A stretch of 64,000 nucleotides of DNA from Candidatus Woesearchaeota archaeon (GTDB taxonomy: Archaea > Nanobdellota > Nanobdellia > Woesearchaeales > GW2011-AR4), in contig JACPMX010000008.1 in assembly GCA_016185755.1 (NCBI GenBank), forward strand, positions 1-64,000, written 5' to 3'. Under the pieces are notes generated by a model that did not search any database, was not told where the DNA came from, and saw only the letters and a list, made by a program, of their open reading frames with translations. The position numbers and the translations under genes are program-made. This document shows positions 1-64,000 of the stretch, piece by piece. The stretch's first letter is position 1; each line of letters opens with the position of its first letter.

Positions 1-28
1 ATCTGGATTTTCTGCCTTGAAAAGAAAG

Positions 29-105
29 TTTGGAGCTAGCGTAAGCTCCAAAACTGTGCGGACAATCCGCACAGAAGTTTATGGCAGGCTAGCCTGCCAC
101 AACTT
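29..105. repeat. Three consecutive perfect stem-loops
   Basis: Three hairpins sit end to end in 77 bases: stem TTTGGAGCT with a 6-nt loop (29-52), stem CTGTGCGGA with a 3-nt loop (54-74), and an 18-bp perfect palindrome centred at 90 (82-99) framed by AAGTT and AACTT. They lie downstream of the minus-strand DUF5752 gene. They could be a structured terminator, part of a non-coding RNA, or the end of a repeat element running off the window. At 124-140 follows the 17-mer ACTTTCGGGACAGAGCC, which recurs at 49431-49447. Confidence 0.6.
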
Positions 106-156
106 ATTTTTTTGGATTTATGGACTTTCGGGACAGAGCCGGTGCTTTCTTATATA

Positions 157-456
157 TTATCCCGCTGTCTTTTTCAAAGAATTAAGCCTGTTTCTTATCT
201 TTTTAGCAATTGATTCCTTGTTTTTGGAGCTTAACAGGTCGTTTGCGAGCTTAACATCGCCCAATATGTTCCTGACCCAGCTGCTGAAGTCATTTTTTTC
301 TTTGTTGACATGGTGGTGGAAAGTGTCGTCGCCCATTTCAGGCAATGCGCTTGCCAATTCGTCCAGATTTTTTAATATCGGCCCGTTATTTACCCAGAAG
401 CACTGCTCGGGAGAAACATCGCACAAGTATCTTTTTGCTTCATCCTTGGTTACCAA
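157..456 (-). CDS. DUF5752-like protein, second copy
   Basis: A 99-residue soluble protein resembling the neighbouring upstream gene. Both share the pattern NDFSSWV followed by a short acidic stretch and a leucine-alanine helix, and a preceding motif of leucines, glutamates and a histidine pair (TFHHH here, IFRHH in the neighbour). I associate this with DUF5752, a family often found beside archaeal glycogen and alpha-amylase genes; molecular function is unknown. The start is TTG at 454-456, directly after the TAG of the upstream gene, so translation is probably coupled. The N-terminal half is shorter than in the paralogue. Placement at the end of a minus-strand operon with GH57 suggests a role in glycogen metabolism, which is inference. 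Confidence 0.65.
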   Translation of the reverse strand: MVTKDEAKRYLCDVSPEQCFWVNNGPILKNLDELASALPEMGDDTFHHHVNKEKNDFSSWVRNILGDVKLANDLLSSKNKESIAKKIRNRLNSLKKTAG

Positions 457-801
457 CTACATCAGCTCCTTGACCATCCTTCTTAATATGGCAATCTGGG
501 TTTCAAGCCTGTTTTTTGCCCTTGAAATGTCCTCTGCAAGGCTGTGGTCGTAAAAAACATCCTTCACCCAGCTGCTGAAGTCGTTCTTGAACTCGTTGGC
601 ATGATGCCTGAATATCTCCTCGCTCATGGTTTCAAGCGCGTCGGCCAGCTCCATTATATTCCTCAGCTTTCTTCCGTCAGCAACGATGAAATGGTGCTCT
701 TCAGGAGCTTCCCCAAGGATCTTTTTTCTAATGATGACTTCGACTCTCTGTAACGGCTTTCCAGAAGTACCTTTAGCTGATTTGCCTCTTTTTTTAGCCA
801 A
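457..801 (-). CDS. DUF5752-like protein
   Basis: A 114-residue basic-to-acidic soluble protein with a lysine-rich N-terminus and a core that looks like DUF5752 (residues about 35-100): a beta-strand with HHFIVADG, then a helix with ELADALETM, then HHANEFKNDFSSWV and a LAEDI helix. It is paralogous to the gene immediately downstream, so this is a tandem duplication. It follows the GH57 gene in the same orientation with about 60 bases between them. I infer an accessory function in polysaccharide turnover from position only; no catalytic motif is visible. Confidence 0.65.
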   Translation of the reverse strand: MAKKRGKSAKGTSGKPLQRVEVIIRKKILGEAPEEHHFIVADGRKLRNIMELADALETMSEEIFRHHANEFKNDFSSWVKDVFYDHSLAEDISRAKNRLETQIAILRRMVKELM

Positions 802-864
802 AATATGTCACCTAACTATACTCTGATGTTTGTTGTTTTTATACTTTTCGAAAATGCGCATTTT

Positions 865-2070
865 TTACTCCGTTATTTTAACCTCGCCCAGCTTGTTCGC
901 TTTTATCCTGAAATCATTCAAAATGTTCATGTAGGTGATGAATGCCTCGTACGGGCTGTCATATGGGTTGAAATACTTGTGGACATCGCCGTCATTGAAC
1001 CATTTTGTGCACATGTAATAGAAATGGTCGCTTGTCTGCAGCTTTCTCCATTCATCTATCAAAGCGGGATTTTTTGACAATTTTACATTGTTTTCCAGCA
1101 AATATATTTCCTTTATCGCTTCCTGCTGCATCTTGTTGCCAAGCCACGCGCTCAGGTCCCTTTCAACATCAGCCCAGCTCACATGGTGCGGAAAATCAAG
1201 CTCGGCAGCCGAATCGTATCTTCTTATGGCCTCGCTCGGGGTTACAAAGTCATTGTCCTTGTGCTTCAAAACCTCATGAGGAAGGTGCTTCAGGAATTCG
1301 AATATTCCCTTGTCTTCCCACTGGTGCTCGCCAAATGTCTCATAGTCCATAAAGAGGTTCACGACATTGCCGTTTCCATTTATTTGATTGATCCAATGCG
1401 CATATTTTGGAGCTGTCAGCGGAAATTCTTTCCAGCTTTTTTCAGAAAACCTGAATGCTATGTCGTCGCTCAGCCTGTAATTCTTCAAAAGCAGCTTTAT
1501 GTTTTTTGAGCCTTTAGGGCTGTACACAAAATTCGGGCTTCTCCATCCAAGTATGTGGTCGGCGCCTTCTGCCAAAACACCCTTGTAGCCCATTTCCCCG
1601 GCAAGGGCTGCTGTCTCGTTGCTGTAAACAAGCTCCGTGTTCCTGAATATTTTCGGCTTGTAATTAAAAAGCTGCCTTATCTTCCTATTGTGCAGCTCAA
1701 CCTGCTGCCTGAACTCCTCTTTTGAGTAAAGGCAGGCAAGGGTATGGTGGTATGTCTCATCCAGGAGCTCGACACAGCCGGTATCAACAAGCTCCCCAAA
1801 GCTGTCAATCACTTTGGGAGCGTATTTTTCAAGCTGCTCGAGCGCAATCCCGGTCATGCTGTATGCAGCCTTGAAATTCCCGTCAGTCTTGCTTATCAGG
1901 TCAAGAATAATCGCATTTGCCGGGAGATAGCACTTGCTGGAAACCTTTTTTATTATGGCCTCATTCTTGTGCTCGTCAAAGTAGCCGTTATGGCTTCCAA
2001 TCTCGAATACGGAATATTTCCTCAGCCTCAGGGGCTGGTGCACCTGGAAATAAAAGCAGACACTTACCAT
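865..2070 (-). CDS. Glycoside hydrolase family 57 alpha-amylase
   Basis: A retaining alpha-glucan hydrolase or transferase of the GH57 family, expected to act on starch or glycogen in the cytoplasm. GH57 hallmarks are visible: the N-terminal VCFYFQVHQPLRLR strand, the nucleophile region FRNTELVYSN (Glu) and the acid region FMDYETFGEHQ (Asp). The reading frame opens at 2127, but the methionine at 2070 directly precedes the conserved VSVCFYFQVHQP, and the extra 19 residues are low-complexity lysine-leucine, so 2070 is the preferred start (401 aa). About 400 residues fits the short GH57 alpha-amylase subgroup rather than branching enzyme. It lies between the GT4 gene and the DUF5752 pair in a minus-strand glycogen cluster. 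No signal peptide is seen. Confidence 0.88.
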   Translation of the reverse strand: MVSVCFYFQVHQPLRLRKYSVFEIGSHNGYFDEHKNEAIIKKVSSKCYLPANAIILDLISKTDGNFKAAYSMTGIALEQLEKYAPKVIDSFGELVDTGCVELLDETYHHTLACLYSKEEFRQQVELHNRKIRQLFNYKPKIFRNTELVYSNETAALAGEMGYKGVLAEGADHILGWRSPNFVYSPKGSKNIKLLLKNYRLSDDIAFRFSEKSWKEFPLTAPKYAHWINQINGNGNVVNLFMDYETFGEHQWEDKGIFEFLKHLPHEVLKHKDNDFVTPSEAIRRYDSAAELDFPHHVSWADVERDLSAWLGNKMQQEAIKEIYLLENNVKLSKNPALIDEWRKLQTSDHFYYMCTKWFNDGDVHKYFNPYDSPYEAFITYMNILNDFRIKANKLGEVKITE

Positions 2071-2096
2071 TTTTGTTGTTATTTCATAATTAAATT

Positions 2097-2180
2097 TTAA
2101 TTTTAATTTTAAATCTGCCTTCGGCAAAATATTGTGCTCGGAGGCATCCGACCTCCTCGCCTATACATTAACTAACAAAA
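2097..2180 (+). repeat. Intergenic repeat, copy 1 (short)
   Basis: This copy starts with a TTAAATCTGCC/TTCGGCA hairpin, continues through GTGCTCGG and an imperfect GGAGG/CCTCC hairpin, and ends in CCTCGCCTAT. It shares its order of blocks with copies at 33917-34095, 44401-44540 (reverse strand) and 48735-48840. It occupies the gap between the GT4 and GH57 genes. Confidence 0.5.
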
Positions 2181-2330
2181 TCAAAAGCGGTTTACTTTTT
2201 TCTTGCTTTGAAGCAAAAAGTCGCTCTCATGTTTTTATTTGATCTAATCTTGTTGTTGGAATTTTTTATTTTTGAATTGGCTTTTTATTTCTTAATTGAC
2301 TTGCTTATTCACATAAATTATTTCTTGTAT

Positions 2331-3527
2331 TTAACCTTTGCTAATAAGCTCGTCATAAATCCCCATGCATTTTTCCGCTGGCATGTCCCAGCTGAATTTT
2401 TTTATTTCATTATAGCCGTTTTCCCTCATTGTATCATGCAGCGGCTTGTACCTCAAAAGCGAGATTATCTTGCTGCTCATCTCTTCTGTGTCCCAAAAGT
2501 CGACCTTGAGGCAGTGCCTTACCACTTCAGAAACTCCGCTCTGCCTGGACACGATTACAGGAGCCTTGTTCTTCATGGCTTCCAGGGCAGTTATCCCAAA
2601 AGGCTCTGAAACGCTCGGCATGACGTAAACATCGGCCATCCTGTAGGCTCTTTCAACATCCTCCTGGTTGAGGAAGCCTGCAAACAAAACATGATTTGCA
2701 AGGCCAAGCTCTGCAACCTTCTCAATGATGAAGGGCTCCATGTCTCCTGTGCCTGCGACGATGAACTTTACGTCCCCGTCATGCTCGAGCACTTTTTTTG
2801 CCGCGCTTACAAAATAGTCCGGGCCTTTCTGCAGGGTCATTCTCCCCAAAAACAGCACGATCTTGCCCGTCTTTTTAAGGTCGATGCTGTCATCAAAGTA
2901 ATGCTGCGAAAAGTCAACTGCGTTATGCACGACTTTTATTTTTTCAGGGGGCATTCCATAATGGTCAATAATCTTGTTTTTCGTGAAATTGCTTACGGCA
3001 ATCACTTTATCTGCCTTGTGCATCCCGTGCTTTTCAAGGTCGTAAACATGCTGGTTGACTTGGTGCCCGCCCGTCCTGTCCAGCTCTGTTGAATGGACAT
3101 GAAGCACCAATGGCTTGCCCTTTTTTTCCTTTGCCTTTATGCCTGCGCCAAAAGTCATCCAGTCATGGCAGTGTATTATGTCAAAATCCTCCTCTTCAGC
3201 GATCTTTTCAGCGGCAAGGGTGTATCGCTGCACTTCATCGAACAATGTTGAGCCGTAAATTTTCGGCCCGGGCATTTTTCCCAGCGCTGTTTTGTAGCCG
3301 CTTGGGCCCATGTACGGATGCAGTGCAGAATCTATCTTCCTTATTTTTACATTGCCAGCAGATACCATCTTTACAAAGCCTGCATTGTCAGCTTCAAAGG
3401 AATACGGCAGCACAAAAGTTATTTCAACTCCTTTGCTGCTCAGGCTTTTGGCCAGTCCGTGGCATGCAGTCCCGAGGCCCCCGCTGCTTAATGGGGGGAA
3501 CTCCCAGCCGAACATCAGCACCTTCAT
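2331..3527 (-). CDS. GT4 glycosyltransferase, glycogen synthase-like
   Basis: A 398-residue GT-B fold glycosyltransferase of family GT4. The N-terminal domain begins MKVLMFGWEFPPLSSGGLG, the glycine loop that binds the sugar nucleotide. The C-terminal domain carries VLFLGRMTLQKGPDYF and the EPFGITALE motif (E-x7-E). It resembles archaeal glycosyltransferases annotated as starch or glycogen synthase; whether it extends glucan or performs another glycosylation is not decided by sequence. The start codon overlaps the stop of the upstream wHTH gene by four bases (ATGA), so the two are co-translated. The window thus has two different glucan-type synthases, this GT4 and the GT3 enzyme at 4014, transcribed divergently from the same regulatory gap. 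Confidence 0.85.
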   Translation of the reverse strand: MKVLMFGWEFPPLSSGGLGTACHGLAKSLSSKGVEITFVLPYSFEADNAGFVKMVSAGNVKIRKIDSALHPYMGPSGYKTALGKMPGPKIYGSTLFDEVQRYTLAAEKIAEEEDFDIIHCHDWMTFGAGIKAKEKKGKPLVLHVHSTELDRTGGHQVNQHVYDLEKHGMHKADKVIAVSNFTKNKIIDHYGMPPEKIKVVHNAVDFSQHYFDDSIDLKKTGKIVLFLGRMTLQKGPDYFVSAAKKVLEHDGDVKFIVAGTGDMEPFIIEKVAELGLANHVLFAGFLNQEDVERAYRMADVYVMPSVSEPFGITALEAMKNKAPVIVSRQSGVSEVVRHCLKVDFWDTEEMSSKIISLLRYKPLHDTMRENGYNEIKKFSWDMPAEKCMGIYDELISKG

Positions 3528-3916
3528 CGGGAATCACCATTGATTTTTATTATCTTATAGTCAGATATCCGGACATTTTTTGACACTCTTTTTCTAACGT
3601 AGTCTTTCCCAAATGCTGTCAATTCAAGAATCCTGACGTAAGAAGAGCTGAAAACTTCCCTTGCCCATCCCTTGCCGATAAGGTAAGTAAGATGCCTGTC
3701 CACAGTGCGCCAGTTTATTCCCGTTTCGCTGGAAATCTGATTTATCGTCTTCTGTCCTTCAGCAAGGCATAAAAGAATTGAGTTCCGTATCTCTATAAAA
3801 GTCCTCTTTATAGCAAAATCGCCGCTAATTATCCCACCCTTTTTTATTATTATGATATGCCTATTATAGTCAGAAGTTAGTAGTATAAATAATTGTTGGT
3901 TTGGTTCAAAAATCAA
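3524..3916 (-). CDS. Winged-helix regulator of the glycogen cluster
   Basis: A small DNA-binding protein with an ArsR-like winged helix: IRNSILLCLAEGQKTINQISSETGINWRTVDRHLTYLIGKGWA forms helix-turn-helix then wing, followed by LTAFGKDYV. It is the first gene of the minus-strand operon with the GT4 gene (four-base overlap) and faces the GT3 synthase, so it is well placed to control both arms. The open frame begins at 3916, but a minus-strand TATA-like box (ATTTATACTAC, about 3878-3888) lies inside it; the true start is then probably further in, near 3830-3836, where GGTGG precedes ATA and ATT codons and no ATG, GTG or TTG is close. The start is therefore uncertain. Effector unknown. Confidence 0.75.
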   Translation of the reverse strand: MIFEPNQQLFILLTSDYNRHIIIIKKGGIISGDFAIKRTFIEIRNSILLCLAEGQKTINQISSETGINWRTVDRHLTYLIGKGWAREVFSSSYVRILELTAFGKDYVRKRVSKNVRISDYKIIKINGDSR

Positions 3917-3939
3917 TTGATTTTCCTTGTAAGTGGTGT

Positions 3940-3954
3940 CAAAGATTTATAAAG
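3940..3954 (+). promoter_or_regulatory. BRE/TATA promoter of the GT3 synthase
   Basis: CAAAGATTTATAAAG is a close match to the recurrent promoter core of this window (AAAGATTTATAAA). It lies about 60 bases upstream of the ATG at 4014, giving a leader of roughly 35 nt with a GGTGAT Shine-Dalgarno-like element near 4000. Confidence 0.7.
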
Positions 3955-4013
3955 AACAGGCAAGATAAATGGTTAAGCTAGATAGTGGAATAAAAAGTTG
4001 GTGATTTTGGATA

Positions 4014-5798
4014 ATGGAAAAAAAAGCTGACATTTTGCTTGAGATCTCCTGGGAAGTGTGCAACAAGGTAGGGGGGATATACACTGTCGTCAAGTCAAAG
4101 GCAGCGAAGATGGCTGAAGCCTACGGCAGCAATTATTTCATGGTGGGCCCTTACTTTCCGTCAAAAGCCCTTGCTGATTTCCATGAGGAGCTGCCGCCGG
4201 ATTTCTGCAAAGCGCCTTTTGAGGAGCTGAAGAAGCTCGGGATAATCTGCCATTTCGGAAAATGGGTAAGCGAAGGCAGCCCAAACGCCATACTTGTTGA
4301 TTTTATAAACTACAAGCACAGGGCCAATGAAATAAAGAGGGAGCTTTGGGACTGGTGCAAAATTGATTCATTGAGGGCGCCTGCTGACTATGACGAGCCT
4401 GTTGTATGGGCGTATGCTGTCGGCATGCTTTTGGAAAAATTGTCGGGCTGCTTCAGCGGCAAAAAAATTGCACACTTCCATGAATGGCTTTCGGGAGCCG
4501 GGCTGATCTACATCAAAAAGAAAAATGTGAAAATGGCAGCCGTGTTCACAACACACGCCACTATGCTCGGAAGGACCCTTGCAAGCTCGAATGTCGACCT
4601 TTATAATGTATGGGACAGGATAAATCCTGACGAGGAGGTTTACAGGTACGGCATCGAGGCCAAGCATCTTGTGGAGAAGGTTTCAGCAGCGCTTTCCGAC
4701 GTTTTCACGACAGTCAGCGAGATAACGGGGATGGAAGCCGAGCATTTCCTGAAGAGAAAGCCGGATGCGCTGCTTCCAAACGGCCTTGACATAAGCAAGT
4801 TTCCAAGCTTTGAGGAGATTGTGATAAAGCACAAGCTTCAGCGCGACAGGATAAGGGAGTTCATGCTCTATTATTTCTTTCCTTACTACACGTTTGACCC
4901 AAAAGATACATTGATTTACTTCATTGCAGGAAGGTATGAATTCCATGACAAGGGGATAGACATATACATCAGGGCGCTTGGCAGGCTGAATGAAAAGCTG
5001 AAGCAGATGAAGAGCAAAAAAACAATAATTGCCTTCATCTGGGTGCCTGCAAATTTCAGGAACATAAGGCCGGAGCTGCTTGAGAATAAAACACTATACC
5101 AGGACATAAAGGACGCGCTGGAAGAGGTCCATGACGATGTGGACAAGAACATTGTTTACTCGTTTGTATCCAACAGGAAGATTGCCTCTGAGGATTTGTT
5201 TGATGATGATTTCCAGAGGGAGATGAGGATAAGGGTGGCAAGGTTTGTCAGGAAGGGAAATCCGCCTCTGCTGACCCACGACCTTTATGACGGGAATGAC
5301 GCAATTTTGAATGCAATCAAGTCAGCAGGCCTCTGGAATAATTCCATCGACCCTGTAAAAATTGTCTATTACCCGATTTACTTAAGCGGCGCAGACGGCC
5401 TGCTGAACCTGAATTACTATGAGGGCATGCAGGGCGCCCATCTGGGGATTTTCCCAAGCTATTACGAGCCCTGGGGCTACACCCCGCTTGAAGCAGGCGC
5501 TCTTGGAGTGTCTTCTGTCACTACAGACCTTGCCGGCTTTGGAAGGCATTTCTGCTCTGAGTGCAGGCAGAGCGACACTCCGGGGATATTCGTGCTGAAG
5601 AGGCTTAACAAAAGCGACGATGATGTAGTCAACCAGTTAGTTGATGTGATGTTCAATTTCGCAAGCCTGTCAAAAGAGGAGAGGATAGCCAACAAGATGC
5701 AGGCAAGAAAAATCGCATCAATGGCAGACTGGAAGATTTTTGCGGACAACTACATCCGGGCGCATAATCTGGCAATTGAAAGGGCATACAAAAGCTGA
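4014..5798 (+). CDS. Glycogen synthase, eukaryotic-type GT3
   Basis: Glycogen(starch) synthase of family GT3, transferring glucose from UDP-glucose to the non-reducing end of glycogen. The similarity to animal and yeast glycogen synthase is direct: WEVCNKVGGIYTVVKSKA at the N-terminus, AHFHEWLSGAGL, TTHATMLGR, LKRKPDALLPNGLDISKF, FIAGRYEFHDKGID, and GIFPSYYEPWGYTPLEAGALG near residue 490. It is 594 residues against about 700 in eukaryotes and ends soon after the catalytic core. The regulatory phosphorylation tails and the arginine-rich helix that senses glucose-6-phosphate in eukaryotes are not apparent. The debranching enzyme follows after 5 bases, so both are in one operon under the promoter at 3940. 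Divergent from the wHTH-GT4-GH57 operon. Confidence 0.93.
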   Translation: MEKKADILLEISWEVCNKVGGIYTVVKSKAAKMAEAYGSNYFMVGPYFPSKALADFHEELPPDFCKAPFEELKKLGIICHFGKWVSEGSPNAILVDFINYKHRANEIKRELWDWCKIDSLRAPADYDEPVVWAYAVGMLLEKLSGCFSGKKIAHFHEWLSGAGLIYIKKKNVKMAAVFTTHATMLGRTLASSNVDLYNVWDRINPDEEVYRYGIEAKHLVEKVSAALSDVFTTVSEITGMEAEHFLKRKPDALLPNGLDISKFPSFEEIVIKHKLQRDRIREFMLYYFFPYYTFDPKDTLIYFIAGRYEFHDKGIDIYIRALGRLNEKLKQMKSKKTIIAFIWVPANFRNIRPELLENKTLYQDIKDALEEVHDDVDKNIVYSFVSNRKIASEDLFDDDFQREMRIRVARFVRKGNPPLLTHDLYDGNDAILNAIKSAGLWNNSIDPVKIVYYPIYLSGADGLLNLNYYEGMQGAHLGIFPSYYEPWGYTPLEAGALGVSSVTTDLAGFGRHFCSECRQSDTPGIFVLKRLNKSDDDVVNQLVDVMFNFASLSKEERIANKMQARKIASMADWKIFADNYIRAHNLAIERAYKS

Positions 5799-5803
5799 GC
5801 TGC

Positions 5804-7771
5804 ATGGAGATCATCCACAATCTTGGAATTCTGAGCATAAAGAAAAATGCAGAAGGCAATGCGGGCTTCGTGCTGGCAAACAAAAAAGGAAGCTACTGCA
5901 GCTTTTTTGATTTTCCAAGCTCAAGGTACCAGGGCTTATTCTATTTTGATGAAGAGTCGATGAATATGTACAAGCTCATTGAGAACATTGAGCTGAACAA
6001 CAATGACGTTTCCGGCCTCAAGAACGGCTTCTATTTTGCAGAAAGAAGAAAGGAGGGTATTGTTGAGCTGTTTTTAATGCCGAAAAGCTTCAATTCGCTG
6101 ATTTATGAATTGAGCAGCGAAGAAGATATCAATCTTATACTGGACTGCAAAGAATCCTTTGACAACAGGGAGTGGGGAAGGCATTACGAGATTCTGGAAG
6201 AAAAAGGCTGCATAATAATAAAATTCACAAAAAAGACTGACGGAAGGGAAGATGCAAGCGACGGAGCTGAGGAATTTTCCCTCTATCTTGCAATAAAAAG
6301 CAACAGCAATATATTTCAAAAAAATGACGAGTGGGTTGAAAGGCACTATGGCCTGGATGAGCATAGGAATTCGATGCCGTTTAGAAGGCACGTCTACAAT
6401 GCCTTAAAGCTGAATGGCTCGAAATTTGTTTTTTCAATGTCAAAAGTCAAAAACAAGGCAATAAAAGAATGCATTTATTTATTCAGCAATATTGGCATGG
6501 TAAAAAGCAAAGAAAAAGAAAATTTTTTTGAAATGCTGAAAAAGGAGAACGTTAAAAAAATAATAAACAGTGAAAAAATCGCCAAGGAGGCAAAGGTTGC
6601 GTATGTAAGCGCTCTGAACTCCCTGAATAATCTGATTGTTGACAATGAAAATTTCGGATTATTCGCGGGATTTCCGTGGTTTTTCCAGTTCTGGTCCAGA
6701 GACACCGGAATATCATTAATGGCATTATCCGGCATTGACAAGGATTTTTCCAAAAAACTGCTGTTCGGCTACCTAAATAAAATTGGAAATGACGGGAGGC
6801 TGCCTAATCTGGCCGGAAAGCACGCTTCCATAAGCCTTGGAAATGCTGACGCCCATGGCTGGCTTTTTTTGAGGTGCAATGAATTTGTCAGGGAAATAAG
6901 CAAAAATAAGGAAATAATAAGCTCAATAAAAAAGTCAATTGCAACCATAAAAAAAATTAACACGAATCCTGAAAGGATTAAAGACTATATCAAAAAATGC
7001 AATTCAATCATAGGCAAAAAGGAAGATGAATACCATAAGTTCCTGTATGAGATAGAAAGTGCGCTTGAGAAATCAGTCCTTAATTTGCTCAAATTCCACA
7101 CTAAAAACACTTTTGAGGCCAATGAAAAGCTTGAGACGTGGATGGACACTTCTGTTGACGGCGATGCAAGGGAAGGCGCAAGAATAGAGGTACAGGCCTT
7201 AAGGCTGAACATGTACAAATTGATGTTTGAAATAACAAGAGATGAAAAATACAGAATTCTTGAAAATCTGCTCAAGAATAACGTGAAAAACAAGCTCTGG
7301 GACGGCAAAACTCTTGCAGACGGCTTGGGGGATTTTACAGCAAGGCCGAATACCTTTATCGCGGCATATGCCTACCCTGAATTGTTATCACAAAAAGAAT
7401 GGGAAATTTGCTTTGAAAATGCCCTGAAAAGCCTCTGGCTTGGATGGGGCGGAGTGTCAACGATAGACAAAAATCATCCATTGTTTACTGAAGAGAATAC
7501 GGGTGAAAATATTAAAAGCTACCACAGGGGAGATTCTTGGTTTTGGATAAATAATCTAACTGCGCTGGTCCTTAACAGGAATAATAAAATAAAATTCAAA
7601 AAACAAATTCAAAAAATAATCGATGCAAGCACAGAAGAAATACTTTGGAAAGGCTGCATCGGATGCCATTCGGAATTAAGCTCTGCAAAGGAATTAAGGA
7701 GCGAAGGCTGCTTCAGCCAGGCATGGAGCAGTGCGATGTTCATTGAGATGGTGGATAAAATTTACAGATGA
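5804..7771 (+). CDS. Glycogen debranching enzyme, amylo-alpha-1,6-glucosidase (GH133)
   Basis: A 655-residue glycogen debranching enzyme with an N-terminal beta-rich domain (about 1-230) and a C-terminal (alpha/alpha)6 glucosidase domain. Motifs of the family are FQFWSRDTGISLMAL, LETWMDTSVDGDAREGARIEVQAL, YHRGDSWFWINN and EGCFSQAWSSAMF. It hydrolyses or remodels alpha-1,6 branches so that linear-chain enzymes can work. The domain order matches the short archaeal/bacterial GDE rather than the 1500-residue bifunctional eukaryotic enzyme. It is coupled to the GT3 synthase. A 100-residue lysine-rich insertion around 370-430 separates two helices of the catalytic barrel. Its last codons overlap the convergent hypothetical gene by 10 bases. 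Confidence 0.9.
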   Translation: MEIIHNLGILSIKKNAEGNAGFVLANKKGSYCSFFDFPSSRYQGLFYFDEESMNMYKLIENIELNNNDVSGLKNGFYFAERRKEGIVELFLMPKSFNSLIYELSSEEDINLILDCKESFDNREWGRHYEILEEKGCIIIKFTKKTDGREDASDGAEEFSLYLAIKSNSNIFQKNDEWVERHYGLDEHRNSMPFRRHVYNALKLNGSKFVFSMSKVKNKAIKECIYLFSNIGMVKSKEKENFFEMLKKENVKKIINSEKIAKEAKVAYVSALNSLNNLIVDNENFGLFAGFPWFFQFWSRDTGISLMALSGIDKDFSKKLLFGYLNKIGNDGRLPNLAGKHASISLGNADAHGWLFLRCNEFVREISKNKEIISSIKKSIATIKKINTNPERIKDYIKKCNSIIGKKEDEYHKFLYEIESALEKSVLNLLKFHTKNTFEANEKLETWMDTSVDGDAREGARIEVQALRLNMYKLMFEITRDEKYRILENLLKNNVKNKLWDGKTLADGLGDFTARPNTFIAAYAYPELLSQKEWEICFENALKSLWLGWGGVSTIDKNHPLFTEENTGENIKSYHRGDSWFWINNLTALVLNRNNKIKFKKQIQKIIDASTEEILWKGCIGCHSELSSAKELRSEGCFSQAWSSAMFIEMVDKIYR

Positions 7772-8385
7772 GATCTATTTTCAGGGCTATATTTTGGAGT
7801 GATCCATTCATCGAAGAACTCAACTAATGTATTAGCCCTTAATCTGAAATCCTCAGACAGTATTGGGTATGTGACGAATGGTGGCAAAGGTTCAGTTTTT
7901 TTGGAAGGGATTGTTCTTGTAAGTAATTTGGCCACTATTGAGCGCATGTATTCAACGTCATCCCTTATTCCGCGATTTCCATATCCGAATGATTGGCCGT
8001 CTAAGCCTATTCTGCCGCTGTTTAGAACCATTAGTTGCTCGGACAGATTATTGCTTAAATATGCCAGAGAACTAACTGTCAAATTAACTACTTTTGTAGA
8101 AATTTTTCCAAAACCTACTTTTTCTGCTTCGCTCAAGAATTTTTTTATGTGTATGAGGAGGTTCCCAATAGCTTCATTAATGTTGTTATCAACATCAAAA
8201 ACATATGTGTCGTTTTTTGGCACTTTTCTGGGCAGTAGCCAATAATGGTTTGGGTGATGCCCTGATTCTCTCCCTATATAAAGCTGGTGCCCGCTTTCAA
8301 CAAGCTCGCGGGCAGTTTCAGAGACTGCGGTAGCCGACTGAATTTCTTTTCCAGTAGCCAATCTTATAAGAGAATCAATTGCCAT
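7762..8385 (-). CDS. Hypothetical protein beside GH15
   Basis: A 207-residue soluble protein I do not recognise. It has an alpha-helical central part (NLLIHIKKFLSEAEKVGFGKISTKVVNLTVSSLAYLSNNLSEQLMVL) and a proline-rich C-terminal third. No membrane segment or metal-binding cluster is seen. Its start lies one base from the stop of the upstream GH15 gene, so they form an operon, which hints at a glucan-related or accessory role. Codon use is more A/T-ending than in the glycogen genes, similar to other orphan genes in this window. Confidence 0.7.
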   Translation of the reverse strand: MAIDSLIRLATGKEIQSATAVSETARELVESGHQLYIGRESGHHPNHYWLLPRKVPKNDTYVFDVDNNINEAIGNLLIHIKKFLSEAEKVGFGKISTKVVNLTVSSLAYLSNNLSEQLMVLNSGRIGLDGQSFGYGNRGIRDDVEYMRSIVAKLLTRTIPSKKTEPLPPFVTYPILSEDFRLRANTLVEFFDEWITPKYSPENRSHL

Positions 8386-8386
8386 G

Positions 8387-9391
8387 CTAAACCCCTAGGC
8401 TTGCAATATACAACGCCTGCGACCAAGCCAACGGGCAGTTCTCATTATATTCATTGCCATCTGCATAATACAGCTCAGGCAATTCACCCTTTTCGTTCGT
8501 TGCCCCTATTGTTTTTCTCATGTAAAAAGCGTATTTATCGGGCTTATTCATTTGCTTGCATATTATTGCAAGCCACGGCAACCCTTTTGTCCATTGGGCT
8601 TCGCCGTTCCTGTAGTGGTATTTGTCGCCAATGTACCTTATAACCCCTTTTTCCTTGACCAATTTTTGCCCTATGTTCTTTAAAATTGCATTTCTTTGTT
8701 TTTTTGTTGCAATATTGTATGGGTAAATCAAAGACAGCAAGGCCATGTCAACATTTTTTGTTTCTGATTCGCGAGGCAGCAATTTGTTCAGGGCTTTCTC
8801 CCCATTTTTAATTAATTCTTTTGGAACATTTACAATCTTGCCAATCTTCTTCAGTCCCGCAACACAGGCCCCAATTGAAGATGCATGCACTTCCTCATTC
8901 TCTTCCCACATTCCGTTGTCCTTGTCGTGCCAGTATTCAATGTTTTGCAGGTAATCTACAAGTTTTTGGAGAAGTCTCAAGTCGTTTTCATTTCTTATGA
9001 TCCTTATGCCCTTTTCTTCCAAGTCGCCTATCCTGAACAGCAAAGCGCCAATCGCATCATTCTGCTTGTTGCCCCACTGCTCCCATACCTCATCCATCGT
9101 GATTGGATCATATCTTGCATGTATGTATTGGTAATGGTGCTTTGGCTTCTCTTTTATTGCCCAGTCTATCTTGTATTCGTGCTTTAGAAGGATATCAAGC
9201 AATGCCCTCAGGGTTTTCTTCACATCGCCATATTTCTTCGCCGCTTCCAGTCCCAGAGTCGCATAGACATTGTCCCTAATCCATGCCAAGTTGTAGCCTG
9301 TCCTGACTGTCATCCTGCTGGCTGCAAAAAGGCCTGTGGGGTACTGCATTTGCTTCAAAATTTGGAGTGATTGGATTAGCACTTCGTTCAT
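8387..9391 (-). CDS. GH15-family glucoamylase-like protein
   Basis: A 334-residue (alpha/alpha)6 barrel protein related to GH15 glucoamylases and phosphorylase-kinase-like domains. It starts directly with the barrel (YPTGLFAASRMTVRTGYNLAWIRDNVYATLGL, with the W-I-R-D segment typical of glucoamylases) and contains MWEENEEVHASSIGACVAGL, where a catalytic glutamate of the family is expected, and a C-terminal PLAWSQALYIASL. The usual N-terminal beta-sandwich is absent, so this is a catalytic-domain-only version. Likely releases glucose from alpha-glucans in the cytoplasm, since no signal peptide is visible. It is first in a two-gene minus-strand operon with the hypothetical gene at 7762. Confidence 0.82.
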   Translation of the reverse strand: MNEVLIQSLQILKQMQYPTGLFAASRMTVRTGYNLAWIRDNVYATLGLEAAKKYGDVKKTLRALLDILLKHEYKIDWAIKEKPKHHYQYIHARYDPITMDEVWEQWGNKQNDAIGALLFRIGDLEEKGIRIIRNENDLRLLQKLVDYLQNIEYWHDKDNGMWEENEEVHASSIGACVAGLKKIGKIVNVPKELIKNGEKALNKLLPRESETKNVDMALLSLIYPYNIATKKQRNAILKNIGQKLVKEKGVIRYIGDKYHYRNGEAQWTKGLPWLAIICKQMNKPDKYAFYMRKTIGATNEKGELPELYYADGNEYNENCPLAWSQALYIASLGV

Positions 9392-9518
9392 GGCCTCCTT
9401 GATTTTATATCTGCGTATAAACGTTGGCTGGATGGAATATTGGTAATATTAGGCATATGATTAAAGGTGATATTTGAGTTAAACAATAGTACTCTTCTTG
9501 TTAAAGTTGTCATTTTTT

Positions 9519-10061
9519 CTACAACCTATATTCAAGTTTGTGCAGTCTTGCCGGAGTTCCGTCATGATTTTTCAAAGCTTCATCAAGAAATTCTCCGATT
9601 TCAGCTGCCCCCATGCTTTTAGTCATTTTTATTGAAGCCTCGCTGGCATTGGCCCTAATAAATTTGACCCCTAGTTTTCTCGCATATTCAATTCGTCTCC
9701 TGAGCATTTCACTGCCAATTCCCCTCCCATGTTTGGCGGGATCAACAAAGCCTCCAAATGAATAAGCCACCTGTTCTGGACTTACGCCCAATTCAGCAAC
9801 GTCTTCGGTTTTTCCTTGTTTTAAAAATCCAACTCCTACTAACCTATCCTCATCATAAGCAAAAACTCTAAACAACAATGGGCCATACCAATCTTTAAAT
9901 CTTAGAGGTGTGTACGCTTTTAGTGCAGTTTCTATTGATGCTGGATGGTAATGTCGAAAGTTGCTCCTCATTGAAGGCGCGACTACACTATAAACATCTC
10001 TTAATAGCCCTTCATCTAAAGCTGGCGATGTGCTAGTTTCAAATCTTATTCCTTCAATCAT
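9519..10061 (-). CDS. GNAT-family N-acetyltransferase
   Basis: A 180-residue Gcn5-related acyltransferase. The acetyl-CoA motif A is visible as GGFVDPAKHGRGIGSEMLRRRIEYA (Q/R-x-x-G-x-G/A type, here HGRGIG), preceded by a VGVGFLK strand and followed by ANASEASIKMTKSMGA, the motif B region. The substrate is unknown. It stands alone between the glycogen cluster and AlaX, divergent from the short gene at 10184. A TATA-like TTTATAAA on the minus strand near 10107-10114 could be its promoter. Confidence 0.8.
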   Translation of the reverse strand: MIEGIRFETSTSPALDEGLLRDVYSVVAPSMRSNFRHYHPASIETALKAYTPLRFKDWYGPLLFRVFAYDEDRLVGVGFLKQGKTEDVAELGVSPEQVAYSFGGFVDPAKHGRGIGSEMLRRRIEYARKLGVKFIRANASEASIKMTKSMGAAEIGEFLDEALKNHDGTPARLHKLEYRL

Positions 10062-10183
10062 TTTCCCACTCCGTACAAAACAGAGCCAGAATTAGGTTTT
10101 TTAGCCTTTATAAACCTTTCTATTTGTTACTACTAGAAAGTTATGTAAACAAATTTAAATATTCCACTACATGGACCAATGCT

Positions 10184-10342
10184 ATGAAGAGATTAACTGT
10201 GAAAATAAATGATATTATTTTAAACAACTTTAAGGAAACTGCCAAAGAAAAATTTGGAAATGAAAAAGGTTCATTGAGCAAGGCCATTGATGAGGCACTC
10301 CGGTCATGGATCAAAGAACATAAAACTCATTTGACAGTATAA
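10184..10342 (+). CDS. Short DNA-binding-like protein (possible ribbon-helix-helix)
   Basis: A 52-residue protein, KRLTVKINDIILNNFKETAKEKFG then GSLSKAIDEALRSWI. A short strand followed by two amphipathic helices fits a ribbon-helix-helix or antitoxin-like DNA-binding fold, though the assignment is by pattern only. The frame is open from 10124, but the methionine at 10184 is 28-30 bases downstream of a TATA-like AAATTTAAATATT (about 10149-10161), consistent with a leaderless transcript. The 14-mer TACTACTAGAAAGT just upstream (10128-10141) is repeated exactly at 31427-31440 before another gene. It overlaps the convergent alaX gene by 16 bases; no toxin gene is adjacent. Confidence 0.6.
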   Translation: MKRLTVKINDIILNNFKETAKEKFGNEKGSLSKAIDEALRSWIKEHKTHLTV

Positions 10343-11034
10343 TACACTCTCCTATTATCCTTCCCCTTGTTCTCTGCCCTGACAAACTCAACTTTGCCTA
10401 TCTCTTTTAGGGAATTGACATGTGTTCCTCCATCAGCCTGCATATCAACTCCGGGGATCTCAACAATCCTCAAAGTTGTGACATTTGGAGGCAAGGTGCC
10501 TGCCAGCTTTACCATTCCCGGTATCTTCATTGCTTCTTCCCTGTCCATATAAGATACGTTGACAGGCAAATCCTGTTCTATTATCTTGTTGACTTTTTCT
10601 ATGTACTGCTTTATCTTTTCCTGGTCAAACTCCGCCATGTTGTAGTCCACTCTTGTTTTTTCCAGATCAATCTGGTTACCGGTAATTAAAACCTTGTCTT
10701 GGGTGTGCATGACTGCGCTGAGCAAGTGGGCTGCAGTGTGCATCTTCATGAACGTGTACCTTCTTTCCCAGTCTATCTTTCCCGTAACCTTGTCCCCTGC
10801 CTTTAATCCAGATACTGAAACTTCGTGGCTTATCTGCCCATCCATTTTTCTGACAGCAACAACGGGAAACTCCTCATTACCCATGATTAGAACTCCAGTA
10901 TCATATGGCTGTCCTCCGCCTTGGGGGTAGAAAGCAGTCCTGTCAAGAACAACAAACTTGTCATCCTTTACGCTTTGAACAACAGCCTCAAACTCTTTCA
11001 AGTAAGAGTCATCCATATAGAGCGCGGATCCCAT
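10327..11034 (-). CDS. alaX: Alanyl-tRNA editing protein AlaX
   Basis: A free-standing editing domain homologous to the C-terminal part of alanyl-tRNA synthetase. It hydrolyses mischarged Ser-tRNA(Ala) (and Gly in some members). Visible motifs are YPQGGGQPYDTG near the N-terminus, the zinc-binding HTAAHLL at about 98-104, and GGTHVNSLKEIG near 205-216, which supplies the second half of the metal site. At 235 residues it matches the medium AlaX-M class. It may start at the methionine at residue 7. It converges with the short RHH-like gene. A TATA-like TTTATATACAAAC on the minus strand near 11055 is in good position for a promoter. Confidence 0.9.
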   Translation of the reverse strand: MGSALYMDDSYLKEFEAVVQSVKDDKFVVLDRTAFYPQGGGQPYDTGVLIMGNEEFPVVAVRKMDGQISHEVSVSGLKAGDKVTGKIDWERRYTFMKMHTAAHLLSAVMHTQDKVLITGNQIDLEKTRVDYNMAEFDQEKIKQYIEKVNKIIEQDLPVNVSYMDREEAMKIPGMVKLAGTLPPNVTTLRIVEIPGVDMQADGGTHVNSLKEIGKVEFVRAENKGKDNRRVYYTVK

Positions 11035-11107
11035 TAGGACTGGGACAATAAGTTTGTATATAAATATTTTGAAGAAAAAAGAAAAAATAAAAGAAAAAAA
11101 GCTAAGT

Positions 11108-11449
11108 TTAATCCTTAGCCAAAGCTTGTATGGCTTTCAATGCCACTACTATAGCAGCTGGTGTCACAAAAACCGCTATGTTCTGGACAATGTTCTGCAA
11201 GTAACCGCCTATCATAGGGATTATTGCAAGGCTTGACCCAGTGGTTCCTGTTATCAGCAAGGCTGCTGCAGCTACCAAGAATGGAGTAGTTTCCTTTTCT
11301 GTAACGTTCAAAAGGCCCACAACCAAACCAAGCACTACGAGCAATAGCACTAACCAGCCTGCCATTGTGTCGCTAACATTAAAGAGGCTAACGACAACAG
11401 CAACTACAATACCTACAATAAAAGCCCATTCACCCATCTTGCTTGCCAT
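11108..11449 (-). CDS. Small integral membrane protein, paralogue A
   Basis: A 113-residue protein with four hydrophobic segments (about 8-25, 31-47, 58-72, 87-105) and charged ends. It is homologous to the protein at 11729: both begin with a short polar stretch plus FIVGV, share LVVLGLVVGLLNV followed by KET, and end with a hydrophobic helix and VPA/TPA-I/VVV. The family is common in DPANN-like genomes but I know no assigned function. It has its own gene orientation, divergent from the paralogue, with 279 bases between them. Confidence 0.75.
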   Translation of the reverse strand: MASKMGEWAFIVGIVVAVVVSLFNVSDTMAGWLVLLLVVLGLVVGLLNVTEKETTPFLVAAAALLITGTTGSSLAIIPMIGGYLQNIVQNIAVFVTPAAIVVALKAIQALAKD

Positions 11450-11694
11450 TTTGATATTCCACCTCCGTGTTTTAAAGTTACAAAAATAAAGGAACTTGTA
11501 TTTAAATTTTGCTTTATTGAAATCAAATTGTTTAATTTTTAACTGGAAAGTAAAAAAATACAGGCTGGCTTAACCTTTTTTTAGCTAAAAAGGCTCATTT
11601 CAGCCATTTGGGGATGATTAAAAGGCTAAAATCGCTTATATTTTATTAAAAGTTTCCGAAAAGTTTAAATAGAGGTCTTTTCAGAGTAGGTATT

Positions 11695-11720
11695 CTAAAT
11701 GCTTGGGCATTTAGGAGGTG
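11695..11720 (+). promoter_or_regulatory. Leader hairpin plus Shine-Dalgarno
   Basis: A perfect 8-bp hairpin, CTAAATGC-TTGG-GCATTTAG (11695-11714), runs straight into AGGAGGTG, a strong Shine-Dalgarno element, upstream of the ATG at 11729. A TATA-like AAAAGTTTAAATAG lies at about 11660-11673, so the transcript should begin just before the hairpin. The stem may protect the 5' end or control access to the ribosome site. Confidence 0.6.
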
Positions 11721-11728
11721 AAAACTAA

Positions 11729-12088
11729 ATGGAAAAGCAAATAGGAAATTACTCCTTTATCGTTGGAGTTATTTTAGCTGTAGTGCTTGGTTTAGCAGCA
11801 CCAAAGCTGGGAGCAGCAACAGCATGGCTGTGGTCATTGCTGATTGTACTGGGCCTGGTGGTTGGTTTCCTGAATGTTTCGGGAAAAGAGACCAAGGAAT
11901 TTTTACTGGTAACAGTATCTTTAGTTGTAGTAGCCTATGCAGGCAGTGCTCAGATTACTTCATGGAGCAATGTCCAGCTAATCGGCCCTTACATAAAGGG
12001 CATTTTTGACAGTATCCTTGCATTCGTAGTTCCAGCAAGCGTTGTTGTTGGGCTGAAGGATGTTTGGGGCCTGGCAAGAGGCGAGTAA
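11729..12088 (+). CDS. Small integral membrane protein, paralogue B
   Basis: A 119-residue protein with about four membrane segments, paralogous to the gene at 11108. The conserved LIVLGLVVGFLNVSGKETKEFLL block defines the family. The C-terminal FVVPASVVVGLKDVWGLARGE suggests the last helix is followed by a short cytoplasmic tail. Unusually for this window it has a strong Shine-Dalgarno and a hairpin leader, suggesting high expression. I cannot assign a function; a structural membrane or envelope role is possible. Confidence 0.78.
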   Translation: MEKQIGNYSFIVGVILAVVLGLAAPKLGAATAWLWSLLIVLGLVVGFLNVSGKETKEFLLVTVSLVVVAYAGSAQITSWSNVQLIGPYIKGIFDSILAFVVPASVVVGLKDVWGLARGE

Positions 12089-12174
12089 GCTATTTTGCCC
12101 AGAAACGCAAGTTTCTGGCTTCTTTTATTTTTTATTTCTTAAATTATTTATAGTAACTGCCCTTTCTTTGCAGC

Positions 12175-12891
12175 ATGGATATAATGCCGGGCATTGAAAT
12201 CGTGGATTTGGGCTTGTTCGTTGGCTCTGCACTGATAATAGCCGATGTCCATATTGGATACGAAGAGGCGCTTAACAAGCAGGGTGTTTTAGTCCCAAGG
12301 CTCCAGTTCGAAGAGATGGTCAAAAGAGTGGAGAATATATTCAGCATGCTGGAAGGCAAAAAGGTAGAGAAGATAATCATCAATGGCGACCTGAAGCATG
12401 AGTTTGGCACAATATCGGAGCAGGAGTGGAGGAACACCCTCAAGTTCATCGATCTTCTGGCGAAGCATTGTGATGAGGTAGTGCTTGTGAAGGGGAACCA
12501 TGACAATATACTTGGGCCGATAGCCAGGAAGAGAAATGTAAAGGTGGTGGAAAGCCTTGGAATTGGCAATGTATTAATAGCTCATGGAGATAAAATTCCG
12601 CACAATCTAAAAGACCATGAAACTATCATTATAGGGCATGAGCATCCTGCTGTTTCCCTAAGGGAAAATGCCAGGGTGGAGCAGTTCAAGTGCTTTCTCA
12701 AAGGCAAGTACAAGGGAAAGAACTTGATAGTGCAGCCTTCATTTAACAGCATGATAGAGGGAACGGATATATTAAAAAATGAGATCCTAAGCCCCTTTCT
12801 CAGGCAGAATCTGGATAACTTTGAGGTTTATGTTGTGGAAGATAAGGTATATAATTTTGGCAAGCTGAAAAGGTTAAGGAAAAGATTATAA
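12175..12891 (+). CDS. Metallophosphoesterase, COG1407-like
   Basis: A 238-residue calcineurin-like phosphoesterase with the two-metal site complete: ADVHIGYE, NGDLKHEF, KGNHDN, AHGD and GHEHP, in order. This pattern matches the archaeal-bacterial YHXH/COG1407 group sometimes found near DNA-repair helicases. The substrate is not known. The start may be the second methionine (12184). It stands alone between the membrane protein and a convergent hypothetical gene. Confidence 0.85.
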   Translation: MDIMPGIEIVDLGLFVGSALIIADVHIGYEEALNKQGVLVPRLQFEEMVKRVENIFSMLEGKKVEKIIINGDLKHEFGTISEQEWRNTLKFIDLLAKHCDEVVLVKGNHDNILGPIARKRNVKVVESLGIGNVLIAHGDKIPHNLKDHETIIIGHEHPAVSLRENARVEQFKCFLKGKYKGKNLIVQPSFNSMIEGTDILKNEILSPFLRQNLDNFEVYVVEDKVYNFGKLKRLRKRL

Positions 12892-13443
12892 CTAAGGAGC
12901 AGATACCTTAAATTTATTTAATAATGTGTAAGGTTGGTCATTATATCTAACAAAAGGCCTCAATTTGGGTCTATCTTTATCTGGTACAAAAAGCTCACCA
13001 ACTTTTTCATCCAAATCAAACTTTATGAGTTTTCCCCTATGTCTTGGTCCACTTGTTAAATAAAAATTATCCGGTGGTGAATCTTGCTGGGGCATAACTT
13101 CCGTACCAGCTATACTTTTAAGAGGTTGATTTGGTGAGCCAACATATAATTGAGTATGTCCCGGTTTTATAAAAACAAAATATATCGTTCCGCTATGGGG
13201 ATCAATCGCAAACAAATTAGGTAAAAGATGGTCAGTAAATGTATCTGGAACATCATAGTCAGGTTCCGCAATAGGGCGGACATACCTAATACCCTTATAT
13301 TTACCACTAATCGCGGCGTTTGAACCTTTAACAGTTGCTGCTATATCTCGCGGTTTATTTTTTGATTCATCACCCAATTCATCAATCCCTTTAATTACAA
13401 TTTGTCCATCTTCTTTGAAGCTAATATCTATATTTTGGGTCAT
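12892..13443 (-). CDS. Hypothetical protein
   Basis: A 183-residue beta-rich protein that I do not recognise. It is proline-rich, with repeated short strands (GTIYFVFIKPGHTQLYVGSP, then GKLIKFDLDEKVGELFVPD), and no membrane segment, signal peptide or cysteine. A beta-propeller blade or carbohydrate-binding-like fold would be compatible but is not shown. Its promoter is probably the minus-strand GAAGATTTAAATATT at about 13489-13503. It ends one base after the phosphoesterase on the opposite strand. Codon use is more A/T-ending than in the flanking genes, suggesting more recent acquisition. Confidence 0.65.
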   Translation of the reverse strand: MTQNIDISFKEDGQIVIKGIDELGDESKNKPRDIAATVKGSNAAISGKYKGIRYVRPIAEPDYDVPDTFTDHLLPNLFAIDPHSGTIYFVFIKPGHTQLYVGSPNQPLKSIAGTEVMPQQDSPPDNFYLTSGPRHRGKLIKFDLDEKVGELFVPDKDRPKLRPFVRYNDQPYTLLNKFKVSAP

Positions 13444-13533
13444 TTTTCTTGGTAAATCTTAGTAAAATATGGACATTGTATTCAGAACCAATATTTAAAT
13501 CTTCTCATTATAACTACTTAAAAATAGTAAATT

Positions 13534-14079
13534 TTATTCTCTATACAGCTTCCCAAGCAAATCCGATTTTGTGATAAGGCCAGCTAATTTGCCCCCTTCT
13601 GACACTACAACCAAAGGAAAATGCTTCAGAAGGTTTGAAACTACGCTTATCGATGTTGTCTTTGACACTATTGGGGGGGCTTCCTGCATTATATCCCTTA
13701 CCCGGCTTGCCCTGGAATCCAGCAAAGCATTCAGGATTGTAGATTCGGAAACCAGGCCGACAAGCTTATTGCCATCTATGACCGGCAGCTGTGATATTTC
13801 ATATTTCTTCATCTTGGATATGGCCTCTTTCATAGGGGTGCTTGAGCCTATGCTTACGATCCTTTTTGTCATAAGCTGCTCTGCCTTTACCTCTTCCTTT
13901 TTCTCCAAGTCGCTCAAGGCAGCAAATATCTTCCTTGTCTTGGTATAAGTCGGGTCAATTCTCCCGGACTCTATCTTGGCAATAAGCGATTGCGAGACTC
14001 CTGCCCTGCCGGCAAGCTCTGTCTGGGTCATTCCCAGCTTTTTCCTTATTTTCTTGACTTCCTCCAGTTCGTAGGTCAT
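13534..14079 (-). CDS. XRE helix-turn-helix protein with CBS pair
   Basis: A 181-residue regulator. Residues 1-55 are a Cro/C1-type helix-turn-helix (IRKKLGMTQTELAGRAGVSQSLIAKIESGRIDPTYTKTRKIF). Residues 62-181 hold two CBS motifs (AEQLMTKRIVSIGSSTPMKEAISKMKKYEISQLPVID..., then VRDIMQEAPPIVSKTTSISVVSNLL...), which bind adenosyl ligands such as AMP, ATP or SAM. This fusion is widespread in archaea. It lies directly upstream of and divergent from metK, so SAM or adenylate control of that gene is an attractive but untested idea. Confidence 0.87.
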   Translation of the reverse strand: MTYELEEVKKIRKKLGMTQTELAGRAGVSQSLIAKIESGRIDPTYTKTRKIFAALSDLEKKEEVKAEQLMTKRIVSIGSSTPMKEAISKMKKYEISQLPVIDGNKLVGLVSESTILNALLDSRASRVRDIMQEAPPIVSKTTSISVVSNLLKHFPLVVVSEGGKLAGLITKSDLLGKLYRE

Positions 14080-14211
14080 TTTAGTTTGTTCGGTATTACT
14101 AGCCCCTTTTTAAAATTATTCCTTTTGGAATATTTCTTTCACAAACTTATTTAAAAAGACAGGCAAACAAAGGCAATATGGGTTATTCTATAAGTTTGAG
14201 GCGGAGGTAAA

Positions 14212-15405
14212 ATGGCAAACATAACATATGTTACAAGCGAGAGCGTTACAGAGGGCCATCCTGACAAGATATGCGACCAGATAAGCGATGCGATTCTTGA
14301 TTCCTTGTTCGCGCAGGACCCTTATTCGAGGGTTGCTGTCGAATGCCTGACTACAACAGGACTGGTTGTTGTAGCAGGTGAAGTCACGACAAAAGGCTAT
14401 GCTGATATACAAGGCATTGCAAGAAGGACTTTAAAGGATATAGGCTATACAAACCCCCAATTCGGGATAGACTGCGAGGATGCAGGAGTTTTGGTGAGCA
14501 TCCACGGCCAAAGCGCGGATATTGCACAGGGTGTCAATGAATCTTCAAACAAGGAGCAGGGAGCAGGCGACCAGGGAATGATGTATGGGTTTGCATGCAA
14601 TGAAACACCTGAACTCATGCCATTGCCTATAATGCTGGCGCACAAGCTTACCGGGAGGCTTTCAGAATTAAGGAAAAAAGGAATTATTCACGGCCTTGGC
14701 CCAGACGGAAAATCACAAGTTAGCGTTGAATACCATGACAACATCCCAAAAAGGCTTAGCGCGGTTGTCATAGCGCAGCAGCACCTTGATGATATAAGTG
14801 AAGAAGACTTAAAGGAAGAGATAAGGAAAAAGGTCATTGACCCGGTTTGCGGAAAATGGATTGACGAGAACACGAGGGTTTACATCAACGCAACAGGCAA
14901 GTTCGTCATCGGAGGGCCTGAAGGAGATTCCGGAGTTACAGGAAGAAAAATCATTGCAGACACTTATGGCGGAGTTGGACGGCATGGCGGTGGAGCTTTT
15001 TCCGGCAAAGATCCTACAAAAGTTGACAGGAGCGGCGCTTATGCAGCAAGGTATGTTGCAAAGAACGTTGTAGCAGCAGGCCTGGCAAACAAGTGCGAAG
15101 TGCAGCTTTCATATGCAATAGGGATTGCCCAGCCTACATCGGTCAATGTAGACACTTTCGGCACAAACAAAGTGCCCGAAGCAAAGATTGTTGAGCTTGT
15201 TAAAAAACACTTCAAGCTGACTCCTAGATGGATAATCGATCACTTGAACCTGAGAAGGCCTATTTACAGGAAAACAGCAGCCTATGGCCACTTTGGAAGG
15301 GAAGACCCTGACTTCACCTGGGAAAAGACCGATTTGGCAGAGACTTTGAGGCTTGAAGCTGGATTGTCAAAGCCATTGAAGGCAGAAGCAAAGATAGTTT
15401 ATTGA
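14212..15405 (+). CDS. metK: S-adenosylmethionine synthetase, bacterial type
   Basis: Methionine adenosyltransferase, making SAM from methionine and ATP. The protein is the bacterial/eukaryotic form: [22 protein letters not shown] at the N-terminus, the GAGDQG loop ([14 protein letters not shown]), [44 protein letters not shown], and a C-terminal [10 protein letters not shown]. At 397 residues it has full length. Most archaea instead use the divergent archaeal MAT, so this gene points to lateral transfer. It has a Shine-Dalgarno (GGAGG) and an upstream TTATTTAAAAAG TATA box near 14147. SAM made here feeds methyltransferases and possibly the neighbouring polyamine genes. Confidence 0.95.
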
Positions 15406-15432
15406 TTTTTTGTTTTGTATATTATTTATATA

Positions 15433-16341
15433 TTATTTTTTCTTAAACTTCAAAGCAACCATATAGTAGCATAACTGCGCTGCGCCAAACTCCGTCAATT
15501 GGTCATTTTCTCTTGGCGCAACTTCAACAATGTCTGCTCCGACAACATTTTTCTTTTCAAAAACTTCCTTCAGCAAATCAAAAGCAAATTTCCAGCTCAA
15601 GCCGCCTTGAACCGGTGTTCCTGTCGCAGGCATGTGGCATGGGTCAATGCCATCAGCATCCAATGTTATGTAAACGTTCTTGGTCTTGATTGCATCAACA
15701 ATCTTGTTAATAAGCTGCTTATTCTCAACACAGGGCCATTCAAAAATTTTCACGTTATTTTTTCTGGCTGTTTCAAGCTCGAAATCCGCATAAGCCCTTG
15801 CCCCTACTGCCACTATTTTAAAGCCCATATCCAATGCCCGCTTCATGACGCATGAATGTGCAAACCTGCTCGGCTCGGGGTTGTAATCTGAATCATCATC
15901 CCTCAGGTCTAAATGAGCGTCAATCTGAAGTATGGTTGTTTTTCCTGAGCTTGTTTTCATTGCGTCAAAAATTCCAATGCTCACTGAATGCTCGCCGCCA
16001 AGGCAAATCATGAATTTATGGCTGCCAAGCCTTTTTTTGACTTCAGAGCTTACCTCTTTAACCATGATTTCCGGCTCCTTGCTCTTTAAATCAGGAATTA
16101 TAATGCTTGAAATCTTAAGGTGCCTTGCAGGGCTCCATCTGGCAACATGGTCATAAAGCTCGAGCTGGGTGTCAAAGCAGTCAATAATGGCTCTTGGCCC
16201 CTTGTCAGCGCCTTTGCCAAAAGAAGATGTCTTATCGTACTCTATCCCAAGAAGGAGCACATCGGATTTTTTGACATTTTTTGACAGTAATTTTTCAACC
16301 ATTTTATTAGGACAATCTGCTCTTGAAATCTTTGTAGCCAA
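15433..16341 (-). CDS. speB: Agmatinase-like ureohydrolase
   Basis: A binuclear manganese ureohydrolase of the arginase/agmatinase family, probably converting agmatine to putrescine and urea. Metal-ligand motifs are GGEHSVSIG, DAHLDLRDD and LDADGIDPCHMPATGTP; the family's polyamine pathway context supports agmatinase over arginase or formiminoglutamase. The frame opens at 16341 and overlaps the upstream NspC gene by 35 bases; an internal methionine at 16302 (MVEKLLSKN) would remove the overlap. It is the last gene of a minus-strand set speB-nspC-CANSDH. Confidence 0.88.
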   Translation of the reverse strand: MATKISRADCPNKMVEKLLSKNVKKSDVLLLGIEYDKTSSFGKGADKGPRAIIDCFDTQLELYDHVARWSPARHLKISSIIIPDLKSKEPEIMVKEVSSEVKKRLGSHKFMICLGGEHSVSIGIFDAMKTSSGKTTILQIDAHLDLRDDDSDYNPEPSRFAHSCVMKRALDMGFKIVAVGARAYADFELETARKNNVKIFEWPCVENKQLINKIVDAIKTKNVYITLDADGIDPCHMPATGTPVQGGLSWKFAFDLLKEVFEKKNVVGADIVEVAPRENDQLTEFGAAQLCYYMVALKFKKK

Positions 16342-17482
16342 ACTTCCTTATTATATCTATCTTTCCTGTTTTTGACCTGAGGACTGATATTGACGGAAGG
16401 CCAACACCATTAAAGGTTGTTGTCTTTACAAAGCTGTATATGGCCATGTCGGTAAAAACCAGCTTGTCTCCAACAGAAAGCTTTTGGGGAAAAGAATAGT
16501 CTCCTATTACATCGCCTGCAAGGCAGGTCAACCCCCCTAACCTGTAAACATGCGTAAACCCTTTTTTATCTTTGGCCCTTAGTTTGGAAGCAATTTTTGC
16601 GCCAATTATCTCCGGAGTGTAGGGCATGCCCAAGACATCAGGCATGTGGGTTTCCGCAGAAGTGTCAAGTATCGCAATGTCCATGCCGTTGTTGACTATA
16701 TCAACAACAGATGCAACCAAAAAGCCTGCGTTCAGCGCAACTGCCTCGCCAGGCTCAAGATAAACTTGGACTTTGTATTTTTTCTTGAATGAGCTGATAA
16801 GCCTGCACAGCAGATCAATATCATAGCCCTCTTTTGTTATATGATGGCCCCCGCCGAAGTTCACCCATTTTACTTTGGAAAGGTATTTGCCGAATTTTTT
16901 CTCTACGGATTCCAGAACGCGCTCCAAAGAATCGGCTCCCTGCTCGCATAAGGCGTGGAAATGGATTCCAGATACTCCATCAAGTGCTTTTTCGTCAAAA
17001 TTCCTTATTGTTACTCCGAGCCTTGAGCACGGCCCGCATGGATTGTAGAGCTCTGCGGGAGCTTCCGAATGTTCCGGGTTTATCCTAACGCCTATCTCGA
17101 TTCCGTGACTTAGGACAAATTTCTTGTATTTCTTCAGCTGGCCGAAGGAATTGAAGATTATGCATGTAGAATGCTTTACGAGCTCCTTAATGTGCTCTTC
17201 GGCGTATGCAGGGGCTGCAACAACGACTTCCCTGCCGAACTCTTCATGGCCGAGCCTTGCCTCGTTTGGAGAGCTTGCGCATGTGCCATCCAGGTATTTC
17301 CTGATCAAAGGGAATGTGCTGAAGGCAGAGTAAGCCTTCAGGGCAAGAAGGATTTTTGCGCCGGTGCGCTGCTTTACAATATTGAGAATCTTCAGATTAT
17401 TTTCCAGCAGGGCTTCTTCTATTACAAAGGACGGCGTCCTTATTTTTCCAATATCGAGCTTTGAAAGTTTACTTGATTCCAC
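16307..17482 (-). CDS. nspC: Carboxynorspermidine/carboxyspermidine decarboxylase
   Basis: A PLP enzyme of the fold-III alanine racemase-like decarboxylases, assigned to NspC because of the sequence and its dehydrogenase partner. Visible features: TPSFVIEEALLENNL at the N-terminus, ILLALKAYSAFSTFPLI with the PLP lysine, GIHFHALCEQGADSLERVL and WVNFGGGHHITKEGYD, and a C-terminal GDYSFPQKLSVGDKLVFTDMAIYSF. It removes the carboxyl group from carboxy(nor)spermidine to give spermidine or norspermidine without decarboxylated SAM. Its 5' end overlaps the CANSDH gene by 43 bases. Confidence 0.9.
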   Translation of the reverse strand: MESSKLSKLDIGKIRTPSFVIEEALLENNLKILNIVKQRTGAKILLALKAYSAFSTFPLIRKYLDGTCASSPNEARLGHEEFGREVVVAAPAYAEEHIKELVKHSTCIIFNSFGQLKKYKKFVLSHGIEIGVRINPEHSEAPAELYNPCGPCSRLGVTIRNFDEKALDGVSGIHFHALCEQGADSLERVLESVEKKFGKYLSKVKWVNFGGGHHITKEGYDIDLLCRLISSFKKKYKVQVYLEPGEAVALNAGFLVASVVDIVNNGMDIAILDTSAETHMPDVLGMPYTPEIIGAKIASKLRAKDKKGFTHVYRLGGLTCLAGDVIGDYSFPQKLSVGDKLVFTDMAIYSFVKTTTFNGVGLPSISVLRSKTGKIDIIRKFGYKDFKSRLS

Positions 17483-18648
17483 GGTAATCCATGCCTGTTA
17501 AGCAGCTCCATAAAAGGCTCCGGGTCGAGCTCTTCAACATTGAAAACCCCTTTCCCCTTCCAGATGCCATTGATAACCAGCATTGCGCCAAGCACAGGGG
17601 GGACTCCTGCAGTATAAGAGACTGCCTGGGATTTTACTTCCCTATAGCATTCAGCATGGTCGCATACATTGTAGATGAATATTTTCTTCCGCTGCCCGCT
17701 TTTGACGCCGTCAAAAACGCAGCCAATTACTGTCTTTCCCTTATAATTTGCGCCCAATGAGCCGGGGTCAGGCAGCAAAGCCTTGAGAAACTGCAAAGGC
17801 ACTATCTTTTTGCCCTCAAATTCAACTTCATCGATCCTTGTCATGCCGACATTTTGGAGCACTTTCAGGTGAGTGATGTAATTTTCAGAAAAGGTCATCC
17901 AGAATCTTATCCTTTCCAGCCCTTTTATGTGCTTCACAAGCGATTCAAGCTCCTCGTGGAAAAGCAAGTAGCTTTTTTTCACTCCTGCTTCCGGATAATC
18001 AAAATCAATGCTGATTTCCAGCGGCTTTGTCTCAATCCATCTTCCCTTCTCCCAGTATTTGCCGTTCTGGGTTATCTCCCTTATGTTTATCTCGGGATTG
18101 AAATTTGTTGCGAATGGGTGGCCATGCGAGCCTGCATTGCAGTCAACAATGTCTATTGTCTTTATTTCATCATAGAGCTTCTTCTGCGCGTATGCGCAGA
18201 AAATGTTTGAAACTCCCGGGTCAAATCCACATCCAAGGACTGCCATTATTCCCTTTTCCCTGAACCGGTCATGGTAAGCCCACTGCCAGCTGTACTCGAA
18301 ATGCGGAACATCTTTAGGCTCATAATTTGCAGTGTCAATGTAATGGACTCCTGTTTCAAGGCAGGCATCCATGATTGCCAAATCCTGGTACGGCAAGGCC
18401 ACGTTTATGACCGCATCTGGATTTACTTTCCTTATTAGAGAAACAGTCTCAGAAACATTGTCGGCATTCACCTGCGCAATGTCGATATTTCTTCCGCTCT
18501 TTTCCTTTACATCCTGCTGTATCTTCCTGCATTTCTCAATATTCCTGCTTGCAAGAACTATCTTCGAAAAAACTTCCGGGATTTGGGCGCACTTGTGCGC
18601 AGTCACATTTCCAACCCCCCCGGCCCCTATAATCAGCACACTTCCCAT
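17440..18648 (-). CDS. Carboxynorspermidine dehydrogenase (saccharopine dehydrogenase family)
   Basis: An NAD(P)H-dependent reductive-amination enzyme that condenses aspartate semialdehyde with a diamine to form carboxyspermidine or carboxynorspermidine. The Rossmann start is VLIIGAGGVGNVTAHKCAQ, followed by the family motifs ACLETGVHYIDTANYE, AVLGCGFDPGVSNIFCAYA and DCNAGSHGHPFATNFNPEINIREI. The last is typical of the CANSDH/Lys1 group. It is 402 residues, the usual length, and is the first gene of the minus-strand polyamine operon that continues with nspC and speB. Confidence 0.9.
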   Translation of the reverse strand: MGSVLIIGAGGVGNVTAHKCAQIPEVFSKIVLASRNIEKCRKIQQDVKEKSGRNIDIAQVNADNVSETVSLIRKVNPDAVINVALPYQDLAIMDACLETGVHYIDTANYEPKDVPHFEYSWQWAYHDRFREKGIMAVLGCGFDPGVSNIFCAYAQKKLYDEIKTIDIVDCNAGSHGHPFATNFNPEINIREITQNGKYWEKGRWIETKPLEISIDFDYPEAGVKKSYLLFHEELESLVKHIKGLERIRFWMTFSENYITHLKVLQNVGMTRIDEVEFEGKKIVPLQFLKALLPDPGSLGANYKGKTVIGCVFDGVKSGQRKKIFIYNVCDHAECYREVKSQAVSYTAGVPPVLGAMLVINGIWKGKGVFNVEELDPEPFMELLNRHGLPWNQVNFQSSILEK

Positions 18649-18707
18649 TTATAAAAAAATTAAACTGCATTTCTTTTTAAATTTTTCCCAAAAAATAAAA
18701 AATAAAT

Positions 18708-19607
18708 TCAGTTTTTCGGGGAAATGGAAAATACATAGGTCTTGTGTATTTTTTCAGGGCCGAATTTTTTCTTGAAATTGAGCAGCGACTCTTCGGAGCC
18801 GCCAAGGTCGACATGCCTGTAGCCAAGCCTCTTCAAATAAAGCAAATCGTCCAGGTTGACAAAATCCCCGAGGTCCTTGTGCTTGTAGTCGAAAATTCCG
18901 ACTCCGGAATAAAAAGTTTTGCTGTTCGGCACAGCCCATCCTCCGGAAAAGGCGCATACCTCCCCATCCAGGGAAACTGCCCTTATGACATCAAGCCCCT
19001 TGAAATTTTCCCCTATGAGGTTGGTATAATAGCCATAGTTGGCCCTGTCCCGGGGGTATCTCCTCCTTGTCCACCGCAGGAGAATCCCCTTCAGCACTTC
19101 CCTGCTGACTTTTCTTGGGTCTTTGATTGCAATCCTGAAAGACTTGCAGAACCTGTTGTTGATGTTCCTGAGCTTTTTCCATTTTTTGCCGGCCAGCTTT
19201 TCGTCAAGCTTCTCTAAATTGTAGACCGGCCAGTGCAGCAGGTAATTGGTGTTAAGCCTGTAGGAGCCTCTTAATTTCCTGAACGCATCTGTTTTAAGCT
19301 CCTCAGGCAGCTCGGCAAAAATTCTCTTTGAGCCTTTTTCCCTGAAAGCCCAGTCAATAAAATCCAAAAGCACTTTGAGCCTTTCGCCGCTTGGCGCGAA
19401 AATCCCGTTTATGATGCGCCATGTGCTGTTTTTCTGGTTATGAAATGCTATCAACCCTTTTCCTTCCCCAAAATCAAAGAAAAATCCTTTTTTGCCCTTG
19501 CCCTGGAGATAAAGATAGTTGTAATAATTATGCTCCGGAAAAAAGCCGTATTTGCTGATTGAAATGACTGCTTTTCGCCTTCCTTTTATGATGTCATAAA
19601 TTTTCAT
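18708..19607 (-). CDS. FemAB/DUF2156-like acyltransferase
   Basis: A 299-residue GNAT-fold protein related to FemAB and DUF2156 transferases. The signal is in the C-terminal half: WKKLRNINNRFCKSFRIAI, YGYYTNLIGENFKGLDVIRAVSLDGEVCAFSGGW, and HVDLGGSEESLLNFKKKFGPEKI, the typical position-in-sequence ending of these enzymes (GGSE then FK-KFGPE). Substrate unknown. It overlaps the next gene by four bases (ATGA) and sits between the polyamine operon and speD, so an aminoacyl or acyl transfer onto a polyamine or an envelope lipid is conceivable; this is context inference. Confidence 0.7.
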   Translation of the reverse strand: MKIYDIIKGRRKAVISISKYGFFPEHNYYNYLYLQGKGKKGFFFDFGEGKGLIAFHNQKNSTWRIINGIFAPSGERLKVLLDFIDWAFREKGSKRIFAELPEELKTDAFRKLRGSYRLNTNYLLHWPVYNLEKLDEKLAGKKWKKLRNINNRFCKSFRIAIKDPRKVSREVLKGILLRWTRRRYPRDRANYGYYTNLIGENFKGLDVIRAVSLDGEVCAFSGGWAVPNSKTFYSGVGIFDYKHKDLGDFVNLDDLLYLKRLGYRHVDLGGSEESLLNFKKKFGPEKIHKTYVFSISPKN

Positions 19608-20485
19608 TTTACAAATTTAAGCAGCATTTCCTTGTCAAAGTTCCACATTTTTTTCCAGTGGTCGGCTGTTGCCCCGAACTCTATGAACCTTGCTTTTTTT
19701 GCCATCGCGCTCTTGATGTCCAGCACAGTCATAAGCTTTCCGATGTTAGGCACTTTCTGGTAGTTTGAGCTCCCTATCAAAGCGTAATACCTTCCTTTGA
19801 ACGTGGCGCAGACATCTACAGCTTGCACTTTACCGGCAATTTCAACGCTTATCATGTCCAAAATTCCTTTCTTGCCTGCCAGCTTGATCAGCCTTGATAC
19901 CCCGTTCATGACCGCAGGATCATTGAATTTTGAATCTTCCTCAAAGCGCCTTATGTTGAGCTCCGCAAGCCTCTTGAAGTCTCCCGTCTTATTATAATGA
20001 ACCTTGTGCTCGGGGATGCTTTTGAGGTCATATCTCAGGTTTTTCTGCTTTTTTTTGTCGAGAGAACTGAAGTATTCGTCAAAGCTGTAATTGAACTTCG
20101 ACAAATCAAGGTAATGCGTGAATTCATCTTCCGGAAAATTATAGGACCTTCCTTCTGCAGGGTCAAGGCCCTCCATGCAGGTGTTTTCAGGGCATTGCTC
20201 CAGAAATTGGGTGATTTTAGATTTATCCTTGATGTATAGCGAGTTCCTTTCAGCCGTAAACCAGCCGCCGAAATAATTGTATTGATTGGTTTTTTTAGAC
20301 AAAACCAGCGGAATTATTCCTTCAGGATTGCCCTTGCTGAAGCCGGCAATGAAATTAAGCTCCTGGCCATTCCCGTCAAAAAAGCAAGCCCTGTAATCCC
20401 AGACATCAAACAGCCTCTCGTTTGGGCTGAACATGTTCCAGAGCCGTTGGCATTCTTCAATATCATTGCAGATTCTGAAGTCCAT
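19604..20485 (-). CDS. GNAT-like acyltransferase (CelD/FemAB superfamily)
   Basis: A 293-residue protein with the layout of the Acetyltransf_6/CelD group: an N-terminal variable domain, FDEYFSSLDKKKQKNLRYDLKSIPEHKVHY (the helix that begins the catalytic fold), then IGKVQAVDVCATFKGRYYALIGSSNYQKVPNIGKLMTVLDIKSAMAKKARFIEFGATADHWKKMWNF near the C-terminus. It is paired with the downstream FemAB/DUF2156-like gene by a four-base overlap and lies 35 bases downstream of speD in the same orientation. The two may act as a pair. Confidence 0.7.
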   Translation of the reverse strand: MDFRICNDIEECQRLWNMFSPNERLFDVWDYRACFFDGNGQELNFIAGFSKGNPEGIIPLVLSKKTNQYNYFGGWFTAERNSLYIKDKSKITQFLEQCPENTCMEGLDPAEGRSYNFPEDEFTHYLDLSKFNYSFDEYFSSLDKKKQKNLRYDLKSIPEHKVHYNKTGDFKRLAELNIRRFEEDSKFNDPAVMNGVSRLIKLAGKKGILDMISVEIAGKVQAVDVCATFKGRYYALIGSSNYQKVPNIGKLMTVLDIKSAMAKKARFIEFGATADHWKKMWNFDKEMLLKFVK

Positions 20486-20520
20486 GGTAAAAACAACTCA
20501 AACTAAACAAAGAAAACTGG

Positions 20521-20916
20521 CTAAACATGGCTTAAAATCATCTGGCGCGGAAAATCTGAGCCTCTCTTAAGGATGCTCTTTTTGAATTTTGTTGCCTCAA
20601 AAGCCTGTGTGAGGTACTTTACGGCCATTTCGGTGTTGAACTCCCTGCAGGAGAATATGTCCATGAACACGTAATCCTGGTCCGGGAAAGTGTGTATGCT
20701 GATATGGCTTTCGGCAATCATTACAAAACCGGATATGCCTTCCGTGCCGTTGGCAAACTTGTCAAGCCACTTAACAACATAAGGCAGGGTCATCTTTGTC
20801 ATGCCTATCCTGTCGGGAAGCTTGTTCAGGATGTCATAAACCAAGGTTACAGAAGCCAGCTTTCGTTTGTTGCACCCTGACGCATCAATTGTGACGTGCA
20901 ATCCAAATTCGCTCAT
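20521..20916 (-). CDS. speD: SpeD-family pyruvoyl decarboxylase
   Basis: A 131-residue class 1B S-adenosylmethionine decarboxylase homologue. The self-cleavage motif is intact: FVMIAESHISIHTFP, where the serine after glutamate becomes the pyruvoyl group and the following histidine assists. The C-terminal FMDIFSC carries the family's conserved cysteine region. Classic function is to supply decarboxylated SAM, but SpeD homologues in archaea and bacteria can be arginine or ornithine decarboxylases. Here agmatinase and the SAM-independent CANSDH/NspC route are adjacent and no separate arginine decarboxylase or spermidine synthase is seen in the window, so an arginine decarboxylase role is a real alternative. 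Promoter on the minus strand: AAAGATTTAAATAC near 20967-20980. Confidence 0.9.
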   Translation of the reverse strand: MSEFGLHVTIDASGCNKRKLASVTLVYDILNKLPDRIGMTKMTLPYVVKWLDKFANGTEGISGFVMIAESHISIHTFPDQDYVFMDIFSCREFNTEMAVKYLTQAFEATKFKKSILKRGSDFPRQMILSHV

Positions 20917-21255
20917 TTTTGATTCGTTTAAAATTATATTTTGAATTAAAAATTAATTATAAAGGTAGTATTTAAATCTTTTCTTTTTTTTGATTTTTAG
21001 ACGATATTTTTTTTGGAAAAAATTCCAAAATTCAACGGATTTTCTGCCGAAAAAATTTTTCTTTTGAATTCTCCGACGATAAAAAAAAATCCAAAATTTC
21101 CGGCAATTTTTTTTGTTTTTGCAAAAAAATTTTATTTTTTGGATTTATGATTCGGGCTTCCCTTTTTTTCAATGCTTATTCTGCCCTTTTTCGCTAAAAA
21201 ATCCTGCGGATTTTTGGCGCCCCGAAAATCTCCGATTTTCGTGGAATCTTTGATT

Positions 21256-21381
21256 TTAGTGGGCTTCCTTGTTTTTTGATTTTTTTCCTGATTCGGACAG
21301 GTCCATGTCGCAGAAAGAGCAGTAAAGCTCGCCTTCCTCCAAATTCCTGCCGCAGTTCGGGCATTTTTCGCTGCTTTCCAT
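21256..21381 (-). CDS. 41-residue zinc ribbon protein
   Basis: A tiny open frame: MESSEKCPNCGRNLEE, then ELYCSFCDMDLSESG and a lysine-rich tail ending NKEAH. Two CxxC knuckles 10 residues apart form a classic zinc ribbon. It begins one base after the stop of the M50 protease gene on the same strand, so it is probably co-expressed with it. Function unknown; such proteins may bind nucleic acids or be accessory to a partner. Followed by about 130 bases of AT-rich, hairpin-containing sequence with no gene. Confidence 0.75.
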   Translation of the reverse strand: MESSEKCPNCGRNLEEGELYCSFCDMDLSESGKKSKNKEAH

Positions 21382-21382
21382 T

Positions 21383-22009
21383 TTATTTCGGCATGCCAAC
21401 CTGGCTTTGCAAGAGCATCATTGCCAAAGACGCCGCCACTATTATTCCATAAGCTGTTTTGCTCCATTTCATTATCTTGTAGCCGTCGAAAAGCCAGAAA
21501 GGTATCATGTTGAACAATGCCAGCCATGAATTTATCATGAACCCGTAATAAGCTACCGGCCTGAGCAGAGAGGGCAATGGAATGAAGATCATAACTAAAA
21601 ACAAGGCAGCCAAAGCCAAATTTACGGCAGGCCCCGCTGCAGAAATCAATCCGCTCTTTTTCCTGCTCACCTTTCCAGATATCATGACGGCACCGGGCGC
21701 TGCAAAAATAAACCCCAGGAAAGACATTGCTATGGCAAGCAGCAGCATGTTATCAAATGACCTGAATTCCGCGAAGCAGCCGTATTTCTGCGCGACAATC
21801 TTGTGGCCAAGCTCGTGAAGCAGAAAACCGGCGCCTACAGTCAGCGAGGCTATTATGAATTTCGAGTAAAAATCGCCTGAAAAAACAGAATCGCTCAGGA
21901 TTACGGCAAATGCTATGGAAATTGCAACCCATGCCTTGAGCAAATCCCTTATCTCCTTTTCAGATGTGCCAATATCCGCTATTTTTATCTGCTTTTGCGC
22001 ACGATACAT
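21383..22009 (-). CDS. M50 site-2-protease-like membrane metalloprotease
   Basis: A 208-residue integral membrane protease. The zinc site is HELGH in LLHELGHKIVAQKYG (about residue 65-80), with the second ligand motif NMIPFWLFDGYKI (FDGYK in place of LDGGR/LDGxK). About five to six membrane segments are present, and the GPAVNLALAALFL segment is typical. The frame opens at 22057, but a methionine at 22009 removes the overlap with DUF655, so that start is preferred. This short, PDZ-less form is common in archaea. Downstream is a tiny zinc ribbon gene. Confidence 0.85.
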   Translation of the reverse strand: MYRAQKQIKIADIGTSEKEIRDLLKAWVAISIAFAVILSDSVFSGDFYSKFIIASLTVGAGFLLHELGHKIVAQKYGCFAEFRSFDNMLLLAIAMSFLGFIFAAPGAVMISGKVSRKKSGLISAAGPAVNLALAALFLVMIFIPLPSLLRPVAYYGFMINSWLALFNMIPFWLFDGYKIMKWSKTAYGIIVAASLAMMLLQSQVGMPK

Positions 22010-22016
22010 TTTAGAG

Positions 22017-22586
22017 CTAGCCCTCGACGAATATCTTATGCTTCTCGCTCCCTTCAAGCTCCTGAAGAATCCTCTTCAGCACAGTCTTTTCCGGATCCGG
22101 CATCAGCTTCACCCTGTTCTTCAGGTCGGCAAAGTCCTCAAACGGCTTTTCGTCCCTTGACTCAATTATCTGCCACATGTGCTTCTTCCCCAATCCCGGC
22201 AAAAGCTCCAGCTGGTGCATCCTTGTGCTCAGCGGCCTGGCCCTGTTGAAGAAGTCTATAAACCTCTTTTCATTCTTCTTGATCACGTCCTTTACCACAA
22301 ATTCAAGCTCGGATTTTGCAGTTGCTGTAAGCTTTGAAAGAGTTATTTTTCCGACTATGTGGTGTACCTTGTCCCTTTTGCCGTCCCCTATATACACTTC
22401 CTCAAACGACCGGAGATGCACTCCTTTTTTTGGGACAAGCTCCAAAAGGACAAAATGCTCCTTGCCTACAGCTTGCGCTATAGGGGTCTTCATGTACATC
22501 GGCCTGTCGTCATAAGGGTAGCCGTTCGGCAGGAAATCCAGCACAATTGCTGTTTCCTCCTTTGAAGTTTTTTCCTGATTTTCCAT
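22017..22586 (-). CDS. DUF655 protein, putative RNA-binding
   Basis: A 189-residue archaeal DUF655 protein. The N-terminal part has VLDFLPNGYPYDDRP and a beta-barrel-like region with EVYIGDGKRDKVHHIVGKI; the C-terminal part carries a helix-hairpin-helix (LELLPGLGKKHMWQIIESRDEKPFEDFADLKNRV). The family is typically encoded near rpl21e, rpoF and the rRNA dimethyltransferase, exactly the neighbourhood seen here, and is presumed to act in RNA metabolism or ribosome biogenesis. Confidence 0.9.
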   Translation of the reverse strand: MENQEKTSKEETAIVLDFLPNGYPYDDRPMYMKTPIAQAVGKEHFVLLELVPKKGVHLRSFEEVYIGDGKRDKVHHIVGKITLSKLTATAKSELEFVVKDVIKKNEKRFIDFFNRARPLSTRMHQLELLPGLGKKHMWQIIESRDEKPFEDFADLKNRVKLMPDPEKTVLKRILQELEGSEKHKIFVEG

Positions 22587-22595
22587 TTTTGATTT

Positions 22596-23486
22596 TTACA
22601 GGTTTATTGTGGTTGTAAGGCTGTGCAGCTCTTTCCTGTCATGAGCATCAAGCCTTTCCATCGAATGGGCTTTCTCTTCCATTATTTCTATAAGCCTGGA
22701 TTTCTCTTCCAGCAGCTGGGTTATCTTTTTGCCTATCCTTATTTTCACCGGCATGTTATTTTTCAGCTTGCCAAAAACATATTTTTCCTTGGAATATAGG
22801 TGCTCAATATAAGACAAAAGCGAAAAAACCCTTGAAACCCAGTTAGTGAAGTTTGGGTCCTTCAGCAGGGCGGGGCTTGCCATCCTTGGAGGCGGCATCT
22901 TGGCTTCCAGATGCTCCATGGCAACTGACTCTCTCGCAAGCACCTTTAGGATATCCCTTGCTTCTGTTTTTTCCTCTGACAGCACTTTTTTTTCCTTTTG
23001 CCTGTATTCCTTAAGAAGCCTCTTGTCCAGCACCACGGCCTCGCCTATCAGCCGGTAAGCAGTGTATTCAAGCGCTTCCAGCTCGTCCCTTGCAAGAGTG
23101 TGCTGCTGTCTTGAAGTATAGCCGCTTTTACCGGGGCTTTTCCTTGAAAGGGAGGTTTCCTCGGCAAAGGCAGCCTCAAGATAATAATTTATGCTCCTGA
23201 GCTTGGCTATGATTTTTCTTATGGAATGAATCCTCTTCTCAAGCACCCCAAATGACCTGCCGAATTTTTTTTTGTCTATCGAAAATGCAACTACAATGGA
23301 TTCATGGAGCTTTTTGATCAAAATTTCCTTTTTTTTCCCGACTGATATGTCCCGCTTCAGCAGGATTTTGTCCACACTCCCGATTCTTGAGTAATTTTTG
23401 ACGCTGAATCTCTGCAAAAGCCTGTTTGATTCGCCTGCAAGCTTATCGCTCAGCCTGATATGCCCCCTATTGATTACCCCCGCCAT
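22596..23486 (-). CDS. Hypothetical helical protein in the rpoF operon
   Basis: A 296-residue, very basic, alpha-helical protein rich in lysine, arginine, leucine and glutamate, with heptad-like stretches (for instance 90-115 and 225-290). No catalytic or metal motif is visible, and I do not recognise the family. It sits between rpoF and the DUF655 gene on the same strand, an insertion relative to the usual archaeal order rpl21e-rpoF-DUF655. A nucleic-acid-binding or structural role is plausible but unproven. Confidence 0.75.
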   Translation of the reverse strand: MAGVINRGHIRLSDKLAGESNRLLQRFSVKNYSRIGSVDKILLKRDISVGKKKEILIKKLHESIVVAFSIDKKKFGRSFGVLEKRIHSIRKIIAKLRSINYYLEAAFAEETSLSRKSPGKSGYTSRQQHTLARDELEALEYTAYRLIGEAVVLDKRLLKEYRQKEKKVLSEEKTEARDILKVLARESVAMEHLEAKMPPPRMASPALLKDPNFTNWVSRVFSLLSYIEHLYSKEKYVFGKLKNNMPVKIRIGKKITQLLEEKSRLIEIMEEKAHSMERLDAHDRKELHSLTTTINL

Positions 23487-23537
23487 TTTAGATTTCAGAA
23501 ATTTTTGTCTTTATAAAGATTACGCATAAATCCCAGG

Positions 23538-23885
23538 TCACTTTTTTCCAAAGAACTCGCTGACGGTGTCGACAATTTTTTTCATTGACTCGTTGTTTAT
23601 GGTGATTGTGTATCCCTGCAGTACGACCTTGAGCTCGTTGAGCGTGGTTGGCGCGATATCAATTATCTTGTGGATGTGCTGCTCTTTCAGCCTCGGGATG
23701 TTCAGCTTCATAAGCTTGTCAAAAAGCTCGTCAGCATCCTTCTGCGTGGCAACCTGGCCCAGGTATTCTTCCGTCCTCGCAGCCCTGAAATTGAGCTCGC
23801 TGTCCCTCTTCTTGATTCTTTCAAGCTCCTTCCTGAGCTGGTAGATGTTAATCGGGCTCTCTGATATTATCTGCGTGTCTGCCAT
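23538..23885 (-). CDS. rpoF: DNA-directed RNA polymerase subunit F (Rpb4)
   Basis: The archaeal Rpb4 homologue, which forms the stalk of RNA polymerase with RpoE (Rpb7). The 115-residue sequence has the expected ESPINIYQLRKELE, EEYLGQVATQKDADELFDKLMKLNIPRLKEQHIHKIIDIAPTTLNELKVVL (the HRDC-like helix bundle) and a C-terminal VSEFFGKK. It begins one base after the L21e gene ends on the same strand, the standard archaeal pair. Confidence 0.92.
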   Translation of the reverse strand: MADTQIISESPINIYQLRKELERIKKRDSELNFRAARTEEYLGQVATQKDADELFDKLMKLNIPRLKEQHIHKIIDIAPTTLNELKVVLQGYTITINNESMKKIVDTVSEFFGKK

Positions 23886-23886
23886 T

Positions 23887-24177
23887 TTAAGCCTTCCTCA
23901 GGTGAACCGGATGCACAACAAGAATCTTCTCCTTGCCGGAATCGCTTATGGAAACTCCGTAGCATTTTCCTCTTTTGTCCTTGACAACTCCGGATTTCCC
24001 CATGAAGCGCGGATGGTACATTCCTTTTTGCACTGCAGACTCAACGCCAAGATATACCTTGTCGCCTGCACTGAAAGAGCGGAAATAGTTGGTCATGCTG
24101 ATTTTCCCCTTGTTTCTCTTCTGCTTCCTGAGCTTGTACCTTGTTTTTCTTCTTATTCCGCCTATTCTCTTTACCAT
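23887..24177 (-). CDS. rpl21e: 50S ribosomal protein L21e
   Basis: Archaeal-eukaryotic ribosomal protein L21e, 96 residues. The start VKRIGGIRRKTRYKLRK and the central SFSAGDKVYLGVESAVQKGMYHPRFMGKSGVVKDKRGKCYGVSI are diagnostic of this SH3-like ribosomal protein. It leads the operon L21e-rpoF-hypothetical-DUF655-M50-zinc ribbon, running leftward. The intergenic gap to sepF on the right contains divergent promoters. Confidence 0.95.
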   Translation of the reverse strand: MVKRIGGIRRKTRYKLRKQKRNKGKISMTNYFRSFSAGDKVYLGVESAVQKGMYHPRFMGKSGVVKDKRGKCYGVSISDSGKEKILVVHPVHLRKA

Positions 24178-24248
24178 AGCGCTTTGGAAGAAGCAGTGTT
24201 TTAAAAATGTTTTGATATTTACTTGGATTTCTTTTCACTACCACGGAA

Positions 24249-24264
24249 TAGAAAGATTTATATA
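24249..24264 (+). promoter_or_regulatory. BRE/TATA promoter of sepF
   Basis: TAGAAAGATTTATATA is the strong promoter core of this window (BRE-like GAAAGA followed by a TATA element). It lies about 60 bases before the sepF start, leaving a leader with an AGGTGAT ribosome site. Confidence 0.7.
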
Positions 24265-24319
24265 TGTCCTTATCAACAGAAAAATTGTTTTTAAAAATAA
24301 AATTAAAAGGTGATTTTTG

Positions 24320-24751
24320 ATGGGATTTTTAAGCAAACTGAAGGAAAAGCTGGGAACAGGATCCGGTTCTGAGATGTTCGAGGAAGCCGAGCAGGGATAT
24401 GTTGAGCTTGGAAGCGAAAGTCATATTGACACACGGTCAAGGCTGATGGTAAGGCCGTTTGTGATTGAGGAGTTTGAGCACATAAAGCCGATACTTGACT
24501 CCCTGAGGGAAGGCCACACAGTAGCGTTGATAAACATCAAGCCGCTCAAGGACAAGGACCTGGTTGAGCTGAAAAGGGCAATCAACAAGCTCAAGAAGAC
24601 CTGCGATGCAATCGAGGGCGACATTGCCGGATTCGGGGAGAACTGGATTGCAGCCGTGCCGAACTTCGCCTATATATATAGGGGCCAGAAGGCAGCGAAG
24701 GAAGAAGGCAAGAAAGCGGAAGGCATGGAAGTCACGGAATACGAAGAGTAG
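24320..24751 (+). CDS. sepF: SepF-like cell division protein
   Basis: The archaeal membrane anchor of FtsZ. MGFLSKLKEKLG at the N-terminus is the amphipathic membrane-binding helix; residues about 45-120 form the SepF core (RLMVRPFVIEEFEHIKPILDSLREGHTVALINIKPLKDKDLVELKRAINKLKKTCDAIEGDIAGFGENWIAAVPNF). A charged tail follows. ATG at 24320 is preferred over the TTG at 24317, with AGGTGAT upstream. The partner ftsZ is not in the window. Confidence 0.92.
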   Translation: MGFLSKLKEKLGTGSGSEMFEEAEQGYVELGSESHIDTRSRLMVRPFVIEEFEHIKPILDSLREGHTVALINIKPLKDKDLVELKRAINKLKKTCDAIEGDIAGFGENWIAAVPNFAYIYRGQKAAKEEGKKAEGMEVTEYEE

Positions 24752-24791
24752 GGTTTTTATTTTATTTACTTAATTAAAAGGGTGGAGTCTC

Positions 24792-25307
24792 ATTTTACCG
24801 CTGGAAGATACAACCTTAAAATATTTTTCTGATGTGCCAACCTCGCTTAGGGACGGAGTAGGACCTCTTCCGCACTATGTTAGTGCATTCTTAAGAAATG
24901 AACTTAGGGCGGGAGTAAATCTAGGCGAATTGGCAAGGGTATTCACTGGATCAGCATCGCCAACGCAATTCAAATCTGAAGCCAGTCAAATATATTTAGC
25001 TCCTGCTAATGTCGAAAAATCTCCAAGGCTCGGTTTCTTAGAATGGTTAGACAGAGCAAGAGAAAGGCGAGCGGCATTAAGAATGCTGCGCAATTCTGGA
25101 TATGTGGTAAGGAGTGATGAGATATACTATCCAAATGATATTAAGATTAACGGAAAAGTCGTTGAAAGAAAAGAGGAAATTGTAGGAAGACTGATGTTTG
25201 ATGGAATTTACAACCGGGCAAAAATTCTTTGGGAGCACCATCATAAATTGGAAAGAAAATTAAGAAGTATAGGCTATGTTTCTGCAGCTCCCGTAGATAA
25301 GGTCTAA
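24792..25307 (+). CDS. Hypothetical protein, probable ATT start
   Basis: A soluble helical protein of 157-171 residues that I do not recognise. The conventional start would be GTG at 24834, but the same frame upstream encodes LPLEDTTLKYFSDVP with no stop back to 24771 and looks coding. A GGTGGAG ribosome site at 24781-24787 precedes an ATT codon at 24792, with no ATG, GTG or TTG in between, so ATT initiation is suspected. The body has arginine-rich helices (RARERRAALRMLRNSGY) and ends with HHHKLERKLRSIGY. No neighbour in the same operon. Confidence 0.6.
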   Translation: MLPLEDTTLKYFSDVPTSLRDGVGPLPHYVSAFLRNELRAGVNLGELARVFTGSASPTQFKSEASQIYLAPANVEKSPRLGFLEWLDRARERRAALRMLRNSGYVVRSDEIYYPNDIKINGKVVERKEEIVGRLMFDGIYNRAKILWEHHHKLERKLRSIGYVSAAPVDKV

Positions 25308-25416
25308 AGATAACTTCCAGAGTTTCGTTTCCAAAAACATCGGAAATCAGAGATTTTCTTGGCTTTTGAATTCTAAATTCGAAAACTATAAAAACAAAAT
25401 ATTCATTCTGTGATTT

Positions 25417-25962
25417 ATGCCCAAGGAAGATGATTTCGAGCACCAGCAGTGCCCGCTATGCCATGAAACTACTTTGATTCTTACAGAAAGGGAAACTGAG
25501 GTGCCTTATTTCGGCAAGGTCCTCCTTTTTTCCATGACATGCAACAACTGCAAGTACCACAAGGCAGATGTGGAAGCGACGGACCAGAAGGAGCCTGTAA
25601 AGTACGAGTTCGAAATCTCAAGCGAGGATGACATGAAAGTCAGGGTTGTGAAATCTTCCGAGGCAACTGTAAGGCTGCCGCACCTTGCAACTATAACTCC
25701 GGGCCCTGCATCCCAGGGGTATGTGACAAACGTTGAAGGGATTTTGAACAGGGTCAAGCACCAGGTTGAGTCTGCCAAAGAGATGGAAGAGGATGAAGCA
25801 GACAAGAAAAAGGCAAAAAATATGCTGAAAAAAATACTGAACATCACATGGGGCAAGGAAAAGCAGAAACTGATCATAGAAGACCCAAGCGGCAATTCCG
25901 CGATTATAAGCGACAAGGCTGTCAAGAGCCATTTCAAGGCAAAGAAAGCTGAGGAAAATTAG
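25417..25962 (+). CDS. ZPR1 zinc-finger protein
   Basis: A 181-residue archaeal ZPR1 family protein. It has one ZPR1 module: CPLCHETTLILTERETEVPYFGKVLLFSMTCNNCKYHKADV, a CxxC...CxxC zinc site, then the beta-rich domain TVRLPHLATITPGPASQGYVTNVEGILNRV. Eukaryotic ZPR1 has two such modules and chaperones elongation factor 1A; the archaeal single-module form is presumed to have a related role. The gene ends immediately before the GTG of the MTA phosphorylase gene, so they form an operon. Confidence 0.88.
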   Translation: MPKEDDFEHQQCPLCHETTLILTERETEVPYFGKVLLFSMTCNNCKYHKADVEATDQKEPVKYEFEISSEDDMKVRVVKSSEATVRLPHLATITPGPASQGYVTNVEGILNRVKHQVESAKEMEEDEADKKKAKNMLKKILNITWGKEKQKLIIEDPSGNSAIISDKAVKSHFKAKKAEEN

Positions 25963-26763
25963 GTGAAGCAGATAATAAAAATCGGAATCATAGGCGGCTC
26001 CGGGCTGGAAGACCCTAAAATACTGAAAGAGGCAAAAGAAGTTTCTGTTTCCACAAAGTTTGGAAAGCCGTCCAGCTCTTTGACAACTGGAAAGATAAGC
26101 AATGTTGATGTCGTTATTCTTGCAAGGCATGGGAAGAAGCATTCCATAATGCCAAGCAATGTAAATTTCCGCGCAAACATAATGGCTTTGAAGGAGCAAG
26201 GCTGCACGCACATAATTGCAACTTCTGCTTGCGGCTCATTGAAAGAGGAAATAAAGCCGGGTGACTTGGTTTTTTTGGATCAATTCATTGACAGGACGAC
26301 AAAAAGGGATTCAACATTCTATGATGTTGGCAAAGTGTGCCATATTCCCATGGCAGAGCCGTTTTGCCCAAAACTTAGGAAAATTCTTTCTGAAACTGCA
26401 GCCGAAATGAAGCTCAATCACCACAAAAAAGGGACAATGATAACCATTGAAGGCCCAAGATTCTCGACAAAGGCAGAAAGCCGCCTTTACAGGCAGTGGA
26501 ATGCCGACGTGATTAACATGTCAACTGTGCCTGAAGTTGTTCTTGCGCGGGAAGCTGGAATTTGCTATTCTGTTGTTGCGATGTCGACTGATTATGACTG
26601 TTTTATGGAAGATAGGCCGCCTGTTACAATTGAAGAGGTTTTAAAAGTCATGAAACAAAATGCTGATAATGTTAAGAAACTTATTTTAGAAGTTATACCT
26701 AAAATCAATTACACAGAATGTAAATGCCAGGAAGATATAAAAACATCTATAATTGGCGGCTGA
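25963..26763 (+). CDS. mtnP: S-methyl-5'-thioadenosine phosphorylase
   Basis: A 266-residue purine nucleoside phosphorylase-like enzyme that cleaves methylthioadenosine to adenine and 5-methylthioribose-1-phosphate. Family motifs: [12 protein letters not shown] at the N-terminus, [83 protein letters not shown], and the D-Y-D motif MSTDYDCF near residue 210. GTG at 25963 abuts the stop of the ZPR1 gene. It begins a neighbourhood containing MtnA, an aldolase, a dehydrogenase and adenine phosphoribosyltransferase, all usable in MTA salvage. Confidence 0.92.
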
Positions 26764-27778
26764 TTTCAACAATAACCTTCAACGATTCCTTCGCCTCTGC
26801 AACAAGATCAAATCCTTTCTGGATTTCTTCAAATTTCAGCTTGTGGGTTATCATGTCTTTCATGTCTATTTTTCCGCTCGCCATCAATTCCAAAGATTCT
26901 TTCAAGTCATCAGGAGCGGCTGCGTAAGAGGTCATGACTTTTATTTCATTGCGCCAAAAATCATTTATTGGAATTTCAAATATTTCATCCGGCCTTGGAA
27001 CTGCAAAAAATAATATTGTGCCTCCTTTGTCGACGCATTGCAGTGCCTGCCTTGCCGCAGCCAAGGAGCCTGTGCAGACGATGACCAAGTCTGCCAGTCT
27101 GTTTTCATTTATTGCTTTTATTTTTTCAGCGATGTTTTTCCCTGCGTCAAAGACAAAATCAGCTCCAAATTCCTTTGCCTTATTTAATCTATACTCGTTT
27201 ATATCTGCAGCAATTATTTTCTTGACTCCTTTTGCTTTTGCAAGCTTTATGTGCATTGCCCCTGAAATACCGGCTCCAAAAACGAGCAGCATTTGATTTT
27301 CTTTCAGATTTGCAAGCCTTTGCGCCCTTATAACGGTGCCCAGCGGCTCGACAAAAGTGCCTTCGTCAAATGAAACATTATCTGGAAGCCTTAAAGTTCC
27401 AAGCTCAACATTTATTTTTGGAATTCTCACATATTCAGAAAATCCCCCGGGATGGAAATTTGTTTTATGGAGTGTTTCGCATGCAGTGTGATGATCATTA
27501 ATGCAGTAATGGCATTTCATACACGGCACATGGTGAGTTGCTGTAACCCCGTCCCCAATCTTGAAATTTTTGACGTTTTTTCCAATTTTATCAACAATAC
27601 CTGCAATCTCATGGCCAAGAACTAAAGGAGCTTTTTTTATCCTGTACCATTCCATGACATCAGAGCCGCATATGCCGCTTGCAATTACTTTTATGAGAAT
27701 TTCGTCATCATTTATTTCTGGAATCGGCCTTTCCTCTATCCTGACATCCTTGTTGTTGTAATAGACTGCAACGCGCAT
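26747..27778 (-). CDS. Zinc-dependent medium-chain dehydrogenase
   Basis: A 343-residue MDR-family alcohol/polyol dehydrogenase. It has the catalytic zinc site [12 protein letters not shown] and GHEIAGIV, the structural zinc cluster [15 protein letters not shown], and a Rossmann motif [18 protein letters not shown]. It is of the threonine/sorbitol dehydrogenase-like branch; the substrate is not decided. Its 3' end overlaps mtnP convergently by 17 bases. In this setting reduction of an aldehyde from MTA salvage (methylthioacetaldehyde) is a reasonable hypothesis. Confidence 0.85.
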
Positions 27779-27810
27779 TAGAACAAAGAATAAATAGGCT
27801 TATAAAAAGG

Positions 27811-28503
27811 TTATTGATAAAGAAAAACTCTTTTTGGATTTAGGTCTATGACCCTGCTATACAGGCTCATTCTTCTTTCATCTCTCATTAAGTGTGATAA
27901 CCCATTTATTCCGGCAATTTTTGCGGTTGGATGTTTCTTGATTTCTCTTCTTAAAACCCGTTCCATTTGCGCATCTCTTTCTCCGATATTGTGTAAATCA
28001 TAATAAGATGATGTTTCCAGAGAATGTTGTTCCTCCATGTCGTTTTCAACCAGATATTTTACCCTATCCCACAAATTTTTGAGTGATGCTATTTTTCGGC
28101 CGGGCTCCTCCGCAAAATAAGATCTTGCAACCTCAAAATCAGCAGCAAACACATCAACCAAAATTTGCACAGATTTCATTACATCAGTCTTGGTATCTAT
28201 TGGATATCTATCGCTGAAATGCTGCAACTTAGCTCCCGTTTCATTGCAATGTTCGGTACTCGCCAAAGAGATAGCATATTCCAGCTTGAAATGTGTTTTA
28301 GCAGCAGCAATAATATCTAGCGGAAATCTTCTTTTTTGCATCATTTTCTGAACTAAATGAAATGCAAACAAGTCAGTTTCATATTTCTCCCTAGGCCCTT
28401 CAAGAATGACAAAATCAGGATTAAATTCAGCCAACTCCTTTTCTAGTCTGCCATAAGTATTGGGATCGTGATGTGCGGTGCCAATCAAAAGGATACCTGC
28501 CAT
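27811..28503 (-). CDS. TraB/PrgY/TIKI-like protein
   Basis: A 230-residue protein with TraB-like signatures: LIGTAHHDP at the start (GTxH motif), FNPDFVILEGPREKY (acidic-arginine motif), NIGERDAQMERVLRREI (ERD motif) and IAGINGLSHLMRDE (G-x-x-H). In the family these residues form a putative metalloprotease-like site. Unlike most archaeal TraB proteins there is no C-terminal membrane domain here. Start ATG at 28503. It is between the dehydrogenase and aldolase genes on the same strand but its codon use is more A/T-ending. Confidence 0.65.
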   Translation of the reverse strand: MAGILLIGTAHHDPNTYGRLEKELAEFNPDFVILEGPREKYETDLFAFHLVQKMMQKRRFPLDIIAAAKTHFKLEYAISLASTEHCNETGAKLQHFSDRYPIDTKTDVMKSVQILVDVFAADFEVARSYFAEEPGRKIASLKNLWDRVKYLVENDMEEQHSLETSSYYDLHNIGERDAQMERVLRREIKKHPTAKIAGINGLSHLMRDERRMSLYSRVIDLNPKRVFLYQ

Positions 28504-28555
28504 CCGAATTAATAATTAGTGATTGCTTAAAAAGGTTACTACTTCAAAAGGATGA

Positions 28556-29362
28556 CTATTCCACAATGCTAGAAATCTCCTGTCCTTTCAGCTTGTTAAA
28601 CATCTCAAAAGCCTCGTCAACAGAATATTTTTCATGCACAACTGCCTTTATTGCCTGTATCATTGCAACAGGAGCCTCTGACTGGAATATATTTCTGCCC
28701 ATGTCAACTCCTGCAGCGCCCTTGCTTATTGCATCGAATGCCATCTGCAATGCATCCTTTTCAGGTATTTTCTTGCCGCCGGCAATGACAATAGGAACTG
28801 GGCAGCCTTCAACAACTTTCTCAAAATCCTCTGCGCAATAATAAGTCTTGACAATGTGAGCGCCGATTTCAGCTGCAATTCTCGATGCCAATCCAAGATA
28901 TCTTGCATCCCTTGCCATTTCCTTTCCAACAGCAGTTATTGCAAGCACTGGCATTCCATACTCTTCTGCTTCATTGACAAGCCTTCCAAGATTAGAGATA
29001 GTCCTGTCCTCGTTTTTTTCTCCGACAAAAATAGACATTCCGACACCAGCAGCATTCAGCCTTAAAGCTTCCTTCATGGAAGTTGTTAAGTCTTCATTTG
29101 ACAATTCACCCAAAATACTTGGCCCTCCGGACATTCTTAAGAAGATGGGGGTATTTATAGCTGGAGACACACAATTTCTCAAAATTCCTCTTGTTGCAAA
29201 AAGGCAGTCAGAATATGGCAATAAAGGAGTTATCGTCTCTTTGGGTTTTTTCAATCCCGTTGTTGGGCCCTGGAAATAGCCATGGTCAACTGCAAGCATA
29301 ACGGTTTTGCCGCTCTTTGGATTGAAAATCCTAGCCAGCCTGTTCTTCATCCCCCAATCCAT
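28556..29362 (-). CDS. LsrF-like class I aldolase/thiolase
   Basis: A class I (Schiff-base) aldolase of the DhnA/LsrF superfamily, remarkably similar to enterobacterial LsrF: MDWGMKNRLARIFNPKSGKTVMLAVDHGYFQGPTTGL, LRLNAAGVGMSIFVG, RIAAEIGAHIVKTYYCAEDFEKVVEGCPVPIVIAGGKK and GAAGVDMGRNIFQSEAPVAMIQAIKAVVHE. LsrF processes phosphorylated autoinducer-2 derivatives; archaeal relatives are fructose-bisphosphate and ADTH-type aldolases. Next to mtnA and mtnP it could cleave methylthioribulose-1-phosphate. The start at 29362 (268 aa) is preferred over 29425 because a TATA box (TTTATAAACC, minus strand, about 29383-29393) sits 25-30 bases before it. Confidence 0.88.
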   Translation of the reverse strand: MDWGMKNRLARIFNPKSGKTVMLAVDHGYFQGPTTGLKKPKETITPLLPYSDCLFATRGILRNCVSPAINTPIFLRMSGGPSILGELSNEDLTTSMKEALRLNAAGVGMSIFVGEKNEDRTISNLGRLVNEAEEYGMPVLAITAVGKEMARDARYLGLASRIAAEIGAHIVKTYYCAEDFEKVVEGCPVPIVIAGGKKIPEKDALQMAFDAISKGAAGVDMGRNIFQSEAPVAMIQAIKAVVHEKYSVDEAFEMFNKLKGQEISSIVE

Positions 29363-29402
29363 TTTATTGAATAATGATTTATGGTTTATAAAGCTTGTTG
29401 AA

Positions 29403-30476
29403 TTAACCAGTAACAAACCCCTCAATCTCTTCCTTAACCGGATTCAGAACTCCTTTTTCCGTGATGATTCCTGTTATGTATTTTGCCGGCGTGATGTCGA
29501 AAGCCGGGTTTTTTGCAGAACTTTCAATTGGAGCAATTCTGATTTTTTTTATTTCGCTGTTTTCGTCCATTCCGCTCATAAATAATATTTCATCTTCATG
29601 CCTCTCCTCAATAGGAATTTCATTGCCTGAGCTGCATTTTGCATCAAAAGTCGACAAAGGCGCTGCAACGTAAAAAGGAATATTGTTTTCCTTTGCCAAA
29701 ACTGCTTTTTCATAAGTTCCAATCTTGTTTGCCACATCGCCGTTCATTGCAATCCTGTCCGCTCCTACAATCACAAAGTCAATCTTTCCGTTTTTCATGA
29801 AAAATCCTGCTGCATTGTCTGCAATTATCACATGATTTATCTTTTCCTGCGCCAATTCCCATGCTGTCAATGAAGCCCCCTGGTTTCTCGGCCTTGTCTC
29901 GTCAACATAAACAAATATGTTTTTCTTATTGTAATGCGCGATTCTTATCGGCGACAAAGCAGTTCCGAAGTCAACGCAGGCCAATGCTCCTGCATTGCAA
30001 TGAGTCAGGATATTCTGGCCATTCTTGATTAATTTGTTTCCATGCTCCCCAATCTGCCTGCACAATTCAGCATTCCAGTCAGCGTACTCATTTGCGGCAT
30101 TTACCGCATATTTTTTTGCAATTCCAGCGTCAAAATTATCAAATGTTTTTTTCATCACAAAATCTACGCCATAAAACAAGTCATTAGCTGTCGGCCTTGC
30201 TGACTTTAAAACATGCTCTGCTTTCTTCAAATGTATCTTGAAATTGTCAAAATCCTTTCCGGTGAATTCAGACGCAGCCTGCGCAATCCCAAAAGCCCCT
30301 GCTGCGCCGATTGCAGGCGCCCCCCTGACTATCATTGACCTTATTGCGTCCGCTGTCTGAAGGTGATTTTTAGACTCGTAGATTTCAAACCTGTGCGGCA
30401 AAAGCTGCTGGTTTATCATGTAAACAGAGGGATCCTGCATCCAGACTGTGCGATAGCTTTGATTGTTGACTAACAT
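29403..30476 (-). CDS. mtnA: 5-methylthioribose-1-phosphate isomerase
   Basis: Isomerase converting 5-methylthioribose-1-phosphate to methylthioribulose-1-phosphate, related to eIF2B subunits. Diagnostic motifs: SMIVRGAPAIGAAGAFGIA, LTHCNAGALACVDFGTAL with the catalytic cysteine, DETRPRNQGASLTAWEL, IADNAAGFFMKNG and VGADRIAMNGDVANKIGTYEKA with the catalytic aspartate. These match MtnA rather than ribose-1,5-bisphosphate isomerase. The frame opens at 30515; MLVNNQSYRTVWMQD at 30476 fits the family N-terminus, giving 357 residues. Divergent from apt with a shared promoter gap. Confidence 0.92.
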   Translation of the reverse strand: MLVNNQSYRTVWMQDPSVYMINQQLLPHRFEIYESKNHLQTADAIRSMIVRGAPAIGAAGAFGIAQAASEFTGKDFDNFKIHLKKAEHVLKSARPTANDLFYGVDFVMKKTFDNFDAGIAKKYAVNAANEYADWNAELCRQIGEHGNKLIKNGQNILTHCNAGALACVDFGTALSPIRIAHYNKKNIFVYVDETRPRNQGASLTAWELAQEKINHVIIADNAAGFFMKNGKIDFVIVGADRIAMNGDVANKIGTYEKAVLAKENNIPFYVAAPLSTFDAKCSSGNEIPIEERHEDEILFMSGMDENSEIKKIRIAPIESSAKNPAFDITPAKYITGIITEKGVLNPVKEEIEGFVTG

Positions 30477-30553
30477 TCGCCTTAGTAATATTATTTCTTT
30501 TAAAAATATTGCCAATGTAAAAATTTATAAATCGTTTAGAAATGTCTTTATGT

Positions 30554-31081
30554 ATGGACCTAAAATCAGCCATAAGGACCATCCCCCACTGGCCCAAGCA
30601 TGGAGTAATGTTCAGGGACATTACCACCCTGCTAAAAGATGCAAATGCATTCAATTATGTGATTGACCGGCTTTATGAAAGATACAAAGATGTGCCGATC
30701 GACCTGGTTGCCGGGATTGAAAGCAGGGGTTTTATAATAGGAGGCGCTCTTGCAAACAGGCTGCACAGCGGCTTTATACCGATAAGGAAAGAAGGGAAGC
30801 TGCCGCACAAGACAGAAAAAGAAAGCTATGAGCTGGAATACGGAAGGGCAGCGGTTGAGATACATATTGATGCCGTACCGAAGGGCGCAAAAGTCCTTCT
30901 TGTTGACGATTTGATTGCAACTGCCGGCACAATGGTGGCTGCTGCCAATCTTATTGAGAAATTGGGGGGTAAGGTGGTTGAATGCGCAGTAATAATCGAG
31001 CTGCCTGACCTTCACGGAAGGGAAAAAATGGAAAACCGAAGCCATAAATTATTCTCATTGGTCAAGTTTGAAGGGGAATAA
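30554..31081 (+). CDS. apt: Adenine phosphoribosyltransferase
   Basis: Salvages adenine to AMP with PRPP. The sequence is a typical APRT: MDLKSAIRTIPHWPKHGVMFRDITTLL, then GIESRGFIIGGALANRL, RKEGKLPHKTEKESYELEYG, and the PRPP loop VLLVDDLIATAGTM. The ATG at 30554 is preferred to 30542, because it aligns with the family start and lies about 28 bases downstream of a TATA box (AATTTATAAATCG, 30521-30533), consistent with leaderless translation. It would recycle the adenine released by the MTA phosphorylase 4 kb away. Confidence 0.93.
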   Translation: MDLKSAIRTIPHWPKHGVMFRDITTLLKDANAFNYVIDRLYERYKDVPIDLVAGIESRGFIIGGALANRLHSGFIPIRKEGKLPHKTEKESYELEYGRAAVEIHIDAVPKGAKVLLVDDLIATAGTMVAAANLIEKLGGKVVECAVIIELPDLHGREKMENRSHKLFSLVKFEGE

Positions 31082-31393
31082 TCAATTTCTCGGATCCTCC
31101 CAGTCATTCCCGAAAACAGCAAAGCCCGTTGTGCTTGGCAGGTCGATTTCTATTCCATGGCATTCAGCAACATCATCTGCTTTTGTTATTTTTCCGCTGC
31201 AGTTGACAAAAATCTCGTCCTTGCAGTGCACAAAATCCCCATTGCTTTCGCAAACTGCTGAAGTGAATATGTTGAATTTTGATATTTTTGGCGGTTCCTC
31301 TGGAGTTTCACCGCTTAGGATTGCAGCTACCAAGCCAAAAGAAATGATTGATGCAATTATCAAAAGCAAAACCAGCCCCTTCATAGGAAACAA
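31082..31393 (-). CDS. Membrane-anchored small cysteine-containing protein
   Basis: A 103-residue protein with one N-terminal hydrophobic segment (GLVLLLIIASIISFGLVAAIL) and a short outside domain with four cysteines, likely two disulfides. A methionine at residue 4 may be the start. No family recognised. The promoter is probably the minus-strand GAAAGATTTAAATATAG at 31403-31419. Its 3' end abuts the apt stop codon convergently. Confidence 0.7.
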   Translation of the reverse strand: MFPMKGLVLLLIIASIISFGLVAAILSGETPEEPPKISKFNIFTSAVCESNGDFVHCKDEIFVNCSGKITKADDVAECHGIEIDLPSTTGFAVFGNDWEDPRN

Positions 31394-31448
31394 GTAGAAT
31401 TGGCTATATTTAAATCTTTCGTTTTATACTACTAGAAAGTGGTTAAAA

Positions 31449-31464
31449 TAGAAAGATTTATAAA
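31449..31464 (+). promoter_or_regulatory. BRE/TATA promoter of the methyltransferase gene
   Basis: TAGAAAGATTTATAAA lies 25-30 bases before the ATG at 31487, which indicates a leaderless transcript and shows that the longer frame from 31439 is not used. Just upstream, TACTACTAGAAAGT (31427-31440) is identical to a 14-mer at 10128-10141. Confidence 0.75.
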
Positions 31465-31486
31465 TCATACTGAGCGTTTTCGAAAT

Positions 31487-32416
31487 ATGGCATTTGATGA
31501 AACTTATTTTGGCACGTGGCATTCAAATTTAGCAGAAGTGCTAAAGAAACGCGCTGTGCGAGACGCATTTCCCCCTACATTACGCTCAGCGGATAAACTG
31601 GAAGGAATTATTCGACAGCTTGATCTCGATTTGCAAAGGTACGCTCTTGAATGGCAAAGGCTATCCGACATGCATAAAGAATACGGAACCTACAGGAAGA
31701 TCGTAGAATTCATAGGTGAACCTAGGGGCTTATTAATTGATTTGGGCAGCGGCAATGGAAATTTTCTTGCAGAATGGGGCGATATTCCCTCGGTGGGTGT
31801 GGATTTAAACGGATATTGCTTGCAGCTAGCTGAAACCAATCTCAGACAAAGAGGATTGCCGGTTGTGAGATATTCTAAATCTTCCATTATGCCTAATCCA
31901 GAAAAAGGTTTGGATATACTGCCATTGGAAGGTGATTTGCATTTAGACCAAGTCACCCTCCTTACTGATGATATTACTGAACTAAGAATGACTAAACAAG
32001 TCCTCGAACATAAAAAAGCGAAGGCAGACATAGTTACATGCATGCTATGGGGAGGGAGAAATGTTTACGAAACAATTCATTTCTTGGACCAAAATGCAGG
32101 CTCATTCGACTATAAATCAGCAGCGCGATTGACGAAATACAAGCTCATGGATAATCTTCCAGCTATATTGAAATCTGGGGGGAGATTTTATTTGGCAATG
32201 AGGATGCATCCCCTTGCAGAACAAATTTCCTCAAGAATGGGAGTTGGCACAATGGAGGAAATGTTTAAAGATCTTGCTGGAGGCAGGGCAACTTTGACAA
32301 AACTTACTAAATTCCCGCTTAGACAGGAAACCGGCTTGACTGATATTAATATCAGGGGCATATCTGGCGTCCAAAACGAAACAGTTCTTTATGTAGCGGA
32401 ATATGTGATGAAATAA
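31487..32416 (+). CDS. SAM-dependent methyltransferase-like protein
   Basis: A 309-residue protein with a class I methyltransferase core beginning at about residue 80: GLLIDLGSGNGNFLAEW (motif I), SVGVDLNGYCLQLAE (motif II acidic residue), KADIVTCMLWGG (motif IV) and NLPAILKSGGRFYLAM (post-motif). An N-terminal helical extension of 75 residues and a C-terminal part rich in lysine and threonine are not assigned. Substrate unknown. The start was chosen from the promoter position. Single-gene unit with A/T-ending codon use. Confidence 0.75.
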   Translation: MAFDETYFGTWHSNLAEVLKKRAVRDAFPPTLRSADKLEGIIRQLDLDLQRYALEWQRLSDMHKEYGTYRKIVEFIGEPRGLLIDLGSGNGNFLAEWGDIPSVGVDLNGYCLQLAETNLRQRGLPVVRYSKSSIMPNPEKGLDILPLEGDLHLDQVTLLTDDITELRMTKQVLEHKKAKADIVTCMLWGGRNVYETIHFLDQNAGSFDYKSAARLTKYKLMDNLPAILKSGGRFYLAMRMHPLAEQISSRMGVGTMEEMFKDLAGGRATLTKLTKFPLRQETGLTDINIRGISGVQNETVLYVAEYVMK

Positions 32417-32453
32417 TTTTATAAAAACCATCTAAGTTATTTTTATAATTGAC

Positions 32454-32570
32454 ATGGTTCCTAGAGATTATGCAAAATCTAAGAAGCAAAACTTTGGGAA
32501 ATTCTGGCAAGGGAACCAGCTGACCATAAAGGAAAAATGTAGATCATGCTTACAGAATGGCAATAAATAA
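32454..32570 (+). CDS. Possible 38-residue basic protein
   Basis: ATG at 32454 opens 38 codons: VPRDYAKSKKQNFGKFWQGN, then LTIKEKCRSCLQNGNK. One CxxC pair and many basic residues suggest a half zinc knuckle. A TATA-like ATTTTATAAAAAC (32415-32427) lies about 28 bases before the ATG, which fits a leaderless gene. Support is limited to promoter position and composition. Confidence 0.4.
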   Translation: MVPRDYAKSKKQNFGKFWQGNQLTIKEKCRSCLQNGNK

Positions 32571-32602
32571 TTTTGTCAATGCATATGGAAATTAAAAATA
32601 AG

Positions 32603-33883
32603 TTATAACTTCTCCAATATCTCCCCATATCCAATCAGCCTGAACCGGTTCCCTATCCTCCTGGAGATAGTCACTCTGGAGCTTGTGTCGGAGCAAACAG
32701 GAAGCTTCAGCCTGCATTTTATCTTGTTCTTTCTCAGTTCAATGACTACGCCGACTGTAGCTGCCGAATTCACGTTAAGCATCAGGGTTTCACCCATCTT
32801 TATCGGCTCCACGACAAGCTCTTCTTTGGTGCCTACAACCCGCTGCAGCAGATGAACGCTCAAGACCAGCTCATTCCACACTTTTGGAAGCCTGCCCGGC
32901 AATCCGACAATAGAGCCTGTGAGCTGGTCTGATTTCACGATTGAAGGGTCAAGAGAAGTCAGTATTCCTATGGAGCCTCCGGGCCCTGCAGATTCAAGAT
33001 CCTCACCGCCGGCATTGAGGCTGACTATCTTTGCAGTCACGGGCTTCCACACCTGCTGGTTTTTCTCCACTATTGTCCTTCCGGGCCTTATCTCTATGGT
33101 ATCATCAACCTTGAGCATGCCCTGCTTGAGGCTCCCGCCCAAAACTCCGCCGACAAGCTTTTCTGATGTGATGCCGGGCTTGTTTATGTCAAAGCTCCTT
33201 GCAACCAGCATTATGGGATCCTTAGCTGAGTCCCTTGACGGAGTAGGTATATTCTCGTCGATTGCCTGCATCAGCAAGTCCAGCCCAGCCCTGTGCTGCG
33301 CAGAAATTGGTATTATCGGGGCATTTTCAAAATCAGTCCCCTTGAGAAAGCTTGTAATCTCGCCATAATTTTTCATGGCCTGCTCCTCGCTAACCAGGTC
33401 TATTTTATTTTGCACTACGATGACATTCTTCAGCCCGATTATCTGGAGGGCCATCAGGTGCTCCCTTGTCTGCGGCTGGGGGCATTGCTCGTTCGCTGCG
33501 ACAAGGAGCAATGCTCCGTCCATGATTGTAGCGCCTGCAAGCATTGTTGCCATCAGGGACTCATGGCCAGGGGCGTCAACAAAGCTGACTTTCCTCAACG
33601 GGATGGTGTCTGAGCCGTCAACAGGGCATTTTTCCTTTGTAGTGTAGGATTTTGCACCCTCGCATTTCTCGCATTTGCGGAAGGTTACATCAGCGTATCC
33701 AAGCCTGATTGTTATTCCCCTCTTCAATTCCTCAGAGTGTGTGTCTGTCCACCGGCCGCTTAATCTTTCAAGAAGGGTTGTTTTTCCGTGGTCTACATGG
33801 CCGACCATGCCTATGTTAAGCACCGGCTGCGCCGGCAACTCTAACAATTCCTGCTGCTGGTCTTCTTTCTTCTTTCTAGCCAT
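32603..33883 (-). CDS. Translation initiation factor aIF2 gamma
   Basis: The GTPase subunit of archaeal initiation factor 2, delivering initiator Met-tRNA to the small ribosomal subunit. G1 GHVDHGKTTLLERL, G3 DAPGHESLMATMLAG, G4 VQNKIDLV and the zinc knuckle CEKCEGAK-(loop)-C are all present, followed by the EF-Tu-like beta domains. The frame opens at 33916; MARKKKEDQQQ at 33883 is the likely start (426 aa). Next to S6e, a common archaeal arrangement, with a large palindromic intergenic repeat between them. Confidence 0.95.
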   Translation of the reverse strand: MARKKKEDQQQELLELPAQPVLNIGMVGHVDHGKTTLLERLSGRWTDTHSEELKRGITIRLGYADVTFRKCEKCEGAKSYTTKEKCPVDGSDTIPLRKVSFVDAPGHESLMATMLAGATIMDGALLLVAANEQCPQPQTREHLMALQIIGLKNVIVVQNKIDLVSEEQAMKNYGEITSFLKGTDFENAPIIPISAQHRAGLDLLMQAIDENIPTPSRDSAKDPIMLVARSFDINKPGITSEKLVGGVLGGSLKQGMLKVDDTIEIRPGRTIVEKNQQVWKPVTAKIVSLNAGGEDLESAGPGGSIGILTSLDPSIVKSDQLTGSIVGLPGRLPKVWNELVLSVHLLQRVVGTKEELVVEPIKMGETLMLNVNSAATVGVVIELRKNKIKCRLKLPVCSDTSSRVTISRRIGNRFRLIGYGEILEKL

Positions 33884-33916
33884 GTTTTTATTTGGAATTT
33901 TCAGTTTATTACGCAA

Positions 33917-34095
33917 CTTTTAAATCCGTCGCCTTGAGGCGACCAAATTTACACTCGGCAAAAATTGCTTTTGCCACTAATTTTTCCCTCGCATTTATTC
34001 AATGAATAAATTGGCGAGGTCGAGCGTGTGTATCAACAGCGAGACCGAGCACTAAAATTTGCGACGAAGTCGCGGATTGAAATTTTAATTTGTAA
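33917..34095 (+). repeat. Intergenic repeat, copy 2 with inverted second half
   Basis: The left half reads TTAAATCCGTCGCC-TTGA-GGCGAC hairpin, ACACTCGGC, an AAAAATTGC/hairpin, CCACTAATTTTT and CCCTCGC. The right half (34018-34095) is the reverse orientation of the same blocks, ending in a GCGACGAAGTCGC hairpin and GGATTGAAATTTT. The whole forms an inverted pair between the S6e and aIF2-gamma genes. Confidence 0.55.
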
Positions 34096-34104
34096 ACATT
34101 ATTT

Positions 34105-34719
34105 TTATTCTTTTTTCTCTTCGGCTTTGTGCTCTTTTTTATGCTCTTTAGCCTCGGGCTCTTTTGCCTCGTGCTTGTGCTCCTTCGGCTTTTCGTGCTT
34201 TTTCTCTTCAGCATTATGCTCAGCCGCTTTATGTTTTTCTTTGGACTCTTCCTTGGCTTCGATTTTTTCTTCTTTTGCTTCTTTCTTGTGCTCTTTTGGC
34301 TTTGCCTCTTCCTTGGCTTCCTTACCCTCTTGTTTTTCCTCTGATTTGCCAAATATTTCAGCAAGCTTTTTCGGACCCTGCTTCACTACTTTTAGATTGA
34401 CCTGGGATATTTTGTCATGTATCTTGTGCCCGCACACTGTTTTTCTCCTTTTTATGCCCTTGGAACCCCCCCTGAAGCCGACTCCGCCGTATATTGCTAT
34501 TTTTTTCCTCAGCCCAAGGATTCCTTTCCTCATCGGAAAGCCGCAGTAGTCCGAGCCGCCGGTTACCTGGAGCTCGTATCCGCTGAGCTCTATGCTGTCG
34601 CCTTTTACATTTTCCCCTATATTAAGGCCTACCAGGGGGCTTGCAGCGCTGTCCTTAACTTCCTTCTGAAATGTTTTTCCCGTGGATGGGTCTGAAATGC
34701 ACAGTTTGAAATTTGCCAT
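34105..34719 (-). CDS. rps6e: 30S ribosomal protein S6e with charged tail
   Basis: Ribosomal protein S6e: residues 1-125 match the family (MANFKLCISDPSTGKTFQKEV, GYELQVTGGSDYCGFPMRKGI, GGVGFRGGSKGIKRRKTVCGHKIHDKISQVNLKVVK). The last about 80 residues are almost only K, E, A, H and P (repeats such as KEHKKEAKEE), a low-complexity extension not typical of archaeal S6e, which is usually near 125-150 residues. The tail may be disordered or bind metal or RNA. The histidine content is notable. Confidence 0.93.
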   Translation of the reverse strand: MANFKLCISDPSTGKTFQKEVKDSAASPLVGLNIGENVKGDSIELSGYELQVTGGSDYCGFPMRKGILGLRKKIAIYGGVGFRGGSKGIKRRKTVCGHKIHDKISQVNLKVVKQGPKKLAEIFGKSEEKQEGKEAKEEAKPKEHKKEAKEEKIEAKEESKEKHKAAEHNAEEKKHEKPKEHKHEAKEPEAKEHKKEHKAEEKKE

Positions 34720-34786
34720 GTAAACCTCCGATTCTTAGTTTTAGAATTGAAAAAGAAAACCCATGTTCATTTAAATACTTTATGCC

Positions 34787-36508
34787 TTAAACCTTTGACA
34801 CCGAAAAGCCGGGGCTGTAGCTGGGCATTTGATGATGCGTTCCGTCTATGAGCACCACTAAGTCCCTGAAGTAATAAAAGGAAATGACCATAAGCACGAA
34901 AGGTATTGCATTCATCCAGGGGCTTAAATTTAATGCGAACATTGCAAACGGGAACAGCATTGCTGAAAAAAGCAGCAGCAAAGCTAACAAAAGGCTGCTG
35001 AGTATTCTCGTGCATTTTTTCATGTTCCTCGAGCTGTCAACGTTTGTCAGGATCACAGACAATGTGTGGCGCATGGAATTCAGTCTTCTGTAGAGGAGGC
35101 TTAGCAGATAAATCACCAGGGCTGCGCCGACGGCATAAAAGGCGTACAATACCATGGAATTTGCCTCGACCATGAGCGAGATTCTCCTCAGGACAAAAAA
35201 TGCCAGCAATACTACAATCAGCAGCATCAATGATATCTTAGAATCATATCTGAGCTTCTTGGTGAAGAAATTTTCTATTTCCATCTGGTCAAAGAACTTC
35301 CTCATGTAATTGGAAAGCCTCTCCATCTTCAGCCTTGCTTTTATAGGGACTCTTGAGTTGAGCATTGAATGAAGGTTCGAGCTGTAGTTTATCCCGATGG
35401 ACATAAGTATTGCGGTGATGAATATGATTGAAGCGGTTATGGTAACCAAATCAATCCCCAGGCCGAATTTCTCGCTTTCCTTGGCGACAAGCAGTGAAAA
35501 CTCCCCTACGGATATCATGGCTATGCTCGAAAAAAAAGGCTGCTCGTCCTTGAAGTTTGCAAGCATGAAGGTCAAAAATCCCACGGCTATGAACCTTGAT
35601 ATGAATATCGTGAATATCAAAGCCGCTATCAATGCAGCGTTCGACTCAACAGACCTGAAATCAACCATCGTGCCCATCGATATGAAGAATATGGACGTGA
35701 AAATCATCGCGTAAGGGTGGATTGCCCTGCCGTAGTCTTTTGCATTAGGCAATGACGCAATAAGGCTGCCTGCCAAAAATGCCCCTGCAGAAGGCGTCAA
35801 TCCAAGGGAAAACGCGAAATAGCTGAACAGTGCCCCTATCCCCAGGGACAGGAATGTAAGCACAGACTCGTCGCTGTTATTTTTCAGTATTATGCTAACG
35901 CCATATTTCAGTATTTTCATCATGAGCAGGTATGCGAAGACAAGTATCGCTATCGAGAAGATTATATGCTCGAATGTAGACAGCATGCTGCTTCCTGCAT
36001 CCTTGATCCCTGAAAAAAATGTCAATGCGAACACCGCAAGTATGTCCTCTATTATAAGGACCGCAATCAGCAGGGGAACTTCTCTCCTGCTGAACATTTC
36101 TTTCTGCTCAAGCACTTTTATTATCACCACAGTGCTGCTGAACGAAAGTATCACTCCGACGAAAAGTGCAACTTTTGAGCCGAAGCCGAGAAGCAATGTC
36201 GTTTCATACCCAAAAAAGAGGACTATGGCAAATTTCAAGAGTCCTATCAATATCGACCTGGCGCCAAGCTTCATCAGCTTTGACACGTCAAACTCCAGCC
36301 CTATGATGAAAAGCAGGAGTATTGCCCCGAAGTCAGCCATCATGACTATCATGCTGGAATCCTTGACAAGATTAAGTAAATTCGGGCCTATCAATGCGCC
36401 TACAAGCAGCAGGCCGAACACCGCAGGCTGCTTAAACCGGGCAGCTATAATCCCGCCTATAATAGCGCACAAGAATAATATTCCTAAGCTGATGAGTTCA
36501 GTTGCCAT
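34787..36508 (-). CDS. Kef/CPA2-type cation:proton antiporter
   Basis: A 573-residue membrane transporter. The first 385 residues form the Na+/H+ exchanger domain of the CPA2 group, with 12 or so membrane segments, including LGILFLCAIIGGIIAARFKQPAVFGLLLVGALIGPNLL, FDVSKLMKLGARSILIGLL and LTPSAGAFLAGSLIASL, and an ISVGEFSLLVA helix. Instead of a TrkA-N/C domain the C-terminal 180 residues contain about four more hydrophobic segments, so regulation must differ from KefB/C. Ion specificity cannot be told. Confidence 0.87.
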   Translation of the reverse strand: MATELISLGILFLCAIIGGIIAARFKQPAVFGLLLVGALIGPNLLNLVKDSSMIVMMADFGAILLLFIIGLEFDVSKLMKLGARSILIGLLKFAIVLFFGYETTLLLGFGSKVALFVGVILSFSSTVVIIKVLEQKEMFSRREVPLLIAVLIIEDILAVFALTFFSGIKDAGSSMLSTFEHIIFSIAILVFAYLLMMKILKYGVSIILKNNSDESVLTFLSLGIGALFSYFAFSLGLTPSAGAFLAGSLIASLPNAKDYGRAIHPYAMIFTSIFFISMGTMVDFRSVESNAALIAALIFTIFISRFIAVGFLTFMLANFKDEQPFFSSIAMISVGEFSLLVAKESEKFGLGIDLVTITASIIFITAILMSIGINYSSNLHSMLNSRVPIKARLKMERLSNYMRKFFDQMEIENFFTKKLRYDSKISLMLLIVVLLAFFVLRRISLMVEANSMVLYAFYAVGAALVIYLLSLLYRRLNSMRHTLSVILTNVDSSRNMKKCTRILSSLLLALLLLFSAMLFPFAMFALNLSPWMNAIPFVLMVISFYYFRDLVVLIDGTHHQMPSYSPGFSVSKV

Positions 36509-36764
36509 TGAATTTCAGGAAAGTATCTACATTCCCAACGTTTGTTTACGTTCTAATCTATATTGGTATACAAAAATGTATATTAATAGCTGAAAATAGT
36601 AAGAACTAATATATAAAGGTTTTGGTTTAATATATGTTAAGATAGAATCAGATAATTTGTTTACTATATAGAAAGTAAAGGAACTATTCAATTCAAGAAC
36701 ATAGAATTTACTACAAGGTAGTCAATGTAGAAAAATTTTTAATATTAATGGGATATCTGATTGC

Positions 36765-37136
36765 ATGTCAAACGCACCAGCGAGTGAGCCAAGCACACTA
36801 GACAGGTGGGTTGCACGGTTACAGCAAAGGGGATTTCGATTGAATGAGGGAATCCCTGGAGCGCCAGATGAATTACAACATCTTTGCAATCAAGTAAGGA
36901 GCTTAGTATTACCAACTGAAAATTTTCCGCCTTCTATATTCGGGTCTGTTACCATTGTAGGGCATCGGAGCCCTGCAGAATATATGAACAATGGGGGGAC
37001 TAGTGTCAAACCGGGTGATTTTCTGGTTTTTTACAGAGCCAGAATGGATGCGCTGCCCAGCCAAGGATTTTTCGACGCTCAGGGAGAACCATTAGATGAT
37101 ATTGCGAGAGGAATCAAAGCGGAATTATTTGATTAA
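36765..37136 (+). CDS. Hypothetical protein
   Basis: A 123-residue soluble protein of unknown family, with proline-glycine-rich loops (FRLNEGIPGAPDELQHLCNQV, GGTSVKPGDFLVFYRARMDALP). The KPGDFLVFYRA strand resembles a small beta-barrel element but is not enough for assignment. Preceded by about 250 bases of AT-rich sequence with a possible TATA (AATTTTTAATATT, near 36734). Stands alone. Codon use differs from flanking genes. Confidence 0.6.
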   Translation: MSNAPASEPSTLDRWVARLQQRGFRLNEGIPGAPDELQHLCNQVRSLVLPTENFPPSIFGSVTIVGHRSPAEYMNNGGTSVKPGDFLVFYRARMDALPSQGFFDAQGEPLDDIARGIKAELFD

Positions 37137-37206
37137 TTCTTAAGTCACGTTATAATTCAGACTCATTCCCCGAAACATTTTTATTAATCCGTAAATATGA
37201 AACATT

Positions 37207-39726
37207 GTGGCAGAGGATAAATCATTCTGGAAAAGGTTTGAATTCTTAATCATAGCGATAGCAACACTCCTCTTCATTTACCTGCTCCTTTTCTTCAACC
37301 AGAAAGCAAATTTTCTTCTTGGCAATGAGCTCATTATTTATCTGACGCCGAATGAAAAATCATTTGTGATGCACTATGGCAATGTAAGCAGGCTTGAGAT
37401 TGATACCGGCATAGAAAATTTCGCCTATTGCCGGGCTTCATGCAGTTATGAATTTAATGACAGGAGCAGGAATGAGGTCATTGACAAAGGGATTTTCGAG
37501 ATCAAGCCCGGAAATCATTTCACAAAAGAATACAACCTGAGCGTCAAAAGGCTTGGGAGCGGCCAGGACCTGTACAGCTTTGATGTAAGCTGCCAAAGCA
37601 TACGCTCTCTTTTGTGCCTCACAAAAGGCATTGGAAAGTCAAGATCCTCGCTCGTCACTGTGAACTACGACCTGACTGAAACGGAAAAAAAGCTGAAGGA
37701 TTCGCTGAAGCAGAATGTGACAATGCTGCTTTTGCTTTTGGCAGATACGGATATAATGCAGCAGAAGATCAGCCAAAAGTATTTTGAGCTTGGCTTCAGG
37801 GCCAATCTCAAGAACCTGTCAAAAGACAAGATAGAAACTGACGATTCTTATGATAAATTCGCGGTTTCGGCAGAAAACCTCAGGAGCCTGTGGTCTGTCG
37901 AGAACTACAACAAGCTAAGCCAGCTTTTCAACCGGAGCTTTTTTGAAGAGCTTGCCGATATTGAAAAATCAATAATCAGGCTGGACAATGGCATAAACAG
38001 CATTGCTGAGGCGCATAATCTATTACTTTCAGCGCTTGACGCCATAGGCAAAAATCTTCAGGCTGTGGAAAGCTTTTCAGCCTTCTCAGGCAGTGAAACA
38101 ATTGATGAAACCGGGTTCAATGCAGCCTCGTCAGCCCTTACAAACAATACTTTTGAGAACTACAGCACCATGTCCAGCCAGGTTGAAGGGGTAAAAATCC
38201 AGCAGGACTTGCTTGTAAGCAGCACAAGACTGTCTTCGGCAAGGCTGTTTTTCAGCGCGGAATATTTCCTGAAGCGCGACAGCGATTTTTTGTGCAGCCT
38301 TGTGCAGAGCTGCAGGGAAAATATTTCAATTTATGGCATCGCCAAAAAAACCGAGATATTCCTTGAAGATTATCCGAATGAACTGCTGCTGAAGGAAACA
38401 TGCAGCTCATTGAACGAGCTGAACAATGATTATATTGCAGCTAAAAATGAGACATTGAAGCTGATTCAGAACAAAAGCACCGAATTCCCGGGCGATAATG
38501 AATTCATGGCGCTTGCTGAAAGCTTCAAAGACAATGAAATAAGAAAAATAAATAACTCATACCACGAGTCGCTTGAAAAATTAAAATCAGGGAACAAAAC
38601 AAGCCAGGATGCCATTAAAATTTCTGAAGATGTTTTGCCTAAGAATAAGACGGATGTGGTGCAGCTGAACTACAACGAATCATTAAATTTGTCGCTGTAC
38701 CTGCTGTCAAAAGCGATGCCTTCGGAAGAGACAAAGGCATTGCTGGAAAAGTGTTCTGGGCTTGGCAAAATCCCAAGCAAAATCGGGAAATTCAATTTTG
38801 AGCCGGTAAGCCTCGATATAAACTATACAATAGTTCCAAGGATAGACACGAACCTTTCTGACAATTTCCCTGTGTGCTGCGTCTTCAACGACTGCAGGCC
38901 CTGCTGCAGAAGCAATTCATGCAGGAACGACCCAAAGACGTTTCCGGCCATATTCCTGCACGGACACTCGCTGGCAAGCGGAAATTCGCCTGAATTTTCA
39001 TTGGATGCGTTCAACAAGCTGCAGTCAAGGCTGCAGGATGACGGCTATCTTAATGCCGGCATAATCTCCCTTTATTCCCAAAACGAGCCCCTGCAAAAAG
39101 GAGTCTGGGGCTTGTCCGGAAAGCCTGTGACTGTAAAAGCAAGCTATTATTATGATGCTTTCCGCAAAGAGGACAAGTATATTGTAGTGCCGACAAAAAG
39201 CGAGAACATAGACACTTATGCGCTGAGGCTCAGGGAATTAATCGAGCTTACAAAAGAAAGGACAGACAAGCCAAAAGTGAACATAATTGCACATTCAATG
39301 GGCGGCTTGGTTGCAAGAAGATACATCCAGATTTTCGGAGAAGATTCTGTAGACAAATTAATCCTCATAGCCACCCCGAATAAAGGCGTATCGGGAACTG
39401 CAGGAAACTATTGCGGATTTATAGGGGAAGGAAGGGAATGCCGGGATATGCTTGAAAACAGCTTGTTCCTCAACAAGCTGAACGACCCGTTAAAGCAGCC
39501 TTCAAACGTCAGGGTTTACAGCATAATAGGGAGGGGCTGCCTGACAAATCTTGAGGACGGGGACGGAATTGCAACTGTTGAAAGCGCAGGCATGAAGAAT
39601 GCTGAATCGTTTTATGTGGATGGAACCTGCAGCGGTTTTTTTGGAGAGTCACTGCATACTGCCTTGCTTGACATAGACAAGTATAATGAGACTTACCGAA
39701 TTGTGGCTGATATTCTGAAGAAATGA
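37207..39726 (+). CDS. Membrane-anchored lipase-like alpha/beta hydrolase
   Basis: An 839-residue protein. GTG start, a membrane helix at 12-32 (LIIAIATLLFIYLLLFF), a long helical and cysteine-containing external region, a cysteine-rich patch near 555-580 (CCVFNDCRPCCRSNSC), then an alpha/beta hydrolase domain: FPAIFLHGHSLASG (oxyanion loop), VNIIAHSMGGLVARRYI (nucleophile serine), DGDGIATVESAG (acid) and SLHTALLD (histidine). Probably an extracytoplasmic esterase or lipase tethered to the membrane. Such size with hydrolase at the C-terminus recalls surface enzymes for host or prey lipids, but the substrate is unknown. It converges with mscS, ending one base before it. Confidence 0.8.
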   Translation: MAEDKSFWKRFEFLIIAIATLLFIYLLLFFNQKANFLLGNELIIYLTPNEKSFVMHYGNVSRLEIDTGIENFAYCRASCSYEFNDRSRNEVIDKGIFEIKPGNHFTKEYNLSVKRLGSGQDLYSFDVSCQSIRSLLCLTKGIGKSRSSLVTVNYDLTETEKKLKDSLKQNVTMLLLLLADTDIMQQKISQKYFELGFRANLKNLSKDKIETDDSYDKFAVSAENLRSLWSVENYNKLSQLFNRSFFEELADIEKSIIRLDNGINSIAEAHNLLLSALDAIGKNLQAVESFSAFSGSETIDETGFNAASSALTNNTFENYSTMSSQVEGVKIQQDLLVSSTRLSSARLFFSAEYFLKRDSDFLCSLVQSCRENISIYGIAKKTEIFLEDYPNELLLKETCSSLNELNNDYIAAKNETLKLIQNKSTEFPGDNEFMALAESFKDNEIRKINNSYHESLEKLKSGNKTSQDAIKISEDVLPKNKTDVVQLNYNESLNLSLYLLSKAMPSEETKALLEKCSGLGKIPSKIGKFNFEPVSLDINYTIVPRIDTNLSDNFPVCCVFNDCRPCCRSNSCRNDPKTFPAIFLHGHSLASGNSPEFSLDAFNKLQSRLQDDGYLNAGIISLYSQNEPLQKGVWGLSGKPVTVKASYYYDAFRKEDKYIVVPTKSENIDTYALRLRELIELTKERTDKPKVNIIAHSMGGLVARRYIQIFGEDSVDKLILIATPNKGVSGTAGNYCGFIGEGRECRDMLENSLFLNKLNDPLKQPSNVRVYSIIGRGCLTNLEDGDGIATVESAGMKNAESFYVDGTCSGFFGESLHTALLDIDKYNETYRIVADILKK

Positions 39727-40779
39727 CTATTTCCCATTAGCCATGTATATTTTCCTTGTAGGGAAGGGTATTGTTATCTTGTTCTTGTTCAATGCAGAGT
39801 ACATTGCTACAAGAGCTGTTTCCCTTGCCTCCAGCTTCTTGTCTATTGAAGCAACCCAGAATAAAGCTTTGAACTGAAGGGCAAAATCGCCAAGCTCCGA
39901 GAATACCACCTGGGGAGCCGGCTCTTTCAGGACAGAATTTAAACTGTTCAGTTCCTTGAGCACAATCTTCCTCACCATTTCGACATCAGAGCCGTATTCA
40001 ACCCCGAAATCGATTGTGACTCTTGTATTAGGCAGCGGCTTGTGATAATTGTATATCTTCGAGTCAGACAGCTTGCCATTCGGCATTATTATCAGGTCCC
40101 CGTCGATGCTTTTTATCTTGGTGCTCCTAAGCCCTATATCAAGGACAGTCCCTTGGGTCCCGTCATCCAGCTTTATGAAGTCATTTACCGTGACGCTCCT
40201 GTCAACAATCAATGATACCCCTCCAAAGATGTTGCCGAGCGTGCTTTGAAGCGCGAATGCGACTGCAATTCCTGCAATCCCGAGGCTTGCAAGCAGCGGG
40301 CCAACCTTGATGCCCCACGCCTCAAGTATGAAGATAAGCCCTATGAAGCTAAGCAGGATCCTGGAAAATCTCTGGAAAAGAACAACAATCTCGTCGTCAA
40401 CTGTCGACTCAGTCCTGGACGCAAATTTCCTGCCCCAGTTGCTTATCAGGATGTCAAAAACAACGATTACTATGTAAGTTATGATAGCAATGATCAGGGA
40501 TGAGATGGAATGCTCTATTATGTCAAGTATGCCCTGCTTTATCGGGTGGGGAATTATTGCAAGCCTCAATCCAATGAGCAGCAAAATGAACGATATCGGC
40601 TTGCTTGTCTTGGACACTATCAAATCGTCTATATCCGTCTTTGTTTTCTCGGTAATCTTGAGTATGATTTTCTGGCAGATAAAAACAAAAATCTGCGAGA
40701 TGATATAGAACGCAGCGAGTATTATGGCAGAATGAACGTACTTGTTTGTTGTAAACCTGTTCAGCAGCTCGAGAACCAT
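39727..40779 (-). CDS. Small-conductance mechanosensitive channel MscS
   Basis: A 350-residue MscS-type channel that opens under membrane tension to release osmolytes. Four N-terminal membrane segments lead into the pore helix LASLGIAGIAVAFALQSTLGNIFGGVSLI, then the beta domain VNDFIKLDDGTQGTVLDIGLRSTKIKSIDGDLIIMPNGKL, and the C-terminal alpha/beta domain NTRVTIDFGVEYGSD. The architecture is standard. Transcribed on its own toward the lipase gene. Confidence 0.9.
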   Translation of the reverse strand: MVLELLNRFTTNKYVHSAIILAAFYIISQIFVFICQKIILKITEKTKTDIDDLIVSKTSKPISFILLLIGLRLAIIPHPIKQGILDIIEHSISSLIIAIITYIVIVVFDILISNWGRKFASRTESTVDDEIVVLFQRFSRILLSFIGLIFILEAWGIKVGPLLASLGIAGIAVAFALQSTLGNIFGGVSLIVDRSVTVNDFIKLDDGTQGTVLDIGLRSTKIKSIDGDLIIMPNGKLSDSKIYNYHKPLPNTRVTIDFGVEYGSDVEMVRKIVLKELNSLNSVLKEPAPQVVFSELGDFALQFKALFWVASIDKKLEARETALVAMYSALNKNKITIPFPTRKIYMANGK

Positions 40780-40879
40780 GAAATTATTGATTTAAAGAAG
40801 TATTTATATTTTTGCATTGCAGCAAAGGGCGAATTTTAGGCATAAATTACGAACGGCTATTATATTTGTACGTATAGAA

Positions 40880-41395
40880 TTAGGCAACTTGTATCGTGCA
40901 CGAGCACGGCAGTTTTTTTGATGCCCTCTCCAAGGCCTGCTTTGCAACCCCAAGATTTTGCTTGTCAACCCTGACCTGAAAGATGGTCTGGCCTTTCTTT
41001 ATCCTGGCAGCAACTCCTGTAGGCTTTCCGAATGAGTGGGCCATTCCTGAGCTGAACCTGTCGGCGCCTGCTCCTGCTGCAAGGGCGTGCTCCCTCAAAA
41101 CATGGTATGGGTAAACCTTGACTTTCATGTGGAAGCCATTGAGCCCGAGATAGGTCTCAAGCAGCTTGTTTGATGTCTGCCTGGCGCTTTCCAAGGCATT
41201 GTCCCTTATCTGCAGGTCTGATTTCGACAGCAGGTTTAGAGTGCACTCGAAGCTCTTGTTTGAATCGCCTGTGTCAAACCTCACAACCTTGACCGTGGGG
41301 TTCATCCTTATGTACGACTTTGCCTTGAACTTCGAAGTCCTTGTGTAGGGCCTTTCAATCCTCCTGTATGCTACAAATTTCCTTAAGCGTGCCAT
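40880..41395 (-). CDS. rpl10e: 50S ribosomal protein L10e (uL16)
   Basis: The archaeal L10e/uL16 protein of the large subunit, near the peptidyl transferase centre. 171 residues, with ARLRKFVAYRRIERPYTRTSKFKAKSYI, NLLSKSDLQIRDNALESARQTSNK, MKVKVYPYHVLREHALAAGAGADRFSSGMAHSFGKPTGVAAR and GQTIFQVRVDKQNLGVAKQALERASKKLP. Complete and typical. Single gene, minus strand. Confidence 0.95.
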   Translation of the reverse strand: MARLRKFVAYRRIERPYTRTSKFKAKSYIRMNPTVKVVRFDTGDSNKSFECTLNLLSKSDLQIRDNALESARQTSNKLLETYLGLNGFHMKVKVYPYHVLREHALAAGAGADRFSSGMAHSFGKPTGVAARIKKGQTIFQVRVDKQNLGVAKQALERASKKLPCSCTIQVA

Positions 41396-41516
41396 AACAA
41401 TCGGATTTTTACGAGGTTTTTAAATGTTGTGGAAAAGGATAGTGGTGCGTTAAGGAATGGTTTGACATAATTGCACGTTTTTGGTGTGTTATGGATGGTA
41501 ATATCAAAAAAGGGGG

Positions 41517-41960
41517 TCACTTTTTAGAGAAAAGTATTGAATGTATTACTCCATCCAATTCTATGGCAACTTCCATGCCTTTTTTACAAACCTCTTCTAT
41601 ATCTTTATCAGAAGGTATGTTTGATATGGAATATATATCGATATGACCTAATTTATGGTTTCTCATTGTGTTAAATCCTTTTATTTTTTCCATTAAATCA
41701 TCATTTATTAATCCAATGGTATACAAATCTATTGTTATTTGAGAAAACTTTTTTTTCTGAATAAACGCCCAAGTTTTTTCTGGATTATTTATTAATAATT
41801 TTTCAGTTTTAAATTTATGAATGTGATGTATCATTCTCATTTGATGATGTATTCCTGCATGTATAACAGCAAGAGCTTTCCAGATATTCTCTTTTATTAA
41901 TTCTTCAAAATATTTTTTTGATAATTTTTTATCAATCCGATAGATAAAATCATCACTCAT
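41517..41960 (-). CDS. Hypothetical helical protein, possibly HEPN-like
   Basis: A helical protein of 147 residues (start MSDDFIYRIDKK) that I do not firmly recognise. A helix ending FNTMRNHKLGHIDIY carries an R-N-x4-H arrangement (Rx5H) at the position expected for HEPN domains, whose R-x4-6-H motif can form an RNase site. A histidine-rich helix (IHAGIHHQMRMIHHIHKF) precedes it. The frame runs to 42017, but the start at 41960 is about 28 bases after a TATA-like CTTTTAAATTTC. Very AT-rich, unlike the neighbouring ribosomal gene, suggesting acquisition. Confidence 0.6.
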   Translation of the reverse strand: MSDDFIYRIDKKLSKKYFEELIKENIWKALAVIHAGIHHQMRMIHHIHKFKTEKLLINNPEKTWAFIQKKKFSQITIDLYTIGLINDDLMEKIKGFNTMRNHKLGHIDIYSISNIPSDKDIEEVCKKGMEVAIELDGVIHSILFSKK

Positions 41961-42059
41961 CTTACACAAATAAAAATTAAAGAAATTTAAAAGCTTTTCT
42001 CCAATAACTCCATCCAACTATTGCCTTTCAAACAAAACCTACCCTTTATCGCTGTTCGC

Positions 42060-42170
42060 CTTATCAGTATTTCCATCTTTTCGAAACCAGCGAAAATTCA
42101 GTGAGTTGCAAGTGAGCTTGCGAACTTGCTCACATTCGACTAATTTTCTGGGCTTTGATTTTGAGGGAAA
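42060..42170. repeat. Hairpin-rich intergenic element, possible repeat copy
   Basis: An intergenic stretch with GTGAGC-TTGCGAACTT-GCTCAC hairpin and AGCGAAAATT/AATTTTCTGGGCT flanks. Part of it resembles the inner part of the repeat at 44401-44540 (GTGAGTTG...GAGCTCACTC). The resemblance is partial. Confidence 0.3.
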
Positions 42171-42229
42171 AATCAAAACCTTTATAAACAAGTTATCCAA
42201 TAAAGAAATATATTAAAAAGAGGTGTATG

Positions 42230-42778
42230 ATGCGGTTTAACAAGAAGGCTTCTTTAGAAATTTCAATACAGGCTATTGTCATTGTAGTGCTTGCCATGAC
42301 TCTTCTTGGCCTAGGATTGGGATTCATAAGGGGGATGTTCAAGAACATAGGCAGCACAACAGAGGATGTCACAGAGCAGGTTAGGCAGAGGATTCTCGAT
42401 GATTTGATCACAGGCGACAAAAAAATATCGTTTCCAAAAACAGACATAACCATAGACAAGGGAGGCTCAAGCGTCTTGACAGTGGGGATAAGGAACAAGA
42501 AAGACACTCCATTGCACTACAAGATGAGGTTCAACCCGATTTCAGGACCTGACGGGGCTCCTTTCAGCATTGACAATCCTTCATGGTTCCAGTTTGCGGA
42601 GTCGCAGGTATACACATTGTCAGCTGCCGATTCTGAAACGAGGAATATAAGGCTCAGCATACCCACGAGGGTTGCATCCGGCTCTTACTTTTTGACGTTC
42701 GACGTTACAGACGACGACTTGCCGCCGCCGAACAACGTGTATGCGCAGAAGGACTTTTTCATCGTGGTGAGGGGCTAA
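42230..42778 (+). CDS. Pilin-like protein with class III-type N-terminus
   Basis: A 182-residue protein with short basic leader MRFNKKA then SLEISIQAIVIVVLAMTLLGLGLGFIRGMF, the polar-glutamate-hydrophobic pattern of archaeal type IV pilin precursors (cleavage would be after the alanine). The rest is a beta-rich external domain. It is paralogous to the protein at 47047 (KKAIELSLNFIVILIISIIIFGFGVQFI). GAGGTG ribosome site upstream. It precedes a small two-helix membrane protein by zero bases, suggesting an operon of surface components. Confidence 0.7.
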   Translation: MRFNKKASLEISIQAIVIVVLAMTLLGLGLGFIRGMFKNIGSTTEDVTEQVRQRILDDLITGDKKISFPKTDITIDKGGSSVLTVGIRNKKDTPLHYKMRFNPISGPDGAPFSIDNPSWFQFAESQVYTLSAADSETRNIRLSIPTRVASGSYFLTFDVTDDDLPPPNNVYAQKDFFIVVRG

Positions 42779-42991
42779 ATGAAAAGAAGACTGTCAGAGC
42801 AGCAGGAATTTGAAATCATGAAGATGGTTTTGGACAAGTTCCTGTGGATTGGCTTCGGCATAATGGCCTATGGGATGTACCTCATGTACACTGCCACCAT
42901 ACCCCTTGGCCTGTCATGGATGATTGCAGGCGCTGTCATACTCCTTATTTTCACTTGGGTTGTTGTGAAGGAATACGAGATTATAAGGTAG
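42779..42991 (+). CDS. Small two-helix membrane protein
   Basis: A 70-residue protein with a charged N-terminus and two membrane helices (FLWIGFGIMAYGMYLMYTA and LSWMIAGAVILLIFTWVVV). It starts directly after the stop of the pilin-like gene and is probably translated with it. Function unknown; it might anchor or assist the pilin-like protein. Confidence 0.7.
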   Translation: MKRRLSEQQEFEIMKMVLDKFLWIGFGIMAYGMYLMYTATIPLGLSWMIAGAVILLIFTWVVVKEYEIIR

Positions 42992-43064
42992 GATTATTTC
43001 TTGGCTTAAGCGGCTAAAATAATTTTCACAATCTTTATATATTGGATATAATGTTGCGGTGGCT

Positions 43065-43220
43065 ATGAACCGCGGCGGGCCTGATTTTGAAAAAAACCTG
43101 CAGAAGTTTTCTGTTGTCCAGGAGTGCCCGCGATGCCGGCAGCTGAGCCTGTCATTCAAACAGGGGATGATAATCTGCTCGAACTGCGGCTACGAAGAAA
43201 AAATTCCGGCAATAAGGTGA
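43065..43220 (+). CDS. 51-residue zinc ribbon protein
   Basis: A short frame, MNRGGPDFEKNLQKFSVVQE then CPRCRQLSLSFKQGMIICSNCGYEEKIPAIR. Two CxxC knuckles spaced 13 residues apart make a zinc ribbon. A TATA-like TTTATATATTGG at 43033-43044 lies 25-30 bases before the ATG, supporting a leaderless gene. Four bases downstream begins the NYN-domain gene, so the two may be co-transcribed and could cooperate in RNA processing. Confidence 0.7.
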   Translation: MNRGGPDFEKNLQKFSVVQECPRCRQLSLSFKQGMIICSNCGYEEKIPAIR

Positions 43221-43224
43221 TAAA

Positions 43225-43728
43225 ATGGCGCATTTCAAGAACCAGAGGATAGGTGTTTTTGTAGACGTGCAGAACATGTACTATTCTGCAAAGAACCTTT
43301 ACAACGCAAAAGTCAACTTTGCGCAGATACTGAAAGCCGCTGTGGCTGACAGGAGCCTGATAAGGGCAATCGCATACGTGATAAAAGCGGATGTGAAGGA
43401 AGAGCAGAATTTTTTCGACGCGCTTGAAAAAATAGGCTTTGAAGTGAAGTCCAAGGATTTGCAGGTATTTGCAGGGGGGGCAAAAAAAGGAGACTGGGAC
43501 ATAGGGCTGGCAATGGACACTATAGAGCTTGCCCCAAGGCTGGACACAATAGTCATTGTCAGCGGCGATGGCGATTACGTGCCATTGCTTTTCCATCTTA
43601 GGCATGCTTTGGGCTGCAGGATAGAAGTCATAGCATTCGGGAAATCAAGCTCCGGAGTATTGAGGCAGGAATGCGACTCGTTCATAGACCTGGACGCAGA
43701 CAAGCGAAGATACCTAATATTCAGGTGA
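43225..43728 (+). CDS. NYN-domain (LabA/DUF88-like) protein
   Basis: A 167-residue PIN-like nuclease-fold protein of the NYN/LabA group. Acidic residues of the active site appear in order: IGVFVDVQNMYYSAKNL, KKGDWDIGLAMDTIELAP and IVIVSGDGDYVPLLFHLRHALG. The family is thought to process RNA. It is preceded by a zinc ribbon gene on the same strand. Confidence 0.87.
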   Translation: MAHFKNQRIGVFVDVQNMYYSAKNLYNAKVNFAQILKAAVADRSLIRAIAYVIKADVKEEQNFFDALEKIGFEVKSKDLQVFAGGAKKGDWDIGLAMDTIELAPRLDTIVIVSGDGDYVPLLFHLRHALGCRIEVIAFGKSSSGVLRQECDSFIDLDADKRRYLIFR

Positions 43729-43774
43729 AAAAGGCAAGTAAAAATTTATATAATAATCAAGGCTCCTGGATAAA

Positions 43775-44095
43775 ATGCTCGACGTAACAAAAGACACTTT
43801 TGAAAAAGAAGTCCTCAGGAATGATATTCCTGTGCTCGTTGATTTCTGGGCTCCATGGTGCGGGCCTTGCAGGATTGTTGGCCCGGTTCTTGAAAAGCTG
43901 TCAAGCGAGTACAGCAATAAGCTGAAATTCACAAAGCTCAATGTGGACGACAGCCAGGAAATCGCTGCACAATACGATGTAAGGGGCATTCCATGCATGA
44001 TTATCTTCAGGGATGGAAAGGAAGCGGACAGGATCATAGGGGCTTATCCTGAAACGGAGCTCAGGAAAAAGATTGACCTTATACTTTCAAAATAA
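43775..44095 (+). CDS. Thioredoxin
   Basis: A 106-residue classical thioredoxin for disulfide reduction: VLVDFWAPWCGPCRIVGPVLEKLSSEY with the WCGPC redox site, LNVDDSQEIAAQYDVRGIPCMIIF with the cis-proline (IP), and a C-terminal helix. An extra cysteine directly after the cis-proline is unusual. A TATA-like AAATTTATATAAT (43743-43755) lies about 30 bases upstream of ATG, consistent with a leaderless mRNA. Confidence 0.93.
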   Translation: MLDVTKDTFEKEVLRNDIPVLVDFWAPWCGPCRIVGPVLEKLSSEYSNKLKFTKLNVDDSQEIAAQYDVRGIPCMIIFRDGKEADRIIGAYPETELRKKIDLILSK

Positions 44096-44117
44096 TGCTA
44101 CTTAGAAGTAGTAAAAA

Positions 44118-44133
44118 TAGAAAGATTTATAAA
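44118..44133 (+). promoter_or_regulatory. BRE/TATA promoter of a 52-residue gene
   Basis: TAGAAAGATTTATAAA, identical to the core at 31449. It precedes AGAGGTG and the ATG at 44150. Upstream, CTACTTAGAAGTAG (44099-44112) is a near-palindrome. Confidence 0.7.
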
Positions 44134-44149
44134 GGGCAAGAGGTGTAAA

Positions 44150-44308
44150 ATGAAGCAGATAAACCCGTTTTTCGAGCTGGAGGAGTTAGCCCCGGACTTT
44201 GAGTTCGAGGCGCAGGTCCTGGAAAAAAATAACCGGGAAGCCGATTTGCTCATCAAGAAAGGCTACAAGATAAAAAAATCAGTGTGGACAGGGCTGATTG
44301 CCTCATAA
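44150..44308 (+). CDS. 52-residue acidic-then-basic protein
   Basis: A short protein, MKQINPFFELEELAPDFEFE, then AQVLEKNNREADLLIKKGYK and IKKSVWTGLIAS. It is preceded by a consensus promoter and a ribosome site, which makes expression likely. No family recognised; an acidic head with FFELEEL and a basic helix might be a partner-binding peptide. Confidence 0.6.
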   Translation: MKQINPFFELEELAPDFEFEAQVLEKNNREADLLIKKGYKIKKSVWTGLIAS

Positions 44309-44400
44309 ATCATGGCAAATAAATCAAACTGCAACAAAAAATAATAAAAACAAAAACTTAACGGCCTCTTAAAGCAAATGCGAAGGAGGCGACCCGTTAG

Positions 44401-44540
44401 TTGATTGATTATTGAATGGATAGGCGAGGCAAAATTAGTGGAGTGAGTTGTGAGCGAGTTCACAAAACGAGCTCACTCGCATGTCACACAATTTTGCCGA
44501 GCACAAAATAAGGTCGCTTAGCGACGGATTAAAAATAAAT
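44401..44540 (-). repeat. Intergenic repeat, copy 3
   Basis: Read on the minus strand it gives TAATCCGTCGC-TAA-GCGACC, GTGCTCGGCAAAATT, a long hairpin (GAGTGAGCTCG/GAACTCGCTCAC), CCACTAATTTTGCCTCGCCTATCCATTCAATAAT. The block order is the same as at 33917 and 48735. Confidence 0.55.
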
Positions 44541-44560
44541 TTTTTAAAATAAAAATTAAA

Positions 44561-44953
44561 ATGTACAAGGCAAAGCTGTGGGACGAGGACAAGTGGGACA
44601 TACATTCCAAAGGCTACAGCAGCACATCTGCAGAGGGCAGGAAGGAGGACAAAAAATACCACGAGCAGAAATACGGCTCAAAGGACCAGGATTCTTCATC
44701 CGACTACATGAGGAAAGAGGAAAGCAAAGAGGATGAAAAGGAAAAGAAGCCGGGATTCCTGGACGAGCTCGGGGAAGAAAAAAAAGAGCAGAAAATAGAG
44801 GACGAAGAGATTCCATTCAGGGCTGCAAACCAGCTGTTCAGCGAGAAAAGGCACGAGGCAAAGCCCGAGAAAAGAAAAGACATAAATTCCATAGAGGAAG
44901 CGATCAAGAAAGCAGTGGAAGAGGAAAAGAAAGTAATCATAATGGACAGCTAA
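44561..44953 (+). CDS. Highly charged, probably disordered protein
   Basis: A 130-residue protein dominated by K, E, D, S and Q with low complexity (SSSDYMRKEESKEDEKEKKPG). Short ordered parts might be YKAKLWDEDKWDIHSKGYSS and IPFRAANQLFSEK. Its function is unknown. It precedes a DUF1461-like membrane protein by 2 bases and is probably co-translated with it. Confidence 0.6.
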   Translation: MYKAKLWDEDKWDIHSKGYSSTSAEGRKEDKKYHEQKYGSKDQDSSSDYMRKEESKEDEKEKKPGFLDELGEEKKEQKIEDEEIPFRAANQLFSEKRHEAKPEKRKDINSIEEAIKKAVEEEKKVIIMDS

Positions 44954-44955
44954 AG

Positions 44956-45621
44956 ATGAAGTTCATCACAATCTCAAAGTTTCTCCTGATTATTATCCTG
45001 CCGGTTTTGCTGTTCCTGCTCGTGCTCAGCCTTGCGGGGTTCAACGATTCTTTCTTTCAAAAGCAGTTCGACAAATACGGGATAAGCAAAAGCATCCCCC
45101 AGTCAGGCCTGCTGCATGAAATGATAATCAATTTCGTGAAGGGAAACAGCGGCGAGCTTCCCGGGCAGCTCAACGAGAGGGAAAAAGAGCATCTTGCCGA
45201 TGTAAGGAATGCTGTAAGGGTTTCGACGATAATCCTTTACATCCTTATAACCTTGTTCGTGATGCTGCTTATTGCCTCGTCATTTGTCTTAAAATTCAAC
45301 AGCTACATAATGAATTTTGCCGGCAAGGTCCTTGTGTTCGGTGGGTTTCTCACCATAGTTTTGGCTGCTGCGCTGTTCTTCCTTATTTATTTTGATTTTG
45401 ACGCGGCTTTTGAGTCGCTCCATGTGTCGCTTTTCAGGCAGGGCACCTACACTTTCGACCCTGCAAAAGAGATGATTGTAAGGCTGTATCCCGAGGAGCT
45501 TTTCATGGACCTGGGGCTGAGGATATCAAAGGGAGTGTTTTTTGCGTCTGCCGCCGTCATAGTCATCGGGATGCTTTTGATGCTGAAATCAGGCAAAAAA
45601 GATAAAAATATAAGCAAATAA
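44956..45621 (+). CDS. DUF1461-like integral membrane protein
   Basis: A 221-residue protein with four membrane helices (about 9-28, 92-112, 120-145, 190-212) and an external loop between 1 and 2. The pattern (N-terminal helix, extracytoplasmic loop with GELPGQLNEREKEHLADVR, two central helices, a loop with a YP/LYPEELFMDL element, last helix) fits DUF1461 (TIGR01906) membrane proteins of unknown function. Located between the charged protein and tpiA on the same strand. Confidence 0.75.
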   Translation: MKFITISKFLLIIILPVLLFLLVLSLAGFNDSFFQKQFDKYGISKSIPQSGLLHEMIINFVKGNSGELPGQLNEREKEHLADVRNAVRVSTIILYILITLFVMLLIASSFVLKFNSYIMNFAGKVLVFGGFLTIVLAAALFFLIYFDFDAAFESLHVSLFRQGTYTFDPAKEMIVRLYPEELFMDLGLRISKGVFFASAAVIVIGMLLMLKSGKKDKNISK

Positions 45622-45638
45622 AAATTGCACCATACGAA

Positions 45639-46394
45639 ATGAAAAAACTAATCGCGGCAAACTGGAAGATGAACAAGACAGCTGACGAGGCTGTTTCCTT
45701 CATGAAAGAATTCCAAAATCTTGTTAGGGACGGCAAAAATGCCGACATTGCAATCTGCCCCCCGTTTACTGCATTGAGCGCTGTTTCAGCAGAATTAAAA
45801 AAATCTAATATAAAGCTGGGAGCGCAAAACATGCATTTTGAAAATGCAGGGGCTTTTACAGGAGAAATTTCTCCATTGATGCTGAAGGAAATGGGATGCC
45901 ATTATGTCATTTTGGGGCATTCTGACAGGAGGGAAATGGGCGAGAATGACTCCTTGATAAACAAAAAGGTGATTTCAGCACTGAAGCACGGATTGACGCC
46001 AATATTGTGCATTGGGGAGACCCATGAGCAAAGGGTTAAAGATGAAACCCAAGACGTGCTTGAAAACCAGCTCATAAAATGCCTGCAAAATGTTGGAGAA
46101 ATAAAAAAAGTGGTGATTGCATACGAGCCAATTTGGGCAATAAGCAAGGGCAATCCGAACCAGAAGGCCGCGACAAAAGACGATGCAGAAGATGCCCACC
46201 TGTTCATAAGGAAGCTGCTTGAGGGGATGTATGACGAGAAATCCGCAAAGGAAACAAGGATAATCTACGGAGGGTCAATGAAGCCCGAGAACGCAAAAGA
46301 GCTGCTCTCGATGAGAAATATTGATGGTGGACTGGTTGGCAATGCGTCTTTGGATGCAAAAAGCTTTGCGGAGATTGTGAAGAGTGCAAAATAA
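45639..46394 (+). CDS. tpiA: Triosephosphate isomerase, bacterial type
   Basis: Interconverts dihydroxyacetone phosphate and glyceraldehyde-3-phosphate. The catalytic lysine (AANWKMN), histidine (ILGHSDRRE, GHSDRR instead of the usual GHSERR) and glutamate (IAYEPIWAISKG) are all present, with the phosphate loops YGGSMKPENAKEL and GGLVGNASL. The 251-residue length and motifs are those of bacteria and eukaryotes; archaeal TPI is normally about 225 residues with a compact form. This suggests horizontal acquisition. DHAP from the possible MTA shunt could enter glycolysis here. Confidence 0.95.
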   Translation: MKKLIAANWKMNKTADEAVSFMKEFQNLVRDGKNADIAICPPFTALSAVSAELKKSNIKLGAQNMHFENAGAFTGEISPLMLKEMGCHYVILGHSDRREMGENDSLINKKVISALKHGLTPILCIGETHEQRVKDETQDVLENQLIKCLQNVGEIKKVVIAYEPIWAISKGNPNQKAATKDDAEDAHLFIRKLLEGMYDEKSAKETRIIYGGSMKPENAKELLSMRNIDGGLVGNASLDAKSFAEIVKSAK

Positions 46395-46479
46395 GGAACA
46401 TTTTTAAAGCAAATGCCATTTTTATACTTTAAATAAGAGGTGACGTGAAACCTCAGCACGAATTCTGAGATAAGAAACT

Positions 46480-47028
46480 ATGGCTAAAAAAACTTTGTGG
46501 GAAGAATTTAATCTTGCTGAAAATAATCCAGACCAAGAAGGTGGAATTCTTTATGCAATGAGATATGATGCTGAAAGAATTAAAGCCCACAGAGGAGCGG
46601 TTGTCGGAGCATTACGAGACATCGGTATAGAGTTTCAAGAAGTAGACAACCTTATTGGAATGTTCCCAAAAAATGTTTTGTCAGAATCTGAAACAAGGAG
46701 AGTTTATGCTTTGGCAGAAGAACTATCAGTGTTGAATGAAGCAACTGAATATCAAGAAGCTGGATTTGGAAGATTCAAAACTTGGGGTGAACTTAAAGAT
46801 GGTTTAGTTTCACATTATTTCTCTCTTTTACTAGATAAAAAAGATTTGGTGGGGGCATATAATTTAGCTACAATGGTAATTCCTCAAATTGTTAGAGACT
46901 TGCGAATTGCCCAAGCGCAGGGAAAACCATTTTCTTCAGGTGAAAAGCGCACCATTGATGACTTGTTGGCATTTGCTATTTCTAGAGAAAGGCAATTGAA
47001 TCATCCAAGACTTGTATTTATTGGTTGA
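46480..47028 (+). CDS. Hypothetical helical protein
   Basis: A 182-residue alpha-helical protein that I do not recognise (WEEFNLAENNPDQEGGILYAMRYDAERIKAHRGAVVGALRDIG at the start; a helical middle; ISRERQLNHPRLVFIG at the end). No membrane segments or cysteines. Promoter-like TTTATACTTTAAATAAG and GAGGTG lie upstream, though about 40 bases separate them from the ATG. Codon use resembles the other orphan soluble genes here. Confidence 0.65.
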   Translation: MAKKTLWEEFNLAENNPDQEGGILYAMRYDAERIKAHRGAVVGALRDIGIEFQEVDNLIGMFPKNVLSESETRRVYALAEELSVLNEATEYQEAGFGRFKTWGELKDGLVSHYFSLLLDKKDLVGAYNLATMVIPQIVRDLRIAQAQGKPFSSGEKRTIDDLLAFAISRERQLNHPRLVFIG

Positions 47029-47046
47029 TAATTCTATTAATATATT

Positions 47047-47589
47047 TCAAGGCACATCAACATACAGTTTCTGCGTTGCGGAATACGGCTTTCCGTCAGC
47101 GGATTGAATCTTGACGTCAAAGATGTAGGTGCCGGAAACAGCGGTTGCGGGAACCTGGATCCCGATTCCAAGATTTTTCTCCTCGTTCTTCTCTATGAAC
47201 ACGCTTCTTGCCTTGGGGTTCCATATCAGGCCGTCTTCCTGTATTGGCTGCTTGTTTTTGGTGTAGCCTGAAGGTGAAGGCCTTGACACTCCAATGTCAA
47301 AATTCTGGCTGTCGAGAATGTTGATGATCTTAAGCCCAAAAACATCAAACTTTGTCCTTCTTATCGTCTTCCGGTCAATGCCCGCGCAAACCCTGTCAGA
47401 GCTTTCGCATACCAGGTTTCCGATCCTTTCGTCAAGCTCGCTTGTCGTTATCTCCTGCAGCTCAGTGGCCTGGGCAGCGAGCTTTTTTATGAACTGCACT
47501 CCAAAGCCGAAGATTATGATCGAGATTATCAGTATGACAATGAAATTAAGCGACAGCTCTATTGCCTTTTTATTGAGCAATTTAACCAC
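47047..47589 (-). CDS. Pilin-like protein, second paralogue
   Basis: A 180-residue protein with MVKLLNKKA then IELSLNFIVILIISIIIFGFGVQFIKKL, again a prepilin-like N-terminus (cleavage after KKA). The external domain resembles the protein at 42230 in its beta-rich C-terminus (GIGIQVPATAVSGTYIFDVKIQSADGKPY vs RLSIPTRVASGSYFLTFDVTDDD). It overlaps the upstream lipoprotein gene by 8 bases, so the two are co-expressed surface proteins. Confidence 0.7.
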   Translation of the reverse strand: MVKLLNKKAIELSLNFIVILIISIIIFGFGVQFIKKLAAQATELQEITTSELDERIGNLVCESSDRVCAGIDRKTIRRTKFDVFGLKIINILDSQNFDIGVSRPSPSGYTKNKQPIQEDGLIWNPKARSVFIEKNEEKNLGIGIQVPATAVSGTYIFDVKIQSADGKPYSATQKLYVDVP

Positions 47590-48406
47590 TTCTCACGAAG
47601 AAAACAGGCTTTACAGGCGCCGTGAATGTGGCCCTTGCCGTTTCATTGGCGTATATGCTTGTCCCGTTTGCTGTCTTGCCGCTCAAGACCTGCTTCATGT
47701 AGGAATAATCAATGCTGTACCTTATAGAGCCCTGCTCCTCAAGCTCCTGCGGCCTGTAGCTTAAAGTCAACGGCAGGCTGATTGAAACTTCGTCTCCAAC
47801 GCCGTTCAAGACGCCGTTCAGCTCCTTTTCAGCTATCAGCAGCTCGGCTCTTGAAAACTCGCTGCTGTAAAGCAGCTTGACTTTGGTAAGCATTACCGGC
47901 AGCACCAATTCCTTGCTCATGTCATCCAATGAAACCTTGAATTCAAAAGAATCCCTTGCCACGTCAAAGGGCTTGCTGTACCTTGCTACAGAGCTGGCCT
48001 TGAAAAATCCAGCACTTATGGGGTCAAGGAAGTTCTGGGAAGAAGCATCTTTCCTGTCTGCGCCCAGGATGCATTGGCTGTCAACGCTGCAGAAGTAATG
48101 GACAAAGACGGCATCTTCTGTCCTTGAGCCTATCTTTATCTTGCCCTTTCCCTCGCATTTCCCATAGTCTGTGGGGCAGGTGCACTGGTTCCCGGGCCTG
48201 CCATTCTCAATGCTGTCGTTTATCCTGTTTCCGCAGCAGTTTCTCTGCAGCTCATAGGCGCATTTCTTATCCTGGCATTTTGATAAAAAACAAGCCTTTT
48301 GCCCGCAGTCGGCGCTTGTCCTGCATTCGGGCTTTGAGCAGCCTGCCAAGGCAATGAGGGCTATGGCAGGCAGCAGGAACAGAAGGCGCTTTTTTATGTT
48401 TACCAT
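47582..48406 (-). CDS. Cysteine-rich lipoprotein
   Basis: A 274-residue secreted protein with a lipobox (ALIALAGC at residues 15-22, cleavage before cysteine) and a cysteine-rich N-terminal domain (13 or so cysteines within 80 residues, such as CRTSADCGQKACFLSKCQDKKC), followed by a beta-rich domain. It shares an operon with the pilin-like gene. It may be a minor pilus or surface-assembly component; no family is recognised. Confidence 0.7.
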   Translation of the reverse strand: MVNIKKRLLFLLPAIALIALAGCSKPECRTSADCGQKACFLSKCQDKKCAYELQRNCCGNRINDSIENGRPGNQCTCPTDYGKCEGKGKIKIGSRTEDAVFVHYFCSVDSQCILGADRKDASSQNFLDPISAGFFKASSVARYSKPFDVARDSFEFKVSLDDMSKELVLPVMLTKVKLLYSSEFSRAELLIAEKELNGVLNGVGDEVSISLPLTLSYRPQELEEQGSIRYSIDYSYMKQVLSGKTANGTSIYANETARATFTAPVKPVFFVRSG

Positions 48407-48498
48407 CTCTTTTGCAGAACCCTCATTTACTTATTTATATAAGTTGTGGAAAAGTTTAAATATGCAGTAAAGCCGGGATTCCAAAGAGGTGATATTAT

Positions 48499-48714
48499 TT
48501 GCTGGCAAACTGCAATTATGACAAGGCCAAGCTCCTGTACAAGATTGCGAAACTTGTTTCTTTCATTGAAAAGCATGCAATCAAGGACGCTGACAAGGAC
48601 GGCCACCCCTTATGCTCCGAGGAATACAAGGAGCTGAAGCAGGACCTGGAGAGGCACATCGAGAAATTAAGGCTTGCTGTCGAAGGGCTTTCAAGGGAAG
48701 GGAAATTTGGATAA
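48499..48714 (+). CDS. Short helical protein, TTG start
   Basis: A 71-residue protein, MLANCNYDKAKLLYKIAKLVSFIEKHAIKDADKDGHPLCSEEYKELKQDLERHIEKLRLAVEGLSREGKFG. It reads as two helices joined by a DADKDGHPLC turn. The TTG at 48499 has an AGAGGTGAT ribosome site 7 bases upstream and a TATA-like AAAAGTTTAAATATG (48452-48466). Similar short proteins occur in DPANN genomes; function unknown. Confidence 0.65.
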   Translation: MLANCNYDKAKLLYKIAKLVSFIEKHAIKDADKDGHPLCSEEYKELKQDLERHIEKLRLAVEGLSREGKFG

Positions 48715-48734
48715 AAATTTTGATTAAATTTATA

Positions 48735-48840
48735 TTAAAATTTCAATCTGCCACTTCATGGCCTTAGTTACGCTCGGCGAAAAATTTTCCTGCCATTAAT
48801 TTTTCGCCTCGAATTGATTCATTAATGATTTAGAATCCTG
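48735..48840 (+). repeat. Intergenic repeat, copy 4
   Basis: Begins TTAAAATTTCAATCTGCC, then ACGCTCGGCGAAAAATT, an imperfect hairpin, GCCATTAATTTTTCGCCTCG and an AT-rich end with TGATTCATTAATGATT. Same block order as copies at 33917 and 44401. Confidence 0.5.
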
Positions 48841-48898
48841 AAGCCAGAATATCATTAGAAAACCTTTTAAATTGCTGTCAAATCTTTTCATTCTGCTT

Positions 48899-49001
48899 GG
48901 GCCCATAGCTCAGTCTGGTTAGAGCGACGGTCTTATATGACTCTGCTTTAAGCATATCCTAGGCTAGCCGTAGGTCGAGGGTTCGAATCCCTTCGGGCCC
49001 A
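48899..49001 (+). tRNA. tRNA-Ile(UAU) with anticodon-loop intron
   Basis: Folds as a tRNA: acceptor GGGCCCA with CGGGCCC, D-stem GCTC/GAGC, anticodon stem ACGGT/GCCGT, variable AGGTC, T-stem GAGGG/CCCTT with TTCGAAT loop. The 35-nt region between the anticodon stem halves implies a 28-nt intron. With the standard site after position 37 the loop becomes CTTATAA, anticodon UAU for Ile AUA. The last acceptor pair (A7-C66) is a mismatch. Archaea usually read AUA with an agmatidine-modified CAU tRNA, so UAU is noteworthy. A shifted intron would change the anticodon, so the identity is moderately sure. Confidence 0.8.
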
Positions 49002-49064
49002 TTTTTCTGAATACTTTTAAAAATCATTAAATTTAAAAAGCACATAAAAATCTAGGCATTTATC

Positions 49065-49212
49065 GCTCCCGTGGTGTAGTCCGGTCTGAAGAAAATCCAC
49101 AATATGTGGTTGTTCTTTTGGGATAACCAATCATTTCGGATTTTCGATCCGAAGACCTGGGTTCAAATTGGCGGAAGAAAAAATCTTTGCCATGATTTTC
49201 CCGGCGGGAGCA
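49065..49212 (+). tRNA. tRNA-Glu(UUC) with D-loop and T-loop introns
   Basis: Exons assemble into an archaeal tRNA-Glu: acceptor GCTCCCG (49065-49071) with CGGGAGC (49205-49211) pairing perfectly, D-arm starting GTGTAGTCCGG, then CCAATCA, anticodon stem TCGGA/TCCGA with loop TTTTCGA (anticodon UUC), T-stem CTGGG/CCCGG with loop TTCAAAT. Two extra segments interrupt it: about 41 nt in the D-loop (49086-49126, containing a CCAC/GTGG hairpin) and about 31 nt at the end of the T-loop (49169-49199, with TGGC/GCCA ends). Positions outside the anticodon loop are unusual and require a splicing endonuclease with relaxed specificity. Boundaries are approximate to 1-2 nt. Confidence 0.85.
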
Positions 49213-49493
49213 TTTACCTTTCAGTTCAATGCTCCAATTGTGCAGCAGAGCATCTTACTCAAGGTGTCATGCACGATGGGGGAGCGGCTCTGTCCCGAAT
49301 CTCGCCAAGGCTCGGTTTTGCCATCGGTTCGCATGCAAAAATATTGTCTTTAAGGCAAAAATTCCCATTGCAATTTCCTTTTTGCTGGATATTCCAGCTT
49401 TAGGATGCTCACATTTTGATGGCAAAACTGACTTTCGGGACAGAGCCTGGGGGAGCATTACCTTTTTAAAGCCTATTTCAATTCTGTCCATTA
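49213..49493. other. Non-coding segment with inverted repeats after tRNA-Glu
   Basis: 281 bases without a convincing gene. GGCTCTGTCCCGAA (49286-49299) and TTCGGGACAGAGCC (49434-49447) are perfect inverted repeats; the second is part of a 17-mer also at 124-140. GGGAGCATTTACCTTT at the tRNA-Glu 3' end (49206-49221) is nearly repeated as GGGAGCATTACCTTTT (49452-49467). This looks like a small mobile or mini-integrated element using the tRNA end, but it is too short to be certain. Confidence 0.4.
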
Positions 49494-49850
49494 ATGGCAA
49501 AGACCTATAGTGAGCTGGAAGCCTGGGCCATATTTATAGGAGCCCTCGTGATCGGCGTTGTAGTCACGAGCCTGTTCTGGGCATATATCACCGTTCCTGA
49601 GGAGGTCAAGGAGCTTGAAAAGGAGCTCAAGAACTCCACCGAGACTTTCAGCATAGAAAAGCCGGCTGATTTCATCAAGTTCTGCAAGGATGTTGATGGT
49701 GTGCCAGTCTGGGACAGCACGGGCTTCAGGCAGTGCATCCACAAGGACTCAACAGAGAAAAACTTGATAGTCATGAATATCTTGTGCAGGAAATTCAACC
49801 TGAGCCTGAGCTATGGTTCATATGGCGTCAAATGTGAAGGAAAAGCATAA
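49494..49850 (+). CDS. Membrane-anchored small protein
   Basis: A 118-residue protein with one N-terminal membrane helix (WAIFIGALVIGVVVTSLFWAYI), a coiled-coil-like acidic stretch (PEEVKELEKELKNST) and an outside domain with four cysteines (residues about 63-115). No family recognised. It overlaps by 29 bases the zinc ribbon gene that follows in another frame. Confidence 0.65.
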   Translation: MAKTYSELEAWAIFIGALVIGVVVTSLFWAYITVPEEVKELEKELKNSTETFSIEKPADFIKFCKDVDGVPVWDSTGFRQCIHKDSTEKNLIVMNILCRKFNLSLSYGSYGVKCEGKA

Positions 49851-49947
49851 GGTTATATGCGAAATCTGCAATACTGAGATGTACGAGAAGCACTGCAAGC
49901 TGATATGCCCTAACTGCGGGTTCAAGTGGGACTGCAGTGATCACTGA
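49822..49947 (+). CDS. 41-residue zinc ribbon protein
   Basis: MASNVKEKHKVICEICNTEM, then YEKHCKLICPNCGFKWDCSDH. Two CxxC pairs 12 residues apart plus HxxxxxxxC arrangements fit a zinc ribbon. It overlaps the end of the upstream membrane protein gene and its TGA overlaps the ATG of the methyltransferase (ATGA at 49944-49950 region), so all three are translationally linked. Confidence 0.65.
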   Translation: MASNVKEKHKVICEICNTEMYEKHCKLICPNCGFKWDCSDH

Positions 49948-50540
49948 TGACAGGCTATATTGCTCTTGGAGAGGACACTGCTGCGCACAGAAGCAGAGTC
50001 ATCTGGGATGAAATGATCCGCTTTAGGGGTTTTGGATACGAGCTCAAGACCTTTTTCCAGGGAATAAATCTGGATGATGTTTTAAAACCCGGCTCAGTTG
50101 TTCTTGATATGGGGTGCGGCTATGGCAACACATTAAGTGACATGCTGCGCAAGTTTGACATCGAGGCGCACGGGATTGACTTTAAAAAATACAGGGGAAT
50201 TTTACCTTATCTGGCCCAATTGTTCGGGCAGCACAAAAAAATTAAATTTACAGCAGGAGATTTTGAGCAGCTTCCTTACAGGGACGGGAGTTTTGACTTT
50301 GTTTTTTCATATATGGCAATCCCATACACCAGGGACAAATTGCAGGCAGTGAGGGAGGCTCATAGGGTACTAAGAATTGGGGGGGTTGGAGTTTTGGAAA
50401 TTGAGATGCTGGACGGATATGGTCCGCAAATTAGGCCCCTATTAATGAGGTTGTGGAAAGCCGCCACCATGGTGGGCAGGTTCAAGTCAGAAGCGTGCAA
50501 ACCTCATCATTATGGGCTCCTTGGGCTAGAAATAACCTAA
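49947..50540 (+). CDS. Class I SAM methyltransferase, probably frameshifted
   Basis: A methyltransferase-11-like protein: GSVVLDMGCGYGNTLSDML (motif I), EAHGIDFKKYRG (motif II), FTAGDFEQLPYRDGSFDFVFSYMAIPYTRDKLQAVREAHRVLRIGGVGVLEIEM. It stops at 50540, but another frame continues with LNRIEIQKKADSLLEF and STPVVFSTYKSV to 50653, as expected for a methyltransferase C-terminus. A single-base indel around 50500-50530 would join them. This could be a true pseudogene, a recoding site or a sequencing error. Confidence 0.75.
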   Translation: MTGYIALGEDTAAHRSRVIWDEMIRFRGFGYELKTFFQGINLDDVLKPGSVVLDMGCGYGNTLSDMLRKFDIEAHGIDFKKYRGILPYLAQLFGQHKKIKFTAGDFEQLPYRDGSFDFVFSYMAIPYTRDKLQAVREAHRVLRIGGVGVLEIEMLDGYGPQIRPLLMRLWKAATMVGRFKSEACKPHHYGLLGLEIT

Positions 50541-50688
50541 ACAGAATTGAAATCCAAAAAAAAGCAGATTCTCTTTTGGAGTTTCCAGAATTGTTATTGG
50601 CGCATACTGGAGAGTCAACCCCTGTTGTATTCTCAACATACAAAAGCGTATGACAAAGCTTTAAAAATGCCATATCCCCACTAAGACT

Positions 50689-50916
50689 GCCAAGGTGGCA
50701 GAATCCGGCTATTGCGCTCGCCTCGAAAGCGTGTGTCCGCAAGGACTTCTCGGTTCATCGCAAAAACTGAGAGTTTTTGAGAACTTGGAATTGCAAGTGC
50801 CACTGTCGCATAATCTGGTAGTGCGGCGGTCTCGAAAACCGCTTCCCGAAAGGGATTCTCGGTTCAAATCCGGGCAGTGGCGTTAATTGCAATTCCAAGT
50901 AATCCGGGCCTTGGCG
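50689..50916 (+). tRNA. Outer tRNA-Ser(CGA) interrupted in the T-loop
   Basis: Exon 1 (50689-50757) and exon 2 (50901-50916) assemble into a type II tRNA: acceptor GCCAAGG/CCTTGGC perfect, D-stem GCAG/TTGC, anticodon arm CTCGC-CTCGAAA-GCGTG (one T-T mismatch, anticodon CGA), long variable arm GTCC-GCAA-GGAC, T-stem CTCGG/CCGGG, T-loop TTCA plus AAT making TTCAAAT. The 143-nt insert (50758-50900) between loop positions 57 and 58 holds an 8-bp hairpin (CAAAAACT/AGTTTTTG), a 14-bp inverted repeat pair (50783-50796 and 50887-50900) and, inside it, a complete second tRNA-Ser. Exact boundaries may shift by a base. Confidence 0.85.
50799..50882 (+). tRNA. Inner tRNA-Ser(CGA), nested in the outer tRNA's insert
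   Basis: An uninterrupted type II tRNA: acceptor GCCACTG/CAGTGGC perfect, D-stem GCAT/GTGC, anticodon arm GCGGT-CTCGAAA-ACCGC perfect, variable arm TCCC-GAAA-GGGA, T-stem CTCGG/CCGGG with loop TTCAAAT, discriminator G. It is expected to be functional. It is entirely enclosed by the inverted repeat arms and thus lies within the transcript of the outer tRNA-Ser, with which it shares anticodon and T-arm but not acceptor sequence. Confidence 0.93.
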
Positions 50917-50971
50917 TTCAGGATTTTAAGTAAGTAAATCAATAAACTCAATAATAAAAAATTTCACTAAT

Positions 50972-51979
50972 ATGCCAAAACAAACGATCTCACTGTGCAT
51001 GATAGCCAAGAATGAAGAAAAATACCTGGAGCAATGCCTTGACTCTGTCAAGGACTTAGCTGATGAAATAATCATTGTAGATACTGGAAGCACCGACAAG
51101 ACAAAGGAAATAGCGAAGAAGTTCAATGCAAAAATCATAGACTTCAAGTGGATTGATGATTTTTCCGCTGCAAGGAACGAGAGCCTGAAGCACGCTACAA
51201 AAGACTGGATTCTGGTGCTGGATGCTGACGAGGCTATTGATAAAGAGGATTTGGAAAAAATAAAAAAAGAGATTGAAAATGCCGGAGATATTGCTGGGTT
51301 TTCTATTGAGCAGCGCTCTTATATAAAAGAGTATTTTGAAGGCGCCGTTGGCAACGACTCTGAGTTTGAAGCTTCAAAAAAATATCCATTCTACATTTTG
51401 CACAATCTTGTAAGGCTGTTCAGAAACGGCATAGGGCTTAGTTTCAGGCATAAAGTCCACGAGCTGGTTGAAGACTCAATAAAGGAAAAGGGCTTAAGGT
51501 ATGAAAAAGCGGGAATTATAATTCATCATTTCGGCTCTGTAAAGGAAGCAGGCCTGATAGAGGACAAGGTGGACATGTATTCAAAAATATTGCTCAGGCA
51601 GCTGGAGGATGACCCGGGCAGCGCAAGATACAACTACCAGGCTGCAAGGATGTTTCTTGGAAAAAATGACTTCAGCAATGCATTGAAATACTTTGAAAAA
51701 GCAGCAAAAATAAACCCGAACTACAAGCTTGTATTTTCAGAGATGGCAAAAATCTATCTGCAGATGAATGACAAGAACAGGGCAATAGAAAACTTCAAAA
51801 AAAGCATAAAGCAAAACCCGGACAATCCGTCTCCTGCAAACAACCTTGCCGTTGTTTACATGTCGATTGGCAAGTTTGACAAGGCGAAGGAAATTCTTGA
51901 AGAGCAGCTGAAAAGGCATCCGGAAAACGGGGCTTTGAAGCAGAATCATGAAGAGTGTTTGAAGAATTTGAAAAATTAA
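50972..51979 (+). CDS. GT2 glycosyltransferase with C-terminal TPR repeats
   Basis: A 335-residue protein. Residues 1-240 form a GT2 domain: SLCMIAKNEEKYLEQCLDSVKD, EIIIVDTGSTDKTKEIAKKF and ILVLDADEA (DxD). Residues 240-330 contain TPR repeats (RYNYQAARMFLGKNDFSNALKYFEKAAKINPNY, VFSEMAKIYLQMNDKNRAIENFKKSIKQNPDN, PANNLAVVYMSIGKFDKAKEILEEQLKRHPEN). The domain pairing is known from SunS-like and other bacterial glycosyltransferases; acceptor unknown. The NTP-transferase gene follows with 4 bases between. Confidence 0.88.
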   Translation: MPKQTISLCMIAKNEEKYLEQCLDSVKDLADEIIIVDTGSTDKTKEIAKKFNAKIIDFKWIDDFSAARNESLKHATKDWILVLDADEAIDKEDLEKIKKEIENAGDIAGFSIEQRSYIKEYFEGAVGNDSEFEASKKYPFYILHNLVRLFRNGIGLSFRHKVHELVEDSIKEKGLRYEKAGIIIHHFGSVKEAGLIEDKVDMYSKILLRQLEDDPGSARYNYQAARMFLGKNDFSNALKYFEKAAKINPNYKLVFSEMAKIYLQMNDKNRAIENFKKSIKQNPDNPSPANNLAVVYMSIGKFDKAKEILEEQLKRHPENGALKQNHEECLKNLKN

Positions 51980-51983
51980 TACA

Positions 51984-52793
51984 ATGGAGCCATTAATATT
52001 GATTGCAGCTGCGGGGGAAGGAAAAAGATTATATCCCTTAACTAAAGATACGCCTAAACCATTTGTTGATATTGGAGATGAGAAATTAATCGACAAAGTT
52101 GCAAAAGCTTTGCCCAAGGGAATCAAAAAAGCCGTATTAATAAAGAGAACTAGGAAATTTAAAGGCTTAGAAAGGCATTTAGTGGATAAGTTAGGTTTTC
52201 AAAGCGAAGATATTCTTTACCAAGATAGGATAACTGCTTCACCATATCTACCAGGAAGTCTAAATCTCAGCGAATTGCCATTAGCATACTATTTGGGATT
52301 TTTTCCACCGGCAGTGTCGAGGAATTCAGCAATCATAAGGCAATTTGATCCCATCATCTTTGTCCCAGGAGATATTATTGTGGAAGGGTTAGACTACTTC
52401 GATATGTTAAGATTTCATCACGCCCATGCATCTGATGTTACGATGCCCATGCAAGAAGGTTTTGTAAGGGGAAGCAATACAAGAATCTATAAAATTGAAA
52501 ATGGCATGGTTGTTTCAGCATCACAATATGTGAATCCCCCTCTATCCAAGCAACTTGAAGAAAATGAGAGAGTGTATACGCATGAAGGAACCTATGTTCT
52601 AGGACGACAATTTTTTGATTTACCTTTAAGCAGGTGGTTTAGGAAAGATCATATCACGCCGCCATTTGACGGAGCATACCAAAGTTTGAAGTTTGTTCCT
52701 TATGAGGGCATTTTTGAATGGATTGACATCAGAAACATAGCAAATTTAGCCGCCGCCCGAGCAAGATTTGGAACAGATTTAGAATTTAGATAA
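51984..52793 (+). CDS. Sugar-phosphate nucleotidyltransferase-like protein
   Basis: A 269-residue protein of the NTP-transferase family: LILIAAAGEGKRLYPLTKDTPKPFVDIGDEKLID is the signature nucleotide-binding loop and PFIIVPGD-like segment (IIFVPGDIIVEG) holds the metal aspartate. Product would be an NDP-sugar used by glycosyltransferases, consistent with the adjacent GT2 gene. No left-handed helix domain follows, so it is a minimal form. Codon use is more A/T-rich than in the GT2 gene. Confidence 0.8.
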   Translation: MEPLILIAAAGEGKRLYPLTKDTPKPFVDIGDEKLIDKVAKALPKGIKKAVLIKRTRKFKGLERHLVDKLGFQSEDILYQDRITASPYLPGSLNLSELPLAYYLGFFPPAVSRNSAIIRQFDPIIFVPGDIIVEGLDYFDMLRFHHAHASDVTMPMQEGFVRGSNTRIYKIENGMVVSASQYVNPPLSKQLEENERVYTHEGTYVLGRQFFDLPLSRWFRKDHITPPFDGAYQSLKFVPYEGIFEWIDIRNIANLAAARARFGTDLEFR

Positions 52794-52796
52794 AAC

Positions 52797-53348
52797 TCAT
52801 CTCCACTTTATCGAGCATCCGATTGCAGGGGTCAGCTCAATCATTACTTTTTTGTTGTGGACCATCGCCTCCAGCGCGTTTCTCAGGTCAGTTGTCTGGA
52901 CTGCATTTGCATCTTTTGGGCTGTTGTCAATCCTGCCATGGTACCTTAAAGCCCTGTGGCTGTCAAAGACAAAGCATTCAGGAGTGCACTGGGCGCCATA
53001 GGCATTTGCAGTTTTCTGGTCTTCATCCCTGAGGTAAGGGAAGTTGTGCTTGTGCATCCTGCTGTATTCAACCATCTTGTCAAAGCTGTCTTCCGGATAG
53101 TTGACTTCGTCGTTCGAGTTGATGCCGACAATCTGGACCCCTTTTATGCCGAAATCAGCTTGTATCGCCTTTAGCCTGTCCAGGCTCCCTTGAACATATG
53201 GGCAGTGGTTGCACATGAAGACAATCACAAGGATCATCTTTCCCCTGAAAGAATCAAGAGAGTATGCCTTGCCGTCAGCTCCCGGCAAATTGAAATCAGG
53301 AGCCTTGTCCCCTATTTTCAGCTTTAGGTTCTGAAGATTCGATTCCAT
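52797..53348 (-). CDS. AhpC/TSA-like thioredoxin-fold protein
   Basis: A 183-residue thioredoxin-like protein: [48 protein letters not shown] with a CNHC redox-like motif, then [60 protein letters not shown]. This pattern is typical of a thioredoxin family found in many bacteria (CNHCPYV). Methionine at 53348 is preferred over 53360. Role in redox or peroxide defence assumed. Confidence 0.88.
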
Positions 53349-53405
53349 GAAAAGCACCAAGCGGCAGTATAGCTTATGGCATATTAAAAGTTTTTGATTA
53401 TGATA

Positions 53406-53496
53406 TGCCGGTGAGGAGATTTGAACTCCCGACGGACACCTTTCAGGCGCAAAAGCCTTATGAGAGTGTCACTCTGCCAGGCTGAGTTACACCGGC
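53406..53496 (-). tRNA. tRNA-Met(CAU), elongator type, with intron
   Basis: On the minus strand: acceptor GCCGGTG/CACCGGC perfect, D-stem ACTC/GAGT, anticodon stem ACACT/GGTGT, T-stem GGGAG/CTCCT with loop TTCAAAT, discriminator A. The 24-nt loop region implies a 17-nt intron after position 37 (with a GGC/GCC hairpin), leaving loop CTCATAA and anticodon CAU. Acceptor and D-arm resemble archaeal elongator tRNA-Met, but agmatidine tRNA-Ile2(CAU) is not excluded. Confidence 0.87.
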
Positions 53497-53534
53497 GACA
53501 GCTCCAAGAACAATACGCTGTTTTAAAAATATTG

Positions 53535-53945
53535 CTAAATGAACTTCTTTATCTTGTCAGCATACTCGTTTATCTCGTTTTCCCCGTATTTCAGGTGGCT
53601 CCACTTTATTCTCAGCCTGTCTTTCTGGAATCTTGGAATCAGGTGGATGTGGGCATGGCCTACAATCTGGCCTGCTTCCTTGCCGTTGTTCATCACCATG
53701 TTAAAGCTGCCGTTGCCAAAGCTCAATGACAACGCCCTTGCAACCTTCTTTGCAGCCTTTATAGTGGCGCATAAGTCATCATCGCCCATCTCAGCCAAAG
53801 TCTGGGCATGATTTTTGGGGACGACAAGGCAGTGCCCCTTGTTGGCCGGCATTATGTCCAGAAATCCTATTACTTTGGAGTCCTCGTAAACCTTGGCTGC
53901 CGGAATCTTGTTGTCTACAATCTTGCAGAAAATGCAGCCTTCCAT
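53535..53945 (-). CDS. HIT-family nucleotide hydrolase
   Basis: A 136-residue histidine triad protein: CIFCKIVDNKIPAAKVYEDSKVIGFLDIMPANKGHCLVVPKNHAQ at the N-terminus, with a zinc-like CxxC, and VGHAHIHLIPRF carrying the H-x-H-x-H motif. Hydrolyses adenosine phosphoramidates or dinucleoside polyphosphates. One base separates it from the phosphodiesterase gene on the same strand. Confidence 0.92.
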   Translation of the reverse strand: MEGCIFCKIVDNKIPAAKVYEDSKVIGFLDIMPANKGHCLVVPKNHAQTLAEMGDDDLCATIKAAKKVARALSLSFGNGSFNMVMNNGKEAGQIVGHAHIHLIPRFQKDRLRIKWSHLKYGENEINEYADKIKKFI

Positions 53946-53946
53946 T

Positions 53947-54426
53947 TTAGATCTTCACGAATTCAAGCTCGTCTTTCTCAGCATCAAGCAGGGCTATCGT
54001 ATGAGGGTAAATCCTGAACAAAGCGCCCGGGTTTATCACCCTTGTCCTGCCGATCCTTTCATCCCTTTTTATATGGGTGTGGCCTGTGAGCACATAGTCA
54101 TATTTATTGCTTTTGATTGCTGCATCAAGCTTTTCCATTTTTGTGCCGTGATAAGCATAAAATTTTTTGTTTTTGTATTCAAACTCTTTTTCATCTGAAA
54201 CTTCTTCCCAGCCAAGCTCTTTGGACTTGCTGTTCAACCCGGCTCTCTCGCCGTCGTTATTGCCGTATACAAATTTCATTTTTAAACCTTTAAAATGCTC
54301 CAGCATCGGCGGGCACACTATGTCCCCGCAGTGCACTGCAAAATCCACTTTCTTTTCCCTGAATACTGCAACAGCTTTTTTTATCCCTTCTTCATTTTCA
54401 TGCGTATCGGATATTATTCCTATCAT
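53947..54426 (-). CDS. YfcE/MJ0936-type phosphodiesterase
   Basis: A 159-residue metallophosphoesterase of the YfcE family. Metal-ligand motifs: IISDTHEN, VHCGDIV, VYGNNDGE and LTGHTHIKR. Archaeal homologues act on cyclic or small phosphodiesters. The start may be at residue 1 or 3 of the frame (54432 or 54426). Operon with the HIT gene. Confidence 0.9.
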   Translation of the reverse strand: MIGIISDTHENEEGIKKAVAVFREKKVDFAVHCGDIVCPPMLEHFKGLKMKFVYGNNDGERAGLNSKSKELGWEEVSDEKEFEYKNKKFYAYHGTKMEKLDAAIKSNKYDYVLTGHTHIKRDERIGRTRVINPGALFRIYPHTIALLDAEKDELEFVKI

Positions 54427-54543
54427 TTTCACTGCAATAAACTAGCCAGTTTTTTAATGTCCCTGTTTGCAACATGGGTGTAAATCTGCGTGGCATGATT
54501 TACTTGAAAGCGTACTTAAATATTTTTGTGTTTGGCAATGCAG

Positions 54544-55374
54544 CTACATTATCGGCAGGCTGTCAATCGGGCTTTTTGTGCCAATCATTTTGGGAGATGC
54601 AATATGAAGGTATACCATTGTTGTTTCTGCGCTGCTGTGCCCCAGCAATGACTGGACTTCTGCCACGCTGCTTCCGTTCTCTATGAGGTGGGTTGAAAAG
54701 CTGTGCCGCAAAGTGTGCGGATGGGCGTGCTTGGCTATTTTTGCGTTTTTAACGGCATTTTTTATTACGGATCTTACGGACGCTGTTGTAAGGTGGCCAT
54801 TAAATCCCCTAAAAAGATAAGAACCAGATGATGTGCATTCTTTTGAAATGTATGAAGCCAGATCTTCCTTGATGCTCTCTGCTATGACAAACATCCTGTC
54901 CTTGTTGCCTTTGCCGTGCCTCACCCACCCATAGCCATTTTTGATGTCAAGATTTTCCGGCTTAAGGTGAACAAGCTCGCTCACCCTCAATCCTGCAGAA
55001 TACATCAGCTTTGCCATAAGCCTGTGCTTAGGATTGCTTATTGAATTGAGCAGCCTTGCAATTTCTTCTTTGGTTAAAACTATTGGCAGTGATTTAGGGG
55101 TTTTTGAGTATCTTATATTGACCATTAACAGCCGGTTTAAGGTGCTGCCATAAAAAAACTTCAATGCGTTTAAGTTTACATTAATTGTGTTGCCGCATGC
55201 GCCTTTCCCAATCATGATGTCAAGGTAGGACTTGATATCGGCCTTCTTGATTTCATTTGGCTCCTTTTTGCACCAATTGAAGAATTTTCTGACGCAATAC
55301 CGGTAAGTCCTTATTGTTTTGTGGCTTAATCCCCTCCTAAGCCCTTCTTTCCTTATCAATTCAGGTATATCCAT
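54544..55374 (-). CDS. Tyrosine recombinase at the head of the cassette array
   Basis: A 276-residue phage-integrase family recombinase. N-terminal SAM-like domain: RRGLSHKTIRTYRYCVRKFFNWCKKEP. Catalytic domain with all key residues: arginine in YSAGLRVSELVHL, lysine in HGKGNKDR, HxxR in HPHTLRHSFSTHL, histidine in LGHSSAETTMVYLH and the following tyrosine. The ending KSPIDSL recalls integron and Bacteroidetes-type integrases, but the IntI-specific insert is not seen; archaeal XerA is a close alternative. The gene is transcribed away from the array, with its 5' end about 200 bases from the first core site, as in integrons. Confidence 0.92.
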   Translation of the reverse strand: MDIPELIRKEGLRRGLSHKTIRTYRYCVRKFFNWCKKEPNEIKKADIKSYLDIMIGKGACGNTINVNLNALKFFYGSTLNRLLMVNIRYSKTPKSLPIVLTKEEIARLLNSISNPKHRLMAKLMYSAGLRVSELVHLKPENLDIKNGYGWVRHGKGNKDRMFVIAESIKEDLASYISKECTSSGSYLFRGFNGHLTTASVRSVIKNAVKNAKIAKHAHPHTLRHSFSTHLIENGSSVAEVQSLLGHSSAETTMVYLHIASPKMIGTKSPIDSLPIM

Positions 55375-55592
55375 CTTGACCTCGTTAAAGCCATAGTGCG
55401 CTTAAGGTTTAAATAATTCACACAGAGGTGTCCAGTGTCCAGTGGTTATTTACAATATAGAAAATATTAACATCATTCGTTTCATAACTTTACAATGGAT
55501 ACGGAAAATCATGTCATGGGCAATCAAATCCAGGACAATCAAGCCCTATAACCCTAAAATCCAAAGACTTTAGGTTATATACTGTTATACGC
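55375..55592. other. attI-like region and core site A
   Basis: Between the recombinase start and the first cassette. It holds the direct repeat TGTCCAG-TGTCCAG (near 55427-55440), a hairpin TATAACC(C)TAAA / TTTAGGTTATA with one bulged base (55548-55580), and then the right arm TTATACGC (55585-55592) that starts cassette 1. The hairpin directly left of the arm matches the layout at sites B to E, so this is the likely primary insertion site. No protein gene is seen. Confidence 0.5.
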
Positions 55593-55657
55593 AATTTTTG
55601 AGTCGGCCTATTTTTTGGATTGGGCAAGAATTATTACTACTGCTTAAAGGTAAAAAT

Positions 55658-55673
55658 TAGAAAGATTTAAATA
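55658..55673 (+). promoter_or_regulatory. BRE/TATA promoter of cassette 1 gene
   Basis: TAGAAAGATTTAAATA is followed about 28 bases later by the ATG at 55696, indicating that the cassette gene brings its own promoter and is probably leaderless. Confidence 0.7.
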
Positions 55674-55695
55674 CTCAAAATACATCCCACTCGGT

Positions 55696-56022
55696 ATGGT
55701 TAGTCTTGAAAACAAAATAAAAATATTAGGATTTGGTACTGCTGCAGTCGGTACAGGCTTAGCAGCTGCCGGAGTAGCGAATGTTTCTGATGTTAAAGGG
55801 GTTAATGAACTTTTAACAGTTACTGGTGGACAATTAATTGGAGCAGGTTTAGTTTGGGCTTACATTCCTAGAATGACTAGTAGACCAATCCCAAAATGGG
55901 TAGAAAAACCAGCAGATAAAGTGATTTATGTGTTTGATAAGGGTCTTGATTATTTGGACCGTGCTTTGGATTATGTTGATAGAAACTTGGATGGGGATCA
56001 TTCTTCAACCCAAACCAAATAA
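55696..56022 (+). CDS. Cassette 1 membrane protein
   Basis: A 108-residue protein with two hydrophobic segments (ILGFGTAAVGTGLAAAGVANV and LLTVTGGQLIGAGLVWAYI) and a charged C-terminal helix with repeats of LDYLDRALDYVDRNLD, an aspartate-rich amphipathic pattern. No family recognised. It is the sole gene of cassette 1, flanked by TTTTTGAGTCGGCC (55595-55608) and its exact reverse complement (56078-56091). Confidence 0.7.
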   Translation: MVSLENKIKILGFGTAAVGTGLAAAGVANVSDVKGVNELLTVTGGQLIGAGLVWAYIPRMTSRPIPKWVEKPADKVIYVFDKGLDYLDRALDYVDRNLDGDHSSTQTK

Positions 56023-56077
56023 AAAATAATTCTTGCCCTTTCTTCTTTTACTTTATTGAACTTCGTTCTTGATTAAC

Positions 56078-56153
56078 GGCCGACTCAAAAACTTTGCTTC
56101 GCAACCTCATTGCATTCTCCTTTCAGTCGGGGCGTATAACAGGAATTAAATGC
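56078..56153. other. Cassette junction site B
   Basis: Cassette 1 right end plus core. GGCCGACTCAAAAA (56078-56091) mirrors the cassette's left end; a TTGC-TTC-GCAA hairpin and CCGACT/AGTCGG pairing follow. The core has left arm GCGTATAA (56132-56139), spacer CAGGAA and right arm TTAAATGC (56146-56153). The left arm is the complement of the cassette 1 start arm; the right arm is that of cassette 2. Confidence 0.6.
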
Positions 56154-56298
56154 AATTTTTGAATTACTAAAACGACGAGGGGGATTTTCGACGACGTAAA
56201 AGGGCACACTCTTATTGTGCTTCGCACTTTATTTTTTAATAGAAAGAATTTTGGGCTTGTAATAATTAACTCTACAAAGGAACTAACTTTTATTGACA

Positions 56299-57315
56299 TT
56301 AAGCAGTATCTAACGCAATCAATGCTGTACACCTATCACGAAGAATCGTATAATTTATTTTATCACAATCTAAAAAAGATTTTTGTGATTTAGCAAATTC
56401 AAAAAAACAAAGATTAGAATGTTCACTATTGTCTTTACAAATTGAGGAGTTTTTATTTTTAATAGCCAAACATGAAATTTTATATCCTTCATATTCTAAT
56501 AAGTCGCACTTGCTAAATGTCTTTTTAGTGCTAATTTCCTTTAATAAACATTCATCTTTGTTGACAGAACAATCTGAATAATTAAGATTATAATAAGTTT
56601 TAGCTGGAGCGCCAATTCCGAAGATTCCTGTAACCTCATCAAAGCAAAATGCTCCAGCGCATAAAATGTCAGTGTCACCTTTTATATTACCATAACATAT
56701 TTCTTTATAGGTTTTATTCTCTGTTGCAGACATAAATTTATTGTGCTTTTGCATCAAAGTGTTATAATATCTAGTGTCCATCTCTTTCAATCTTACATCA
56801 GGCGGGTCGCGTAGAATTCTTTTGTTTATATTTATTTTATCACAGAATGAGGTGTTTTTGGTAAAATAAGCGAAATTGAAGTAGCAATCTCCTCTTAAAT
56901 CATTGCCTAATATATCATCACACAAAATAGATTTGTTCAAAATGAAAGAAAAATCATAATAACAGCCATCACGTTCCTCGCCTGTTAAGAGATTACAATA
57001 ATCTAGTTTTTTTGTTATTTTTGCCACATCAATTATGCAACCTCCAATTTTGCATAATGAGATATTTAATTTTTTAAGACCAACATCATGGTAACAATTA
57101 ACTTTAATATAGTCAGTAGTAATTTTTTCACAATATTCATAAGTTATGTTAACCCCATTCTCAATCTTAATAGGATTTGGTTTGATTTCCAAAGTTAGAT
57201 TAATATTACTAGAAACGACAGGTTCATTTTTTGGAGTTGTACAGCTTACCAAAAATAGTAATGCAATAACTAATAATATATTCCATTTTATTCTTCTATC
57301 CAAAATACTAATCAT
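56299..57315 (-). CDS. Cysteine-rich repeat lipoprotein (cassette 2)
   Basis: A 338-residue secreted lipoprotein with signal ILLVIALLFLVSC (lipobox LVSC). The body consists of repeats around C-x5-6-RD-x-CY/F-x-x-FA (GEERDGCYYDFSFI, NDLRGDCYFNFAYF, CAGAFCFDEVTG, HSNLCFFEFAK, LRDRCTALIA), giving over 20 cysteines. Such repeats occur in many uncharacterised DPANN surface proteins. It overlaps the upstream membrane protein gene by 8 bases on the minus strand. AT-rich, unlike the chromosomal core genes. Confidence 0.72.
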   Translation of the reverse strand: MISILDRRIKWNILLVIALLFLVSCTTPKNEPVVSSNINLTLEIKPNPIKIENGVNITYEYCEKITTDYIKVNCYHDVGLKKLNISLCKIGGCIIDVAKITKKLDYCNLLTGEERDGCYYDFSFILNKSILCDDILGNDLRGDCYFNFAYFTKNTSFCDKININKRILRDPPDVRLKEMDTRYYNTLMQKHNKFMSATENKTYKEICYGNIKGDTDILCAGAFCFDEVTGIFGIGAPAKTYYNLNYSDCSVNKDECLLKEISTKKTFSKCDLLEYEGYKISCLAIKNKNSSICKDNSEHSNLCFFEFAKSQKSFLDCDKINYTILRDRCTALIALDTA

Positions 57316-58378
57316 TTTTCATTAATTCTTTTATATTTTTAAGGATTATTGGAATTGAAGTAAAAATAAAACCAAATAGTGCAAGTAAATAAGTAATAAA
57401 CTTGTCTTTATCAGATTTATGTTCTTCATAAGTCGGTATTCTTATGGTTTTAGATACAGATAAACAAGTATCTTTTTGATTATCTTTTCCGTTAATTTCG
57501 AATCTAATCCATCCAACATCATTTGGTAATAAGAAACCTGAATAGTCCATCATATTATAGCTTCCATTATGAAATTGGAATATAACCATACCTTTATTAT
57601 TTTGCATCTCTGGCTCAATCCTACACGTTACATTGTAACCAACAATTATTTTGTCTTCTCTATTTGTGCATTTAAGCTCCCAATGAGTTCTAGTAGTATT
57701 TGTACATGTATTTAGAGGAAGGTGCATCTTTTTTTCTCCAAATTGAGCATCAATGCCAATAAAACCTAATAATAAAAATAATAAGCCAATAAATACCGCC
57801 GATATAATCCACCAATTTGCCCCTTTCCACGTTTTTACTAAAATAAAAGGATAAACAATAATTATAATAACAAAGACTACGTAAGCAAATGTCTTATAAT
57901 CTTTGTAATTTTCAATAAACCATAATATTGAATAAAATATTGTGGGTAGAATTATATAATGTAGTGGTCTTAATTTTCTATAAATCAAAGCAAAAATAAT
58001 ATAAATTAAAAAAGCAACAAAAACCAATCCAAGCGAAAAATAATTTCTAAACTCTTCATCAAAGTTATTTTTGTACAAATCTGTACTAACTGGAATTAAT
58101 ATATAAATTAAAAGAGTTATCGCAAATATAATCATAACAAATGTGTATGCTTCTTCTATAAGGTTTAATTGTGGATTCTCCTCATGTTTTTCTTTAATCC
58201 AAGTTTTTAATTTATTAATCAACTTTTTCAGTATAATTAAAACAATCTTAAGTATTTTCCATATCCTAGCTGGTATAGAATTAAATGTTTTACGAAACTT
58301 TTTCCATCCCAAGTAGAAGACTATAAGTAAAACCAAGCTAATTATAAATGCCCATTTACAATAATTCAGTCCAAGCAT
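57308..58378 (-). CDS. Multi-pass membrane protein (cassette 2)
   Basis: A 356-residue membrane protein with about eight hydrophobic segments (first at 10-25; cluster at 78-215; last at 330-347) and an extracytoplasmic beta-rich domain at about 220-320, containing cysteines. No family recognised. Its minus-strand operon with the lipoprotein and its location inside the inverted repeats of cassette 2 (56156-59357) indicate that they move together. Confidence 0.7.
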   Translation of the reverse strand: MLGLNYCKWAFIISLVLLIVFYLGWKKFRKTFNSIPARIWKILKIVLIILKKLINKLKTWIKEKHEENPQLNLIEEAYTFVMIIFAITLLIYILIPVSTDLYKNNFDEEFRNYFSLGLVFVAFLIYIIFALIYRKLRPLHYIILPTIFYSILWFIENYKDYKTFAYVVFVIIIIVYPFILVKTWKGANWWIISAVFIGLLFLLLGFIGIDAQFGEKKMHLPLNTCTNTTRTHWELKCTNREDKIIVGYNVTCRIEPEMQNNKGMVIFQFHNGSYNMMDYSGFLLPNDVGWIRFEINGKDNQKDTCLSVSKTIRIPTYEEHKSDKDKFITYLLALFGFIFTSIPIILKNIKELMKND

Positions 58379-58452
58379 ATACCTAACTAATAGTATTCAA
58401 TATATAAATTTTTATAAATGTGGTGGGTCTTACTCCTAGTTGATTTTAATAA

Positions 58453-58833
58453 TTAAACCACAGCTTCACAAACCATTTCAGAATTAGGCAATTTCTGGTT
58501 TATTTGTTGAGAAATAATTGGATTCTTTTCAACAATCTTATTTCTTACTTTAATCTGGAATACTAATCTAATTTCTATAATATTTTCATGAACATTAATA
58601 ATAAATTGCCAATTAGGTATACTCAATAAACTCTTTTTATCAAGATTTAGGTATTCGGAAGCATCAAAGATTTGAATTCCAGTTAAAAATCCTTCTTTGT
58701 CTACATCCACAACCAAATTATCCAACAATTCTATGGATTTAGAATACTCTCTATCTTTAGTTTTAAAGAATAGAATATCATGTTTAAAATCATAATCAAC
58801 TTCTCCTTTCCCTTCCAATCTTTTTCCTGTCAT
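58453..58833 (-). CDS. DUF2283-like protein, putative antitoxin
   Basis: A 126-residue protein whose N-terminal half fits DUF2283: VDYDFKHDILFFKTKDREYSKSIELLDNLVVDVDKEGFLTGIQIFDASEYLNL (D-x-D-x-L-F then V-D-x-D-x-x-G-x-x-x-G-I-x-I-F-D-A-S). DUF2283 genes are commonly next to DUF4258-type genes and are thought to be antitoxins. It lies two bases downstream of its partner. Confidence 0.75.
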   Translation of the reverse strand: MTGKRLEGKGEVDYDFKHDILFFKTKDREYSKSIELLDNLVVDVDKEGFLTGIQIFDASEYLNLDKKSLLSIPNWQFIINVHENIIEIRLVFQIKVRNKIVEKNPIISQQINQKLPNSEMVCEAVV

Positions 58834-58835
58834 TT

Positions 58836-59168
58836 TTATAGTCTCGGTACTTGAGTTTTATCTGGTAAATAAAATGTAACTATCTCGATTTTATTTGGTT
58901 GAATATCAAGCATTAATCTTAAAACCTCATTTTTGCTATAATCGTAAAATACAGCATAGTTTCCGTTAAACTGAATACCAACTAATATTGGTATTTTAGC
59001 TAATAAATACTCTTTAAGCACCGATTCTTTAAAAATCTTTCTTTGTTGCTCATTCAAACGGAAAAAAGTATGTTGTGTAGTTATAATCTGCTCTTTAGTG
59101 TAATTTTTGATAGTCTCAAGAAATGTTTTGACTTCAACCCTCTTTTCAATCCTATGCCCTTTGACCAT
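58836..59168 (-). CDS. DUF4258/BrnT-like protein, putative toxin
   Basis: A 110-residue protein with a C-terminal pattern of a small RNase-like fold: HTFFRLNEQQRKIFKESVLKEYLLAKIPILVGIQFNGNYAVFYDYSKNEVLRLMLDIQPNKIEIVTFYLPD. The HTxxR, E(Q)R, and final IVTFY elements resemble DUF4258 toxins. Its pairing with the DUF2283 gene supports a toxin-antitoxin module. Start at ATG 59168, about 25 bases after TATA-like CTTTAAATTATGG; the longer TTG start at 59180 is less likely. Confidence 0.65.
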   Translation of the reverse strand: MVKGHRIEKRVEVKTFLETIKNYTKEQIITTQHTFFRLNEQQRKIFKESVLKEYLLAKIPILVGIQFNGNYAVFYDYSKNEVLRLMLDIQPNKIEIVTFYLPDKTQVPRL

Positions 59169-59289
59169 TATACTATGCAAACTGAGCCATAATTTAAAGA
59201 TTTTTCCCCTTTAACCCCAGATTCTTATCATTCCTAAGAGTGTGCCTTGATGCTTGTTCTTGATTGCTCACTTTGTTCGCTGAATTGAA

Positions 59290-59428
59290 CGAAAATCCCC
59301 CTCGTGTCCTTCGGACATTTACACTCCCTTCGGTCGAATTTATGAGTAATTCAAAAACTCTGCGGTCGCAGTTTGCCAGAACTCCGCTTCGCTCGTAACT
59401 GGCAAAGCATTTAACAAGAATTATACTC
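59290..59428. other. Cassette junction site C
   Basis: Right end of cassette 2 and core. CGAAAATCCCCCTCGT (59290-59305) and AGTAATTCAAAAA (59345-59357) are perfect complements of the cassette's left end (56175-56190 and 56156-56168). A GTCC-TTC-GGAC hairpin and a TTTGCCAG/CTGGCAAA stem (59372-59379, 59399-59406) follow. Core: left arm GCATTTAA, spacer CAAGAA, right arm TTATACTC (59407-59428). Confidence 0.65.
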
Positions 59429-59530
59429 AATTTCAAATTTTTCTTTGCAAGCCATCTTTATCAGTCGTCAACAACAATAATGGCGGCTGTCGGCTTCGCC
59501 TCGCTTGACACCCCGAAGGGGGCAACCCCC
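59407..59530. repeat. 124-bp direct repeat, copy 1
   Basis: Starts with core site C and runs through CAATTTCAA, CTTTGCAAGCCATC and a long hairpin sequence with GGCGGCTGTCGGCTTCGCC and CCCCGAAGGGGG. The second copy is at 61733-61855, differing by one substitution in the right arm and one deleted A. In this copy the hairpin's right half (CAGCGCCATTGTTGTT at 59538-59553) is intact. Confidence 0.75.
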
Positions 59531-59672
59531 GTCAAGCCAGCGCCATTGTTGTTTCCTCCTTCAGATTGCACTCCGTGCTTTCTGTTTAGCCTGATAGAAA
59601 AATTTGAAACTCTTCGTCGCTTCGCTCCTCGTCCCTCCAAGCATTCGGGAGAGTATAACACCGATTTGCCTA
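59429..59672. other. Gene-less mini-cassette and site F
   Basis: The segment has its own matched ends: right arm TTATACTC (59421-59428) and left arm GAGTATAA (59651-59658), with inner repeats TTTCAAATTTTTCT (59431-59444) and AGAAAAATTTGAAA (59596-59609). It contains a long stem (AACAACAAT...ATTGTTGTT, GCTTGAC/GTCAAGC) and no plausible gene; two short open frames in it only trace the stem. It could encode a structured RNA or be an empty cassette. 59673-59932 has a hairpin and degenerate site G (59775-59796), no gene. Confidence 0.5.
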
Positions 59673-59932
59673 AATTTTCTTACTGCCTAATGGTAATGTA
59701 TTACCGAAAATCCCTTGTGATTGTCGCCTTCGTTAAATTTCACAAACGGAAAGAAAGAAGAAATGCTTTGCACTTCTTATAACAAAAATTTAACGGTTTC
59801 GTTTCACTACACTCAAATTTTTTCTAAAAGTTAAACGACGGGAGTTGGGGCTTTATTTGGCTAACCTCAGTCGAAACATACTACTGTTTGTTCCCAAAAA
59901 ACTTAAATAGTATTACAATTATAAATGAATTA

Positions 59933-60199
59933 ATGATGGTTTCATTGATATATGACAAGGATGTTCAAACTTTTTTATTGACATTTGCATTAGTGATTAT
60001 ACTTTCTATTGTAAATCAATATAAATTAAGATATAAAGAAAATTGGAGATTTTGGCTTGGAATAATCTTTGTTTCGATGGGATTAGCAGGAATGATTGTT
60101 AGAATAAATACTATAAATATTTACACTTTGATTGGAGGATTTTTTTGGATAATCCTAGGCTTATCATTGTGGCTAATAAAAGCAAAAAAATCAAGATGA
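59933..60199 (+). CDS. Small membrane protein (cassette 4)
   Basis: An 88-residue protein with three hydrophobic segments (FLLTFALVIILSIV, FWLGIIFVSMGLAGMIV, IYTLIGGFFWIILGLSLWLI). The double ATG at 59933/59936 lies about 30 bases after a TATA-like AAACTTAAATAG, consistent with leaderless translation. Its stop overlaps the next start (ATGA). Function unknown. Confidence 0.6.
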   Translation: MMVSLIYDKDVQTFLLTFALVIILSIVNQYKLRYKENWRFWLGIIFVSMGLAGMIVRINTINIYTLIGGFFWIILGLSLWLIKAKKSR

Positions 60200-60384
60200 A
60201 GAGCACAGTATTAATACTGGTTATATTTATTTTAATACTTTTATCTAGTTGTAGTATTGCAAAAGAACAATCGTGTAATCTTCCTGATGAGAAATCTTGT
60301 AAGCAACAAAGTTTTTTCTTATTCCCACTATGCCAACCAGAGTATGATAATCAATCTGAATTTGTTAAGTGTAGTCCCAGATAA
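60196..60384 (+). CDS. Short lipoprotein (cassette 4)
   Basis: A 62-residue lipoprotein: MKSTVLILVIFILILLSSCS is a signal with lipobox, followed by a short domain with four more cysteines (CNLPDEKSCKQQ, LFPLCQPEYDN, EFVKCSPR). ATG overlaps the stop of the preceding gene. No family recognised. Confidence 0.65.
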   Translation: MKSTVLILVIFILILLSSCSIAKEQSCNLPDEKSCKQQSFFLFPLCQPEYDNQSEFVKCSPR

Positions 60385-60393
60385 TCTGATAAA

Positions 60394-60843
60394 ATGGAAA
60401 TTTGTTTTAAGTGTCAAAAAACTTTTGGAATTTTTGCAGATAGGCGTTATGATACTAATTCTAGATTGTTATGTGATAATTGTTGGAATAATCTGTCATT
60501 AAAAGAGAGAACAAAAGCAACAGAGAAATCAGATGAATTAAGGAAGCAATATAAGAAGAAAGAGAAACTAAGAAAAATTGAACGGGCAAAAGAAAGAGGG
60601 TTTTGGAAAACATCATTTGATTTAACATGGGGTTTATTCTTTTTTCTTATTGCATTCGACTTTTTTCGTTCTATTATGGATAACACTGAAAGCACTTTTC
60701 AAGAAATGGTAAACCGAGCTGGACCATCTGCTGGTTCAATATTCTATTTAATAATGTTCTTCATAGGTAGCCTATTTTTGTCTGTGCTTTCCAATATTCT
60801 GAGATTTTCATGGTGGAAAATTAAAGATAAGTTCAAAAAATAG
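60394..60843 (+). CDS. Zinc-finger membrane protein (cassette 4)
   Basis: A 149-residue protein with an N-terminal treble-clef-like finger (CFKCQKTFGIFADRRYDTNSRLLCDNC), a basic coiled-coil (ERTKATEKSDELRKQYKKKEKLRKIERAKERG) and two membrane helices (WGLFFFLIAFDFF and IFYLIMFFIGSLFLSVL). Unknown function. Operon-like with the two small genes before it. Confidence 0.65.
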   Translation: MEICFKCQKTFGIFADRRYDTNSRLLCDNCWNNLSLKERTKATEKSDELRKQYKKKEKLRKIERAKERGFWKTSFDLTWGLFFFLIAFDFFRSIMDNTESTFQEMVNRAGPSAGSIFYLIMFFIGSLFLSVLSNILRFSWWKIKDKFKK

Positions 60844-60872
60844 ACTGCCTACAATAAACCGAAACATTTATA

Positions 60873-60900
60873 TATCAGTTGATACCATATCAGTTGATAT
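60873..60900. promoter_or_regulatory. Tandem operator of the wHTH-RelE pair
   Basis: Two copies of TATCAGTTGATA (60873-60884 and 60888-60899), each an inverted repeat TATCA/TGATA, 15 bases centre to centre. The first overlaps the TATA element (ATTTATATATC) and the second ends 10 bases before the ATG at 60910. Position and symmetry indicate autorepression by the antitoxin. Confidence 0.7.
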
Positions 60901-60909
60901 GAGGTAAAA

Positions 60910-61197
60910 ATGAGCCCAGAAACACTTATAATGAAGAAAAGGGATTATACCGAGCAAAGAAGCCCAACACTTAATACTGTCTTGATGGTAGAGGAAACTT
61001 TAAGCAAAACAGGAGAGCTATTGAGTATTGGAAAACTCAAAAGGATGCTTCCAAAACAGGTCATGCACCAAACACTAATGGCAGTTATTGATTATCTTGA
61101 ATATAGCGGCAAGATTGTAGTTAATAATGATAAAGTGCTTTGGACATTCAAGCCGCAGAGCAAGCTGAAAAAAATGCAAGGACTGGTTGTTAGATGA
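60910..61197 (+). CDS. wHTH antitoxin-like protein
   Basis: A 95-residue protein with a winged-helix pattern: TLNTVLMVEETLSKTGELLSIGKLKRMLPKQVMHQTLMAVIDYLEYSGKIVVNNDKVLWTF (helices, recognition helix MHQTLMAVIDYLE, wing KIVVNNDKVLW). It precedes and overlaps (four bases, ATGA) a RelE-like gene, so it is the probable antitoxin and repressor. Tandem palindromic operator upstream. Confidence 0.8.
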   Translation: MSPETLIMKKRDYTEQRSPTLNTVLMVEETLSKTGELLSIGKLKRMLPKQVMHQTLMAVIDYLEYSGKIVVNNDKVLWTFKPQSKLKKMQGLVVR

Positions 61198-61586
61198 AAA
61201 GTTACAAAGGCAAGATAAAAAAGAAGATTTCCATTAAATTGATTGGTGATGCAGAAAAAGCATTCAATGACTTAAATAAAATAGTCGGAGAGCAACGCAA
61301 TCAAGGAATCACAAGTTCAAAGGATATAACACTCCTTAATTCCATTAACAGGTTATTTGATGTAATTGTCAATAATCCATTTTATGGAGAAAATGCAAAG
61401 AAAGATTTAATCCCAAAAGAATATAGACAGAAATATGATGTAGGCAATTTATTCATTGCCGATTTACCAGATTATTGGCGAATGATTTACACTCTTGAAA
61501 GTGATGAAATCGAGATTATTACGTTTGTTTTAGATATTATAGACCATGATGAATATAATAAAAAGTTTAAATTCAGAAAACGATAA
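61194..61586 (+). CDS. RelE/ParE-superfamily toxin
   Basis: A 130-residue basic protein with the end of a RelE fold: LFIADLPDYWRMIYTLESDEIEIITFVLDIIDHDEYNKKFKFRKR, containing the R-x-x-Y strand, the I-x-I-x-x-F strand and the H-x-x-Y terminus. The N-terminal helices are KAFNDLNKIVGEQRNQ and TLLNSINRLFDVIVNNPFYGENAKKDLIPKEYRQKY, the usual pattern where the toxin meets mRNA on the ribosome. Overlaps the wHTH antitoxin gene. Confidence 0.82.
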   Translation: MKSYKGKIKKKISIKLIGDAEKAFNDLNKIVGEQRNQGITSSKDITLLNSINRLFDVIVNNPFYGENAKKDLIPKEYRQKYDVGNLFIADLPDYWRMIYTLESDEIEIITFVLDIIDHDEYNKKFKFRKR

Positions 61587-61589
61587 ACG

Positions 61590-61754
61590 AAAGCCCCAAC
61601 TCCCTAATTCTACTCTGCTAACGCAAAACTGTGTTGTAACTAACTTTTAGAAAAAACTACGGCGACAACTGGATTTACGGCGGGTTTTCGAACTTTTCTG
61701 ACGAAACTTTTGAGAACTTCGTAGCTCAAAAGGCATTTAACAAGAATTATACGC
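61590..61754. other. Cassette junction site D
   Basis: Right end of cassette 4 and core. AAAGCCCCAACTCCC (61590-61604) and TAACTTTTAGAAAAAA (61641-61656) are perfect complements of the left end (59840-59854 and 59818-59833). The stem CTTTTGAG/CTCAAAAG (61707-61714, 61725-61732) precedes the core: left arm GCATTTAA, spacer CAAGAA, right arm TTATACGC (61733-61754). Confidence 0.65.
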
Positions 61755-61855
61755 AATTTCAATTTTTCTTTGCAAGCCATCTTTATCAGTCGTCAACAAC
61801 AATAATGGCGGCTGTCGGCTTCGCCTCGCTTGACACCCCGAAGGGGGCAACCCCC
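61733..61855. repeat. 124-bp direct repeat, copy 2
   Basis: Second copy of the element at 59407-59530, from the core site through the hairpin to CCCC. After 61855 the sequence diverges, so here the right half of the hairpin is lost. Downstream to 62000 is AT-rich sequence with a TCTTACTAGT half-operator (61958-61967). Confidence 0.75.
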
Positions 61856-62011
61856 ACGACTATTATTACCAATAAAAATAAAGAGCGACAATATTTATTG
61901 AATATTAAAGGGTATTATAATGAAAAAAACATACGACTTTTTTCTCTTTGAATAATTTCTTACTAGTGGCCTTGTTTAATGTTTTAATTCGCAACATTTA
62001 AATATAAGTTA

Positions 62012-62027
62012 ATCTTACTAGTAAGAT
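62012..62027. promoter_or_regulatory. Palindromic operator of the AbrB-VapC pair
   Basis: ATCTTACTAGTAAGAT is a perfect 16-bp palindrome just downstream of the TATA element (ATTTAAATATAAG, 61996-62008) and upstream of the AAGGAGG ribosome site (62038-62044). A half-site TCTTACTAGT occurs at 61958. Likely bound by the AbrB-type antitoxin. Confidence 0.7.
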
Positions 62028-62051
62028 ATTCTTATCAAGGAGGCAAATAAA

Positions 62052-62309
62052 ATGGAAAAACTGGAAATAACAAGCATGAGTTCAAGAGGGCAGGTAGTTA
62101 TACCTCTAGATATAAGAGAGCAGCTTGGATTAAAGGAAGGGGAAAAATTTGTTGTTGTTGGAGAGGATGATACCGTTATACTTAAAAAAGTAACAATGCC
62201 TTCCTTCAAAAACTTTGATAAGTTGCTTCAAAAAACGCAGCAATTTGCTAAAGAAAAGGGTATAACTAAAGCGGACGTTGAAAGTGCCATAAAGAGAGCT
62301 AGGAAATGA
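62052..62309 (+). CDS. AbrB/MazE-type antitoxin
   Basis: An 85-residue antitoxin with the swapped-hairpin AbrB domain: LEITSMSSRGQVVIPLDIREQLGLKEGEKFVVVGEDDTVILKKV (S-R-G-Q-V-V-I-P signature), followed by a helical toxin-binding tail. It binds DNA and neutralises the PIN toxin encoded by the overlapping next gene (ATGA). Confidence 0.9.
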   Translation: MEKLEITSMSSRGQVVIPLDIREQLGLKEGEKFVVVGEDDTVILKKVTMPSFKNFDKLLQKTQQFAKEKGITKADVESAIKRARK

Positions 62310-62707
62310 AAGTAGTTCTTGACACGAATATATTCATCTCAGGTATTTTCTGGAAAGGCACCTCTAATAAAATCATACTTAACTGGAAAGAAGGGAAATA
62401 TACACTGGTAACCTCATTGGAAGCAGTTTCAGAAATAATAAAAGTTCTCAAAGACTTTAAAATCAAGCTTTCGGATGAAATGATTAAGGAATGGGTTGAT
62501 TTGATTGTAAGAAATTCTGTAATTGTAGAGCCAAAAGAAAAAATAGCAATAGTCAAAGACGATCCAAAAGATGACATTTTCATTGAAACTGCTGTAGCTG
62601 GAAATGTAGATTATATAGTCTCACAAGATAACCATTTACTAAAGTTAAAAGAGTTCAGAGGAATTAAAATAATAACTCCTGAAGAATTCAATAAAATATG
62701 TAACTGA
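62306..62707 (+). CDS. vapC: PIN-domain VapC-like toxin (COG1569)
   Basis: A 133-residue PIN ribonuclease: VVLDTNIFISGIFWKGTSNKIIL carries the first acidic residue, SLEAVSEIIKVL the second, and DPKDDIFIETAVAGNVDYIVSQDNHLL the third and fourth (D-x-x-D...D). This subgroup (COG1569) has the FxGxPxxxL-like element FWKGTSNKIIL. Paired with the AbrB antitoxin. Confidence 0.92.
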   Translation: MKVVLDTNIFISGIFWKGTSNKIILNWKEGKYTLVTSLEAVSEIIKVLKDFKIKLSDEMIKEWVDLIVRNSVIVEPKEKIAIVKDDPKDDIFIETAVAGNVDYIVSQDNHLLKLKEFRGIKIITPEEFNKICN

Positions 62708-62800
62708 GTTTTCTCACCCCTAACTACTACAACAAACGGTTTTCTCGCCTTGATTCACGTTCTTGATGCATCGCTCGATATAGAACACGAGGATTCCAGA

Positions 62801-62872
62801 TTTACTTTGCGGACGCAATTTCACCCCACTACGCAGGGTAAAAGAGTTTAACAGCGCGCATATGTTATACGC
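62801..62872. other. Cassette junction site E
   Basis: TTTACTTTGCG (62801-62811) and CGCAGGGTAAA (62832-62842) form an 11-bp stem with two T-G wobbles. Left arm GAGTTTAA (62844-62851) and right arm TTATACGC (62865-62872) follow, but with a 13-nt gap rather than 6. The rest of 62708-63008 contains another GTTCT/AGAAC hairpin and the promoter of the next gene. Confidence 0.45.
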
Positions 62873-63008
62873 AATTCAAAAAATATTTTTTCTAACGAGA
62901 ACAAAGAATGTAGGCTTTCAAAGAATTTGATTATTGTAGGGGGGGTAATATAGCGTTTTCTCCCGAAAACGAATTATTTATAAACTTTTAATCGTTAAGG
63001 AATTTATT

Positions 63009-63569
63009 ATGAGAAAACTTATAATGTGGAATGTAGTCACTCTGGACGGATATTTTGAGGGCGAGAAAAACTGGGACTTGAGTTTTCACGAACTTGTCTG
63101 GGGCAAAGAGCTTGAGGAACTCAGTCTTACTCAGTTGAAATCAGCCGACTTGCTTGTGTTTGGCGCGACAACATACAAAGGCATGGCAGATTACTGGACA
63201 AAGGCGGAAGGAGAAATCGCCAAGTTCATGAATGAAATTCAAAAGGTCGTCTGCTCAACAACACTCAAAACTGCAGACTGGAACAATACCATAATTGTAA
63301 ATGACGCAGTGGCTGAAATTCCTAAATTGAAACAGCAAGGCAACGGAGATATGTTTGTGTTTGGCAGCGGTAATCTCTCTGAATCTTTGATGAAAGCAGA
63401 GCTGTTTGATGAGTTTCGCTTATGCATCGCACCAGTACTTTTAGGCAAGGGGAGGCTTTTGTTCAATCAGGGAATCCCCCATGAAAAACTCAAACTGCTT
63501 GAAGCCCGTCCTCTTGCTGCAGGTGGCATCATTCTTCGGTATGCCCCGAAAGAAAAGTTTGGGGGCTGA
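63009..63569 (+). CDS. Dihydrofolate reductase-family protein (RibD C-terminal type)
   Basis: A 186-residue reductase of the RibD_C/YwjB group: KLIMWNVVTLDGYFEGEKNWD (L-D-G motif), LLVFGATTYKGMADYW, MNEIQKVVCSTTLKTADWNNTIIV, NGDMFVFGSGNLSESLMKAELFDEFRLCIAPVLLGKGRLLF. NADPH-dependent; substrate unknown, not the classical DHFR. TATA-like ATTTATAAAC (62976-62985) 25-30 bases upstream suggests leaderless translation. It is the first gene right of core site E, so it may be a cassette gene. Confidence 0.9.
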   Translation: MRKLIMWNVVTLDGYFEGEKNWDLSFHELVWGKELEELSLTQLKSADLLVFGATTYKGMADYWTKAEGEIAKFMNEIQKVVCSTTLKTADWNNTIIVNDAVAEIPKLKQQGNGDMFVFGSGNLSESLMKAELFDEFRLCIAPVLLGKGRLLFNQGIPHEKLKLLEARPLAAGGIILRYAPKEKFGG

Positions 63570-63606
63570 AACAAAAGCTTTAATAAACTTAAAATCATAC
63601 AACTAG

Positions 63607-64000
63607 ATTATAAGGAATATTATCGTTCTGGAGTTTATAACCCTCGATGGCGTCATGCAGGGGCCTGGCGGCCCTGAGGAGGATACATCTGGAGGTTTCA
63701 AATATGGCGGATGGACAGTTCCTTATTTTGATGAGTTTGCAGGCAAAGTCATGTCTGAGCAAATGAAGCTGCCGTTTGAGTTGATACTTGGCAGAAAAAC
63801 TTATGAAATTTTCGCATCATACTGGCCCCACCACAGCGAGGGATGGCCCGGCATCAACAGTGCAAAAAAGTATGTAGTCTCTCATTCTCAGATGCAGCTT
63901 GGGTGGAGCAATTCAATCCTGATAAAAGGCAATGTTGTGGAGAAAATAAAAAAACTCAAGCAGCAGGATGGCCCCGATTTAAAGGTGTGGGGCAGCGGCA
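63607..64000 (+). CDS. Second RibD C-terminal-type reductase, cut by window end
   Basis: A DHFR-family protein, truncated at 64000. Starting from the in-frame TAG at 63604 the frame reads IIRNIIVLEFITLDGVMQGP then GGPEEDTSGGFKYGGW, EQMKLPFELILGRKTYEIFASYW and SAKKYVVSHSQ. The family start (normally M-R-K-I/L-x-V-x-E-F-x-T-L-D-G) would be at 63610, but the codon there is ATA, preceded by ATT; the first ATG (63655) would delete the first beta strand. A TATA-like TTTAATAAAC (63580-63589) predicts initiation just there, so a non-AUG start is likely. Adjacent to a related gene. Confidence 0.75.
   Translation, partial: MIRNIIVLEFITLDGVMQGPGGPEEDTSGGFKYGGWTVPYFDEFAGKVMSEQMKLPFELILGRKTYEIFASYWPHHSEGWPGINSAKKYVVSHSQMQLGWSNSILIKGNVVEKIKKLKQQDGPDLKVWGSG

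What the first reader, a model, noticed from the sequence alone, without database searches (positions are those of the whole stretch)
50689..50916. A complete tRNA-Ser nested inside the T-loop insert of another tRNA-Ser
The outer acceptor halves GCCAAGG (50689) and CCTTGGC (50909) pair perfectly, T-stem CTCGG/CCGGG closes, and the T-loop becomes the canonical TTCAAAT only after removing 50758-50900. That 143-nt insert contains a second full tRNA-Ser(CGA) (50799-50882) with all stems intact, enclosed by a perfect 14-bp inverted repeat. Maturation raises a conflict: RNase P and tRNase Z processing of the inner tRNA would cut the outer precursor. After such cutting the inverted repeat could still hold the two outer halves together, like split tRNAs joined by leader helices. 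The locus could thus make either one or both tRNAs from one transcript.
Basis: partly seen in the sequence, partly recalled or inferred. Interest (0 to 1): 0.95.

Follow-up and report, generated by a model that had tools for sequence, protein, structure and literature searches.

The report
A tRNA gene nested inside another
In a groundwater archaeon (a Woesearchaeote), one complete serine-tRNA gene sits inside the T-loop of a second, otherwise intact serine-tRNA gene; a related species has the same nest, so it is real and evolved, but whether both tRNAs are made, and how the outer one would be spliced, is not shown.

Summary
An outer tRNA-Ser(CGA) (50689-50757 + 50901-50916) is split between T-loop positions 57 and 58 by a 143-nt insert. 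The insert holds a complete tRNA-Ser(CGA) (50799-50882) inside a perfect 14-bp inverted repeat.

Host: Woesearchaeota. A second species of the genus (G006) has the same nest, so it is not an assembly error. None of the other genomes among 353 of the order carries the insert's signature. The genus explains the setting: the same outer gene, often at the same place, carries ordinary T-loop introns (position 59/60, bulge-helix-bulge) in many relatives. G013, sister of the window's genome, has only the inner type there. In G006 the inner tRNA has lost its 3' half while the outer stays intact. Outer exons and inner 5' exon carry no disabling change while the linkers drifted (8 of 61 columns), so selection on both is likely.

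I favour a nested gene in which both tRNAs are or recently were functional; the main rival is a dead outer shell. I found no published tRNA-in-tRNA nest.

The parts
50660..50668 (+). TATA-like box (TTTAAAAAT) about 21-29 bp upstream of the outer tRNA; no comparable box precedes the inner tRNA
   Evidence: read directly; AAAG(C/T)TTTAAA is also retained upstream in G006 although the flanks are otherwise unalignable. Inference that it is the promoter.
50689..50757 (+). outer tRNA-Ser(CGA), 5' exon (acceptor to T-loop position 57, ends CTCGG-TTCA)
   Evidence: orthologous to contiguous or 59/60-intron-containing genes in relatives
50758..50900 (+). 143-nt insert between T-loop positions 57 and 58
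50758..50782 (+). linker hairpin TCGCAAAAACT-GAG-AGTTTTTGAGA; its AACTGAGAG (50765-50773) is also complementary to the outer T-arm 5' strand CTTCTCGGTT (50746-50755)
   Evidence: the 22-mer GGTTCATCGCAAAAACTGAGAG occurs only in G000 and G006 among 353 order genomes
50783..50796 (+). inverted-repeat arm 1, ACTTGGAATTGCAA
   Evidence: in G006 ACTTGGAATTGTT with matching change in the other arm
50799..50882 (+). inner complete tRNA-Ser(CGA), all stems intact
   Evidence: Rfam RF00005 53 bits, ARAGORN, stem check
50887..50900 (+). inverted-repeat arm 2, TTGCAATTCCAAGT
50901..50916 (+). outer tRNA-Ser(CGA), 3' exon (AAT-CCGGG-CCTTGGC-G73)
50972..51979 (+). glycosyltransferase/TPR gene that lies downstream of this tRNA in many relatives (synteny anchor)

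Best explanation
This is a genuine nested tRNA gene. A tRNA-Ser(CGA) gene whose T-loop is a habitual intron site in this genus holds a 143-nt insert carrying a second, independent-type tRNA-Ser(CGA). SHOWN: the architecture; its conservation in two species; no disabling change in the outer exons of both species or in the inner tRNA of the window; inner type alone in G013 and outer alone (inner truncated) in G006. INFERRED: one transcript starts at the outer promoter. The inner tRNA folds on the end of the 14-bp helix and is released by RNase P and tRNase Z. The outer tRNA is matured either from uncut transcripts or from the two remaining pieces, which stay held together by the acceptor stem, T-stem and 14-bp helix, by endonuclease cutting near TTCA/AAT and ligation. 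The linker segment complementary to the outer T-arm may keep that strand from pairing with the identical T-stem of the inner tRNA until the inner tRNA has folded. The splice step has no recognised motif and is the weakest link.
For: Same nest in G006 with species-specific differences. Outer halves are exons of one gene in relatives: contiguous in G003, G005, G015 and G012, or with 59/60 introns in G001, G019, G009, G007, G004 and G016. Outer exons carry no new broken pair or loop change in G000 or G006, while the linkers differ at 8 of 61 columns; random decay of 3-5 changes would leave the exon intact with P about 0.05-0.008 per lineage. Inner 5' exon is identical in G000 and G006, so it was constrained too. 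Each component survives alone in a relative (G013 inner, G006 outer), as expected if both were once functional and redundant. The helix is kept in G006 by matching changes on both arms, though only 2-3 pairs differ. No other Ser(CGA) gene appears among the G000 matches, and UCG is used (64 of 673 Ser codons in 29 window genes).
Against: No BHB motif fits TTCA^AAT in G000 or G006, in one or two steps, though the same scan ranks the true 59/60 introns of relatives first. Only one EndA-type gene was found per genome in nearly all genus members; it aligns with the M. jannaschii alpha4 and N. equitans catalytic subunits, and alpha4 enzymes are reported to need a strict BHB (PMC6379350; PMC4090602). 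The predicted minimum-energy fold does not form the outer T-stem (probability 0.01 or less); forming it costs 2.8-3.6 kcal/mol. G000 and G006 are not sisters, so the nest may have moved sideways recently, which shortens the time over which intactness counts as evidence of selection. No RNA data.
Confidence: 0.47

Rival explanations
1. Only the inner tRNA works in the window's organism. The outer gene was disrupted by the insertion and survives as a promoter and a scaffold helix for the inner tRNA; its exons look intact only because the insertion or transfer is recent.
For: No BHB at the junction and a strict-looking endonuclease. Sister genome G013 keeps only the inner type at this locus. The inner tRNA is perfect. 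Broken outer genes exist in relatives: G018 lacks the anticodon arm, G011 lacks the 5' half, so the outer gene can be lost.
Against: In G006 the inner tRNA has lost its 3' half while the outer exons, including its D-loop and anticodon introns, are intact. Outer exons show no disabling change in either species despite linker drift.
Confidence: 0.35
2. Only the outer tRNA matters; the insert is a removable T-loop intron and the inner tRNA a captured passenger, already dead in G006.
For: G006: outer intact, inner truncated. The genus has many mobile T-loop introns in Ser and Leu tRNAs.
Against: The window's inner tRNA is intact and its 5' exon is identical in three genomes. The same type is the only Ser(CGA) at this locus in G013. 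The insert lacks the BHB of the genus' T-loop introns.
Confidence: 0.12
3. DNA-level accident: a palindromic mobile element of the kind dispersed in these genomes inserted into the T-loop and later acquired a tRNA by recombination between similar tRNA genes; neither the helix nor the order has a processing role.
For: A dispersed double-hairpin repeat of the genus sits in the T-loop of tRNA-Leu(GAG) of G010 at GGGTTC^AAATCC, also without a BHB, with a similar CAAAAAnC..GnTTTTTG hairpin and trailing GAAC. Inner and outer tRNAs share T-arm sequence, giving 48-nt and 18-nt direct repeats.
Against: The inverted-repeat sequence is not a repeat elsewhere: scattered one-mismatch hits, no paired arms. 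It explains origin, not the retention of both tRNAs.
Confidence: 0.04
4. Assembly artefact joining two tRNA genes.
For: Draft metagenome genomes; tRNA repeats can be misassembled. The first whole-genome search shows 16 contigs for the window's genome.
Against: Independent assembly in G006 with its own differences.
Confidence: 0.02

Closest known systems
Archaeal tRNA genes with non-canonical (D-, V-, T-arm) introns, e.g. Thermoproteales with up to three introns, Asgard archaea (PMC4090602, PMC8450103, PMC11291895)
   Same: Insert in the T-loop of a tRNA whose exons rejoin to a canonical tRNA; the same gene has ordinary 59/60 BHB introns in relatives.
   Different: The insert contains a complete second tRNA, sits at 57/58 and has no BHB at its ends.
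Split tRNAs of Nanoarchaeum equitans and Caldivirga (leader/trailer helices, trans-splicing; PMC4090602, PMC3218864)
   Same: After removal of the inner tRNA the two outer pieces would be held by a perfect 14-bp helix.
   Different: Both halves lie in one transcription unit in order, no separate promoter, no BHB at the joint; trans-joining not shown.
tRNA intron gain by mobile-element integration (Caldiarchaeum tRNA-Thr, PMC3293823)
   Same: tRNA gene disruption by recombination involving another tRNA-like sequence.
   Different: No integrase, att pair or element remains here; only a housekeeping-type XerA 3.6 kb away.
Permuted tRNA genes (PMC3218864)
   Same: Unusual order of tRNA segments needing RNA processing.
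   Different: Order here is normal 5' then 3', interrupted by another tRNA.

Membership tests
Archaeal BHB-intron tRNA gene (T-loop intron) | Exons rejoin to a canonical tRNA | tested here: met
   TTCAAAT loop, all stems paired except the shared U28.U42; ARAGORN calls the spliced form Ser(CGA)
Archaeal BHB-intron tRNA gene (T-loop intron) | Bulge-helix-bulge (strict or with most of the central helix) at the exon-intron junction | tested here: not met
   Central helix GGUU:CCAA has 0 of 4 pairs (by hand); no one- or two-step alternative giving TTCRANY in both species. Relatives' 59/60 introns: 3-4 of 4 pairs
Archaeal BHB-intron tRNA gene (T-loop intron) | Position as in relatives (59/60) | tested here: not met
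   Junction is 57/58; relatives use 59/60 or 53/54
Archaeal BHB-intron tRNA gene (T-loop intron) | Splicing endonuclease present in the genome | tested here: met
   One PF01974 gene, G000:C9:19281-19541; closest solved 3iey_A and 1a79_A
Split (trans-spliced) tRNA | Complementary leader/trailer helix between halves | tested here: met
   14/14 pairs; 13 pairs in G006
Split (trans-spliced) tRNA | Halves transcribed as separate genes | tested here: not met
   One locus, same order and strand, one TATA-like box
Split (trans-spliced) tRNA | Joining of the pieces observed in RNA | not testable with these tools
   no transcriptome held
tRNA pseudogene (outer) | Decayed stems or loops | tested here: not met
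   No broken pair beyond one shared with orthologues
Group I intron or other catalytic intron | Match to a known ribozyme family | tested here: not met
   Rfam finds only tRNAs in the window at gathering thresholds
Integrated element at a tRNA attachment site | Integrase and att repeats bounding an element | tested here: not met
   Insert has no ORF-bearing element; nearest recombinase is XerA-type at 54544-55374

The most novel reading that the evidence does not exclude
A nested, self-splitting tRNA gene: excision of the inner tRNA by RNase P and tRNase Z turns the outer tRNA into a two-piece precursor held by the 14-bp helix, which is then joined, so one transcript yields two tRNA-Ser(CGA). 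The nest is an intermediate in tRNA gene replacement (outer type to inner type), with later loss of one or the other in G013 and G006.
Probability: 0.25. Interest if true: 0.92.

Novelty: new variant of a known kind. Interest (0 to 1): 0.74.

Why it matters
Known disrupted tRNA genes are intron-containing, multi-intron, split, tri-split or permuted; the reviews and searches reached here list no tRNA nested in a tRNA. If the outer tRNA is made, maturation of one gene must wait for, or compete with, excision of the other, and a junction without a BHB would need a different cut. Even if the outer is dead, the locus catches a tRNA gene being replaced by another isoacceptor at its own site, and gives a concrete route from an intron to a two-piece tRNA.

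Tried and rejected
Canonical BHB at every junction, then two-step splicing with the linker hairpin removed first: nothing conserved gives a consensus T-loop. A high-scoring BHB-like motif built on the inverted repeat was rejected because it cuts inside the inner acceptor stem and competes with seven Watson-Crick pairs. Inverted repeat as a dispersed repeat or MITE: no paired copies elsewhere. Viral collection: no match to the signature 22-mer. Glycosyltransferase tree alone: unresolved, replaced by a six-gene concatenate, which rests on patchy data. A separate origin for the G006 inner 3' half: no match beyond weak 19-35-nt hits; it reads instead as an anticodon intron followed by a deletion of the 3' exon (read). 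Literature searches for nested tRNA genes in archaea: none found.

Full report
What is there. The finding is exact. The outer tRNA-Ser(CGA) runs 50689-50757 and resumes 50901-50916; the insert 50758-50900 is 143 nt. It consists of a 25-nt hairpin linker (50758-50782), one arm of a perfect 14-bp inverted repeat (50783-50796), a complete tRNA-Ser(CGA) (50799-50882; Rfam 53 bits; ARAGORN) and the other arm (50887-50900). Both tRNAs read the same codon. Only the outer gene has a TATA-like box (50660-50668).

Where it comes from. The genome is a Woesearchaeote: relatives found through the neighbouring glycosyltransferase gene are mostly Candidatus Woesearchaeota groundwater genomes. Contig lengths suggest that G006 is isolate NC_groundwater_555_Ag_S-0.1um_38_11 and G013 is NC_groundwater_559_Ag_S-0.1um_40_64; that identification is an inference.

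Is it real and evolved? G006 has the same nest at an orthologous outer tRNA. It has its own D-loop and anticodon introns in the outer gene, its own repeat tip (arms changed on both sides, 13 pairs kept) and its own flanks, so it is not a copy by misassembly. The signature 22-mer occurs in no other of 353 genomes of the order, at up to three mismatches, nor exactly in the viral collection.

The setting. In the genus the same outer-type gene is often followed by the same glycosyltransferase gene. There its T-loop is contiguous (G003, G005, G012, G015), carries a 59/60 intron with a clear BHB (UUCA pairing UGAA or UGCA; G001, G004, G007, G009, G016, G019), a 53/54 intron (G014), or both (G008) (positions for G008 read by hand). 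The same 59/60 position is used in Ser(UGA) and Leu tRNAs, including Leu of the window's genome. T-arm interruption is therefore common in this lineage, and the nest is an extreme case of it.

Fates of the two tRNAs. G013, sister of the window's genome in a six-gene tree (100%), has only the inner type at this locus, with an anticodon intron. In G006 the inner tRNA keeps its 5' exon and an anticodon intron but its 3' exon is deleted; no tRNA is detected there (reading of the deletion by comparison with L031). Outer exons are intact in both G000 and G006; the U28.U42 mismatch of G000 is shared with G008 and G015. The linkers differ at 8 of 61 columns, whereas the inner 5' exon is identical. A simulation gives P of about 0.05-0.008 for an exon staying intact by chance after 3-5 random changes. 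Because G000 and G006 are not sisters, and fourfold sites of metK and the glycosyltransferase are only 45-48% identical between them, the 87% identical linkers mean either constraint on the linkers or recent sideways movement of the nest. These were not separated, and recent movement would weaken the selection argument.

How it could work. Release of the inner tRNA by RNase P and tRNase Z is expected from general knowledge, since it is a standard tRNA. The outer tRNA is the problem. A scan that ranks the true 59/60 introns first finds no BHB for TTCA^AAT, nor a conserved two-step route. The genome has one detected EndA-type gene, most like the N. equitans catalytic subunit and the M. jannaschii alpha4 enzyme. 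Alpha4 enzymes are described as strict. Some anticodon introns of the genus also have only 2-3 of 4 central pairs, so a looser enzyme, or an unseen partner subunit, is possible. In the predicted fold the outer T-arm 5' strand pairs with the linker rather than with its own 3' strand; forming the T-stem costs 2.8-3.6 kcal/mol. This could prevent mispairing with the identical T-stem of the inner tRNA, but that is speculation.

Judgement. Both tRNAs functional now or until recently: 0.47. Outer a dead shell: 0.35. Outer only: 0.12. The rest is origin stories and artefact. The architecture itself is not in doubt. I found no tRNA-in-tRNA nest in the literature reachable here; most subscription papers were not searchable, so novelty is provisional.

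Noticed in passing
L265 (G010:C4:2490-2656, minus strand): tRNA-Leu(GAG) with a dispersed double-hairpin repeat inserted in its T-loop (GGGTTC^...^AAATCC) in addition to a 59/60 intron; also no BHB at the repeat's ends.
   Followed up: partly
L292, L293, L294, L305, L306, L314, L316, L326-L328 and others: Dispersed repeat of two adjacent hairpins (GAAAAnnn..nnnTTTTC + CAAAAATCTTCGATTTTTG type) in many copies across the genus, with compensated sequence variants; identity of the element unknown.
   Followed up: partly
L005 and L019 (G001, G017): Nearly the same 59/60 intron (TTGCGGAA.GCGAGCATGC..CCGCATGCA) sits in Ser(CGA) of one species and Ser(UGA) of another, suggesting intron movement between tRNA genes.
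   Followed up: no
L004 (G008:C41:19944, minus strand): Two introns in one T-arm (53/54 and 59/60) of the outer-type tRNA-Ser.
   Followed up: partly
L020 (G018) and L267 (G011): Outer-type tRNA-Ser lacking the whole anticodon arm (G018) or its 5' half, fused to a truncated zinc-ribbon gene (G011); broken genes or misassemblies.
   Followed up: no
G000:C3:102367-102412 (L033): tRNA-Ser(UGA) of the window's genome with a long D-arm insert; standard tools find only 21 tRNAs in this genome, probably because many carry introns.
   Followed up: no
window 48899-49001 and 53406-53496: tRNA-Ile(UAU) and a tRNA (called Met CAT, or Phe when introns are allowed) in the same window, the former with an intron.
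   Followed up: no
L002 (G006:C14), inner remnant: Inner tRNA of G006 reads as 5' exon + anticodon intron directly followed by TGGCG: a clean deletion of the 3' exon, to be confirmed with reads.
   Followed up: partly
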